DNA from: Owenia fusiformis
Lineage: Eukaryota; Annelida; Polychaeta; Sabellida; Oweniidae
Assembly: GCA_903813345.2 (NCBI GenBank)
Contig: CAIIXF020000004.1
Coordinates: forward strand, 31,495,985-31,559,984
Length of the DNA stretch: 64,000 nt
Direction of reading: 5' to 3'
Shown here: in pieces, positions 1 through 64,000 of the stretch
How positions within the stretch are numbered: position 1 is the first letter of the stretch
Layout: each line of letters starts with the position of its first letter
Position numbers and translations under genes: made by a program
Notes under the pieces: generated by a model
Told to the model about the DNA's origin: nothing
What the model saw: only the letters and a program-made list of their open reading frames with translations
The model's database searches: none

Positions 1-909
1 TGCCAAGAAAAAACATGGTTATTAAATCTGTTGTGAATAATGTGTTTCACACATAATATACAGTCAATATCAAAATAGTTCTCTTAGTGAGTCATACTCT
101 TGATATTAGGTGTTAACTACACATATATGGAAACATTTGAAGACCCATTTTGCTGAGGGGGGCTGGCTACTGGCCTGTTCATTGTACATAAACTTTTGTG
201 GGGGTCCTAAGCTAAACCCTCCGATATCAATATGTTCCCATACAAATCTATTTATACATCATGGGTGTAGCAATAATTCATCTACCTCGACAAAATTTTA
301 CTGAAATTATTAATTCAGATGTTTTCTAATTGAAACTGTAAAAATTAAGTCTTTGCTGCCTGAATGCATTATTACTATAAAAACATTTTCACTAAATAAA
401 GCAATCAACTTGTGATTACATATGTTTGCATATTTTGTACATCATATCCTGCTTCTTTTGATCATATATCAGTCTAATCATGAACAAAAACCATTGTGTC
501 TCATCTTGTGATTTTGTTAAGTTTAAAGGAAATCTTAAGATTTTCCTTGGTCAATTTCAATGGAATTTTGCTAAATTCTTTTCATAATTAACATTTAAGA
601 TACATCATTTTGGAAATATCAGATAAAGGGAAATAAACACTAGATATGGTACTTTTAATTGTGTTATTAATGTAAATGACAGGGAACATAAATTATCATA
701 TGCCATTGAGTGGAAAACTAGTCTGGTATCGCATTCATAAATCCGTACTGGAGAAAGAAACATATGAACATGAATTTAGTAATTTACTATAATAAACATG
801 CATGTATGCTTGCAGAAAAAATATCCTAATATACTGTTGTTGAATAGAGGTAGATTCAACTCCTTACTTAAAGATAATTTTAATTCAGGTAAATGATTAT
901 TTTATTGGA

Positions 910-1150
910 ATGATACTAATTCAGGATGGTTGCAGGGGTTGAACTATGTAATCATTGAACAAAACATATTGCAACCGTTTACATTTCAATGTGAAATGGT
1001 TGCAGTTTACAATGGTTGCAGATTACAATGATTGTATAGAAATGGTTGCGCAGTCGTTGAAAAAGAGTTGACTTTGCTTGGTTGAACGCAATGGTTGCAC
1101 AATGATTGCTTATCATCGTACAATGGTTTTTCCTTTGATCTTAGTAGTTG
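910..1150 (+). repeat. Irregular AATGGTTGCA repeats
   Basis: The word AATGGTTGCA and near variants occur many times in about 200 bp. The rest of 1-1213 shows nothing recognisable. Confidence 0.5.
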
Positions 1151-1213
1151 AAACAATCAGTATTCAATGATTGATGGAAACGGTTTAAATTCGGACTTTC
1201 AAGGTTGAATTTT

Positions 1214-1379
1214 TTATAAGGGAAGCGAGCAATAGTTGACATAAAAAATAAACCTGATGTAGCCTCGGCAACAATTGAACTCACTCACAAGTACATGAGT
1301 AATGTCTGGTATAACAAAATAAATGATACAGGCTCTCTGGTATATGGCATTTGCAGCCATTGAGCTCACTAACGCATAA
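1214..1379 (+). repeat. Direct-repeat family at the left flank of the 12.5-kb element
   Basis: Units with GAGTAATGTCTGG, AAATAAATGA, GCTCTCTGGTAT and GAGCTCAC. The same units continue in the same orientation at 13911-14095, so this is the target site of the big element. Confidence 0.7.
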
Positions 1380-2834
1380 AACAGGATCTTAAGAGGTTCT
1401 GGACAAATCATTTGATTCTGGACTTGACATATTTTTTTTCCAACGAAATCACATCCAAGGGTTGAATTTTTATTGGATATTTAGAGAGCGAGTCCTGTAT
1501 TGATTTCAATAAAAAGGTTAAAATAGAACGCTATTTGAGAGTTAATCTTATACTTTCATTACATTGATAAATTAAGGCAAATTCTGAAAAATTTTAAAGT
1601 GCATTTTTATGAAATATTATCCAAGTATTTAGATGAAACGGTCTTATTTAAATACAAATCATAACATGATGATATTTTTTCATAAAATATTTCTTCAAGA
1701 AATTCAATTGAAGGCTCAAGATAAAACGAGCTAATTTAGGTGAAAACCCTTACATGATGATGTGTTTTCATGACTTCTTTCATAAAATTCCATCAAGGGG
1801 TGAAAATAAAATGATCGAATTTAAGTGATTTAAGGATCACGAGGATAGGTTTTCTTGGATATTTTCTATGAAATCCCATCCAGTGGTCAAGGTAAAATTT
1901 TTATTTGGTATATTTGGTCACGTGTTCGAACCCATAGAACCATATAGGAACGTCATTTTGAATGTTACGTGATAAATCCATATAAGGCTTTTAGAACAAT
2001 GTGGGGAAAGATGAGGGGAAACCCCTGACACCTGTTCACGATTTTATCCGAACGTTCATCGGATCATTTCGGTTTTTATGCACTTCATTATTTTACCGAA
2101 GTTTGCCGATTCGATTCGTCGTATTTCGGAATATTGGGGACAATTTTATACTCCATTGGGAGTATTTTTAATCTACTTCTTATTACGAAGATTCCCGAAC
2201 CTTGTTCGGATTAATCCGGATTTTCTGACCTACTTCATCTACCGAGATTTAACGAGTTTACATTCGGCTCATTTCGGAATCCTGGTGACAATTTTATACT
2301 CCATTGGAGTATTTTTGATCTTCTTCTCTGGATTTTTGATCTACTTCTTATGACGAAGATTCCCGAATCAGTTCGGATTAATCCGGATTTTCTGACCTAC
2401 TTTATCTACCGAGATTTAACGAGTTAACATTCGTCTCATTTCGGAATCCTGGTGACAATTTTATACTCCATTGGAGTATTTTTGATCTACTTTTTCTGGA
2501 TTTTGCCCTACTTATTATAAGTTGACAGCAAGCAAATCAAAAAGTTCGCCATGAACGGGTTTCGATCGACTAACCTAGAGAGTGGAAGCTAAACACGCTA
2601 GCCATGAGGCTAACGTTCACCTGTGTGAGATGATAAAAGTATCATATATTTATACCGAGCGTCAATTTAGAATGATCTTCGCTTTTGACTCCACTTTGAT
2701 ACAACTCGTCAGTTGTATCCAGAATAGGTGAACGCCTATGGTGTTAGTGAATAACCAAATCCCAGGCGAGTAGTTCGTATCCCACCGTGATATGTTATTT
2801 TTGCTTTATTAATACGACAGAAAGGAGCAAGGTG
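1380..2834 (+). repeat. Left terminal inverted repeat of the 12.5-kb element
   Basis: Inverted match to 12476-13906. Contains two near-identical sub-repeats (about 2130-2340 and 2270-2510) around TTCGGAATCCTGGTGACAAT and, at its inner end, tRNA-like blocks (see 2560-2800). Confidence 0.85.
2560..2800. other. tRNA-like blocks in the left terminal repeat
   Basis: At 2749-2802 the plus strand has TATGGTGTTAGTGAA (A-box-like) and GTAGTTCGTATCCC (B-box-like). At 2560-2640 the minus strand has TTAGCCTCATGGCTAGC and GATCGAAACC. Both recur in the right repeat. They look like tRNA-derived (SINE or promoter) modules; no complete tRNA fold is claimed. Confidence 0.4.
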
Positions 2835-4795
2835 TAGGTTTGAAAACAAGACGTACGTTTATTTCAATACAGTTTTAGAAACATTAACCTCTGATAATTG
2901 AAGGATTTCCACTTCTGAAGCGCGACTAGATCTAAGAAGTTCATTAATCAAGACAGTGTAAACCTTTTAGATATATGTTAGACAATGTACACGCCCCGTG
3001 TGGAATCAACTAAATGTTACATTTTGGATTTCATTGAGATCCTGTCATAGTCCTAAAATTTATTTTTCTGGAACATCATTTTTTCAACACTGATACAAAT
3101 TTCCCTGACATTTCCATGACATGTCTACAGTTTCAAAATTCCCGGACTCTTTGGCCCTTTTTGACCTTATTTTAAAATTCTCTGACATTTCAGGCACTTG
3201 GAAAATTAAATCAAAACCCTGACATTTCCAGGTGTGTACGAACGCTGGAATTATTCTTAAAATATCCTTCAAACAAAAGGGGAAAATGCTATGCACAAAT
3301 ACTCTAATTTAGTTTGTATTGTAATGCGTTGTATTACATTGCATTGCATTGTATTGTGTATTTATTTGAGTGTCCGTTGACGGTAAAGAAGGCATTTAAA
3401 AGTTATTTGTGAAACTTAATAAACTTAATAAACAATACTTTAACAGTATTCTGTTATGGCAAAGTATATTTCATTTTTTCTCTTGTTCTCTACAATCTGC
3501 GTTGAGGACACTGAAGCATATGTCTGTATTTTGTTGGTGGGGAACAGCGTATCCTATCGTTCACGGAGCAAATTCAACTCTCGTTCACGAGTACCTTGTT
3601 TTTGGGCTCTTGTCCCAAAGATAACGATTGTATAAGGTTGCATAATCAGGATTATGAGCTTTCATGTTCTCATAGTTACATCTGTTGTAAAACGAATCTT
3701 GTCGCAACCTCTGCGAATCACGACAGCATAACATTTGAATCACGTTGACATCATTGCAAAATTAGGCTAAATATGCTAAGTCAAGACGTTAATTAGCCCA
3801 CGAAAGTTCATGGGTAACTTGAGAACTACAAAATACAACCAAATACTTTTCGAACGTACAATAGCAATATTTCTCACCTAACGTCTTCATAGTTTTAGGA
3901 ACGTATTTTAAACGCATGATAGCCAAATATATCAAGATACTATATCTGCCTAAATGAAGTTATCTAGTGTTTACAAAGTTTTGAAATATATTATATCCAG
4001 ATCCATCAGAAATTAACTTATCCATTTACATTACTTTACTAGTTCTAGTATCTTGCATGACTCGTTCATAAGAATTCTTTAATTCTACCTCGTTCCCAAT
4101 ACGTCCTCAGACAGACAAGAAATTGAAGTCACACCCGTTTGTTTGCGTGGCATATTTATACGTATACGCACTTTCTCTGATTATTGTCAAACAAATACAT
4201 TTCAGGAGAAGAACATAAAAAACAAATGCCTGAAACGAATGCCGAAACATAAATCCCAAGTGATTAAGTATAGAATGTTTTATTCTTTTACGATTTGATA
4301 AGAGACCGAGACTAAGAAATTAAATGCGACGAAATATTTTGACAACGTAATTTGTATACTGTTTTATTCTTAAAGTTCTATGCGATAAATTATTTTATCT
4401 GTTTCAAAATGTTTCATTTTATTTTGCCTATATAAAAGAGATTGAAGAAGATAAGATAAACTGTTCCGTAATATATATTGTGTTTTAATAACCTTTTTTT
4501 AGAATCACAATGTAAAATAAATCTCCCGTTCCTGCCATTCTGGTAACGCCATGCAATGGATGCAATTCAAAGTGAGAGAGAGATCTATGAATAACAGAAT
4601 GCGTCCATGCCATTAATTTGGCCAAATACATGGCATGAAACTGACGTACGTTTAAGTAAGCTACGCCCCCCGCTTTCTCTGGTAAATTATGACTTTATTT
4701 TTCGGAGTAATGGGTTTCGGACAACTGGGTTTCGGAGAACTGGGGTGTACCCGATTACGCTTTGCACGCCGCTTTAAAATCCCGATGTCTCCAGA
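2835..4795. other. Core of the 12.5-kb element, left part
   Basis: AT-rich, no long ORF. Short simple runs of GTATTG/GCATTG at 3320-3360. No recognised family. Confidence 0.4.
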
Positions 4796-5215
4796 GGTAG
4801 TTTAATCCGGTAGCCGACAGGCGTTTCTTGCATTATTGAATTCAAGCTAACCTTATATTCGCGAATGCAACTAACGCCTTCCGGCTACCTGATTAACCCA
4901 GTATAATATGACCAAGTCATTTAAATATGAATGGAATAGTGGCAGGTACTATTCGTATTGACATGAGTTTCCAGTAAAATAATAGGTTAATCCGGTAGCC
5001 GACAGGCGTTAGTTGCATTTGCGAATACAAGCTAAGACTATGATTTGGGAATGGAAGATTTCAGCTTCCGGATTAACCTACCATTCTATGGGCGACTCAT
5101 TTAAATATGAAAAGAACCTGACAATATTCCATTAATATTTTAATGAATTGCCCATAAAATAGTAAAGTAGGTTTATCCGGTAGCCGACAGGCGTTAGCGG
5201 CATTCGCGAATACAA
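4796..5215. repeat. Three copies of a GC-rich hairpin block
   Basis: TAATCCGGTAGCCGACAGGC recurs at about 4803, 4986 and 5174, each followed by GCGAATACAAGCT-like sequence. The first copy is followed by its inverted form (AACGCCTTCCGGCTACC). Inside the 12.5-kb element. Confidence 0.7.
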
Positions 5216-5806
5216 GCTCCTTTATTTCATAATTTGGGAAATATATATTTTCACAATATTGAAATAGATGGTGGTTCAAAGTGGAATACATATCATACAA
5301 GTGTCACAGATATTTTTAGTGCATATATGGTCTGTCTTTGCATGACTTTGTAGAACATATCAAAACCCTGGGATCCACAGGGTAACAGTAAGTACATTTC
5401 GTTAGATCTTCCGAAGTTCATGCTTCAAAGTTGTCAAAGTTGTAAAAGGGTAATCCTTTTTTGAGTACGAAAGCGTACTTTTTGTTCAATAGCCTTTCCC
5501 AGCTGCTAATCTTTTGAGTGCATCGTGCATTCAACGAATTGTATTCACTTATTAACCAATCAGTGCCAGGAACAAAATGCACGCTTACTTTTTGGGCTAA
5601 GTAGTTTAGTGTTTTATGAAGCATGCTACATACAAATGTTACGCTTTTGCTCATTTACTTTGAGAACTATCTATAGGTACACATTACCAATTGACTCCTA
5701 GATTTGAGTGAACAAGTACCTCGTATTTTTCATTTTTCGATATTTTGAGATTTGTTGGCTGATGAGTAACTTGATATTTTATGTCTAAATATATTAAAGT
5801 GGTTAA

Positions 5807-6563
5807 GGTCTCATGGAAGTTAACAGGAAATGACAAAACAAAAAATGACAAAGCCATGCTGGATTTTGAAAATTTTTTGAACCAAGATAACAGAGTTCTG
5901 TTTGGACCTCCAGTCAGTTTAACTAGTTCCACATATCATTTACATGACTGGGAACACAATTGAAATGGTCAGAATGACCATAAACATGATAAAATAACCT
6001 TTTCAGCCCTCTGAAAATGTGACTGAAAAATAGCTAAAATTAGGTGCTCAGGAAAGGTCAATCAACAGAATCTTTTGATTTTTTCAGAAAATGTGTCCAA
6101 TATATTGCTCTAAATGACACAATCTTTGAAATTTAAAAAAATTGTCTGAAACAATAATGGCTGTTGTAAAAAGGAAAATAGATCGATTTTCAATTCAGTT
6201 TTTTTAAATTTTTTCTTTTTCTAAGAATGATATCAAATTTGTTTAAATTGTATCATTTAGAGCAATATATTGGGCACATTTTCTGAAAAAGTCAAAAGAT
6301 TCTGTTCAGTGACCTTTCCTGAGCACAGACTCTTAGCTATTTTTTAGTCACATTTTCAGAGGGCTGCAAAGGTTATTCTATCATGTTTATGGTCATTCTG
6401 ACCATTTCAATTGTGTTCCCGGTCATGTAAATGATATGTGGAACTAGTTAAACTGACTGGAGGTCCAAACAGAACTCTGTTATCTTGGTTCAAAAAATTT
6501 TCAAAATCCAGCATGGCTTTGTCATTTTTTGTTTTGTCATTTCCTGTTAACTTCCATGAGACC
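5807..6563. mobile_element. TTAA-flanked foldback MITE, copy 1
   Basis: Inverted arms beginning GGTCTCATGGAAGTTAACAG and ending with its complement; TTAA on both sides. 757 bp. The two open frames at 5781-5963 (+) and 6407-6592 (-) are the same arm sequence read in each direction, not genes. piggyBac-type TTAA targeting is inferred. Confidence 0.85.
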
Positions 6564-6784
6564 TTAATAGTAATAGTTTTATTGTACACCATAAACTGTT
6601 AACGTTTTAGAATTGGGACACAATATATGATTTGATAATAGAACAATACATGTATATGTCTTACTCTAAACTCGGTGGTTTGTTTGTTAGTATGTTTTCT
6701 TAACAGCTCAATAACTGTTGTATTAATAAGGCGTTATACTATGAAAAAAAGATTGAACGATGTAGGCATAGGCAGAGGGAGTAT

Positions 6785-7046
6785 CACACTACCCTACCAC
6801 GTGAACACATTTAAAAAGAATACAGTGTACAGTTAAGTTGCAAATAGAGCGGGTATTCTTTGTCCTTTTCCATAGGACTTTTCTGGTGATAGTGCGTTGC
6901 AAACTGCTCGATGAATCTATACAATGTAAAATCTAGTATTCCTCCAGAACTATGGAAATAAACAAAGGTCCTCCATTTGCAACTTCACTGTAGCCTGTAT
7001 TCCTTTTAAAGAAATACGGGCTATAGTATTGGGGTATAGTAGTTTG
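6785..7046 (-). mobile_element. Short element related to 26352-26638
   Basis: Inverted copy of the 26352-26638 element (ends CACACTACCCTACCACGTG and GGGGTATAGTAG). Target duplication no longer clear. Inside the 12.5-kb element. Confidence 0.7.
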
Positions 7047-8771
7047 ATTTTTCAATATATCACTAATCTAGCTTCTTTCCTTGAAAAAACATGAGTTTTG
7101 ATGTACGTATATCAAACATGGGCCACTGCACTATATTGAACCAGGGTGCCGGTGTTACATAATGTGATTTTATGGGCCATCATACAACCACCTCTTGCCC
7201 ACTTTATTCATGTTTTGGATTACAGTTTATACACAATGCATAAACAGCATGAAACAATCATTTCTACTTGTGGATTAGATTTGTATACATCTCTTTGTGA
7301 ACTGAGTGTTATGTTCAATATGTGAAAATATCATGGACTTAAATTGTACTTATATTTATAACCTGACCACATTTGCATATGTTCAACAACTGACTGAGTG
7401 ATCGAGTTCATCAAACAATGTTCGTAATAGAGGTCATGAACTTTGCTTTATTCATAATCCTATTTCTGCAACTGACTCATATTATGCATCTTATTATATA
7501 ATATTATATGATTTATTTTGATTAGCAGTGTCTCATAAGCCATTGGTGGCTCGAGGCTTTTTGGATGATTGTACAGATGTATATGTATGAAATTAAGCAT
7601 GCGACACTTAAATAAAAAACAATACAATATTAAGCTTATAAACTTGCTGATCATATGATTTTAATATGTTAATACTACATGATACTCATATCAAAATACC
7701 AATGTATTTGTGAACAACTCTTACGTTTGATATTGTACGAATTTTCTGATTTGCTGTAGTAGTCGCAAATGCAACATATAACAATGTTATGTTACTTTGT
7801 GTCATATGAAAAATAAATTCGTACAGAGATGAGTTTTATTTCGTTTGTTATTCAATGTAGAATACACGTTGTACATTATTTCATGTATAGGATATTGACA
7901 ATTATCAGACTATCGTATTACAATACAGAAGAATAAAAGAGATAATGATATATGCATTATAATTTGAGATTGACATGCGTAAAGGTATCAATATTTTATC
8001 TAGTATTTCATTTTATCCCTCCCATCCCATCCCACCCGCTCATCAGCAATCCCCAGAAAATTCGTTCGGTGCTTTTAAATGTTAATAGTTCGGTTGAGTT
8101 TTAAAAATAAATCTTAAGCACTTTAAATCTAGATAAAATATCCATGATTTGATTGTGATTATCATTTCTAATTATTACATGACGGTTCCATTACATTCAA
8201 TGCGTATCTAATCCTCATAGTTTATACTCGATTTTCGACAGGTAAAGGTAATATATCAACCCTCGGTCCCTACTATTTCTCGTGTAGATATATTGCATAA
8301 CTTTCTCAGATATATCCTGTATATTAAATACATTAAATAACATTATATATGTTAGTCTCAGCCTAGACAGTATATATATCAATTTTATTGGATAATGCCA
8401 TGGGCTTTCCCACGATAATGCGTAAATTCGAATGAACTTGAAATGAAATTCAACATCCAAAATGTGTTAATTTGATCATCCACCGTGTAACTAAAAGCAT
8501 ATTCATGGCCTATTTGCCTTAAAATACGATTGTGATTATGATTTCGAATTCTGTTCTCCATATGTAAAATCTAGAAACATAACAGAGTTAAGTTACACGA
8601 AATTCAGCCAACTTGAACATGAAGTCTTGTCAATTTACTTAATCGTTGATTGATTTCTAGGTTTATTAGAATTAAAAGAACGAACGTTTCATCAAACGAG
8701 TCCTATATTCAATATCTATTCGTTGGGCCCATTCTTTAAATGTAACTATATTCTTTTAACTTTAAAAGTAT
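7047..8771. other. Core of the 12.5-kb element, middle part
   Basis: AT-rich sequence without a supported gene or repeat. Confidence 0.4.
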
Positions 8772-8779
8772 CTGTTTAG

Positions 8780-11332
8780 TAGGGTGGTCCAAAATATGGC
8801 GAAAAACCAACTTTCTTTCGGATCATCTTCCTCATTTGACTTACTGTTGTCCATGACCTAAAACACCTGCACACCAAATTTTGAGACCCAAATCCCATGG
8901 GAAATTTACCCACGCTTCGACTGAAAAATTCGGTTATTTCATGATTTTTTGCTATTTTCGATAAATTGCCATCTCCTTTTTCCTGGTATAAAATGTTTTT
9001 ATTTTTTCATAATAAACATTTTTGTAGAACTCTTTATTACTTAATAATACTAGGAGCCCAAACACCAAATTTTGAGACCCAAATCCCATGTGAAATTTAC
9101 CCATGCTTTGACTGAAAAATTGTGATTTTCACAGTTTTGTCCGATTTTCAATATATTACTGTCTCCATTTTCCTGGTATAATATGTTTCTATTTTTTCAT
9201 AATAAATATTTTTGGATGACTCTTTATTACTTCATAATACTAGGAACCCATACACCAAATTTTGAGACCCAAATCCCATGGGAAATTTACCCATGGTTTG
9301 ACTGAAAAATTGTGATTTTCACATTTTTTCCGATTTTCAATAAATTGCTGTCTCCATTTTCCTGGTACGATATGTTTTTATAATAAACATTTTTGAGGAC
9401 TCCTTATTACGTTCATAATACTAAAAACCCATACACCAAATATCCACCAAATTTTGAGACCCAAATCCAATGAGAACGTTATCCATGCTTTGACTGAAAA
9501 CTGGTGCTTATGATAGCTTATGATGTCTGTTTTAGGGGCATAATATGTTATAAACATTATGGTAATTCCTTCTTAATCCAAAGAAACACCTAAATATCAA
9601 GACTTTAAGTCTTATTGAAAGGCGACAAATTCAGTAGTTTGGGGAAAATTTAGGATCTTTTACTTGTACATTTATATACTGTGGTTAATATTAAGAAGTG
9701 ATGACTCGACAGCAACTCAAATGCCTTGAAGATTTGGTTTGTTGGTTTCAGTTGGGATACATCACAGGACTTTGTTTGGATTTGTGTGAGATGTCATATT
9801 CTTTCTCACATCTTTGCAGGGTAAGGTCAAATATCAAATCTGATTTTCTTTGGAGAAATGATTTTTTGATTGATCAATGTATCAATGGCATGGTCTCTGT
9901 TGTAACCAGTAAGCCTGTACCAAATCTTCAAGGGATTCGAGCTTCCACTGAGCTTTGTCATTTCTCTGAAAATGTTCATGCCCTGAAAGTACACAATGTA
10001 GAAGATAGGAAGAGCAATGAGAAACACTTAAGGTAATTCTGTATGTTCAGAAATTTTAAGTGGAGTCCAATGTTATTTCTGGAACTCATTCCATACTTGG
10101 TCAGCTCTTTCAATTTTACACTGAGTTCAAATATGTATTTAGATTATTAGTTGATGGTTAGTAATTTTCTATAATGTACTATGTGCTATGTTTATACACT
10201 GTTTGTGCATCTGAATGGAATGAGTTATGTGTTCCTGAAAAAACACGGGGCTCCAATTAGGAAGCCATTAAAACTGAAAATAAGGAATTACCTTAAAGTA
10301 CTATATAACCATCTTTCACGATGTAACGTATGTAAGGCCAAACAGGATAATTAAGACAACGTGTAATACAATTTATTACAAATTGCACATCACACAACAA
10401 TGATATGGTGCTCTAAACGACAAAAATCAAAAGTATATGATCAAAGCAAACGTGAATTTTCCATGGGGTTCAGGTCTAAACATTTGGTACATATTAAATG
10501 TAAGGGTTCCTAGTATTAAGAATGTATTAATGTCCTCCTAAAATGTTTAAAAACTAAATATAAGATTAATGTTGACCTATTGAAAATAGGAGAAAATTCG
10601 CAGAAAATCACAAATTTTTGGTTGAAGCATGAATTAATTTCTCATGGGGCCAGGGTCTCAAAATTTGGTGCATATTTGGGGCATGGGTTCCTCGTATTAT
10701 GAAGTAATAAAGAGTCCTCCCAAAATATTTATTATAAAAAATAGAAACATATAATACCAGGAAAATAGAGATGTATTGTATTGTATATGAAATAACCCAA
10801 TTTTTCAGTCGAAGCGTGGGTAAATTTCCCATGGGATTTGGGTCTCAAAATTTGATGCATGGGTTCCTAAGTTTTATGAAGTAATAAAGAGTCATTCAAA
10901 AATATTTATTATGAAAAGACATCTACCATTTTATACCAGGAAAATGGAGATGGCAATTTATCGAAAATAGCAAAAAATCATGAAATAACCTAATTTTTCA
11001 GTCGAAGCGTGGGTAAATTTCCCATGGGATTTGGGTCTCAACATTTGGTGTATGGGTTCCTAGTATTATGAAGTAATAAAGAGTCCTACAAAAATGTTTA
11101 TTATGAAAAAATAGAAACATATTATACCAGGAAAAGGGAGATGACAATTTATCGAAAATAGCAAAAAATCATGAAATAACCGAATTTTCAGTCGAAGCGT
11201 GGGTAAATTTCCCATGTGATTTGGGTCTTAAAATTTGGTGTGCAGGTGTTTTAGGTCATGGACAACAGTAAGTGAAATGAGGAAGATGATCTGAAACAAA
11301 GTTGGTTTTTCGCCATATTTTGGACCACCCTA
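8780..11332. mobile_element. hAT-like non-autonomous foldback, 2.55 kb
   Basis: Ends TAGGGTGGTCCAAAATATGG and its complement, flanked by the perfect 8-bp duplication CTGTTTAG (8772-8779, 11333-11340). Each arm is built of several iterated units of about 190 bp containing AATTTTGAGACCCAAATCCC. The TA(A/G)NG-type tip plus 8-bp duplication fit hAT. No transposase seen. Confidence 0.82.
9698..10036 (+). other. 112-codon open frame in the hAT-like element
   Basis: Open frame in the single-copy centre between the arms. The translation has no motif I recognise. It could be a captured host fragment or chance; low confidence that it is coding. Confidence 0.15.
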
Positions 11333-12475
11333 CTGTTTAGTGCTACTTTAACATATATTCATTATTTATATCCGCACAACAGTATCAAACGTTAATGCAC
11401 AACTAGCCATGCCAAGACATGGCCACTACCCTCGTCCAAAGTAAAATACAAGGTCCTCATTCTTTAATGATTATGTTTCAATTGATTTAGTTTAGTGATT
11501 TAAATGTAGGAAAATGAGTCGCTGTGATGTCATATCTGGCGCAGCAATTTCAGAGTCACTGCAAAAAATTGAAACATCAGTCGGATCATAAGACTAAATA
11601 AAAAAGCTATTTAGGGATGAATAACATTCGGTGAAATCCGTGATATCGTTATATCATTCGTTAATTGTCAAAGCTGCGCCCATTTCTCGGTGCAGGCAGA
11701 TATAAGGCGGCCAGACTGGGCATACACAAAATGTATTGTATGTGCTCCTTAGGTTGCACTCGGGTGCTATCAACATCGAACACACACACGTTTAAGATAC
11801 ACAGAGATAATTAAGGGATGAGTGACAAAGGGATGTTAAAAACAGGTGGCTATTGCAATTGATATTTTAATGTAACTTTAGTATGTAAGAATCTTTTTAA
11901 TGTTTTTTATTTTTTTGTTTTAAAGTCACTTATAGCAAACCTAATCTAACAATTATCTCACTATATGCTTATGACATATTCATGTATACGTTGTTTGTCT
12001 TTTTTTCAAATCAACCCACGGAAATATGCAATACACCAAGTTAAAAAAGTGGTACGAATCATAAAAGAGACGTTGGGTGTTTCACTAGTAATTTTTATAT
12101 GAAAAATCTAGAAATATTACCCAAATTAAACTATGACTATTCAAAAGAAGACATTCAAATCTATATTATGTAAAAAAAATCAAATTTGTCCGAAGCAGGG
12201 ATAACGCTCAATTAGAGTGACGAACTTTGTTCTCCAAACCGAGAATGGTCTTTTATGAAAAAAGTTATGAAAACACATCACCAGATAATGTAAAGCTGTT
12301 TTACCTAAAAGATCGTTTTATCTTCACCCTTCGATTGGATTTCATGAAAAAATATTTTTATGAAAAAATAGGATTTGTAGGTTATCGACGCTCTAACATG
12401 TAGTTTTAATCACACGCAGGTATCTGGTTTTATTGCGTGTAGAATGTATCGATATCAGGACCGCTACATGCCAGT

Positions 12476-13906
12476 GACCTTGCTCCTTTCTGTCGTATTA
12501 AAAAAGCAAAAATAACATATCACGGTGGGGTGCGAACCACTCGCCTGGGACTTGGTTATTCACTAGTACCATAGGCGTTCATCTATTCTGGATACAACTG
12601 ACGAGTTGTATTTACGTGCAGTCAAAAGTGAAGATCATTTTGAATTGACGCTCGGTATAAATATATAATACTTTTATCCTTTCGTATCGGTTGCACGTTA
12701 GCCTCATGGCTAACGTGCCTAGCTTCCATGCTCTAGGTTAGTCGATCGAGACCCGTTCATGGCGAATTTTTTGATTTGCTTGTTGTAAAGATATAATAAG
12801 TAGGGCAAAATCCAGAAAAAGTAGATCAAAAATACTCCAATGGAGTATAAAATTGTCACCAGGATTCCGAAATGAGACGAATGTAAACTCGTTAAATCTC
12901 GGTAGATGAAGTAGGTCAGAAAATCCGGATTAATCCGAACAAGGTTCGGAAATCTTCGTCATAAGAAGTAGATCAAAAATACTCCAATGGAGTATAAAAT
13001 TGTCACCAGGATTCCGAAATGAGCCGAATGTAAACTCGTTAAATCTCGGTAGATGAAGTAGGTCAGAAAATCCGGATTAATCCGAACAAGGTTCGGGAAT
13101 CTTCGTAATAAGAAGTAGATTTAAAATACTCCCAATGGAGTATAAAATTGTCCCCAATATTCCGAAATACGACGAATCGAATCGGCAAACTTCGGTAGAA
13201 TAATGAAGTGCATAAAAACCGAAATGATCCGATGAACGTTCGGATAAAATCGTGAACAGGTGTCAGGGGTTTCCCCTCATCTTTCCCCACATTGTTCTAA
13301 AAGCCTTATATGGATTTATCACGTAACATTCAAAATGACGTTCCTATATGGTTCTATGGGTTCGAACACGTGACCAAATATACCAAATAAAAATTTTACC
13401 TTGACCACTGGATGGGATTTCATAGAAAATATCCAAGAAAACCTATCCTCGTGATCCTTAAATCACTTAAATTCGATCATTTTATTTTCACCCCTTGATG
13501 GAATTTTATGAAAGAATTCATGAAAACACATCATCATGTAAGGGTTTTCACCTAAATTAGCTCGTTTTATCTTGAGCCTTCAATTGAATTTCTTGAAGAA
13601 ATATTTTATGAAAAAATATCATCATGTTATGATTTGTATTTAAATAAGACCGTTTCATCTAAATACTTGGATAATATTTCATAAAAATGCACTTTAAAAT
13701 TTTTCAGAATTTGCCTTAATTTATCAATGTAATGAAAGTATTAACTCTCAAATAGCGTTCTATTTTAACCTTTTTATTGAAATCAATACAGGACTCGCTC
13801 TCTAAATATCCAATAAAAATTCAACCCTTGGATGTGATTTCGTTGGAAAAAAAATATGTCAAGTCCAGAATCAAATGATTTGTCCAGAACCTCTTAAGAT
13901 CCTGTT
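12476..13906 (-). repeat. Right terminal inverted repeat of the 12.5-kb element
   Basis: Reverse complement of 1380-2834 with scattered substitutions. A further diverged piece of the same sequence lies just inside at about 12240-12380. Confidence 0.85.
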
Positions 13907-13910
13907 ATAA

Positions 13911-14095
13911 GTAATGTCTGACATAACGAAATAAATGGTAAAGCCTCTCTGGTACATAGTTCACTCACAACTGAGCAATATATAACAAAAGATAGATCTG
14001 ATGTAGCCTCTTTAGCAATTGAGCTCACCCACACATGAATAATGTCTGAGATAAAGAAATACACATGTTAAAGCCTCTCTGGTTTACTCGTTAAG
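13911..14095 (+). repeat. Direct-repeat family at the right flank of the 12.5-kb element
   Basis: Continues the family of 1214-1379 (GTAATGTCTGACATAACG, AAGCCTCTCTGGT, GAGCTCACCCACAC). Confidence 0.7.
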
Positions 14096-16031
14096 GTGAG
14101 ATATCCTTGTCATTCTCTGCAAAATAAAAACCACAAGAATCATCAACACCTCCTTTTAAAGGAGGAGTAATAGGATTTCAGAACTTGTTGATAGCGGAGT
14201 TCATATGACTAAACCGTTCGGAAAAACACAATAAATACCCTTGTTCAAACTTGAGGTTTGCTATTTAAAATGTACGCTATTAAACATCTAATAGCTTTGG
14301 AAAAATATATGGAAATGATAAAGGATTATGCTATTCGTAAAACTAAATGAGTACCTTTCAATCACATCAATATCCAACTGATATCATCAAATCGCATCCA
14401 TCAATTCCCCAGTCATCAAGTTCGTTCCTGTTTCTCAATCACACAGAGTAGCATTGTTACTTCATTAAATAATCGATAACTTAAAAATATATGCTTTATT
14501 GACTCTCTATTTATAGCATTTTGCATGTTGGTTTGTTGACGCGGACACAGCTTTTTTGATTTTTGACACTATGATAAATGCGAGGCATTTGATTGCGCAT
14601 GCCTATTAAACGATGTGACACATTCATTTTAAAATGTGTAAACATTTTAATACTAATGGCTCATTCTTTTAGTTTTATATCAAAACCATTTGTCATTTGA
14701 TCATTTTGTATATAATCAACAGAAATTATTTGTGGTTTCTACCTCGACAATGAAATAAATAAACTCAGTAAATATAATGTTTTTAGTAGTACAAAACTAA
14801 GATGTTAGTTGTCATGAATTATCTAAATAGTTCGCTTAGTTTTCGTATATTTGTTCAATCAATATAAGAAAAAATAAATAAAAAGCAGAAAACCACATTG
14901 ATGTTACACACTAATTAAACAACGCCATTTGTATCAAGATGTTTATTAAATATTATATAATGATAATCCTTTTCATAGTATATATACTTACATTTACGGT
15001 TTGGGTCTTTTAGTCTGCATTAAAATTCAAATGAACATTTTTACGATTTTTGACCCCTTGTGATGACAGGCAGATTTCGACCCGAAAGCCGGAAGTTTTT
15101 TCAGCAAACAGTATTTAAAAAAAATCAAGACATATGCATCTCTTCAAATATTTGTTCAAATGTCGCTGCGCTATAGTGTGCTACGGATTCTTCATATTCC
15201 CGAGTCATACCATGATCTATTACGCGAGTCGCAGTCTGAGGATGTGCCATCGTTTTGGTCTCCACCTTGTATTCATGGTTTATAATTTCAGATTGCATTT
15301 CTCACTTAAAATCTGTCGTTGAATGGTTGTTGATTTAGTTCAATGTAATTAGTATATAAATCTTGCATAATCATGGACCATGACGTGTTTGAAGAAACTT
15401 AGATGCACTTATACGCATTCATTGAATTTATTGTTTATAATTTTCACATTAAACAATGGAAAATCACCATATTACACCATTATACTTATGTTTATGTTAA
15501 AAAAGTAAATTTATAACCTAAATGATTTCTGCCTCGTGTCTTGCTACTCTATGCATTTATGTTATTTTCTGAAAATTTTCTGATCATGATCTTTAAACTA
15601 AAAAAGTGTATCACGTGTACCATTAATCACATATGCAATAGTTCTGTATTACTACTCTGATTGCAGCGTATACTAGACGTAATACCGGATAGAGGAAGTG
15701 AAACGGTTAACGCTGATGCAAATAGTCCGTTCGTGTGATACATGATAAAAGGAACTGTAATGCTATTGAGTTTACTGACAACGTGGATTTAAGGGACAAC
15801 AGGCAATAACCAGAGGTAAGCGGAAAGACTGATATAATACATATGTAGTAACACGTGGAATTATGCCATACATTACAATTTGTAGAATCTTTTTTTTCGA
15901 TATTTACAATCAATTAAATAAAAATATGATAAGGTTGGCGCATTATAAAGATATCCTAAATTAGTCAGAAAATAATGTTATGTAATGTTTTGCTTCATCA
16001 GTATATGTAGTTGAAATACTGATGGACTGGG
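14096..16031. other. Intergenic AT-rich sequence
   Basis: Region 5' of the protease. No exon-like frame, no clear repeat boundary. Nothing supportable. Confidence 0.5.
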
Positions 16032-16103
16032 GATCGCATCTTCGTTCACTCGGCTCCCGTCGGATGAACGCAGTGAAGACCGAGCGTGCGAAGATGAGCG
16101 ATC
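16032..16103. repeat. Short GC-rich hairpin upstream of protease
   Basis: Imperfect inverted repeat with arms around GATCGCATCTTCG (16032) and CGAAGATGAGCGATC (ending 16103) and a GC-rich loop. It sits about 160 bp before the protease ATG in AT-rich surroundings. Probably a MITE remnant; a regulatory role is unproven. Confidence 0.5.
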
Positions 16104-16201
16104 GGAGGATGACAAAAATGTAGTATTTTTGACATTGTAGTTATCGTTTATACTGTTTTTCCTCTTATTTGTTTTTTCGGATTATTTGTTGAGTATACAA
16201 A

Positions 16202-16208
16202 TATATAT
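16202..16208 (+). promoter_or_regulatory. Possible TATA box of protease gene
   Basis: TATATAT lies about 55 nt before the protease ATG. An alternative is that the ATG exon has an upstream 5' UTR intron, because TTTTTAATTTGTAG at 16221-16234 looks like an acceptor. The sequence does not decide. Confidence 0.3.
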
Positions 16209-16262
16209 GGATGTGCATCTTTTTAATTTGTAGATAAACGCTTACCAATACTCACTTTTATC

Positions 16263-16327
16263 ATGAAGGGGTATATTCTGGCGATAGTGTTAACGGTCAT
16301 ACATGTAGGGGTTCTAGCTAATTTCCG
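16263..16327 (+). CDS. Protease exon 1: start and signal peptide
   Basis: Starts at the first ATG, encodes a hydrophobic stretch typical of a signal peptide and ends at CG|GTAAGT, phase 2. The next in-frame codon without splicing would be TAA, so the intron is required. Confidence 0.88.
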
Positions 16328-19300
16328 GTAAGTCAACCAATTCACTTACACAAAACAAATATGGACGTGTCAAAATATTGTTGTTACAGACCACACTCAA
16401 ACAGGTGAACCCTACAAAATAATAATAAATATTATCATATTGATTAATAACTATTATTTTGATTAATTTCAATGCGAGTATTACAATATGGTTATAAACG
16501 CGTGTTACAGGTCGAAATTAAGACGAGCATCGGACCCAGCCAAAAAAGTCTACCGTCAATATATCATCAACTTGGGTGCGACAGTTTCACATTCGGAAGG
16601 TCAGTCATTTTCATTGGCAAATGTATTTGATCAATGTCAAAACAACAGTAAATAATATTAATGATGATAAGCTTGACAGTACATTGTATGAATAAAATAA
16701 CAAATGTTTCATTTATTTTTCATGAATTGAATAATGTGGCACTTTAACAAGACATTCGCCTTTAAGCCTTTTGGCTTCGTTGAATATTACTTGTCAAAGA
16801 TAAAAATGATCCATGACTGATGTGGTTATTCCTGCACGTTTTTGTCATTTCCCGAGTTAAGGAATAACAAAACCAAACATGCTCAAATTTTCATTTCCAT
16901 ATTTTTTCGAATTACTTTCATTATACGATGGATGATCCAAAAGTAAGGTGACAGTATCTGCCATTTCGCCATTTTCTAACCAAATCCTATGACATTTTTA
17001 GAGTATTTGCACATAATATGTGCTTGAACGATTCGATTACTATAATTACTACTATTGTTGTCTTCATAGTAATGAACCATCTTCAAGCGACAAGGGGACT
17101 CTTTATGACAGATAATGATGACAATGCCGGGGTTGATACATCAATGGTTGATGGTCGCGGTGGTTGTTGGATTAAACGGAGGGGCAAATTTATCGATATG
17201 ATTGGTTTCAAAGCTTACATTGTGTCGTGTATTACAGAAAGGTAAATTAAACTGGCATAAGGGTTGTATCATATACAAAGTGTCCTTAAATTATCTTTAC
17301 ACTTTGCACAGACTTTGTATTGAGACTTTTTGGACGCAAATTACAAAACTAGCGTAGCGTAGCGTAACGCAACGTAACGTAACGTAACGTAACACAATAT
17401 AATATGTTCTGTGATGTGCAACTTTTCTTCTTCACATAGACACTTCCGCGTTGACGTAAACTTTGTTGATCATGAGAAATCACACGCTCAAACTTATTGA
17501 TACACCCCTCATCAAAAGTTTGTCAAACGGGAGTCTCATATGGAATGATTCGTTATAATCTTTTTGTGTCGTCAAATTCGTCATACCTACGTTTGCTAAA
17601 CTAATGGAGGGGAGTGTACTTGTTTCAATAAACTTTTATCAGTCAATAAACAATTTAATAAATCAAATCACTACTTTGCTCCTAATCCAATGATTTAAGT
17701 ACGAATTTTTTAAACCCATCGCCATGTTTCATTTACATCTGGCTTTCATAATATTACTAATATTACTAGCAAGGGATAACTAATCCGAAGAGGACCATGA
17801 TTCTACACATTGACGTATAAGAAACACGCATCTGGGAGAACTTGAACGAAAATGTGTAATTTTATGACCCCAGGAGTTGTCCACTTCTCGATCGGTTGAA
17901 AGGAGAACTTTATAAAATTATAACAGTTATTTTCCTCGCACCTTTATAACCTCAATCGGGCAATTTAAGTTTAAGTTGTCCACATGGGGCCATAATATTA
18001 CACGTTTCACGTACATGTTCTTCAAAATAATGCTAACTTTAGTTTCTTATGATGTAGTCATATTTTTGAAAATACTGTTAATTAATGGAGTACTTTCTTA
18101 ACAGTGATCTAAATCAAATCCTGGCTTTGCCAATCGTCAAATCAGTTCAAGAGAGCGTACGGTTCAGTTTGGATACAGAGGAAGATTTGTACACCGGTGC
18201 TAAGAGCCATCATGGAGGCCGTGTGAAAAGAAACGAACGACGTTGTACTATTATTAACCGACCGGAATGTACATGTCGAAGGTTTGGTAGAAAGTCGATT
18301 TTAACTCTCAGGCGGTGTTGCATAATCAGCTGTGTTTCGAGGAACGTCAATAGCTGGGTAAGGCCGGTGTAAAAGGGTAGGTGGTCCTATCAAATTTTGG
18401 TCCTACTCTCTATTGATTTATATGGTGATCTAATAGTACAATAATGTCATTTCTAAGGCCCAAGGTCCAATATTTCACGATATTGCTCGCAGAAATGACG
18501 TTATTAGTATTATTACCACCGTTAACGACCAGGACTGAAACAGCAAGAAAATCTTACGCATTGAACGATATCTAATTTCCCGGGGAAAATTGCCGGTCCA
18601 GAATATATTCTAGACCGGTCCATATGGACCACCACTATGACGTCACACATTTCTCAGGTCGATATAGTAAAATAAACGCCTTCTAAACTAACACTAAAAC
18701 CCCTAGAACTGGCCCGACAAGGTGGTAATAATTACAATTATTTTCCTTATTATTTATACACAGTCCGGGCCAGTAAGGGCTGTAATGAAAGGGGACCATA
18801 ATTTCTTTTACACCGGGATGTTGTCCAATTATCAATAGATGTGGACTAACAAAGTAAATTTCATTATGGTTTGACCCACCTCCCCTCATCTAACGAAATT
18901 TTAAAATGTTGATTCGTCTTTGACTTTAATATTAAAAAGCCACCAATGTCCGCTAATGAAACGATCATTTACACCTTTCACCTATCTTACCAAAATATGA
19001 TATTAGATAAGCATTACATTACACTATAAAAATGACATGATCACGCCCGGTGATCGTACAAAGATGATGGAGGTGGGGATCAGGCGATTTCTGCAAGAAA
19101 ACTCAACAAATTTTGAAGATTTATTTTTTCAAGAGAATTTACAACTGAATTGCCAAATGAATAGGCGCAGTGCATGGCAAAATATGTTAGATCATCTTGT
19201 ATTTTTTTGAACTAATACCCTTCTAAGATATGAGATCTATTAAAAAAGGCGCATCATCACTAATGTTTTTTGCTATAAATCGGGCAACATTAATAGTCCA

Positions 19301-22300
19301 CACGACCTGTAATAAATAGGTATAAGGGACGTTATTATCACAATACTTATGACATTGCTTTTTGGGATGGAGGGTCATGACAGCCAACACAACTGGCTGT
19401 CATGACCATGCGAACCATGCGAACAGCTTTAACGATGATTTTCTTAGACAAAAATCAAAGTATACTAATATAAACTCAGACAACATTACAGATTATGTAT
19501 CATGTGCTCCAATAATTTCCAACTTGTTAATTAAGTACTGTATGTTTGTAACCAGCTCTCAAAACGCTTTTGCGTGATATTTCATACTCATAAGAATAAC
19601 ACGTTTTATGATGACCATATGATTTGTATCCTCCAATACATACTCAACACGTTCAATTTACTAAGAAACTAGATATAATTGAGAATTTATATTACAATCA
19701 TTTAAATACTACATTCGGATTAGTTTCATTTTTCAAAATAATCTTTTGAAATCGTTTGGTGCATGGTTGAAACTGTTTAGAGGAAACAAAATATTGGACG
19801 GCAAAACAATATTTCGTCTGATGATTTCGTTGTAAGTCATTTCAAAGGTAACCACAAAAGGCACTTTCTGGCGTTTTCAAGTTTTCAACAAATTACCCAT
19901 CAGCAACATATCACCAAGGTTAATTTAAGCATGTGTTGGAGGATACAAATCATACAAATCATAGAAAACCATTGTTAAAGCTGTTTTAGGAGCAATATTT
20001 TCAATATATATCGCATGATCATGATACCCTGTTGTGTTGACCTTAAAATAGCACACATTAAATGTCGTTGATATTAACACACATGGGGGATGCTATGCTA
20101 GAATAACAGAATTTCACTATATTTGAAAATATCAATTATCACATACCCCAATATCCTAGTATAATTGATATTGAACACTCATTTCATTTTATATTTAAAA
20201 TTTTAAATTACAAAACAAACATTTTGTATTTTGCAAAAAACTGTGTCGGATGTCACTGATGTCTTTTTATCGTACCTAACAAAAGGTACGATATTGAAGT
20301 CAGCTTGACGGGCGGGCGGGCGGGCGGCGTCTCACTTTTCAGCTTGTCTACAGGTTTCCAGCCAAACCATTTGAGGGATTCATCTGAAATTTTCAGGGAT
20401 GTTTCTACATATCAACGTCAAGAACTGATTAGTTTTTGGTCATTCTGGGTAAATCTTAAGGTGGCCATTTTGGATTTTCCGTCCTAAAATCTTCACTTTC
20501 AAGACTTGTCTACAGGTTTCCAGCCAAACCGTTTGAGGGATTCATCTGAAGTTTTCAGGGATGTTTCTACATATCAACGTCAAGAACTGATTAGTTTTTG
20601 GTCATTCTGGGTAAATTTTAAGGTGGCCATTTTGGATTTTCCGTCCTAAAATCTTCACTTTTAAGACTTGTCTACAGGTTTCCAGCCAAACCATTTGAGG
20701 GATTCATCTGAAATTTTCAGGGATGTTTCTATATATCAACGTCAAGAACTGATTAGTTTTTGGGCATTCTTGGTAAATTTCAAGGTGGCCATTTTGGATT
20801 TTCCGTCCTAAAATCTTCACTTTCAAGACTTGTCTACAGGTTTTCAGCCAAACCATTTGAGGGATTCATCTGAAATTTTTAGGGATGTTTCTACATATCA
20901 ACGTCAAGAACTGATTAGTTTTTGGGCATTCTGGGTAAATTTTAAGGTGGCCATTTTGGATTTTCCGTCCTAAAATCTTTACTTTCAAGACTTGTCTACA
21001 GGTTTCCAGCCAAACCTTTTGAGGGATTCATCTGAAATTTTCAGGGATGTTTCTACATATCAACGTCAAGAACTGATTAGTTTTTGGGCATTCTGGTTAA
21101 ATTTTAAGGTGGCCATTTTGGATTTTCTGTCCTAAAATCTTCACTTTCAAGACTTGTCTACAGATTTTCAGCCAAACCATTTGAGGGATTCATCTGAAAT
21201 TTTCAGGGATGTTTCTACATATCAACTTCAAGAACTGATTGGTTTTTGGGCATTCTGGGTAAATTTTAAGGTGGCCATTTTGGACTTTCAGTCCTAAAAT
21301 CTTCACTTTCAAGACTTGTCTACAGGTTTCCAGCCAAACCGTTCAAATTTTTACATATGTTACACAGTGATAAGTTCTACAGCTGATTAACTTTTCTGCG
21401 GCCATCTTGCTTTCTTGGTCAACAAGACCACAATGCTGTGTTTTAGGTACGATATTGTTCACGTCTGTGCCTTGTTTTAATAAAGACTCAATTAAGAAAA
21501 ATTCACCCCCGTATTTTATTTTGCATTTCTGATACACAGGGCCTTGACAGACTTGATGGTAACCTCAACAACCAACTACTAGCAAAGGGTCTAGGAACTG
21601 ACGTAGATGTCTATATTGTAGACTCGTAAGTACAGAAAAGAGTAGTTAGTATAAAGCGAGTGTTAAGACCCAATTTTGATCGTCGTAATACTCACTGGCG
21701 GATCCGGAGGGGGGGGAGGGGGGGGGGGCAGAATTTCTTGCCTTTTTGGCCATTACTGGATGCCTTATTTAAACAATTCAGGTCAAATTTTGTAGAAAAT
21801 GGGCCTGAAAGTTTGGCCCACTTGTGGGTTTTAGGGGCCCAACATTTTTTTCTCTCACCTCAGATTTGCCCCCCCCTTGGCCTTGTTGGTTCCCAGATCC
21901 GCCCCTGATACTCGCCTGATGCTACTGAAAAGCATACTTATTGCTTACAGTATATCAAGTGATCTTACACAAGTGGTAAGCAAAATACGAAACCAATCAA
22001 GTAGAATAACTATAATATATGGTAGCCTTTGCGTGTTCATAATGTCAATATTTAATACGAATTAATGATATAAAGAAATATAGTTAAATACATTATATTG
22101 GTAGGAGTATAACTTACCGTTGAAATATGAAGTTTTGGATCTCTGAATATATATTCAAACATTCCAAGTGTGCCAATTACTCAGATGCGAGTAGCTGGGT
22201 AGTTACCAGTTTCGCCACCAGGTGGCTAATTCGGGGGATATAGCATGGCAGGGTGTTACAAAGTTCCCGTAAACTTGAATATTCATCAGTTTAAGTTTCC

Positions 22301-25300
22301 AAAAGTGACATCAGTTTGACTGGATTTTGAATTTTAAATGACGTAAATCTGAAGTAGACTAATTAGCGCTTGTTTTGTATGCGCGCTACACACATTACTG
22401 TATTGATTCATGGACTTTTCGTTCGTGGTAACGTTGTGAAAAACATTGCAAGCTTAATGTCTCCATTCTATATAAGGTTCAACTGATGAATGGAATGGAC
22501 ATTCCATTCCTTCGTGGGATTACATGTATGGGTTATTACATGCAATCGTGCTTTTAAATTTTCAATACAGAATGAACGAAAGAGTAATATTTCTTCCTTA
22601 AATGCTTGTAATGACATAAATAAATATACTATAATACAATGACCATGAATATGTCAGTAGAAAGAAAAGTATCAATTCGTTTATAATTATAATTTTTCAG
22701 AGGAGTTAGATACACTCACGAAGAATTCTGTGGTCGGGTTGAGACTGTAAGTTAATTTTTTTCTACTCCTACATTTTCTTGAACTATGTTCAAAGAGCAA
22801 AAACGACTCAAGGAAACTTTTATTTTATTTGATTACTATATGTGTATTTATTCCCTTAGTTCACAAGTAGTAATGGCACAGGTTTATAAAACATAACCGA
22901 CTCTGTGACATTAGCTAAAATGAAGAAAAAAAGTTTGACTCAGTTTGAAAAGTGTATTTTTGAGGTAAAAAACTTGAAAAGAAGCAAAACCGATATTATT
23001 GTTTGTTATCGTGATAAAAAACGTAATGGAATATTTTAGGGGAAAAACTTCGTAAATATTGGCTCATCCGCAGATGACGACAATGGTCACGGGACTCACG
23101 TTGCGGGTATGTAGCATTTGTAGCTCATCTTTCTACCCTCTTGATATAAAAAGGTGATGCATTCCACCTGCGGGAATTTACGAGTGTCCACCAGTTTAGG
23201 CTAGATGAATTATGTCATCGCACTTTTGAATTACATGGATATAGTTATGAATTGTGTCATCGCACTTTTGAATTACCTGGATACAATTATGAATTTACGT
23301 CATCGCACTCTTGAATTACATGGATGCAATTATGAATTGTTATTGCACTTTCGAATTACGTGGATACAATAATGAATTATATAATCAGACTTTTGAATTA
23401 CATAGATACAATTATGAATCATGTCGTCGCACTTTTGAATTACATAGATATATACAGAATATCACATCATTTTGAGTGATATCATTTTTATCGCCGAGTT
23501 GATATCAATTATGAATTGTGTCATCGCACTTATGAATTACCTGGATACAATTATGAATTTACGTCATTGCACTCTTGAATTACATGGATGCAATTATGAA
23601 TTGTTATTGCACTTTCGAATTACGTGGATACAATAATGAATTATATAATCAGACTTTTGAATTACATAGATACAATTACGAATCATGTCGTCGCACTTTT
23701 GAATTACATAGATATATACAGAATATCACATCATTTTGAGTGATATCATTTTTATCGCCGAGTTGATATCAAATATCAACACGAGTGAACGAAGCGAATG
23801 AGTGTTGATATTTGATATATAGCATGATATCTACGAGGCGATAAAATGATATCACAAGAAAGTATGTGATATTGGGTTTATCCCATGATTACAACCACCT
23901 TGTGATGTTCTGATCCAATTTCCAGGACATTGGCAGACAATATAAACTAGAAATTAGAATATCAGATACGTCAGAGTTTCCCATGTGAATGTCTTTTGCA
24001 CCGGCCATTTTGATTTGTACTTTACTCGCTGCGCAGTAATATGCACTACTTTCAGTACATGATATAGTTCGTCATAAATACCTTTTTTTAATCGTTATTT
24101 AGCAGCCTTCTAATCAAATTATATACACAATCGTAATTCAATACACCAATGAAACTGAAAGAGAATAAATTAACGGACCTATTTTCTCAAAAGAGAATAA
24201 ATTATCTGACCTAATTTCCAACAATATTGTGGCGCGAAATGCAAATGTGATATCACACGGATATACGTGAGATAAACGATATCACACGCATACGAGTTTG
24301 ATAAACGATTTCCTGGAAAATATCACACGTATTTCAATAATATCAGAAATATCAATAGCTGTTATTGTACAGATAACACATTAATCGTGGGATAAAATTA
24401 TGAATTATATCATCGCACTGTAAAAATGCTACACTACAATGTTATATGTGCCACTGTTCTAAAAGTGTTTAAGCAAATAAATAAATAAGTAAAAAGTTGT
24501 GAATCATGTCAGCGCACTTTTGAATAAAATGCATACACTTATCAATTATGTCATCGCACTTTTGAATTACATGGATACAATAATGAATTAAGTCATCGCA
24601 CTTTTGAATTACATGGATACAGTTATGAATTATGTCATCGCACTTTTGAATTACATTGATACAGTTATGAATTATGTCATCGCACTTTTGAATTACATGG
24701 ATACAATTATCAATCATGTCATCGCACTTTCGAATTACATGGATACAATTATGAATTATGTCATCGCATATTTGAATTACATTGATACCATTATATTTAC
24801 GTCATCGCACTTTTGAATTACGTGGATACAATTATGAGCTATGTCATCACACTTTTGAAATGCATGATATTATCAAATTATATACTGTCCTAGATTCTGT
24901 GAAATACCAAAAGGTGGCAGGGTTTTTTCGAAAGGTATTTTTCATATTTCATGTACTTGCACGAATTCGTAAAACTTTACCTAGCTTTATTATCCCAACG
25001 AACGAAGTTCGTTTGGGATATAGTGAAGCCCTCCGTCCGTCCGTCCGTCCGTCCGTCCGTCCGTCTGTCCGTCAGTCCGTCAGTCAGTCCGTCCGTCTGT
25101 CCGGAAGATAACTCAAATACTAGTTGACAGATTTTCTTCATATTTAGTGGAAAGATGTATATTGGTGAATAGTTTTACGCAAAAAATTTTTTTTCAAGAT
25201 GGCCGCCGGTTTAAAAATGACGGGACTTTTTCTAAACCAAAGTAATTAATATTATTGTTTGAAATTTTGGTAGTGTATTCACAACATTTATCTATTTCAC

Positions 25301-28300
25301 ATATATTCCGTGTTTTTCATCCTGACCCCCAGGGGCCATGTATGGGGGGACAGGAAAACAGAAATTTTCGCTAATTTTTAGATCTTTCTGAAGTAAAGCT
25401 TTATTATACTCAAATGAAAGGCAATTAAGAGTAGATTGCAAATATTGTATCTTTTTTCTGACTCGAGCCTCGTAAAATTCAAAATGGCCGTCTAATGTAC
25501 GATTTCGCAATAATTTTTCGATCCCTTCAAAGTATGGCTATATTATACTCAAATTGAAGGAATTTTGGAGTAGATCACAATTATGGTATTATTTTTCAGA
25601 TTTGTACCTCAGAAAATTCAAAATGGCTGCTTTGCAGGAATTCGCAATTCTAAAATCTATTTTTTTCATTTTCAACCAAAGTAATGAGTATAATTGATTA
25701 GAATTCGGTAATTGATATTTTGTTCGTTGGGATTTGCTACTCCGCGGAGTTGCCGTTATCTAGTTACTATATTTCTCAAGCGACAAAACTAGATTTAGCT
25801 AATTAGTCATTAAACTACTAAAACTAACGTAATGGTATTAGTTAATATAGTGAGTCAGTGACATTGATGAATTATTATCTGTCAGCTCTGAAAGAAGTGT
25901 AACGCCGGTTATAGCTTATAACAATCTATGGGTTTAATATTTGAAATACCACAATTATCATATAAAGATGTTTGACACTTGGTGTTTAGGTACTGCCGCA
26001 GGACAGAAAACAGGGGTTGCCCGTAATGCAAATATTATACCTGTTAAAGTGATGAATGCTCAGGGCTCGGGAACTTCAGCGTAAGTGATTTGTATTTCTT
26101 TATTTTCACCTCTAGGGAGCAAACACAATTAAAGTATAAAGTCGTACATTTTTAAATCCGTGACTCTTGGTTTGTTGAAAATATAAAAAGCAAACAAATT
26201 AGCTTCTTTCAATGATACAGCATTACATATATTCCTACCGACAAACAAATATCTAAAGATTTGTGACATTAAAGGAATCGGACCGATGTAGCTTTTGTAG
26301 CAAACACATAAAAGAGCACAGCGCATGTGTTCTTTATGTGTGAGTCTTAATCACACTACTATACCCCCATACTGTATCCTGTATTCCTTTAAAAGAAGTA
26401 CAGGCTACAGGGAAGTTGCAAATGGAGGACGTTTGTTTATTTCCATAGTTCTGAATGTATACTAGATTTTACACATATTCTAAGTGTTCTACTATACATT
26501 GTATAGATTCATCGAGCAGTTTGCAACGTATTATTACCAGAAAAGCCCAATGGACAAAGATAGAGAATACCCGCTCCATTTGCAAATTAACCGTACCCTG
26601 TATCATTTTAAAATGTGGTCACGTGGTAGGGTAGTGTGTTAATGTAAAAATGTATTGTACCTAATTACTGTGAATGTTTCTTTCCACGTGAATGTAATCA
26701 ATATGTTAACATAAATGTAGTATGTAAATATGTTCATGTCTGTTTGTATATTTTATCACTATAAACCAATTACTATTATTGTAAATTGTATATGACCTTG
26801 TATTATGCATTATTAAATAGTATCAATCTTCATCATTAATTATAAATTCTTCAAACCGAAACAGAATAAACATGTCTTTAAATTATAGAGTCCGATAGAT
26901 CTAGTGACATATGATATCATGATTTTACACAAGCGAATTAGAAGAGTTGATTTTTATATGGTTGTGCAAGATCATCAGCATTGTTTAGTTCAATGCGGTT
27001 TTATTACAATTACCAGGATAATATAATTAACATTATGGAATTTATTTTGTATCAAAATTGGACAATACGCGATCCATGTGAAAAGTCGAACCATATGATA
27101 GGACACTCGAACTATATGATTCGAAACTCGCATTGTAATATACGAAATACGCATCATATGCAAAACTCGCATCATTGTATGCGATTTTTTGTTATACCAA
27201 TAGTTAATTGTCTTACGTAACTTATTCTAATTCACACACGCACTGGTTCTATCAAGTGTCACACACAGAGTTACACTTGACTCGAATCATTTTGTAAAAA
27301 TCCAAAGCAATGTTGAAATATTTATGTGTGTAGTCATCATGGAAGTTTATCTGTGTAGCTGAGGGCACATACTTTTCAACAGGTTCAAAATGGTATTTTC
27401 CTTTTTCATACTCTAAATCGATGAATATTCAGGATCTGCACAGTATTACTTATGGTTATTTGTGAGTTCATTGATGGAACTAAAGTGTTTACATCTACAT
27501 CCGATATCAACACCCGTTGTCTCATCCTATGACGATTGTCGGGGGTATTTTCTTTTTATAGTTTATTAACGCATGGATGCATATTCATACTTTTTACAGC
27601 GGAATCGTGTCAGGACTGGGGTGGATTGTACAGCAATATAGAAGCAGAGGAAGAAAGGCTGTTATCAAGTAATTGACTTATTTATTTAGCCTCAGATATT
27701 GAAAAATAGTTGTACAATTACTTACACTAACTAAGCCCCTGGGCTTCGTGGGATATCACTTGTGAAAGATGCCCAGGTATTCACCTCAATAGAGTGAAAT
27801 ATTTATTCAATATCAATAAAAGAATATATTTTAATACATGGTAAAACATTCCTACGTAATATAATCAGGTTATTTTCCCAGTTGTCCATTGGACATTTCA
27901 TTCCCAATACAGCTATTTCTATTCTTACACCCCAGTCACATTTCCCACGGCCGCCGTGAGGTCTATCATTTCTGCGGCCAGTAGCTTTTCTACGCTCGCC
28001 GTAGAATTTCTGCGCTCTTATACTTTTGCAGTCACATTTCCCACGGCAGCCGCACAGTGAATTTTAAATTTCTGTTGATAAATAATACTTTTTTCATTTT
28101 ATTTACATCTGGAAATAAATGTTATTCATAGTGCTAGGATGTAATATCAAATGAAAAGTGATCGTGACAAATTATGATTCAATCTTGTTGAGCCAGTTGA
28201 TTTCTACGGGGACCTCAGAAATGAACAAATTTTTTACGGCGACCATGCGGCCTGTAATTAAAAAACTGGATACGCCGTACGGTGGCCGCAAGGCGAGCGT

Positions 28301-31300
28301 AGTTTTCCTACGCTCGCCGCAGAAATACACTGATTTAATTGATCTGCGGTCGACGCACGCCCTCCGTACGACAAATGTGACTGGGGTGTTATTGGCGGTT
28401 ATGCTCATTCTAAAAGGATCGCGCATGCGCAAATCTACACGAGCGTGAAACATCGATTCCTATTCCGTAAACTAGAACTCTCCTTACTTTTTGTACCATT
28501 GGGATGCATGTTAAATTGACAAAGCTCAAATTAGAATTTCTCAAATCGCAGCCCATCGATTTTCAAAGAATTTCAGATAAATTCAGTAACACACCTCACC
28601 TTCATGTAAAAAATTCAACGAAAATATCCCACGAAAATCAAAAGTTCTGCTCTCTTACATACTTGGAGTACCAAAACGTCATCATATTTATGTAAATTGA
28701 CCAATTCACCACTACCAATCCATCCGCAGAAAATAATCCCAAAGATTTTACCGTTCACTGTTATGCTCACATGTTTCCGAGTTATTCTGAGCATTATATG
28801 CCTGCAAATTAGAGTATTCTATCCAAAGATGGTGCTGTAGTATACCACTGAAGTCCCCAAATAAGTTTTGAAATCAGATTTATTTTGGGTCCTTTACAAC
28901 ATTAAATCTAAAAATTAGGAAAGATATTTAATGTCCCCACATATCGGTAATTATTGAATGGTATGTTGTAAGTTATTTCCGCATAGCAGGCGACCAAAAC
29001 CCAGAATGAATTTAAACAGCCAGTAATTTACATTCTATTCTAACTTACACTTAAGAAACATAACATTTACTAGCATGTGGCTCTGCGGCTGCGTGAAGTG
29101 TTAAAGTAAGCAAAAATTTATATTGATTATTAAGCACAGACATTTACATAAACTGTTGAGTAAGATTCTTAAAAATACAAAAATCTTAAAATACAGGTTT
29201 TATAATTATAATCCTAAATTCTTTGAAACACTAATCCTTTTTTCAACGTGTGCTGGATAAAACCATCTTTAACAGTCTCCTATCTGAAATGCCTTTCTTT
29301 GCGGCCATTGTTGCACCGCGGGGTCTTAAATATTGCGTTCTAAACAACGTATCATGTCACCAAGACTAAAATGCCTTTACAATAAATTATCTGCACCTTG
29401 TGTAGCTTATAGCTTTATCACTAAACTTCAACACATATGATTTTGTGATATAAAATTGCTCTAAAAACGAATTTTCATTGCTTATGTTTGCTTCTTTTAA
29501 ACCATTTTATATTATAAAGTTACTGGACAAAAATCTGAGCATGTTGCTACAAAGACGCACTTGCTACCTTCTTATATACTGTTTTTAAATATCTTATATT
29601 GATACAAATATTAGTGTCATAAAACGACAGTCTGAATTTCTAATCTGACAAATATCATCAAATCTGAGAATACCTTGCTAAACCAAGAGCTATGATAAAT
29701 GTAAACTCAAATTTTAAACAAATCTGAATTAACATGTGATCTGATAAAAAACTGTATTATTTATGTTGTAAATGTGTGTTTATTAGAAATCAGTTTCGCT
29801 AGTTTTCGTTAGGCTGATTCCACTACTGTCTAATGTCAATGTCTAATGTCTTAGCTGATAAAATACATACTTCGGGGCAATTGTTTACCCACGTTGACCA
29901 TCTGTCGAAAGCACTGCCGTATGACCCTATTGTGCTTGTGGTTTTGCTGCCTAAATCACACCCGGAAGCTTCCCTTAAAGCTGTCTTAAATCTGGATGCT
30001 CAAGTTGTCGTTTTTCATTGAGTGATTTGGTAGCCACTGAAAACCAGTATATGTGCTTTTCAAACATATATACTCAATCTCATTTTATTACAAAGACAAC
30101 AAAACATGCATAGGCCAAATACAATATATGCCATTTAACAATGCGCCATATCCAGATATCTGCTATGTTAGCAGTATCATTACTCCAGTGATTTTCACAG
30201 ACATGTCTCCTTCCGACCTTTTGTACCTTAAACTCTCCCCAGCAAAAGTATATAACAAATAAATGTTTCTTATGAAATGAAAATACTTTTATTATGTAAT
30301 TATTGTTATTTCGTGTATTACGCATAAAAACTGCTTACCATTTTCTTCAATTCCTTATGCATGTGTTCTAGATTTTCACTTGTGAAACCACAACTTACCA
30401 CTATGACGAGTAATACAATTTGCTTATAGGGAAAGCTTCGCTTTTCCTTATTACAGGTACTACAATTCCCCTCATCTCGGGTACTACAATTCCCCTCATC
30501 TCGGGTACTACAATTCCCCTCATCTCGGGTACTACAATTCCCCTCATCTCGGGCACTACAATTCCCCTCATCTCGGGTACTACAATTCCCCTCATCTCAG
30601 GTACTACAATTCCCCTCATCTCGGGTACTACAATTCCCCTTATCTAAGGTACTACAATTCCCTTTATCATGAGTACTACAATCTTATCATGGGTACTATA
30701 CAATTCCCCTTATCTTGGGTACTACAATTCCCCTTATCTTTGGTGCTACAATTCCCCTTATCTTTGGTACTACAATTCCCATTATCATTTGTTTTATGAT
30801 TCCCCTTATCATGGGTATTACAATTCTCGAATACTACAGTTCCCCTTTTATCATGGGCAGTAAAAGTTACCTTTATGGGTTCTACAATTCCCTTCATATT
30901 GAGTTCTATAATTCTCCTTATCATAGGTACTATAAATCCACTTATCATGAATATACTACAATTCTCTTTATCATGGGTATTACAATTCCCCTCATCATAG
31001 GTATTACAATTCCCCTCATCATGAAAATATAATTCCCTTTATCATGGGTACTACAATTCCCTTTATCATGGGTATTACAATTCCCCTTATCATGGGTATT
31101 ACAATTCCCCTTATCATGGGTATTACAATTCCCTTTATCGTGGGCACTACAAATGTTCTTATCATGGGTACTATAATTCCCCTGGTCATTTTATACTACA
31201 ATTTCCCGTATCATGTTTAGTACTAATTCCCCCTATCTTGGGCGCTTCAAATTTTCTTTATCATTATGTTTTATAAATTTCACTTTTCATGAGTACTATA

Positions 31301-34300
31301 GTTCCATTTATCTTGGTCACTGCAATTCCCTTAAGATTTGCCTTTTTCTACAATCTAAACAGCCTCTAATATTTTTCTCTCACATCTCTTCATTGTCAAT
31401 TTAACATTTTGTAAAATTTTATTCTTTCACTTACACCATATTTTCAATGTAAATAATTCGTACCTCTGAAATGGGTTTCTTGAAATGTTGACTCCATTTG
31501 TAATCCCGGTTAAGTAATGAACCATTGTATTCAAGGACTTGTTTGATAAAGGGACGAAATGTTGTACCATTGTGTATACTTGGCCAAGAAATAGCTGATT
31601 GCCATTTTTGAAATTATCAACCGGTACCTGAACTTTTTGTGCATTGCATGTACATGTATTTGACTGCATTTCTTAAGTTTTACTGCTGAAAATACTCTGC
31701 TTAAATCTGCGCCCCGGTTCTATGAGAATGCGTCGACAAAATTTATTTTTGTTTTGATTTTCAAAACGATCAGCAGTGTGACCTGAGACTAACATAACTG
31801 ACTGTATCTTATTTAAATTGTCCAAAAACTTTTGATTTCGCAGTCATCGTAATCTACCAATTTTCTAGCAGCTAGACTTTGCAAATTAGGTTTTGGGATA
31901 CCTATATTCACAATAATTTCAAAATATTTGTTATCCGTAAACCATTTTAGAGACTCTCCTCTGAAACAAGTGCAGAGATGATTATAACCACCATCAGAAC
32001 ACCCTTTTTAAGTTCGATCCACTCATTTTCATTAGTTTCTGTCAATGTTTGATTCACATGTCACTGAATAACCGTCAACCTGAATCTCTAGCATCTGAAG
32101 ATACCAAATGCCTTTTTCTTGAAGACTCTGATACGACCTTGCCGTTCAGTTTTGTCAAATTTTGAAACTAAAGCTGTTGTGTTTCTACATTTTAGACAGT
32201 TAAATATACATGTAGCAGTCCCAACTTGAGTTTCTTTGATATCTATAGATAAACATTTTGTCATCAACCTGTCAACATTGCCTATAGCTGTTATCATTTA
32301 TATAATCTTAACAAACTACTATTGCTATTTTCTGAAACCTATTATAGCATTTTGATATATTCAAGGTCATTTAATAACAAAGACAAAATACATATTATTA
32401 CTGTTGTGTACTGAACATTTTAACAATCCAGTGCATCATTTCCACTATGCTCTGTGCAAACGGCAAGTCAATTTACCAATGACATCCTTCATGTAGTATC
32501 CTTAAACGTATAATGTATAATTGGAAGGAGAATAACACTATCAATCTTTCATTATTTCATTTTGATTTACTTTCTCAGTTCAGCCTTGTACTTAACATTC
32601 ATATTTCGCTTCCTCCTTTAACTAATAGTAAATATTTCTTTCAATAAAAATATATGAATACTATATTATCATGTTTTGACTGTTTCGTGTAGTATGAATA
32701 TTACCATACTCACCTTTATCAAGGTACCACTCTCAGGGGTCATTTATTCTAACTTGCCATTATATTGAAAGCTAAACTGTTACCTTTGTGCTTACTACAA
32801 TACCCTTGATTATTGATACTAAATCTTTTCTAATCATGGGTACTACAATACCCCATCTATGTGACATTACGATTGCTTTCTCATAGGTAATCCCCCTTTA
32901 TTATGGGTACTCCGATTCCCCCTTGTCATGTACAGCTGTATATTACAATCCCCTCATTAGATCGTTCATGCTGTACCGTTTCCTATTATTGGTACTACGT
33001 TTTACATCCTTTAAGACAATTTTTACATTTTACACCAAGCATATATATTCTTCTTAAAATTACTTGATAGGTTTTTCCTTTTCAAAATCTTAACATATAT
33101 ACATGTTAAGGCGACGCTATATTAATAATAACTACAAAAAATGACTGCCATATTTTTTTGATAAAGACACATGTTTTTAAAATCTGTTTACCTTGTATAT
33201 GAATTGTGTATCTTGACTAATGAAACATGTCAAAGTTAACATCACACATAAACGCATTTTTCCAAACTATGAATTGGAGGTGCATGGAATGAAGATAACT
33301 CTGGACTAAAAAATAGTTCCAGGAAACAAAATGGTGGACATGAAATATTTAGAATTCACAATGGTTTGAGCTTTATTATACTCTAACAATGCAAGAAGTA
33401 CACATTTTCGTGCTCCTTCGTTGTTCCTTGGTAAGGTAAGATGATTTGTGGAAATTTTAGACTCTTGCAAATGTGTGGCTGTTGCAAGGCTACTCCTTGA
33501 AACTTGCAAAAACTAGCCTCACTTCGCACTCTTCATGCTAGCTTTGGGGATCCATGCACCTCCAATTCATAGTTTGGAAAAATGCGTTTACAGTTCGGGA
33601 CATAAATAAATGACAGGTGGATTTGCTGAAGTGAGAATTTCCCATGTTAAAAATAAGAGAATTTTCAAGAGGCCATACATCAGTGGATGAGATTATACAA
33701 AATGTAAAATATACAAATTTTAAGGGATATGTATCTAGACAATATTGGAAATTATGGGCTTTCAGACGACCATAATTAGGAAATGGTGATCGAAAATCGA
33801 CCTGTCATTTATTTTTGTCCCCAACTGTATGTGTGATGTTAACTTTGACATGTTTCATTAGTCAAGATACACAATTCATATACAAGGTAAACAGATTTTA
33901 AAAACATGTGTCTTTATCAAAAAAATATGGCAGTCATTTTTTGTACTTTTTATTTAATATAGCGTCGCCTTAAACTTAGTTATTCACATTTATCATTTTC
34001 TTCTATTTAAAGCCAAAAACTAGCATGTTCTTCAAGACTATCCCCAACAGTTAACAAATTCCTTTTCAGGTATATTAGTACTTATCTTTTTAGTCTTTGA
34101 TGTGCCCCTAATTCAAAGTCAGCACTATCAATGGTATACTCTACCTTTAGATATAATCCTAAAAGTTCAAAAGCTTTTTGCCATTTTGTTTCACAACTGC
34201 GGTATGGTATAACTCCACCTTTTTTTTTTACTTTATACCAGCATGTATTTATTAAAAGTTTGTGATTATTATACAATTCTCTCTTTGTATTGCATTCCTT

Positions 34301-37300
34301 TTTTATATTTAAAATTTTTTTTATTTCAGATAATTCAAAAAAGATTACATAAATTTTAAAATTTGTTTACATAAGTTACCTGTTGCATTACATGATAATA
34401 TTTCTCTTGGAGTCTTGGAGAGCTCTAATTTAAAATTATAGTACAAGACTCCACCATTGTTTTGCCGTTTCACTACTTGCCACAATCAGCCTCACTGCCA
34501 GCATATCAAACCAGGCCCATTTTCCATCAAACCTGGCCCAACTACTATCAGGTGGATGTCCTTCAAAAATCAAGTTGGCATGGTTACCAAAGCCTAATAG
34601 TTGCCATGGCAACCGTAGAAATGGGGTAAAAAATGGGAGCAAAAAAGCACCCAAATCCACCATTTTTTTTATTAAAAACTATATTTCAAATCAAAAACAC
34701 AGTACAATTAATACATTTACATATAAAGGTTACATGTTGTAAAATGATTTTTCCCTATTATCTATCATTTTCAAAGTTTCCTGCTCATTCAGCAGATCAC
34801 ATTTAAACATATGGATAGCTATTTTTATAATCACACTTTTAAAATATTTTTCTTGTGCGAAATTTTCAATACCAAGTTTTTGTTTATCACTGAGACAATT
34901 ACAATCACAGGTGTTCCAAATATTTAAAACTTCTTTACACTTCACAAAATACATTAAATAGTGCATATCATCATCAATTTCATTATCACAATATTTACAT
35001 TTATCTGAATCTTGTATTTTACACTGTTTTAGATATTTGCCACTTGGATAAATTTTATGGATAATCTTCCATTGGATAATTTTGAGCTTATTATCTTTTG
35101 TACAATTAAAAAGTGTGTTCCACACATCCTTACTTATCAATGTATTATCATATTTAATATCACATTTTCTTGCCAAGACTCGAACTCCTATGCAGTGTCT
35201 CGGTATAGACACTGCGGCGGGCAGATTATGGAATCCCCAAAATTTGGGGAAGATAGTCCCCCTTTTTGTCACAGATGTACTTGTTTTTCACACAACTTAT
35301 AAAATATATGTTCTTTTATGTTCACCAATAATTATTTTGTCAAAATATTCCAAAATCAATGAAATATAAGAGCAAATCCCCGCGGAAGGAATTCTGAGTA
35401 AAAGTTGTGTTGATAAAAGTTTACCGCACGTGTTGTTTATTAGTTAATACGCGCAATTCAACCAATGAAATTGTCTAAATTTTACAATCACGCGACCTGA
35501 GCATGGGACTAGAACCAATCACGTAAGTTGTTTATTACGATGTTACCATGCTTACGGTGAGACACCTGCCCGCCGCAGTGATATATCACTGCACGGGAGT
35601 TCGGCCAAGACTAACTCTGATCGTATATACTTTGAATCTGATTTACATAATTCTCTATTTACAAATCTCAAGTTGTTATTATTCTCTTCATCTCCATACT
35701 TTGTAATTAACTCTTGTTTTACACATGCTTTTAAAATATTATACTGCAGCATGGTTTGTCAATTGCGCTGTACTTTTTGAACTATGACATTATATGAACA
35801 TAACATTCCATCTTTAACAATATCATTTATATAAATTACATCATTTTCAATCCAATGTTTAAAAAATAATGGTCCTAAACCATGGTGGGTCACGTGTATT
35901 ATCTCATGGAAATGGGCATACCAGTGCAAAGATCTTTGTTCCGTGATAAAGGAAAGCTATCTAACATTGTCTGAAGAGCATTCTAATTCTACTTTTAACA
36001 TGGCGACCTGGACAACATATAGCCATTTGGGCGATAATAGGTGATTCTAAAGTGAAAAAGAGTGCTTTTTTCGTAGCTTTACTTTGACCAAGGCTTGCAA
36101 AAAATTGAAGTGATAAACCTTCCCCCAATTTTTGATATTTTTGTTGTCTAGAAGTGTTCTAGATGATATCAAAGTTTAAGAAAATTTGTATGTCTCGAAA
36201 TATTTTGAAAATAAGTGCCATTATGGCGGGTCTGGGTGTTTTTTGCTCTCATTTTTACCCATTTCCACGGTTGCCATGGTAACTCACACCTGCCAACCTA
36301 CCATATTTTTACCGGCATCTACCATAAAATATTCGTTTTTCGGTAAAAAAACACAAATACCGTAAAAATACTGTTTTTTCCTGTAAAAACGACCGTAAAA
36401 ATCTACTGTAATTTTACCAAAATCTACCGTAAAATATTTTATTATAATTAGATTTTTTCTATAAGAACAGCCTAAAAATATACCGTAAATATTTGAAAAC
36501 TACAATATTTCTGCTGGAATTTAAAGTATTCTTGTTCAAACTACCGTAAAATCTACCGTAATTATCATGAAATTCTGAAAAATTGAATTCTTCTCGTATT
36601 GCCCTTGTAAAATTCCATTACCAACCCAAAAATAAATAGGTGCCGGCAGGTCTTTGATGGTGGTTATTGCGTACTTAGTAAGTAACTAAGTAAGCTGGCG
36701 TGATAGTCAACACACTGGGGAATATCACGATGCAAAAACAGTGTTCAACTGTGTATCACAGGAAGAGTAATCATGATTAATTTGTAAAATGCTACATTGT
36801 AGCAATGGTATGAGTATGATGTCACAATACACTGGGGCCTAACTGGCGTAAAGGGGAGAAAAAGGGCAGATTTTCCACATGGGGACCACATTTGACTCAA
36901 AATATTTGCATTTAGCAACATACATTTCAGTACATTCTGTGTAATACTTGAAAGGCATTGCTATAATGATTTACAAAATGAGATAATCTCGGGGATTTTG
37001 CATCTAAATTTTTTGCATGAGATGTCTGAAGTTGATGACCCAATTTAAGGTCATTTTGGCCAGTTTTTAGAGACTCAGCCCTCACCCATTTCCCCAAATA
37101 TGACTAGATTTTGTAGAAAATGTGTTAAAAGTTTGAAAATCCAGCTGTTTTGAGCATGAAATAACTCAATTGTTTGAAAAAATGCTGAATGAGCATAAAT
37201 TATCATGGTAAAATTTTTCCATTTTTGGATATTAAGGTGTTACTACGGTAAATACCACTTCCGGGTAGGACAGTGTTTTTTAATACTTAAAAACGAAGCC

Positions 37301-40300
37301 ATGCCAACTTCAATGGTGTGCATAGTAGGTTTAAGGTGCCATGGAAGTTAACAGGAAATGACGAAACAGGAAGTGAAATTTTTTTTTGCATTTTTAGACA
37401 TTTTTTGAACAAAGATAACAGAGTTCTGGTTTGACCTCCAGTCAATTTAACTATTTCCACATATCATTTACATGACCAGGATCACAATGTGCATGGTCAG
37501 AATGACCCTAAACATGATGAAATAACCTTTTTAGCCCTTTGAAAGTGTGACTGAAAAAAAGCTAAAAGTAGGAGCTAGGGAAGGTCACTGAACAGAATCT
37601 TTTGAATTTTTCAGAAAACGTGCCCAATATAATGCTCTAACTGATACAATCTTTGAAATTTTAGAAAATTTTCTTAAACAAAAATGGCGGTCATAAAAAG
37701 GAAAATAGATTGCTTTTCAAATCAGTTTTTTTTTTCAATTTTTTTCTTTTTCTATGAATGATATCAAATTTTCAAAGATTTTATCATTAGAGCAATACAT
37801 TGGACACATTTACTGGAAAAATCACAAGATTCTGTTCATTGACCTTTCCTGTGCACCTACTTTTAGCTATTTTTCAGTCACATTTTCATAGGGCGGAAAA
37901 GGTTAGGGTCATTCTGACCATGAACATTGTGATCCTGGACCTGTAAATGGTATTTGGAACTAGTTGAATTGACTGGAGGTCAAAACAGAACTCTGTTATC
38001 TTTGTTCAAAAAATGTCTAAAAATACAAAAAAAAGTGTCAATTCCTGTTTTGTCATTTCCTGTTAACTTCCATGGCACCTTAAGTATATGCATTGTGGCC
38101 ATTTGAGGTATGTATGTAAAGCTGAGGCCAATTACTTTCTAAATGTGCCATTTTAGAAAGAAATCGCCAAAATATAGTGCCGTAAACTGGAACTACTTTA
38201 TTCGTTAATTTTCATCGGTGAAGCAGGGATTTTACCTAAAAATGAGTCCCTATGTTTGCGTAGTGATATTTAAAAATCGATATGTATCCCAAACTTGAAT
38301 TTTGTGATTTTTTCAATATTTTTCAATGATTTACCGTAGTGACACCTAAATGGAAATATAAACACTTCCGGTAAATATTCGGTTCAAGTGCGAATTTGGA
38401 CAAACTTTTGCAAGTTTGACCAGGAAATCACCTTTCATTTGGTATGTTAGTAACGTTTTTGATCGTATTGGGTATGTAAGAAACATATACATGTCGAGTT
38501 ATTAGCATAAATGTCACAGTTTGAAGGATAAATGGAAATATAACACTTCCGGGAAATATTGTCACAAAAGCCTTTTGGACTTTTAGTCTTTAGTATACTA
38601 TTCCCTATATTTTTAGAATATACCATTGATAGTGCTGACTGTGCCCTAATTGTGCAGTTTTGGTTCTTGTAATACCCACTTAGCAGATTGTCTTTCTATA
38701 ATTCCGCAGCCGTAATAAATCCCCTCTTTTTGTTGAACCATCGATGAGCTTCTTTGTCTGCTTCATTTTCCCCATCATTGTTTGTGCGGTCATCTTGCCT
38801 GAAACTTTCACTGACTGATTGGTATCTATTGTTATCAATTTTTTAACTTTAAAGATTATAGATTACATAAAATAATCGCTTATATTCATTGAATAAGATT
38901 ATTCAACTTACAGATATTGATATGAAAATATAGGTTTCTTTGTATTTGTTATATTTATTTGTAACCTTCTTAAATTAGCTTTTGATATCCTGCCAAAGTA
39001 TCACAACCAGCCCCACTCTGGTCTTCATAAATGATTACTTCAATTTAAATCTGGCAAAAGTTCCTTACCCTTTTTCTAAACTATGCATGCCTCATACAAA
39101 TGGCCGTTTGTTCTGCAAATGCATGGTCCGCTTTCTTGTCAATTCCTTTGTTGTCCATGTACTGTTGTTTGTGCCCATTTTTCTTCCAAATTATGTTGTT
39201 TTTCTTTGAATTGATAGAAAGTTTTTCTGTTTAGAATGATTATTCTTAGCTTCATTTTATTTTCCGTTTGTTGGGATTTGTTTCCGAGAATTCCTTCAGT
39301 AAGCTTGTGCCTGCATGGTCGTATTATTTTCAAGGTGACGATTATGAGTTGGTAGTAACGAACGTCCGTTTATCTCGCCGCTTAGAGCCGAAGTGATCTT
39401 ATTCACGAATACATACACCGTTCACTCAGTAATACTGCATTCACAATTACCGTTCTATTTTCATAACGTTAAACGACCAAATAGAAATCTTTTTCTTGCT
39501 AATTCGTACTACGTGACTCAAACGCAATAAAATACATTTATTATGCACCTCATTAATATACTCAAATCTGATTGGTAAAGAGCTGCAGGGTCTATTGCCA
39601 TACGTGGCAGCAAGGTCTCGTTCTATCCAGTAATAAAGCAACGAGATCTCCAACCATCCCGTATGCCAGTATACCTATCCTCGAAAAAAATACTAGGCTC
39701 GGCTTCTGTTTTAGTAAACCCATTCTTTAAAATAAAGTATTTCTTGACAATTTAACACCATCTTTTATTTATCTACAGTAAATTAATGGTAGGGATATGA
39801 TATTAACCAAGGGAGGTGCATAATAAAATAAATACCGGATGACCATGAGGTGGGTATGCCAGAATACCTATCCTCGAAAAAAATACTAGGCTCGGCTCCT
39901 GAAAACCAACTTGTGCGTGAAACAAAGCATACAGGCCTGAGTGGTAGCTTGGTTTACCAGGACACAATATAAACTATCTATGTTCTAATTCGTTGCTCTC
40001 AAAGGAGCATAAATGATAAATAGATAGATTTTACAATTATTAGTGACATCTAAACTGTTGTTGATGAGTGATTTCTTTAAATTGAAAATTGTTTGGTCAA
40101 AAATGAACACCACGCATTTAAGTAGCCCTCTATACACAAAAGTGTAAAATAATTCAACACAACTGCTGAATAATTTCATTAAATCCAAGGTTTTGGATAC
40201 CGTTGGATACTTTTTCGATACTAATCTTAATTCAACCAAACTGTCTTTAATTAACTAGAATATTAAGATGATTACGCAGCAAATGTGTATCTTAGTTTGT

Positions 40301-43025
40301 TCGAATCAGCTTCGGAAAATTCGAAAAAAATCCCAAAGGATTGGTAGCAAAAAGAAAATACTGTGTTGGAGGGGTCTACAAAAAAAAATTATGAAATAAA
40401 ATCGGTACAGTTGAAAAGATGACTATTGCATTGTAGCTGTCTATTTTATCATATTTTGGGAAATAATGGTTTCAGAGAAAAAATATTGAATTTAGTTCTA
40501 TATATCGATACCTATCCTTTATATTTGATCGGATCGAATATAGTTTCGAAGCGTCTTAACATATCTGTAGTGTAAGACAGTCAATTATATATGGGATAGT
40601 AGGTATCTTTTGTTGTAACTGTCTTTGTTTATGTTCGGTTTAACTTACTCCGTGGAGTAAAAACCGAAGATGTTGCGAATATTGATGCAATAAATACAAG
40701 ATACATACTAGACAATTGATTTTCGTATATGAATCCACTAACAACACCATCGTGAACACTGTCTCGTGTTAAAGATTGAGCCTCAAACTCCTCTTATTAT
40801 AAAATCTGAAGCCAACGGTAAATAACTTTTTGATCGACCCTTGTAATGAAGGGGGTTGAATTCTATGCATTAATTTATATGTGTGAGAAAAAATGGGCAG
40901 ACAAAATAAAATGATAAAATATTGTTTAATGCTGATTTACAGTATGTCTATTGGGTGTCCATGCAATGCTCCTGATGTGAACAATGCCGTTAAAGCTGCG
41001 GTAGATGAAGGAATAGTTGGTGTAGTTTCTGCTGGAAACGATAATGTAGACGCTTGCAGCAACTCACCCGCTAAAGAACCATCAGCGTAAGTTTTTTTAT
41101 AATCTGTTTTATTTCCTTATATCATAGTTTTCAATTCTAGTTAATAATAATTGCGACCAATGGCTAAGATGTTAGCATTTTGATAAGGTGTTGTGTTTCA
41201 GAAATAGGAGGCCATCTTGAGGATTTAAGTAGAATAGTCTGAAAAAATTGTAACTAGTTTAAAAATCAAAATATTCTAATCAGCGTAAGAAAAGAGAAGA
41301 ACTTTTCTATGGAACATTTGGATCCACAACTGCGAGCGCAATTTCACACTTTTCTTTCTTGTATAATGTTACCATACAAAGTTATTCAGGATATGAATAT
41401 ATATATTATGTTCTAGATGCCATTCTAAGTATTAAGATTTTCAAATTGTATCAACGAATTTCTTATTTATAAAATCCTTAGAATTAAATCTGGCCATAGC
41501 ATTCTGGTCTCTTCCGTGTAGCCAAATATTGTATAGTTGTGATCTGTGGTGGTGTAAACATCGTCATATGCAATATATGCTGCCGTTTAACAAACTATGA
41601 CTTTGTGCATTTAGTTTAACTGTTGCTTCATCCACCGATTTGGACAGTAGGTCGCATTTCTCGAACTATGGAACTTGCGTCGACATCTACGCTCCAGTAA
41701 GTGTTGGTTTCAACAATTTATCCCATACTTATTTAAAATAAATTTAGTTCAAAATTCACATACCATAAGTGTTCTTAGATATAAAACCACTCGTTCTTTT
41801 CAATAATGCTTGTTTTCCAGGGCTCAAACATCTACAGTGCATCGTATACTAGTGATAGCGCTTACGAAACCAAAAGTGGTACATCAATGGCCGCTCCACA
41901 TGTAGTAAGTATTTGCCCTTTCAGCTCACATATAACATTTTACATTTTCATTCAAAAGAATGAAAAACGTAAAATAAAAAGCGTAATATTTATATTATGT
42001 ATATATTCTAAAGCATGGGATCATATTTACACTGTAACTGCATTACAAATGCAATAATTTAAGAATATATTACAAATCCACTGGTCTATAATTATGCATT
42101 TGAGTATTAATCTTTCATGATTATTTAATATTTTGTGATTTCATTATATCACTTCAAACACGGCATACAAAATGGAGAATATGAAATGAGATCCCGAGCA
42201 AAATTCGTTGAAGGTTTCTCACTGTAAAGGTTTTATGCTACCCGTTCTAGTTTCGCTTTCACTATTGCATGTGGAATTGGCGCATGCGGCTATCAATAAA
42301 GTTGAGTTAACTTCCGCCCAAAAGTATCTCGTTCTGTATTTCTTAACTCCCTGTATTTATCAGTGAAATACATGACACTCACAATATGTATATGTTTACA
42401 GGCAGGTGTCGTTGCAAAGTATCTTAGCACAGTTAGTTATAATCCATCCCCTGCTCAAGTCAGGATCTGGCTTATTAACAAGTAAGTCCCTTTCAAAAAT
42501 AAATTCATTCGGTAAATCCAGTAAATAAAGCATACTGTCCGCATACATACAGTTTGAATATAATTAAATAAGAATTGTTTTTCAAAATAAATAGAGTGTT
42601 CCCTCCGAAGCATCGAAGTAAAAATTGCCAGCACAGTATCCAATACACATGAGTGAAATAATTCCCGTTGACACCAACGTGAAATTGCAAATCTCCCGTT
42701 CTGAACAAGAAACTGAAGCTGATCGGGTATCAGAAGTAGAGTAATTATAGCGCTTGTTTTGTATGCGCGCTATATACATTTCTGTATTGATTCATGGACT
42801 TTGCGTTCACGGTTACATAAAGCGTCCATTTACTTGATGTTTTAGTACTAAACAATTTTTTGAAAATGGATTCTAACAGAAAATTAGGCTTGTTTTTCGG
42901 AACTTTTTGTTGGTACTATTTCCTTGCATGTTGTATTCCATCATTTACGTTGTAGCTCCCTTAAAAATCAGATCACCAACAATCCATATGGACCAAATGA
43001 CCTCCTACAAGCTGTCAAATGTTAA
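16263..43025 (+). CDS. Secreted proteinase K-like subtilase (S8), 14 exons, complete
   Basis: Coding sequence joined from 14 exons (1398 nt, 465 residues plus stop). All 13 introns are GT-AG and every phase joins without a break. Order: signal peptide (about 1-19, MKGYILAIVLTVIHVGVLA), I9 inhibitor propeptide (about 35-131, ending LNQILALPIVKSVQESV), furin-like site RVKR (148-151), a basic six-Cys segment (156-185), then the S8 domain from NSWGLDRLDG (191) to Cys465. Catalytic Asp221 (VYIVDSG), His254 (NGHGTHVAG), oxyanion Asn345 (SAGNDN) and Ser410 (SGTSMAAPH) are present. By family knowledge it is an endopeptidase made as a zymogen and secreted. No C-terminal extra domain. Substrate is unknown. 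Odd points are the Cys module and a C-P-C in the substrate-binding strand. Family assignment is firm. Confidence 0.95.
16511..16599 (+). CDS. Protease exon 2: start of I9 propeptide
   Basis: TTACAG acceptor, 89 nt, donor GTCAGT. Encodes SKLRRASDPAKK followed by VYRQYIINLGATVSH, the position where I9 propeptides carry their first beta strand (a 'YIV' type motif). Leaves phase 1. Confidence 0.85.
17070..17241 (+). CDS. Protease exon 3: middle of I9 propeptide
   Basis: Acceptor TCTTCATAG, 172 nt, donor GTAAAT. The phases (1 in, 2 out) fit exons 2 and 4 exactly, completing Val52 and Ser109. Encodes a loop with DNDDNAGVDTS, then GRGGCWIKRRGKF and GFKAYIVSCITE, matching the I9 strand before the 'dLnqi.alp.V' helix. 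Contains two cysteines. Found by phase and family fit, not by ORF length. Confidence 0.82.
17344..17395 (+). repeat. GTAAC/GTAGC pentamer microsatellite
   Basis: About ten units of GTAAC or GTAGC in protease intron 3. Confidence 0.8.
18105..18357 (+). CDS. Protease exon 4: propeptide end, furin site, six-Cys module
   Basis: Acceptor CTTAACAG, 253 nt, donor GTAAGG, phase 0 out. Residues 110-131 finish the I9 domain; 148-151 are RVKR, a furin-type site; 156-185 hold six cysteines with spacing C-x7-C-x-C-x13-CC-x3-C among many Arg and Lys; 191-193 (NSW) begin the mature subtilase strand. The whole Cys module lies inside this one exon. Confidence 0.88.
19619..19953. mobile_element. Foldback MITE in protease intron 4
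   Basis: ATGATTTGTATCCTCCAA at the left and its complement at the right. About 335 bp, no coding. Confidence 0.6.
20270..21460. repeat. Seven-copy 162-bp tandem array within a GGTACGATATTG-bounded element
   Basis: ACTTGTCTACAGGTTTCCAG recurs about every 162 bp from 20342 to 21314. The array is framed by GGTACGATATTG (20285 and about 21446) and starts with a GGGC run. Looks like one dispersed repeat with an expanded middle. In protease intron 4. Confidence 0.8.
21540..21625 (+). CDS. Protease exon 5: N-terminal S8 strand and catalytic Asp
   Basis: Acceptor ACACAG, 86 nt, donor GTAAGT. Encodes GLDRLDGNLNNQLLAKG and then DVDVYIVD, the catalytic Asp221 motif. WGLDRLD spans the exon 4/5 junction, matching the usual 'WGL.R' start of mature proteinase K relatives. 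Confidence 0.93.
21693..21907. mobile_element. Short hAT-like MITE with G-rich left arm
   Basis: Ends CACTGGCGGATCCGG and, inverted, CAGGGGCGGATCTGG; ATACT on both sides. A run of about 20 G lies near the left end. In protease intron 5. Confidence 0.5.
22366..22440 (+). repeat. Dispersed 75-bp repeat, copy 1
   Basis: GCGCTTGTTTTGTATGCGCG followed by TGTATTGATTCATGGACTTT. Same sequence at 42745-42816. In protease intron 5. Confidence 0.7.
22701..22746 (+). CDS. Protease exon 6
   Basis: Acceptor TTTTTCAG, 46 nt, donor GTAAGT. Encodes GVRYTHEEFCGRVET, the 'G(V/I)...H.EF.GR' segment after the catalytic Asp. Too short for ORF detection; identified from splice sites, phase and motif. Confidence 0.92.
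23040..23106 (+). CDS. Protease exon 7: catalytic His
   Basis: Acceptor ATTTTAG, 67 nt, donor GTATGT. Encodes GKNFVNIGSSADDDNGHGTH then VA: the NGHGTHVAG active-site motif with His254 (Gly260 completed by the next exon). Confidence 0.94.
23195..24870 (+). repeat. 43-bp satellite TTATGTCATCGCACTTTTGA in protease intron 7
   Basis: Units of about 43 bp at 23200-23445, 23505-23710 and 24395-24860. Blocks 23250-23475 and 23510-23765 are near-identical segmental copies. They are separated by a palindromic segment rich in GATATC (23740-24370) with GTGATATCA-like words. Confidence 0.8.
24980..25770. repeat. Dispersed repeat with CCGT microsatellite
   Basis: Starts TTATCCCAACGAACGAAG with the palindrome AACGAACGAAGTTCGTT, then (CCGT)n/(CAGT)n at 25030-25105. 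Diverged sub-repeats follow (AAAATTCAAAATGGC at 25475 and 25611), and it ends GTTCGTTGGGATTTGCTACT. Non-autonomous mobile repeat by appearance. Confidence 0.6.
25990..26080 (+). CDS. Protease exon 8
   Basis: Acceptor GTTTAG, 91 nt, donor GTAAGT. Encodes TAAGQKTGVARNANIIPVKV and MNAQGSGTSA, the 'GVA..a.i.pVKVl...GsGt.S' substrate-binding strand of proteinase K-like enzymes. Confidence 0.94.
26352..26638 (+). mobile_element. 287-bp MITE with 5-bp TTAAT duplication
   Basis: Ends CACACTAC and GTAGTGTG, flanked by TTAAT on both sides. Contains the matched blocks GAAGTTGCAAATGGAGG and CCGCTCCATTTGCAA as an inner inverted pair. In protease intron 8. Confidence 0.7.
27600..27668 (+). CDS. Protease exon 9
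   Basis: Acceptor TTTTTACAG, 69 nt, donor GTAATT. Encodes GIVSGLGWIVQQYRSRGRKA and VIN, the helix before the 'vinMSlGg' strand. Followed by the very long intron 9. Confidence 0.92.
27928..28388. mobile_element. PIF/Harbinger-like MITE, 461 bp, GC-rich
   Basis: Ends CACCCCAGTCACATTT and its complement, flanked by TTA on both sides (3-bp duplication). The inside is GC-rich with repeated ACGCTCGCCGTAG/ACGCTCGCCGCAG blocks, which explains the overlapping open frames on both strands. In protease intron 9. Confidence 0.78.
28389..30456. other. Part of protease intron 9 without recognised content
   Basis: AT-rich; small open frames (for example 29833-30021) show no motif. Confidence 0.4.
30457..31240 (+). 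repeat. 24-bp satellite with an open frame (GTTIPLIS repeats)
   Basis: Unit TACTACAATTCCCCTCATCT plus four bases, nearly perfect at 30457-30640, then decaying to TATCATGGGTATTACAATTCC forms up to about 31240 and in traces to 31330 and 32700-33000. Because 24 is a multiple of 3, both strands stay open. In protease intron 9; not thought to be translated. Confidence 0.9.
31427..32300 (-). pseudogene. Possible decayed coding sequence of unknown mobile element
   Basis: Minus-strand stretches that read like protein but are broken by stops and frame changes: CLKCRNTTALVSKFDKTERQ near 32200, KWFTDNKYFEIIVNIGIPKP near 31910, and NGNQLFLGQVYTMVQHFVPL near 31590. No family recognised. It lies antisense in protease intron 9, so it is not part of that gene. 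Confidence 0.3.
33110..33969. mobile_element. Second TTAA-flanked foldback element
   Basis: Arms start GGCGACGCTATATTA and end with the complement; TTAA on both sides (33106-33109, 33970-33973). Arms match over about 185 bp once a nested element in the right arm (33591-33827) is removed. Confidence 0.82.
33591..33827. mobile_element. TA-flanked Tc1/mariner-like MITE nested in the foldback
   Basis: Ends CAGTTCGGGACATAAATAAA and, inverted, CAGTTGGGGACAAAAATAAA; TA on both sides. The left arm of the host foldback keeps the uninterrupted site (CACATAAACGC), which proves insertion at TA. 237 bp. Confidence 0.88.
34730..35171 (-). pseudogene. LINE reverse-transcriptase C-terminal fragment, part 2
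   Basis: Encodes a Lys-rich region with VWNTLFNCTKDNKLKIIQWK, then CKYCDNEIDDDMHYLMYFVK and a following C, W. This C-x2-C...H...C pattern after a 'W+ii...i.p' stretch is typical of the zinc-knuckle end of non-LTR retrotransposon ORF2. Continues part 1 across a MITE. In protease intron 9, antisense. Confidence 0.7.
35181..35603. mobile_element. MITE with 9-bp duplication inserted in the LINE fragment
   Basis: GCCAAGACT occurs on both sides (35172-35180, 35604-35612). Ends CGAACTCCTATGCAGTG and, inverted, CGAACTCCCGTGCAGTG; an inner inverted pair CACTGCGGCGGGCAG follows. A 9-bp duplication suggests a Mutator-like (MULE) origin. Removing it joins the two LINE frames. Confidence 0.85.
35613..35890 (-). 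pseudogene. LINE fragment, part 1
   Basis: Reads PLFFKHWIENDVIYINDIVK near 35870 and later LRFVNRELCKSDSKYIRSEL near 35650, with one in-frame stop near 35757. Typical of the region just before the zinc knuckle of LINE ORF2. Truncated upstream. Confidence 0.65.
36285..36560. repeat. TACCGTAAAA-type simple repeats
   Basis: Many irregular copies of TACCGTAAAA and CTACCGTAA within 280 bp, in protease intron 9. Confidence 0.6.
37335..38089. mobile_element. TTAA-flanked foldback MITE, copy 2
   Basis: Same family as 5807-6563: ends GGTGCCATGGAAGTTAACAG and complement, TTAA on both sides, 755 bp. Lies in protease intron 9. Confidence 0.85.
38094..40942. other. End of protease intron 9
   Basis: AT-rich. 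A 40-bp direct repeat (ATACCTATCCTCGAAAAAAA) occurs at 39670 and 39868. Nothing else supported. Confidence 0.4.
40943..41086 (+). CDS. Protease exon 10: oxyanion Asn
   Basis: Acceptor GATTTACAG, 144 nt, donor GTAAGT. Encodes MSIGCPCNAPDVNNAVKAAV, then SAGNDNVDAC and SPAKEPSA. Asn345 is the oxyanion-hole residue. The usual glycines after MS(L/I)G are replaced by Cys318-Pro-Cys320. Confidence 0.94.
41615..41696 (+). CDS. Protease exon 11
   Basis: Acceptor GCATTTAG, 82 nt, donor GTAAGT. Encodes LTVASSTDLDSRSHFSNYGT then CVDIYAP, the conserved 'tVgas...d.rs.FSNyG..vdi.aPG' segment. Confidence 0.94.
41821..41904 (+). CDS. Protease exon 12: catalytic Ser
   Basis: Acceptor TTTTCCAG, 84 nt, donor GTAAGT. 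Encodes GSNIYSASYTSDSAYETK and then SGTSMAAPHV with the catalytic Ser410. Both flanking introns are phase 0. Confidence 0.95.
42402..42481 (+). CDS. Protease exon 13
   Basis: Acceptor GTTTACAG, 80 nt, donor GTAAGT. Encodes AGVVAKYLSTVSYNPSPAQV and RIWLIN, the helices after the catalytic Ser. Confidence 0.93.
42745..42816 (+). repeat. Dispersed 75-bp repeat, copy 2
   Basis: Same as 22366-22440, in protease intron 13. Confidence 0.7.
42956..43025 (+). CDS. Protease exon 14: C-terminus and stop
   Basis: Acceptor CGTTGTAG, 70 nt including TAA. Encodes SLKNQITNNPYGPNDLLQAV and KC, matching the 'G.pN.Ll' C-terminus of proteinase K relatives. Confidence 0.92.
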
Positions 43026-43133
43026 TGGTCTCTGGGTGGTCATCAAACTGCAACTAGAACGAGTGAATCGATAACAAAATCGTACACATATTTGATAAAC
43101 ATTGCAATGTATACTCGATATACGAGGACTACC

Positions 43134-43139
43134 AATAAA
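43134..43139 (+). terminator. Poly(A) signal AATAAA of protease gene
   Basis: Canonical AATAAA 109 nt after the protease stop codon; likely gives a 3' UTR of about 130 nt. Confidence 0.6.
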
Positions 43140-43254
43140 CACTATAAGCTATTAAGCTGTAGAGGTAAATCAAAGCAATATATGTTAATAATAAATATAA
43201 GTAGACGAAGGATATTCTGAACCCAAAAATCTAAGAAATCAGACGGTCGGCAAA

Positions 43255-43560
43255 ACAACAGTGATTATGACATCTTTATCACATGTATATACACAACATT
43301 TCTCCCATTTGACATCTTTATCAAACGTATATACACAACATTTCTCCCATTTGACATATTTATCACTTGTCACAACGTTTCTCCAATTGGACATCTTAAT
43401 CACATGATACACAACATTTCTCCAATTTAACATCTTTATCACATGATACACAGCATTTCTCCCATTTGACATCTTTACCACATGAAAATACACAACATTT
43501 CTCCCATTTTACATCTTTATCACATGCATATATATATACCATTTTTTCCCATTTGTTCAT
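43255..43560. repeat. About 42-bp tandem repeats between protease and VWA-A
   Basis: CATTTCTCCCATTTGACATC recurs seven times with ACATGTATATACACAA-like spacers. Lies just beyond the protease poly(A) signal in the convergent gap. Confidence 0.8.
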
Positions 43561-44446
43561 CATTCTATATTCTCCCATTCTCCTTCATAATACCACAATT
43601 GACCTTTAAACAACAAACCACAATTTATTTGGTCCATTGGGAACCTTTGTATGCGTTTCCCTTTTGATAAGCCCTATAAAACATCCAAAAACATAAACCT
43701 AATCATTTTCATTGTAGAACTTTTATATTTCATCAATCCCCATTTATATATAGAGATTGTCCTATTTGAAGTTCAGGATATTGGGATTATCCCGAGGCCA
43801 ATATAATATATCTGTCCGAGGTTGAGAATTGCAGCCATTTTTGCAATTTCTTGACTGTGACTGAATTGGATTTTGTGGTTATTGAACTGTGGTATTATGA
43901 CATCACAGTGCTAAATGCCATTATTTGTACTTGATGAACATCATGCTGAATGAGTTCATCAATTTCCCTAACATTTTGATCATTTAAAAGAAAGAAATAT
44001 TAATTAACAAAATAACACTTTGGAGTTTTTCATAGTAAGAAAAATTTGTAACCGCCCCACCCACTCCTACCCCAGTGTTGCTATAGCAACCATTTTAAGA
44101 CTTAATATTTATGTATGATGCTGAAACTTTAGGATATTAATTTCAGCTGAATTGAAGAATACTGAAAAAAGATATAGTGTATAGATATAGTATATAGTGC
44201 ATTACTTCTGGGACAACCCTTGTATTGTAGATAGCAAGGAATATATTGGAAGGTCAACTGTACATGTTGATAGAAATTTTGCCACTCCCTATACTCAATA
44301 TTTCTGATTCTTCCTTTAATAAAGTAACCAAACCAATCAACCTGACAATGGATTTGTTCCATAATTTACACACAAGACGTACACAATACACATGGCATTT
44401 GATGAATGTGACAATTTCATTTCGTTTGGATTCCAAGCTAAATCTC

Positions 44447-44620
44447 AAAAGCATGTTTTTATATTGTGTGCTTCACTTTCGCTTTCAATACTCCATGTGT
44501 GATTTGGCACATGCGCATTAACAAATCGAGTCACGCGTACGCTAAATTGGTAAGTTCTTTATTTCTATGACTCCCTGTCTTACACTAAAATACTTGACAG
44601 TATGTATTTCAGTATGTCAT
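44447..44620 (+). repeat. Diverged copy of protease intron 12 sequence
   Basis: Resembles 42228-42400, the end of protease intron 12: TTTCGCTTTCA...CATGTG.GATTTGGC.CATGCG, then ACTCCCTGT and a final TATGTATTTCAG. No exon 13-like sequence follows. Either a dispersed repeat or the remnant of a local duplication. It overlaps the 3' UTR/poly(A) signal of VWA-A. Confidence 0.5.
44558..44563 (-). terminator. Poly(A) signal AATAAA of VWA-A
   Basis: AATAAA on the minus strand, 86 nt after the VWA-A stop codon. Confidence 0.5.
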
Positions 44621-44648
44621 TTAAATAGTTATTTTTTAGCCAAGATAA

Positions 44649-44791
44649 CTATGTCTGCTTCGATTTCGGTAGTAATTCGAGCGTTCTGTGTACTACGTCA
44701 TCAATACGGCCATCGTTGTATTCCTCTAATGACATAGTAATTATATGTGCACCATCCGGGTCACTAGCGATCATATTCCAGTTCCTTATTG
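44649..44791 (-). CDS. VWA-A exon 7: last exon and stop
   Basis: Acceptor ATATTTCAG, 143 nt ending TAG. Encodes IRNWNMIASDPDGAHIITMS, LEEYNDGRIDDVVHRTLELL and PKSKQT, the 'L..ias.p...hv......l...v' end of a VWA domain. Confidence 0.92.
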
Positions 44792-47700
44792 CTGAAATAT
44801 AAAAAAAAATGAAATTATTTATTTAATTGAATGAATCAACTTCTTATTAATTAACTTTTTTCATCCTAAGAGCATTGGACATTTCATTCCTACTAAATTA
44901 GATTAAAGCATTTCTTTGTGTGGGTCGCAGGAACTTTTGATATTAGCTAGATCTGCGGTTATAAAGGATGGAAAAATTATTGATTTGAAAAACTATGAAA
45001 ATAAATTGAATCGGGGATACACATATTTTCAAAAACTTGTGGATCTAATTCGACCAATCCCTACACGTATATTAGACCGTGACAAAATGTGACAAGTAAA
45101 ATCGAAATAGACAAGTAACATTGAATTTTAAATTACTAAAGCAATATCACTTCGAGGCAAGGTCAAGTTTAAGTCATGTGAAGGTCATCTGTTTACTCAT
45201 TTATGCTTGAATTACATACATATAAATAAGTCAACGTTCGTTAATTCAGGGCACTTAAAAGGTTCCGGATGACATTGAGGCAAGGTCAAGTTTAAGTCAT
45301 GTGAAGGTCATCTGTTTACTTATTTATGCTTGAATTAAATACATATAAATAAGTCAACGTTCGTTAATTCAGGGCACTTAAAAGGTTCCGGATGACATTG
45401 AGGCAAGATCAAGTTTAAGTCATGTGAAGGTCATCTGTTTACTCATTTATGCTTGAATTGAATACACATTAATAAGTCAACGTTCGTAAATTTAGGGCAC
45501 TTAAAGGTCCCGGATGACATTGAGGCAAGGTCAAGTTTAAGTCATGTAAAGTTCATCTGTTAACTCATTTATGCTTGAATTAAATACATATAAATAAGTC
45601 AACGTTCGTTAATTCAGGGCACTTAAAAGGTTCCGGATGACATTGAGGCAAGATCAAGTTTAAGTCATGTGAAGGTCATCTGTTTACTTATTTATGCTTG
45701 AATTAAATACATACAAATACGTTCGTTAATTTAGGGCACTTAAAAGCTAAGGTCCCGGATGACATTGATCGATGTCACTAACCAGCGATCAATCAAACAA
45801 CTCATTCAGATATACCATTTTAAATGATCGAGTGTTTCATACAACACAGCTCTTTAAAATACGTATGGGATCCTAAAAGCTATTTAAATTTATTAATTTT
45901 ATCGTTTTTGAGATAAGGTTTAAAATATTTTAGGCAGTTTCGAGGTTTGCCTATTTCGTGAGTGGTTTCAACACCGAAATGTATCAATCCTGTTATTTGG
46001 TAAGAATGACAGTCTAACATGCCATTGCGTCTTATTGTCACAAATGTAACTGTATTGTCTAGGTTTCTATTAACTTACATGGTTGCCTAATTTCCTATGC
46101 AACAATTGGGTCAAGTCGAAAACAATGAAAACTCGGAAGGTGTTAAGGCAAACGACTTTATTAATCCCTTATGAATCCGACTTCAAATTATTGATGAGTC
46201 GGATGCAATTGTGAGCTAGGTTGGTAGAAGGCCTCAACTCACCTTCCGCTTGCGTAACCGAGAATCCATTCCTTACACCGACGATAAACACCTCTGACAC
46301 CATGTGTAGATTTTCAATCGAAGTCCTGAATTTTCTGTCCATCTGTGTGTGACCTTGGCGACTGTAGATACCATCATCGAACACTATAATGAAAAACGCC
46401 CATTTGTGTAATTGTCATTGAATAACTGTGAACTTGTTGTATTTTGCCAATTTTAGACTTAACGTTTATCTAACAAAATATCATATTCAATGTGGTGACT
46501 ATAGTCAAGAAGGTTTCTAGACAACCCATCCCAAGACAACTCATCCCTAAGACAACTCATCCAAAGACAACTCATCCCTAAGACAACTCATCTTAAGACA
46601 ACTCATCTCTAAGATACCTTCAAAGACAACTCATCCCTAAGACAACTCATATAAAATTGAGTGTATAATCTAATATCCCTTTGTAGTAGTAAAAATGAAA
46701 ATGGGATCTACATGTAAATAATATGGAGGACAAAATCATTTATCAATTATACAAGCAGAATGAGTTGCATTGGGATGAGATGTCTTGGGATAAGATGTCT
46801 CGGGATGAGATGTCTTGGGATAGGATGTCTTGGGATAGGATGTCTCGGGATGAGTTGTCTTGGGATGAGATGTCTTGGGATAGGATGTCTTGGGATAGGA
46901 TGTCTTGTGATGAGATGTCTTGGGATAAGATGTCTTGGGATAGGATGTCTCGGGATGAGTTGTCTTTGGATGAGTAGTCTTAGGGACGAGTTGTCTTGGG
47001 ATAGGATGTCTTGTGATGAGATGTCTTAGGATGAGATGTCTTGGAGATGAGTTGTCTAAGAGATGAGTTGTCCTGTTACTGTTAAGAATATAGTCATGAC
47101 ACACATTGCAAAACATAAATGATATAATCGGATACATTCTGTCAAAGTAATAGCCATTTGGTGAGGAACACTATAGGTTTCCCTGTCGCTCTACTTAGTC
47201 AATTACAAAGAGGCTTAATACGTGTATGTTTCACTCACCAATTACTATATTTCTGTTGTCTCTTCGTCCACCATATATTGAATCTTGGAAATAGTTCTCT
47301 CGGATAAAATCAAACGACTTATGAGGCTTGGCATTATCCTTTGGTGTCAGATCCATATTAAACAGACCGTTTACCAAATCATCAACATTAGTGAAATTAT
47401 TCAACCCAAAATGCATCGTTAAATTGCCAAAGAAACATAATGCTCCGATGATGGTTCCCTTTGGCTCTGTGTTTATCCTGAGCTCTCTGGCAAGCTTCAC
47501 CATAAAGTCTGTTGCAGTGCCGTTCGCTATTTCACCATATTTTATTTTGCCATTTTTGCCTGTACTTTTGCTGATGTTTATGTCAAATACAATATCGTGG
47601 CCATATGCTAAATGTTTTAAAAATGTAAAATCTTAAACATGTTTATGTAACTAGATTTCAAACTATGTTTAGCCATTTTACAAAACCACCAGTGTAATTA

Positions 47701-50700
47701 AATTTCAAACTTAATGGAAAACGAAATTTCAACGGCATGTTTACCCCAAAATTTCATGAAATTAACTGTCAACTTTTATCCTCAAGAACATTAATCAGAA
47801 GCCTCCATTTTGAAGAAACGATCGTTTGCGCCTTTTTAATTTTTACATCGGATGAAAACGAAGACGAGCTGGCTCATTTTGTTCAGGATAAAAGTAAAAA
47901 AAGTTGTGTGGAATTCGTGATATAAGAAAGGAAAAACATAGGACAAACATGCACAAAATGTTGATGACCAACGTCTCATACAGCACCAATATGGCCAATT
48001 AATGGTTGATCAACATATATGCATCTAGTTATCTTTCTAAACATGTTTTTTTCAGATTAAAAAAATCAATACGAATGTTCAATGTGATATTTAGAACTTA
48101 CAAAATGTCCCCCTTTCTTGTCTACCCATTGCCTCTGAAAAATTAACATGTTCCATATTATTATTCACCCATTGCCTCTGAAAAATTAACATGTTCGATA
48201 TTATTATTCACACATTGCCTCTGAAAAATTAACATGTTCGATATCATTATTCACCCATTGCCTCTGAAAAATTCACATGTTCGATATCATTATTCACCCA
48301 TTGCCTCTGAAAAATTCACATGTTCGATATTATTATTCACCCATTTCCTCTGAAAAATTCACATGTTCGATATCATTATTCACCCATTGCCTCTGAAAAA
48401 TTCACATGTTCGATATCATTATTCACCCATTGCCTCTGAAAAATTAGCATGTTTGATATTATTATTCACCCAGTGCCTCTGAAAAATTAACATGTTCGAT
48501 ATTATTATTCACCCAGTGCCTCTGAAAAATTAACATGTTCGATATTATTATTCACACATTGCCTCTGAAAAATTAACATGTTCGATATTATTATTAACCC
48601 ATTGCCTCTGAAAAATTCACATGTTCGATATCATTATTCACCCATTGCCTCTGAAAAATTCACATGTGCGATATCATTATTCACCCATTGCCTCTGAAAA
48701 ATTAGCATGTTTGATATTATTATTCCCGTTTAACGTATAACTTTACATATGATATTTTTATATATAGTTGCAATACTTTAGAATATCACACCTATGGACG
48801 TATAGAGGTGTGCAATGAATGATGACGTAACCAAACGCTTCATAAGTTATTCATACGGGAATGATAAACATGCAATATGCTTGAAAATCGATTGACCAGT
48901 GAGAGATGAATATCAGTAATGCCATCTTTTAAACTCATGAATATATTTTTAGAGACAATAGATGAGATATATGTCATTCTTTATATCAGGCAGTGTCTAT
49001 GGAAACTGTATTTTTGATTTAAAAGGCATAGTTATGACCATTAGTTATGGTATGGTATGACCATTTAGTTACCTTTAAAAAGCGACCTTTGAAAACGAAG
49101 CCTCGCTGTTGATTTGTTAAGAATACCCGTAAAATAAAAGTTAACTGGTATCATTATTAAATAAAAAAGTAGATTGTGTACACTTTTGGAACATACAAAA
49201 TATTAAATGAATTTTGGTGAATGAATTGTGAATTGTGAATGAACTTTTAGATCTTGCACCTGACATACGTACCCTCCTGTGCAATAGCACATGAACTGAA
49301 AGCAGGCAAGTTTTGTATGCAGTCATCATCGCATTCGCCACCATAGGCTACGACTGAATATGGGAATTTAACTTGCTACAATGTAAATACGTATAATATG
49401 AGCTAAATAGGTTTTTAGTGAATAAGGCAATGTTACTAGCTACAATGTAAATACGTATAATATGAGCTAAATAGGTTTTAGTGAATAAGGCAATGTTACT
49501 TGCTACAATGTAAATACGTATAATATGAGCTAAATAGGTTTTTAGTGAATAAGGCAATGTTACTAGCTACAATGTAAATACGTCTAATATGAGCTAAATA
49601 GGTTTTTAGTGAATAAGGCAATGTTACTTGCTACAATGTAAATACGTATAATATGAGCTAAATAGGTTTTGAGTGAATAAGGCAATGTAACTTGCTACAA
49701 TGTAAATACGTTTAATATGAGCTAAAAAGGTTTTGAGTGAATAAGGCAATGTTACTTGCTACAATGTAAATACGTATAATATTAGCTAAATAGATTTTGA
49801 GTGAATAAGGCAATGTTACTTGCTACAATGTAAATACGTATAATATGAGCTAAATAGACTTTGAGTGAATAAGGCAATGTTATTTGCTACAATGTAAATA
49901 CGTATAATATTAGCTGAATAGTTTTTGAGTGAATAAGGCAATGTTACCTGCTACAATGTAAATACGTATCATATGAGCTAAATAGTTTTTGAGTGAATAA
50001 GGCAATGTTACCTGCTACAATGTAAATACGTATAATATGAGCTAAATAGGCTTTGAGTGAATAAGGCAATGTTACTTGCTACAATGTAAATACGTATAAT
50101 ATGAGCTAAATAGACTTTGAGTGAATAAGGCAATGTTTTTTGCTACAATGTAAATACGTATAATATGAGCTAAATAGTTTTTAGTGAATAAGGCAATGTT
50201 ACTTGCTACAATGTAAATACGTATAATATGAGCTAAATAGTTTTTGAGTGAATAAGGCAATGTTACTTGCTACAATGTAAATACGTATAATATGAGCTAA
50301 ATAGACTTTGAGTGAATAAGGCAATGTTATTTGCTACAATGTAAATACGTATAATATGAGCTGAATAGTTTTTGAGTGAATAAGGCAATGTTACCTGCTA
50401 CAATGTAAATACGTATAATATGAGCTAAATAGTTTTTGAGTGAATAAGGCAATGTTACCTGCTACAATGTAAATACGTATAATATGAGCTAAATAGGCTT
50501 TGAGTGAATAAGGCAATGTTACTTGTTACAATGTAAATACGTATAATATGAGCTAAATAGACTTTGAGTGAATAAGGCAATGTTTTTTGCTACAATGTAA
50601 ATACGTATAATATGAGCTAAATAGTTTTTAGTGAATAAGGCAATGTTACTTGCTACAATGTAAATACGTATAATATGAGCTAAATAGTTTTTGAGTGAAT

Positions 50701-51530
50701 AAGGCAATGTTACTTGCTGCAATATAAATACGTATTCACGTATTAGAGCTAGACACTATATATTTAACTCAACCAATTATTGACACAATAATCCGAAATC
50801 TTAAAATTACAACAAACAGGGGGGGGGGGTTCGCCCGAACCCTGCGAACCCCCCCCCCCTCCCCTGGCTAGGGTACTTCTCTATGTCAGAATGTTAAATG
50901 GAGTTTTGATCTCCTATACAACACATACGGAGTTTTAACCATCTACAACTCATTGAGTCCGGGGCATAAATTCATTATCATCTTGACTAAATAGGCGATA
51001 AAACAATTGACATGATTTGAAGAGCACCGCCGAACGGTAATACTAAATCTAAAATGTATGATGTCTATAACTACGATATACATTCATAGTTATTTATGAC
51101 AACTATCTACATTGTAGCAAGTAGCATTTCCTTGCTATTTTTGTCGAATTGACGAGAGGGCTTGAGCGCCAGCACGTTTAGGTGAGGCGATTGGGCGCCG
51201 TAACCATGAGGTTGCGAGTTCGAGACGCGTGTGCTCCTGTTTATTTTATTGATTGTACTTACGTTATCGAAAGGGTCATTAAACTTGCTTGGACATCCAC
51301 AACAATTTTCTTTTGTTGTGTCACAAGGGAAGTTGTTGTTAGCACACATTGCTGAAAATCATATTGAAATAATTTGTATTCGCTATTCCGAAACGTGTTG
51401 TTAGAGGAAAGGGAAACAAACGAAGATACAGTATCAAAAGACTACAAGAACAATTTAAGATATAATACTCACAACTGATAGCCACTACTTGAACATTTAT
51501 GAACATCAGTAGGCTTTGTGACGTCATCAT
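44649..51530 (-). CDS. Secreted Cys-rich VWA-domain protein (VWA-A), 7 exons, complete
   Basis: Exons on the minus strand: 51530-51473, 51351-51263, 49375-49273, 48134-48102, 47607-47239, 46383-46243, 44791-44649; 936 nt, 311 residues. Phases match at all junctions. Signal peptide MMTSQSLLMFINVQVVAIS; five cysteines ending ENCCGCPSKF; a PYSVVAYGGECDDDC segment; a short linker; then a VWA-like fold starting DIVFDINISKS with the central strand VIVFDDGIYS and final HIITMS strand. VWA domains bind partners, often via a metal site; here the MIDAS is DxNxS, not DxSxS, and the usual Thr is not evident. The start at 51530 is preferred over ATG 51554 because a TATA box at 51575-51581 would put transcription start near 51551. 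Partner unknown. Confidence 0.88.
45154..45760. repeat. 123-bp tandem array in VWA-A intron 6
   Basis: Five copies of a 122-123 bp unit starting GAGGCAAGGTCAAGTTTAAG (45154, 45277, 45400, 45522, 45645), highly similar to each other. Confidence 0.9.
46243..46383 (-). CDS. VWA-A exon 6
   Basis: Acceptor TCATTATAG, 141 nt, donor GTGAGT. Completes the VIVFDDGIYSRQG strand (equivalent of 'lITDG') and encodes KFRTSIENLHMVSEVFIVGV, the 'a..l...gv.vf.igvg' strand of VWA domains. Confidence 0.92.
46509..47075. repeat. 15-bp satellite in two opposite arms, VWA-A intron 5
   Basis: AAGACAACTCATCCCT units at 46509-46650 face TTGGGATGAGATGTC units at 46755-47070. The second arm is the reverse complement of the first, so the intron could form a long hairpin. 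The open frames with DEMSW or KTSHP pentapeptides come from the 15-bp period. Confidence 0.88.
47239..47607 (-). CDS. VWA-A exon 5: main VWA part
   Basis: Acceptor CATTTAG, 369 nt, donor GTGAGT. Encodes YGHDIVFDINISKS, MVKLARELRINTEPKGTIIG, ALCFFGNLTMHFGLNNF, NVDDLVNGLFNMDLTPKDN, PHKSFDFIRENYF and RDNRNIVI. Order of strands and helices fits a VWA fold. Confidence 0.92.
48102..48134 (-). CDS. VWA-A exon 4: 33-nt microexon
   Basis: Acceptor AATTTTTCAG, donor GTAAGT, 33 nt, encoding (E)AMGRQERGTF(S). Phases 1/1. VWA-B has a 33-nt exon at the same place, (D)ALDRNAQGTH(S), so it is real despite its size. Its acceptor edge is repeated in the 43-bp array beside it. Confidence 0.85.
48127..48724 (-). 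repeat. 43-bp minisatellite copying the VWA-A exon 4 splice acceptor
   Basis: Fourteen units of 43 bp including the genuine acceptor. On the coding strand each has TTAATTTTTCAG|AGGCAATG: polypyrimidine tract, AG and the first 11 exon nt (AGGCAATGGGT). It then runs GAATAATAATATCGAACATG into the next unit. A few units carry single changes. Confidence 0.93.
49273..49375 (-). CDS. VWA-A exon 3
   Basis: Acceptor TTTACATTGTAG, 103 nt, donor GTACGT. Encodes QVKFPYSVVAYGGECDDDC and a tail with SSCAIAQE. The same segment exists in VWA-B (QLKYPYSVIAYGGDCADEC), which confirms the exon. Its upstream edge is the source of the 64-bp array next to it. Confidence 0.9.
49376..50740 (-). repeat. 64-bp minisatellite copying the VWA-A exon 3 splice acceptor
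   Basis: About 21 copies of a 63-64 bp unit in VWA-A intron 2, directly abutting exon 3. On the coding strand each unit has CGTATTTACATTGTAG|CAAG, the same 16 intron bases and first exon bases as the genuine acceptor. The next exon bases align too (19 of the first 24 exon nt equal), giving QVTLPYSL against QVKFPYSV in the exon. Confidence 0.93.
50815..50870. repeat. G-run/C-run palindrome in VWA-A intron 2
   Basis: A run of ten G, then TTCGCCCGAACCCTGCGAA, then a run of 13 C: a perfect-looking hairpin of about 45 nt. Confidence 0.7.
51140..51240 (+). mobile_element. tRNA-derived SINE fragment, copy 1
   Basis: GAGAGGGCTTGAGCGCC (A-box region) and GGTTGCGAGTTCGAGAC (B box). Matches 56928-57022. 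In VWA-A intron 2, 20 bp from exon 2, antisense to the gene. Confidence 0.65.
51263..51351 (-). CDS. VWA-A exon 2: Cys-rich
   Basis: Acceptor GATTTTCAG, 89 nt, donor GTAAGT, phase 0 out. Encodes MCANNNFPCDTTKENCCGCP then SKFNDPFDN: five cysteines, pattern C-x6-C-x6-CC-x-C. No family recognised. Confidence 0.85.
51473..51530 (-). CDS. VWA-A exon 1: signal peptide
   Basis: ATGATG start, hydrophobic core LLMFINVQVVAIS, donor GTGAGT, phase 1. An in-frame ATG at 51554 would add eight residues (MRFNQYTS) and weaken the signal peptide. Confidence 0.8.
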
Positions 51531-51574
51531 ACTTGTGTATTGATTAAAACGCATGGTTCAAGAATTCGTCTGCA

Positions 51575-51581
51575 ATTTATA
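51575..51581 (-). promoter_or_regulatory. TATA box of VWA-A
   Basis: TATAAAT on the minus strand, 45 nt before the preferred ATG. A transcription start 25-30 nt downstream would fall at about 51551, just past the upstream ATG (51554), which supports the 51530 start. Confidence 0.5.
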
Positions 51582-52439
51582 ACGGGATCAAGGATATTAA
51601 TCGTTTTCGTTATTCTGACTTTCTGTCATTTTACAAACATTTATATCATTTAATTTACATATTGTCATATTTTAGGGTGTACCCTTTATAACGAGGTCAA
51701 CGTGACCTCCGTTCTGTTAGTAAACCTATTGATATGAACTATGTGGTTTGAACAGTAAATAGCGCGTGTCAACCATGCATAAAGCCATCTATTAATTACA
51801 TCATAATATTAAATTTCATCAATTTGTGACATCGTCCGAAAATGATAAAATATAAAATATAAACGATAAAATATAGAAAGAATATATCGATAGAAATAGC
51901 AACGTACTCACCTTTTGGAACGTTCAAGTGAAGTCCAATTATCCAGCCATCTGACTGAACAGTATTTTTTCAAAGTAGGAAATTGATAATTTCATTATAT
52001 TACTATCGTTGACAAAGCATTTTGATTTGGATATTGGAAAATAGATCGATGTACGACAAAAATGTAAAGTCTATTGTCAAGTTCAAACGGACACGACATT
52101 CCGTCTCCATGTCATTCACATTGTCTGATGCAAACCCATAGTGAACAAATAATGCGTGACGGGTAAAAATAATTTAATTGTGTTAAATAAGTTCTAATTA
52201 AAAATCATAATTCTGAGTCTGACCCAGTCTTTCCTCAGCGAATATCAAAGTAGTATCAAATACAATAGCGTACACCAAATATTTTGAAGGGAAATACAAA
52301 TGAATTGGTTGTGAAAGCAAAACGCAATTATCAGAACTTTTTGAAAGCCCTTTCTGAGGTCTGGTCATTTTTTACATCTTTTTCTCAGCCGACATGTAAA
52401 GCGTACACATGCTAACTGCAGAATCTGTCTGTACTGTAT

Positions 52440-52690
52440 ATATTATAAGTTATTGAATGATTTGAAGTACAATACAGGATATTCTGCTCAAGATTCTGTA
52501 TACAGAATATCGAGGGCAGAATATATCCTGTATTGCAAGTTTTAAATCATTCTATAACGTTTTTATTGTGTGATCCTCTGTATCGCTACTGAGATTGTCC
52601 CCTCCGTACCAATAGTTTCGGTATTGCGACGGAGATGATCAATGGGGACAATCTCGGCTTCATTTTACAGATCATACGATAATTAATTGA
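52440..52690. repeat. Palindromic repeat near the VWA-A 5' side
   Basis: TACAATACAGGATATTCTG and CAGAATATATCCTGTATTG face each other, followed by GAGATTGTCCCC and GGGGACAATCTC. Two nested inverted pairs. Confidence 0.65.
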
Positions 52691-52960
52691 AAATATTGTC
52701 ACAAGTAATCCTGAAGTCATGGACATAGTTCAGTGTAACAATGTATGAAAATGTCACTGCTTGCTATGTTTGTTTTATTGATTTGACCAATATCTTTTTC
52801 TATTTTTAAGTTGAGACTTTCATCATTATGAATTAAAATCGATCGCTGTTCAATCAAAAGTAATCAAAATATATTTATTCACTTTGATAACATAAGCACC
52901 ATTCGATACTGTCAATAACTAGATCAGGATGTACATGTGCGGCGCATAGATATTAACAAC

Positions 52961-53221
52961 TTATCCTACACTTAGTGTACTAAATGTATAATAACATGAA
53001 AAAATAAATTTGATATTTATTGGCAAAATGTATATCCGGAGGATATCGTAACGATATACTCCGGGCGGAGGATATCGTGACGATATATTCCGGAAAACCC
53101 AATATGCGGAGGATATTGTGACGATATACTCCGCTTGTTGATTTCCCGCCAAATGGACTCTATTTGGCATATTTTACAATGATATTATACATTCAGTACA
53201 CTCCTTGTAAGTGTAGGATAA
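52961..53221. mobile_element. Foldback MITE with three GATATCGT palindromes
   Basis: Ends TTATCCTACACTTA and its complement TAAGTGTAGGATAA. Inside, GGAGGATATCGT.ACGATATACTCCG-type palindromes occur three times (53038-53145). Confidence 0.7.
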
Positions 53222-53439
53222 TAAGAACATCCTATGATTTTTTTCAGAATATCATTTTAATCTACTCGGTGATATTGATATATGCACTCGTTCGCTTTGC
53301 TCTCTCGTGCAGATATCAATATCACCTCGTAGATAAAAATGATATTCCTCAAAATCATAGGATATCCTATAAGTATCCATTTCTGCTGTGACGTTGGTTC
53401 AATAAACTGTTCATGATAATATACGGAACAGTGTTAGTA

Positions 53440-53860
53440 CTACTGGACTGGACTGGACTGCGCTATGGTGGACTGGACTGCGCTATGCTGGACTGGACTG
53501 CGCTATGCTGGACTGGACTGAGAAATGCAGGACTAGACTGCAAAATGCAGGACGGGACTGCGCTATGCTGGACTGGACTGAGAAATGCAGGACTGGACTG
53601 CGAAATGCAGGACGGGACTGCGCTAAGCTGGACTGGACTGAGCAATGCAGGACTGGACTGCGAAATGCAGGACGGGACTGCGCTATGCAGGACTGGACTG
53701 AGAAATGCAGGACGGGACTGCGAAATGCAGGACGGGACTGCGCTATGCAGGACTGGACTGAGAAATGCAGGACGGGACTGAGAAATGCAGGACTGGACTG
53801 AGAAATGCAGGACGGGACTGCGCTATGCTGGACTGGGTTGTACTGTCCTACACTGCGCTG
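53440..53860 (+). repeat. 20-bp satellite between VWA-A and VWA-B
   Basis: Unit GGACTGGACTGCGCTATGCT and variants (AGAAATGCAG, GGACGGGACTG), about 19 copies, fading into TGCGCTGTGCTAC and TATTGTATTG. Open on several frames because of its composition; not a gene. Confidence 0.9.
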
Positions 53861-54280
53861 TGCTACAATACTCTGTCCTACGCTGCGCTATGCTGTACTG
53901 CACTGCGCTGTGCTGCACCATATTGTATTGTATTGTATTGAACTGCATAATACTATTTACTATTATCATACTATTATGATTACTTACTTCTAGAGTGCGG
54001 AATGATGGGATGTTTGAGTATTCCATTAAAACTTGTACATTTGAACACATCTCTTATCTGAAATTTGAACACATGTCAATCCAATCACTTTTGGCCGATC
54101 CTTTTGGCGTTTGTATTCTATTTATAATGTAATTAAACACCAAGAATAGCATGACTAGTAATGCATTTATGTTAATAGATATTTCCGTATGTGACAAGAT
54201 ATGATTGAATGGTAAATTGAGAGCTCTAGTAGCGATAAAGAGAAGAATATTGCTAAAGATGGTCAGGAGCACACATTCCG

Positions 54281-55600
54281 TAACTATTCGTATCTGTTTT
54301 GTTTTCGTTAGCATAAGGAGAGTTCTATGTACAGCGTGGCCCAAAAATACCACCCACTAATTTCGTAATAACATTCTCAATGATTGGGGAATATTCTTGA
54401 TGTTTATGTGTAGATAGAGTGTTCAATGGAAAAAGATTGGTACGCTTGCTTAGCATCAGCAACTCGGAAATTAAGAGATATCTCATTTTCCGTGTTGGCA
54501 TGCTCTGAAACAAAATCACTCAAAACTGTAAGTTAGAAAATCTGTCTTTCTTAGAATTTACCCAATAAGCGAGTCAATTCATCAAATCTGACAGAATTAT
54601 TGAAGAACATTTTTAAACATTTTTTGATAATTCCAATGCCTGGACGGAAACGATATCTCTAAATCTGAAAGTTATTGATGCTATCCAAGCACAACACGCT
54701 TTTTTCTATTAAACACTCTATTTACACAGAAGGGATCACGTAGATTCCTTATTATTAGGAAAGTTATTCCAAAATTAGTGTGTGTTATTTTTTGTGTCAC
54801 CCTGTATTATTTCACCAATGTGTCCATTGTTTTGAATTGTTTTCGATAGCATTTGTAGAGTTCTATGTACTATTTCACAAATAGGTCCATTGTCGCAGAG
54901 AGAGAGCGGCAAAGAGATATAATTCAGTAAATGTCCAAGAGCAATACATTGCCAATGTGCAACAGTACCGTCTGGACACAGTGCTTTTATAATAAGAATG
55001 CGAATTGAGGTTGTAATATGCCATTTCTATTTATGTTTGTTTTGTCTTCGGTAGCAATTGTAGAGTTCTATGTACTATTTCACCAATGCGTCCATTGTTG
55101 CATTGGACACGATGCTTTTTGAGTGCGAATTGAGGTTGTAATATGCCATTACTATTTATGTTTGTTTTGTTTTTGGTAGCAATTGTAGAGTTCTATGTAC
55201 TATTTCACCAATGCGTCCATTGTTGCATTGGACACGATGCTTTTTGAGTGCGAATTGAGATTGTAATATGCCATTACTATTTATGTTTGTTTAGTCTTCG
55301 GTAGCAATTGTAGAGTTCTATGTACTATTTCACCAATACGTCCATTGTTGCATTGGACACGATGCTTTTTGAATGCGAATTGAGATTGTAATATGCCATT
55401 ACTATTTATGTTTGTTTTGTTTTTGGTAGCAATTGTAGAGTTCTATGTACTATTTCACCAATACGTCCATTGTTGCATTGGACACGATGCTTTTTGAGTG
55501 CGAATTGAGATTGTAATATGCCATTTCTATTTATGTTTGTTTTGTTTTTGGTAGCAATTGTAGAGTTCTATGTACTATTTCACCAATACGTCCATCGTTG
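54281..55600 (-). repeat. 125-bp array copying the 3' end of the VWA-B last exon
   Basis: TAGAGTTCTATGTA recurs at 55061, 55186, 55311, 55436 and 55561 (the genuine exon), an exact 125-bp period. Two diverged copies lie near 54860 and 54315, the latter split by a mariner-like MITE. On the minus strand each copy has the last 22 codons (about NNGRIGEIVHRTLQLLPKTK), the stop and part of the 3' UTR. Confidence 0.9.
54332..54804. mobile_element. TA-flanked mariner-like MITE inside the exon-derived array
   Basis: Ends CAGCGTGGCCCAAAAATA and, inverted, CAGGGTGACACAAAAAATA; flanked by TA on both sides. Deleting it rejoins a diverged copy of the 125-bp unit (GAGTTCTATG/TA/TTATTTCACC). 473 bp, no transposase. 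Confidence 0.75.
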
Positions 55601-55673
55601 TAATCAGCTAGAGACATTGTAATTATATGATCTTCATCCGGGTCACTTGCTATCATTTTCCAATTCCTGATTG
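55531..55673 (-). CDS. VWA-B last exon
   Basis: Acceptor GTTTTAG, 143 nt ending TAA. Encodes IRNWKMIASDPDEDHIITMS and IVHRTLQLLPKTKQT. Its 3' half is the founder of the 125-bp array below it. Confidence 0.92.
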
Positions 55674-58654
55674 CTAAAACAAAATGTGTGTCATTATATA
55701 TACATTGTGTCATCTAGACTCCCTCCATAAGTTTGGCTACCGGAAGTCTCCAAATGAAACTTCCGGTTAAAAACTTATCTAGAGAAAGAATCTAACGAAA
55801 AGAAGCTGGTTTCTATGGTAAGCAGAGGTCAAGGGGTACGGGGCAAAATTAGGTCTTGCGAGAATGTCCCCGATTGACAGCATATGCTATCAAATAAGCA
55901 TATTTAAATATTAACCTCGATGTATTTTTAACTGTTTTTTAACTATTACAATGGTAAAGTTGAAAATGCAATTCTATAGTTATGGATTATAAGAACTTTA
56001 TGATCACTCCTCGTATATGATCCTTTACTTAATGGTGCTAATTTTCAAACGCACATACCCATCAACGAACTCCTTTGAAATCCATTCCTAACACCGACAA
56101 CAAATACTTCTGCGACTTTATGTAACTGTTCAATAGACTTTCGGAACTTTATATCCCGCATTGGGTTACCCTGGCGAGTATAAAACCCATCGTCGAAAAC
56201 TGAAAATAATCATAATATGATACATAGGGTGGCCCTATAAAATTGAGTACAACTTCTAGCTTCATGTGTAAGTTCCCTTAATAATTATTGGGTTAAATGC
56301 TTTTGCCCACTATGATATTCCGACTGATAGATTATTCAATTTTTAAAGAGATTATTCACCAGGAGGTATTTGATATGGGGAATATCACTAGGATAATATC
56401 AATATTTCCCGAGGGACCTCAGTGACAGGGGGAAATATTGACCATGACCAAATATTCACTATGGTCAAGGGTAACATCTTTCTATTGAAAGAGAGATTTT
56501 TTTGAAAAAACTGAAAAGGACCGCTAGTTGTTTGCAGAATGAATCGGGAAGTTTTTAATGTATTTCGCTTGTGTCTTTCATCTAAAAAACATCAATACAC
56601 TTTTTTTGATTGACTTTAAGATTCACCATATATCCAAAAGATATTTCTCATTTTCAAGGATTATCTATTGATTAACACACAGGTATTTTTGTTTTTCAAA
56701 CTTCAGAGGACTGGGAATTATTGATTACGAATGCTTTTGAATAATATAAATGCTGGTTTAAATAGATTTAACCCGCTCTGGGTTCTTAAGGACAGTTGAG
56801 CTGTGTGTGTGTGTGTGTGTGTGTGTGTAGAAAATGTCCGTTGTGCTTCCTCTTGAGTGTTCAAGCGTTAACATCAGCTGCCTCTAGTCAGATAGAATGA
56901 CAAAACAACTTTTTTGGGGTTGTCATGTTGGCCGAGAGGGCTTGAGCGCCTCCACGTTCGAGCTAGGTGATTGGGTGCCGTAACCACGAGGTTGCGAGTT
57001 CGAGACGCGTGTGCTCCTTGTGTTTATTCATTTCATGTATTTCAATAATTTCTCAAATTATGTAAATGGTACCAATTCCTTAATCCCTAGAATTTTCTAT
57101 TTGAGGAATTCCCCGTAGAAATCCAATGGTATAGTTCCAAGCGGGTTTTGTGATAAAAAACTAATAACTGTGACTTGTATCACTGACAAAGGAAGCGTCC
57201 CGCATACTTACCTATTACTACATTCCGATTATCCTTTCGTCTTCCATATATTGTATCGTTGAAATAGTGTTCTCGGATGAAATTGAATGATTTGTGAGGC
57301 TTAGCTTTCTCCCGCAAAGTGAGATTCATTCCATAAAGACCGTTCACCAAATCGTCGACATTAGTGAAGTCCTCCAAATCAAAGTGCATAGATAGGTTGC
57401 CATAGTAACACAAAGCTCCAATCAAAGACCCCTTCGCCTCATCACTTATTCGGAGCGCTCTGGCTAGCCTCACCATATAACGCGTGGCAGTCCCATCTGC
57501 TACCTCACCAACAGTTGAACCAGCCCGTCCTTTAACTTTACTCACGTTGATATCAAATATAATATCACCACCAAAAGCTGCAAGTATGATTAACATGTAA
57601 GCATGTATCTTTTGGACCGCACTATGAGCAAGGAAATAGTATTTTGTTCAGTATTTCATCAATTTCGGAACCTTATTTTGTGCAATGTTACATTAACATA
57701 CATTTCTAGTCACACGTCAAGTAACAAGTCATATCACGTTAATTTTTGCAATTCTAAATATTACTCTCTGAATCTACGGATACCATTAAACGCTTTTATG
57801 GTGTTTACTCATAGGCCGTATTGCAGAATTTGTTTTGCAAAGTGTTATATACATTTTATTTTATTTGGTCATAGGTCCCATGGGCCATCAATCAATGTAC
57901 TATCAAATTAGGCCCATGAGTTGCCATACAAAGAGAACATAAGTTATGACATAGACATCAATTCACTTTCGCAGGCCCGTATTGTAAGTTAATTCTCTAT
58001 TTTTTGATAATGTAGATAGACGAATACCTTAACCTCTTACTTACAATGGGTTCCCTGCGCATTTCTATCAAGCGCATCTGAAAAAGAGCACAGCTTTTCA
58101 TGACGTAATATTAACGCATAATCGCACTGTCATCTAAAATGTTGGCAGCTCCCCCACTGAATCGCGTATAACTGAGCATTTTTATAGGGTACATGTATAA
58201 GCTACACGTATTTCAACAGAATATGTACGTGAACGTGTAAAATTATGATCCACATGTATAACTATTCCCTTTTAATTAGGTTTTCCATAGGAACCTTATT
58301 ACAACTACGAAAAATTGTCGTCGCAGCCTGTAGTTTAGCCTCTCCTCTTAGAAAGGTTAGAAAAATCTCTTTTACCTCTGTTTCAGGGGTTGTGTTAAAA
58401 TCCTTTTAACTGCTGGCCTCCGGCCTTATAGTTGATGCTTACCAGCTTAAACATACGTATGGAGAAGTTAAAGGCGTTTTCATTTATTTGTTACATTTTT
58501 GACATCACCCTGTATGCTATGATGTGGTCTGTTACTTACCATAATAGTCTCTCTCACAGGAGCCAACCTCTGCCGTACTATTGGCTAAATTTATCAAACA
58601 CTCATCTGCACAGTCTCCTCCGTAGGCTATGACTGAATACGGGTACTTGAGTTG
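55531..58654 (-). CDS. Secreted VWA-domain protein paralogue (VWA-B), 3' five exons
   Basis: Exons 58654-58540, 58077-58045, 57577-57212, 56199-56059 and 55673-55531 on the minus strand encode 265 residues and a TAA stop. They match VWA-A exons 3 to 7 in order, phase and nearly in length (115, 33, 366, 141, 143 nt). Key segments: QLKYPYSVIAYGGDCADEC, DIIFDINVSKVKG, VIVFDDGFYTRQG, HIITMSLADYNDG. The putative metal site is again D-x-N-x-S. The first two exons (signal peptide and CCxC segment) were not found between 58655 and 64000; they may be diverged or beyond the window. A tandem duplicate in the same orientation as VWA-A. Confidence 0.85.
56059..56199 (-). CDS. VWA-B exon equivalent to VWA-A exon 6
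   Basis: Acceptor ATTTTCAG, 141 nt, donor GTATGT. Encodes FDDGFYTRQGNPMRDIKFRK and VAEVFVVGVRNGFQ. Confidence 0.92.
56798..56830 (+). repeat. (GT)n microsatellite
   Basis: About 14 GT units in the VWA-B intron. Confidence 0.9.
56928..57022 (+). mobile_element. tRNA-derived SINE fragment, copy 2
   Basis: TGTTGGCCGAGAGGGCTTGA with a good A box (TGGCCGAGAGG) and GGTTGCGAGTTCGAGAC with a B box. Looks like a Leu/Ser-type tRNA head; no 3' tRNA end is present, so not called a tRNA gene. In the VWA-B intron. Confidence 0.65.
57212..57577 (-). CDS. VWA-B main VWA exon
   Basis: Acceptor ACTTGCAG, 366 nt, donor GTAAGT. Encodes FGGDIIFDINVSKVKG, MVRLARALRISDEAKGSLIG, ALCYYGNLSMHFDLEDF and RKDNRNVVI; one codon shorter than in VWA-A. 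Confidence 0.92.
58045..58077 (-). CDS. VWA-B 33-nt microexon
   Basis: Acceptor CTTTTTCAG, 33 nt, donor GTAAGT; (D)ALDRNAQGTH(S). Same size and phases as VWA-A exon 4. Confidence 0.8.
58540..58654 (-). CDS. VWA-B exon equivalent to VWA-A exon 3
   Basis: Acceptor CATTGTAG, 115 nt, donor GTAAGT. Three cysteines are at the same places as in VWA-A (GGDC, DEC, GSC). Confidence 0.87.
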
Positions 58655-58754
58655 CTACAATGGAGATTAATGTGGTAGACTTACTCAACCAATCATACAT
58701 GAACTAACGTAATAAGAATCTGCAAATTTAAATATATGAACTGCCCTTTTACAC

Positions 58755-59183
58755 GCCTAACCATCGACAACGTACACTGGCAAAATACACGGGTGTACAC
58801 TTAAGCTTTTTGAGGCAAAAATTGTGATGCAGGTTTTAAAGTTTTTATTATCTATGTAACATGATGAAGTGTACTTCATATTAATGATATCTTGGCAAGA
58901 CTTTTAACTTTTTAATTACGTTAACAGATTCTCAGAGCACAACTTTTTCCACCCACGTCCATGTGAATATTCCAACATGTCAATTATGTGGGTGGAATTA
59001 CCTCGAAAAAAATTGAACACTGCTCGAGAATCTATTAAACGTAATCAGAACGTTAAAAGTCTTGCCAAGAGCATGCACATGAAATTAAACCTAAAATACT
59101 ACTTTATATTCCTTAAATGAATCTTTTAAAATCTAAATCACAATTTTTGCTACACACATGACTGGTTAGGCGTGTTTTTACTG
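58755..59183. mobile_element. Foldback element upstream of VWA-B exons
   Basis: TTTACACGCCTAACCA and TGGTTAGGCGTGTTTTTA at the ends. Arms also share CTTGGCAAGACTTTTAAC / GTTAAAAGTCTTGCCAAG, and the centre has CATGTGAATATTCCAACATG. Confidence 0.75.
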
Positions 59184-59429
59184 TAAAACGATATTTGAAT
59201 TTTTGATTTAAAGATATATAAAATTATCCTCAAGCCCAAGTCAAACATGACCAGAACGATATCAAGAATGTAATCTCAACATAAATGTGTCCTTTTGCAC
59301 AGCAAATAAGAAGCTTTAGCAGCACGTTTCAGGGAATGTGTATGTGGACGTGGTCACGGTGTAGCAAAATAGTTGTAAATAAGTCCCTAAATAATTTAAG
59401 TGAGGGCAGTATCTTATGGGGTCATTATA

Positions 59430-59475
59430 CATGTACATACGTTCATGTACATACGTTCATGTACATACGTTCTCT
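59430..59475 (+). repeat. GTACATACGTTCAT short tandem repeat
   Basis: Three to four units of a 15-bp repeat. Confidence 0.8.
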
Positions 59476-60244
59476 CTAACGCGCAACTTTACTTATGTAT
59501 CCACGCATGCGCAATACCTACGTACATCATCGAATGGATCCTGGAACAGTCGATTACACCCACAACAATATGGTTTGTTAATATCGCAGAGAAGAAAGTC
59601 AGTGGAACACATAGCTGAAATTATAATGTTATAATGACAATACCACCCCGTGTATAAAACAATGTATACCGGACAGAGTACATACTATCCCGGATGTGTC
59701 TGCTGAGGTCACATATTCGAGTATCAAAAATATGGTTAATTTTCAAAATCTCATTTTAGAGATGATATTTAGAAATGCGATTTTGTTAACTCTATTTTTG
59801 ATTATACCCGATCCATCACTGCATTTGATAGGGAAGACGTCGAAATATTCACGATCATATATGAAGCAATTATTTCTGGTCAATGAAATGTGGTGTTTTT
59901 TCTAGCAATGTGATCACTGAAGATTATTACAAGTCATGGGATGTCCTATATATCCTTGAGCCATTTGATTTGAATTTGATTGATGAAAAGGTATGGGAAC
60001 CTTGAAAAAGGTATAATATTGAGGACTTCTATCTTTTTTTTATTTACGAAATGTAATCGGCATGACATCTTTTAGAGAGCTTGTGATAAAAACACATAAT
60101 TATTATAAAACATATAATGTTCCTAACACGAATAAACGTATACGAAAAATTTTCAAATGATATTATTGCAAGTAATTTTCAATGGTGTAATAGAGAATGG
60201 CACTTACATGAACAATGGATGAACTGGATATGAAGACTGATCAG

Positions 60245-60690
60245 CAAAAGCAGACTATATCGCACCCACACGTCTGCACTCTGAACTAATGAGAACATTG
60301 TCATATGTTCATTGCCAAGGAAACGTTATAGCAACCTATAAAGCATCAATAATAGATTAAGATGACAAAAATGAGTATTTATAATTAAAGCAGACTATAT
60401 CGCGCCCACACGTCTATACTCTGAACCAATGACAACATTGTCATATGTTCATTGCCAAGGAAACGTTATAGCAACCTATAAAGCATCAATAATTGATTAA
60501 GATGACAAAAGTGAATATTCATAAATAATGCAAACTATATCTCAGCCACACGTATGCACTTTGAACTATATCGCACCCACATGTCTGCACTCTGACCTAA
60601 TGACAACATTGTCATATGTTCATTGTCAAGGAATCATTATAGCAACCTATAAAGCATCAAAAATGGATTAAGATTGCAAAAGTGAATATT
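60245..60690 (+). repeat. Three-copy tandem repeat of about 150 bp
   Basis: GACTATATCGCACCCACACG, then ATTGTCATATGTTCATTG and AACCTATAAAGCATCAA recur at about 60252, 60393 and 60570. Confidence 0.8.
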
Positions 60691-61244
60691 GATAAATGAA
60701 CTATATATAATTGTTATTCTTAGTACTTGATATACACAAGAGTATTGAGTTTACTAGCAATCAGAATAATTTTAATACTATTGTGGTGATGTAGCCATAC
60801 TCATGACATAACGGTGTTTCTTAAAATTTTAGGATTCATCTTTACTAAACCATACTCGTTCAAAATGTCATTCTAATACTGTGTTACAGTTGTCATAGTT
60901 TTTGTCATAACTCAATGTTTTCTAAATTTGTGAATCTGAACGTAAATTTTGTCTTGCATGGCATTTACTGATTTGACCTTGATTTGAAACTCTCGAAAGG
61001 AGAGGAACAACATCCATCTAAACAGAAAGTGATCGACATGGAAAAATATGAACATAGTAATTTTACCATCATAAACCGAAATATTTGCCTTAAATCTTCA
61101 CAACACTTGCTACAGGCATTGAAATAATTTGGAATTGACGTACAACTGTTCTTAGAAAGCACCCATAAATATGTCAGTAAAGCAATCCCGATAGCAGTTA
61201 AAGGAGTATAAAACCAAAAAGTAATTATTGTACCTACACTTAGA

Positions 61245-61425
61245 AAACAGCAATCCAGTCACAGAGTAAACAGCAATGCACGTCACAAAAAAACAACAAA
61301 ACACGTCACAGAGAAAACAGCAATGGACGTCACAGAGAAAACAGCAGTACACATCACGGAGAAGACAGTAGTACACGACACAGAGAAAACAGCAATACAC
61401 GTCACAGAGAAACACCCTTCAACAT
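61245..61425. repeat. 24-bp satellite (CACGTCACAGAGAAAACAGC)
   Basis: Seven units of about 24 bp. The minus-strand open frame here (LCDVYCCF repeats) is a product of the array. Confidence 0.85.
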
Positions 61426-61865
61426 CCGAACCACATATTGTACCCACAAAAAATTACATTTGGCATTTTGGAATTAAGACATGGTGTTTATAACTGATAT
61501 GATTATGAATAATTATAAACTAAATCTTACCTTTCTTTAATATCCATGAGTAATGTATGTGAGACATTCATTTTAATCAATATGTAATCTTATGATATCA
61601 AAAGACATATATATATTTATTTAAATGATACGTTTGTTTGAATGTGTCAATTCCTGTTATTGTTAAAACGTCGTCTTAATTGCTATTTATAAAAATATCT
61701 AAAACGTTGACTAAGTTACAATGTTTTTGAGATTAGTACGTGAATATTTGAATCATTTGAGAAACATCTCATTGGGGAAAGTATATATGACTTGACATTT
61801 TCAAGAAAATGTATTAACCATAAACACATTCTCAAGGTGTTTTCTGTAACATGGCTAGTAAGAAA

Positions 61866-62020
61866 AAAAGTTGACGTTCACCTGTGATAAACATGTTCAA
61901 ATCGAGAGTCAGGGACTCGAAATGTATTGTTCCGTCCTCAAGCGTAAGATTAAAGGGAATTGACTCACTGATCTGTCTGACAAGATCTTGAGAAATATAC
62001 ACGTGGAAGGATGAAATGTT
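61866..62020 (-). CDS. Possible exon of an unidentified gene
   Basis: The minus strand reads SQDLVRQISESIPFNLTLED, then GTIHFESLTLDLNMFIT, ending CACAG|GTGAAC, a plausible donor. The residue mix looks coding, but no family is recognised. The phase at the donor does not fit VWA-B exon 3, so it is not shown to be the missing VWA-B 5' part. The upstream boundary is uncertain. Confidence 0.25.
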
Positions 62021-62989
62021 GGAAGAATATGCTAGTATAGTGGAAATGCACATTTTACATGGCGTATATCACGTGTTTTCTATTGAGTTTGACATTTTGT
62101 GTTCCTAATTTCTCATACACACATATAAGATTACACTGTGTAAATAGGGAATTGTACCTGTTTATAATTTGTTATTATTGCGTGTATTCGCTTTGGATTG
62201 CCAATTATACACAGTGTAAAATTACTTATACGGAACTCTAATATAAGCAGGGTTGAGAATATCAAGATATGTCAGTATAATCTCTAAATATAGTGAGATA
62301 AGTTAAAAATGATATTCTTAAATAAACTTACAAGCGATATTCCTTTGAGAAATTTGGTAAATCAAAATTGAATTTACTGATATGATGCCCATATATACCC
62401 ATATATAATACCATTTTATTTTATGTGATGTATAGCACTACTTTAATCGCTGAAAGCCAGACAATGCCTTTTAGAGAAAATGCAGTCTTCCTCTTATGTG
62501 TGAATAGATGTCTTTAAAAATGACATTTCGATTAATTCGTGAATGTTTTGCTCAGAAAGATCAACCATTGAGAGAAATTTGTGCAGGTACAGGTTGGTTA
62601 AAATCGGCAGCCCTGCATTTTCCTCATATATCTGTCATTTTAGAAAAATGCTCCTGATATTTTGCTTATTTATGCATCATTTAATTTCCTACCATTATAT
62701 CAGATTCCACGACCATCAGCTTGAAGGTCACGATGCTACAGTACTTTCAACAACATGCCCACAATTGCGGGCTAACCTGCATTTGTCAATGACCCGACTG
62801 CAATCCTCGGCAGGTATGGCTTAGATGATACGTTTGATCACCCTTTTGTGGTCTGCAATTGTCCTGCGGTCATTCTTGTACACCACCGGTATGACAGGTT
62901 TGCATACAGTGCTATAGTGACCACTGCAGCATGTTGTTTAACGTGCTGTAACATCATGTCACAGTCACGAAATATGATAGGAAAATGAA

Positions 62990-63090
62990 TGATGTACAAA
63001 TGCGCCAAAATATTAGGGAGCAATTTCCTAAAATGACAAGGATATGTGGAATATAGCGTTGGGATTGCAACTTTTTGACCACCCTGTATT
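62990..63090. mobile_element. Terminal end of a mariner-like element
   Basis: TTGCAACTTTTTGACCACCC then TGTA at 63068-63090 looks like a Tc1/mariner terminal repeat (CAGGGTGGTCAAAAAG on the minus strand) followed by TA. The partner end was not found. The minus-strand sequence beyond it (to about 62700) may be decayed element sequence. Confidence 0.3.
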
Positions 63091-63099
63091 TTGGATTTA

Positions 63100-64000
63100 C
63101 GACATATACATTATCATTTTCATAAAAAGGAAATTTCCAAGTGCTGCTAATATACTTTCTTTGACAATTACATTGTTTTATAAATAAAGAAAACGTTTAA
63201 TTAAATGTTGTTCTTCCATATCTGTAGTCGATAATGAGAAAATATATAGTAACATTAAATGAAGTGTTGAATTCTCCATCGGGAATATACAAGGGTCGAT
63301 CAATATATTCTATTAGAAATGCTCTCATTTTGTATTTTTTGATCAATCCACCTCTTTTTTCAGGACTTACAGATTATGTAATTACGCGTACTATGGTAAA
63401 ATAGTATAGGTATATCTTAAATTAATTTGAGATAAGGATGGCATGGATTTTTTATCAGAATATATGGATCGCCCTTGCATACAAAAATCCAACTCCATTT
63501 TTATTTAAGCATATTTTCATTTCCAACAGTATCGAATGACATAACATAACATAACAATAGACGTATTTTAACACTAGACATTTATTGAAAAAATAATTAA
63601 ACTACAATTTAACGATAATCCACACAAATAGTGATTCTTCAAAGTCATCAATTTATCTTAGTTCACCTCTTGGTTGGCAGTCAAATATGGAAATTACATC
63701 GATAGTAATAGGAACTTTTAATAAACTTAAAATGCCATGAAATAGATGCGGTAAAACGTAAGCCAAAGAGAATACTTTACTACAATGAGTAATTTTCATA
63801 GTTCAGACAATGAAACAATGAAAAAAGATCTTTCTGAAAATTATTGGCGAGACATTTTCCTCATATAGATATATTTGATAATTCTAAAACTGTTGATTTA
63901 GTTTTTGTGTTAAATGTAGCATTAGAGTTCTCTTCCCCATTATAATTTTTCTGTAAACCACATTTACATTTTAAGCGTCCTTAGGTCACGTGTTGCAAAA
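63100..64000. other. Unassigned sequence at window end
   Basis: AT-rich, no supported exon or repeat. The first two VWA-B exons were sought here and not found. Confidence 0.4.

Follow-up and report, generated by a model that had tools for sequence, protein, structure and literature searches.

How does a gene come to carry about 21 copies of one of its own 3' splice sites in front of the true one, and do these copies matter for splicing? The question is raised by VWA-A, a gene of Owenia fusiformis that lies on the minus strand, encodes a von Willebrand A (VWA) domain and has a tandem array directly upstream of its exon 3. The window (the whole stretch of DNA analyzed, 64,000 nucleotides) has a GC content of 34.0% (that of amphioxus is near 41%) and belongs to a genome of 498 Mb with about 12 large contigs; the worm has 12 chromosomes (PMC9539403). 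Searches for the GFP, COX1 and mollusc haemocyanin families gave no hit; for GFP and haemocyanin the control genomes gave none either, which makes these two results uninformative. The gene, the array and related features are listed in Table 1.

Table 1. Features of the VWA-A and VWA-B genes and of their repeats, in window positions
Feature	Position	Strand	Evidence and remarks
VWA-A exon 2	51263..51351	-	phase 0 end, then gtaagt; tblastn to VWA-B exon 2; 5' end by eye
Single inverted copy of the unit core	51108..51133	+	24/26 bases; in the VWA-A array intron
Array of 21 units of 63-64 bp, adjoining exon 3	49376..50735	-	TRF, unit listing, genome-wide search
Two successive 7-unit blocks, 447 bp each	49823..50716	-	99.3% identical to each other
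VWA-A exon 3 (QVKFPYSVVAYGGECDDDC...)	49273..49375	-	true acceptor 49376/49375; donor gtacgt gives 3' end
VWA-A exons 4-6 (VWA domain)	44649..47600	-	PF00092 (Pfam), E 1e-10, from exon translations joined by hand; tblastn
VWA-A intron array, 123 bp x 4.9	45154..45746	-	single-copy in partial paralogue L007
VWA-B exon 3 start	58586..58654	-	opening codon as in VWA-A; without array; outgroup
VWA-B second exon-edge array, 125 bp x 4.8	54999..55600	-	carries the last exon's end and the stop codon

A sequence-only reading had described the array as about 21 copies of the gene's own 3' splice site touching exon 3, and this description was borne out. TRF called the repeat at 49355-50735 (period 64, 21.6 copies, 94% matches). 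Each unit holds an AT-rich tract, TTGTAG and some 24-33 bp resembling exon 3, and most units also have a CTCAT or CTAAT that looks, by eye, like a branch-point consensus. Ahead of the true acceptor lie 21 acceptor-like positions, spaced 64 (18 units) or 63 bases (3 units) apart; AG is kept in 20 of them and replaced by AA at 50525, in agreement with the roughly 21 decoy acceptors expected. All 40 intron bases upstream of the true AG equal the unit consensus. The claim that every unit has the same 16 intron bases was accurate for most units (16/21 show no difference from the true site in the final 20 bases of the intron) but not for all; 8/21 are identical from -20 to +5, and 2/21 from -40 to +5. 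On the exon side, 19 of the first 24 bases agree with the unit consensus, as counted earlier, and exon-like positions 2-6 vary among units. The exon 3 frame, said still to read QV..PYS, does so at the start of a unit but only there, because the unit length is mostly 64, which is not a multiple of 3. Invariant columns number 35/64 over the 21 units and 50/64 with the outermost unit left out. The interior of the array is homogenized (99.3% identity between 7-unit blocks) and its edge less so, as the column counts with and without the outermost unit show. These features support a pre-mRNA that would carry 20 decoy AGs in an upstream context nearly equal to that of the true site.

The identity of the true junction was examined by comparison with paralogues. 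From 49375 on the minus strand, exon 3 of VWA-A begins with CAAGTTAAATTCCC, encoding QVKFPYS. Exon 3 of VWA-B opens at the same codon (QLKYPYSV; tblastn E 1.7e-9). Weak matches were found in VWA-D (TFKLPYAM; tblastn E 0.22) and in a gene on contig C5 (RPKTPISV; tblastn E 0.013), with AG and frame read by eye in both. VWA-B thus supports the edge of VWA-A exon 3, and the other two genes support it more weakly. An array at this exon is present in VWA-A only; its three counterparts have none.

We then asked whether the array is an amplified junction or a random satellite. The likeness between exon and units was well above that of shuffled sequence: none of 200,000 shuffled exon 24-mers reached 19 matches, and among 200,000 24-mers drawn at random from the rest of the window, the best reached 16/24. 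Searching 498 Mb for a 24-base core with at most 3 mismatches, in an assembly where runs of N could hide copies, yielded 23 matches: one in each of the 21 units, one at the true junction and an inverted one in the intron that holds the array. A reversed control pattern gave 0 matches in the same 498 Mb. At this setting the core had 0 matches other than in the VWA-A intron and exon, so the array is not a satellite that also occurs elsewhere, and pattern search of this one assembly found no second copy of the array locus. A dispersed satellite or transposable element was rejected as the source, the core having no copies outside the locus at the search sensitivity of up to 3 mismatches.

The direction of change was read from the five differences between units and exon. 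VWA-B sides with the VWA-A exon at positions 8, 12 and 22 (3/3 informative); positions 6 and 15 are ambiguous. All three informative changes, polarized by VWA-B, fall on the unit side; the exon edge therefore came first, and the units changed afterwards. An unrelated satellite that landed beside the exon, with the exon taking its sequence as a new acceptor, would account for an intron side equal to the unit consensus. We regard this as extremely improbable, given that the core is absent elsewhere in 498 Mb, that the start of exon 3 is common to VWA-B and, more weakly, to two further paralogues, and that the derived states are on the unit side. The proposal of an amplified intron/exon junction therefore stood: the repeat is locus-specific, and its units carry the junction together with derived states.

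Growth within the locus has left traces. Two successive blocks of seven units are 99.3% identical, as against 93.3% for the following block, and the units therefore spread in blocks; the 7-unit duplication was probably the latest large growth step. The second intron array of VWA-A is single-copy in the partial paralogue L007, which resembles VWA-A at 85.2% and 88.0% nucleotide identity in two segments and matches exons 5 and 6 at 52/52 and 44/44 residues. Arrays here can therefore grow from single-copy DNA. This array looks as though it had done so, loss in L007 being the alternative.

We consider it highly probable that the array at exon 3 is a by-product, a minisatellite grown in place from a stretch that chanced to span the VWA-A exon 3 acceptor. 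We infer that about 64 bp spanning the boundary of intron and exon were first duplicated in tandem; slippage or unequal exchange would then have repeatedly added units and blocks of several units. Turnover would have homogenized the array as far as the true AG, and selection on the protein would have held the exon unchanged. The whole account rests on one assembly.

Junction arrays were also found at other genes. In VWA-D (locus L006), the acceptor region of the gene's own exon 2 occurs in 19 copies, in a 56 bp unit unrelated to that of VWA-A. AG is present in 17 of the 19, and the two decoys closest to the true site read AT. This loss of AG hints at a cost or selection and is a point against the by-product account. 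The VWA-D pattern had 17 matches genome-wide (16 units and the true junction), all at the L006 locus. VWA-B and VWA-E each have an array that takes in the last exon's end together with its stop codon. At a kinase exon (L025), a donor array begins at the exon's GTAAGT; 27 of the 31 genome matches to its pattern lie at this locus, and the control gave 1 match. The nearest solved structure to the L025 product is STK38, and the kinase is therefore of the NDR type and may be LATS. At L023 an array runs into the acceptor region, L036 has a coding repeat, and at L045 and L052 the arrays near exons exclude the junction. Junction arrays arose separately several times within one gene family and in a kinase.

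To place these cases, array coverage was measured with a minimum period of 15 and at least 2.5 copies. Arrays covered 12.1% of the window, 8.4, 20.5, 12.9 and 1.3% of loci L005, L006, L007 and L008, and 5.5% of a sample of 55 exon loci, 30 for kinases and 25 for myosin heads; these had the best scores among 144 and 92 listed matches, and some share one gene. Arrays fill about 5-12% of most of the DNA sampled. For distances to exons, 71 of 110 kinase and myosin edges were used (30 acceptor, 41 donor) and the others were dropped where the open frame was too long; exon edges were approximated by the limits of open frames. Several of the kinase loci seem to consist of a single exon, and the L023 array next to an acceptor belongs to a dropped edge. 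Within 30 bp of an edge, arrays covered 0 of 900 positions at acceptors and 30 of 1230 (2.4%) at donors; beyond 100 bp, they covered about 6-9%. No excess of arrays at exon edges was seen among these 71 of 110 edges, arrays being rather rarer near them. From the coverage and the absence of an edge excess, chance overlap of repeat growth with a junction therefore suffices, and a special attraction of arrays to junctions is not needed. Of the 24 VWA-family exons, 4 touch an array, two at the acceptor and two at the stop codon. These exons touch arrays at acceptors more often (2/24) than the kinase and myosin sample does (0/900 positions at 30 acceptor edges), which counts against the by-product account; array coverage is higher in the family too.

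What would the decoys do to the protein? When exon 2 (phase 0) was joined to each decoy, 6/21 products were in frame with exon 3 and 0/21 were open, all six meeting a stop. For VWA-D, 6/17 decoys kept the frame and none was open. The expected effect of decoy use is therefore a truncated protein rather than a more varied one. Among pseudoexons shorter than 400 nt ending at GTAA, GTGA or GTAT, there were sixteen of 3 nt and otherwise one (60 nt) that was open and in frame. The earlier suggestion that use of a decoy could add variable peptide draws on short open runs at unit starts, but with 0/21 extensions open and in frame, and a single open in-frame pseudoexon beyond those of 3 nt, coding decoys of this kind are hardly credible. 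Variable peptide by acceptor extension was accordingly rejected, 0/21 decoys being open into exon 3. Under the by-product account, the copies would be without function. The true acceptor would most likely be chosen because it adjoins the exon body and its donor (exon definition), and RNA from decoy use would contain stops and be removed.

Behind the decoy AG, 16/21 units have CAA (10), CAG (4) or CTA (2) followed by GTAACA, where the true exon 3 has GTTAAA. These triplets with their GTAACA could, from their sequence, serve as a 3-nt microexon or a recursive site. An acceptor directly followed by a putative donor (AG-GTAA) is found in 4/21 units. In recursive (ratchet) splicing, GTAACA, 3 bases past the decoy AG, would rebuild a donor, and onward splicing would end at exon 3 with its GTTAAA. 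Human UBC uses dual-specific AGGT sites within its tandem repeats (PMC10809524), and 16/21 units have the arrangement needed; but the stronger CAG-GTAACA occurs in 4/21 only, VWA-D units have GTCAGA, a poor donor, and the two base changes may be one early event. We regard ratchet splicing as very unlikely. The same low probability applies to the array as a self-erasing splice ladder, in which every decoy chosen in error would restore a donor and be spliced on, step by step, as far as exon 3. If such a ladder existed, its residue would be at most in-frame 3-nt insertions (mostly Gln), and genes could in this way tolerate long arrays of decoys.

Regulation by decoys is unlikely, if less so. Decoys would be used at times, and copy number would set the share of productive mRNA via stops and nonsense-mediated decay. 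Consistent with this, AG is kept in 20/21 decoys, any decoy use would lower output given 0/21 open in-frame products, the two nearest VWA-D decoys are inactivated, and an intronic minisatellite of C. elegans is tied to genes with multiple alternative splicing (PMC4039745). However, RT-PCR suggested regular splicing of amphioxus genes with mirage minisatellites (PMC3087553), and VWA-B, VWA-D and the contig C5 gene have no array at exon 3. For the by-product account, the AG of 20/21 units despite variable positions 2-6 is a point against, as possible maintenance; homogenization explains it too.

The inverted copy sits just outside a dispersed repeat that begins near 51141 and is tRNA-SINE-like by eye; Rfam gave 0 matches on the window. 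The dispersed repeat was rejected as the source of the inverted copy because its genomic matches start past it: with the window itself excluded, 38 of 39 listed matches have their first base at query position 101 or beyond, and the remaining one has it at 100 (window 51139), among 40 scored of 495 candidates. Predicted RNA duplexes of the inverted copy with 22 sites ranged from -28.9 to -36.7 kcal/mol, compared with a mean of -10.3 and a best of -25.1 for shuffled sequence. A fold of 591 nt including the inverted copy had a z of -6.06, to which a G/C palindrome near 50819-50860 contributes. By these predictions, the inverted copy could pair with the units as RNA. It plays no part in the by-product account, and this is a point against that account.

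Junction arrays are a kind already known from amphioxus, and more exist in the Owenia fusiformis genome. As described in PMC3087553, the mirage minisatellites of amphioxus Adh3 and of the globins BflGb6 and BflGb9 span the intron/exon boundary, occur in acceptor and donor forms, keep AG/GT in many but not all units, and have a homogenized cluster. By its sequence, the VWA-A array is a minisatellite of the mirage kind, with junction-spanning units that bear the splice signal, derive from the host junction and are homogenized. Its unit length is inside the 10-72 bp given there for Adh3. Unlike the amphioxus examples, it has 21 units, against the 3 and 6 given for BflGb6, and it lies in a VWA-domain gene of Owenia fusiformis, in a family with several separate arrays. 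In the literature searched, with subscription papers mostly outside the search, minisatellites under the name of mirage were found in amphioxus only.

Other systems are related in part. Human segmental-duplication genes have tandem repeats at exon-intron boundaries that are reported to give novel introns or alternative transcripts (PMC2812944). VWA-A shares with them a minisatellite expansion at such a boundary, whereas here an old intron was lengthened and the exon left unchanged. As in human UBC, splice-signal copies stand in tandem and some units have AG-GT, but the UBC monomers are coding (PMC10809524), whereas VWA-A units are intronic, contain stops and have AG-GTAA in 4/21. In the Rogers model, as cited in PMC3087553, introns are gained when AG/GT sites are duplicated in tandem. 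VWA-A has in common with this model a duplication that spans a splice signal; unlike in the model, no new intron was seen there.

VWA-A offers a natural series of 20 decoy acceptors, on which one could cleanly test how the last of many near-equal sites is selected by the spliceosome. These results suggest that mirage arrays also exist outside amphioxus and can arise more than once within one gene family, a recurrence that bears on intron lengthening and on proposed intron gain.

The core motif of the acceptor-array unit in the intron between exons 2 and 3 of VWA-A, a von Willebrand A gene, has a single other copy found in the genome, which is inverted and lies inside that same intron. When 591 nt of RNA containing the inverted copy was folded, the nearby palindrome was predicted to form a strong hairpin.

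Coordinates of arrays and associated features
Feature	Sequence	Position	Strand	Remarks
Inverted unit-core copy	window	51108-51133	+	same intron as VWA-A exon-3 array
Palindrome, long G and C runs	window	about 50819-50860		same VWA-A intron
VWA-D exon-2 acceptor array	L006	5328-6432	-	56 bp unit
VWA-A 3' half, partial duplicate	L007	1-2608		vs window 43773-46862
VWA-B last-exon array	window	54999-55600	-	125 bp x 4.8
VWA-E array	L005	4362-4952	+	67 bp x 8.9
Kinase donor array	L025	1979-2784		23 bp unit, ~35 copies; coordinates after turning to gene strand

In the acceptor array of the paralogue VWA-D, AG is replaced by AT in the two decoys closest to the true acceptor. At L025, the repeats follow an NDR-type kinase exon, and the unit begins with the exon's donor GTAAGT (GTAAGT is present 12 times, CTAAGT 11 times).

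The partial duplicate shares 85-88% DNA identity with VWA-A, yet the protein of exons 5-6 is identical across aligned residues. Elsewhere in the genome (G000 C1:37825576-37860487), the match list contains 13 VWA-like exon matches, 11 of them equal in score and mostly spaced at 1885 bp; these are coding exons in a tandem array. Subtilisin-like protease exons, with a GTSMAAPHV motif identified by eye, lie in the window at 40887-42057 (+).

The VWA-E array begins at the stop codon of that gene's last exon, and the VWA-B array repeats the end of the last coding exon together with its stop codon, so that downstream copies in the 3' region still spell GRIGEIVHRTLQLLPKTKQT.
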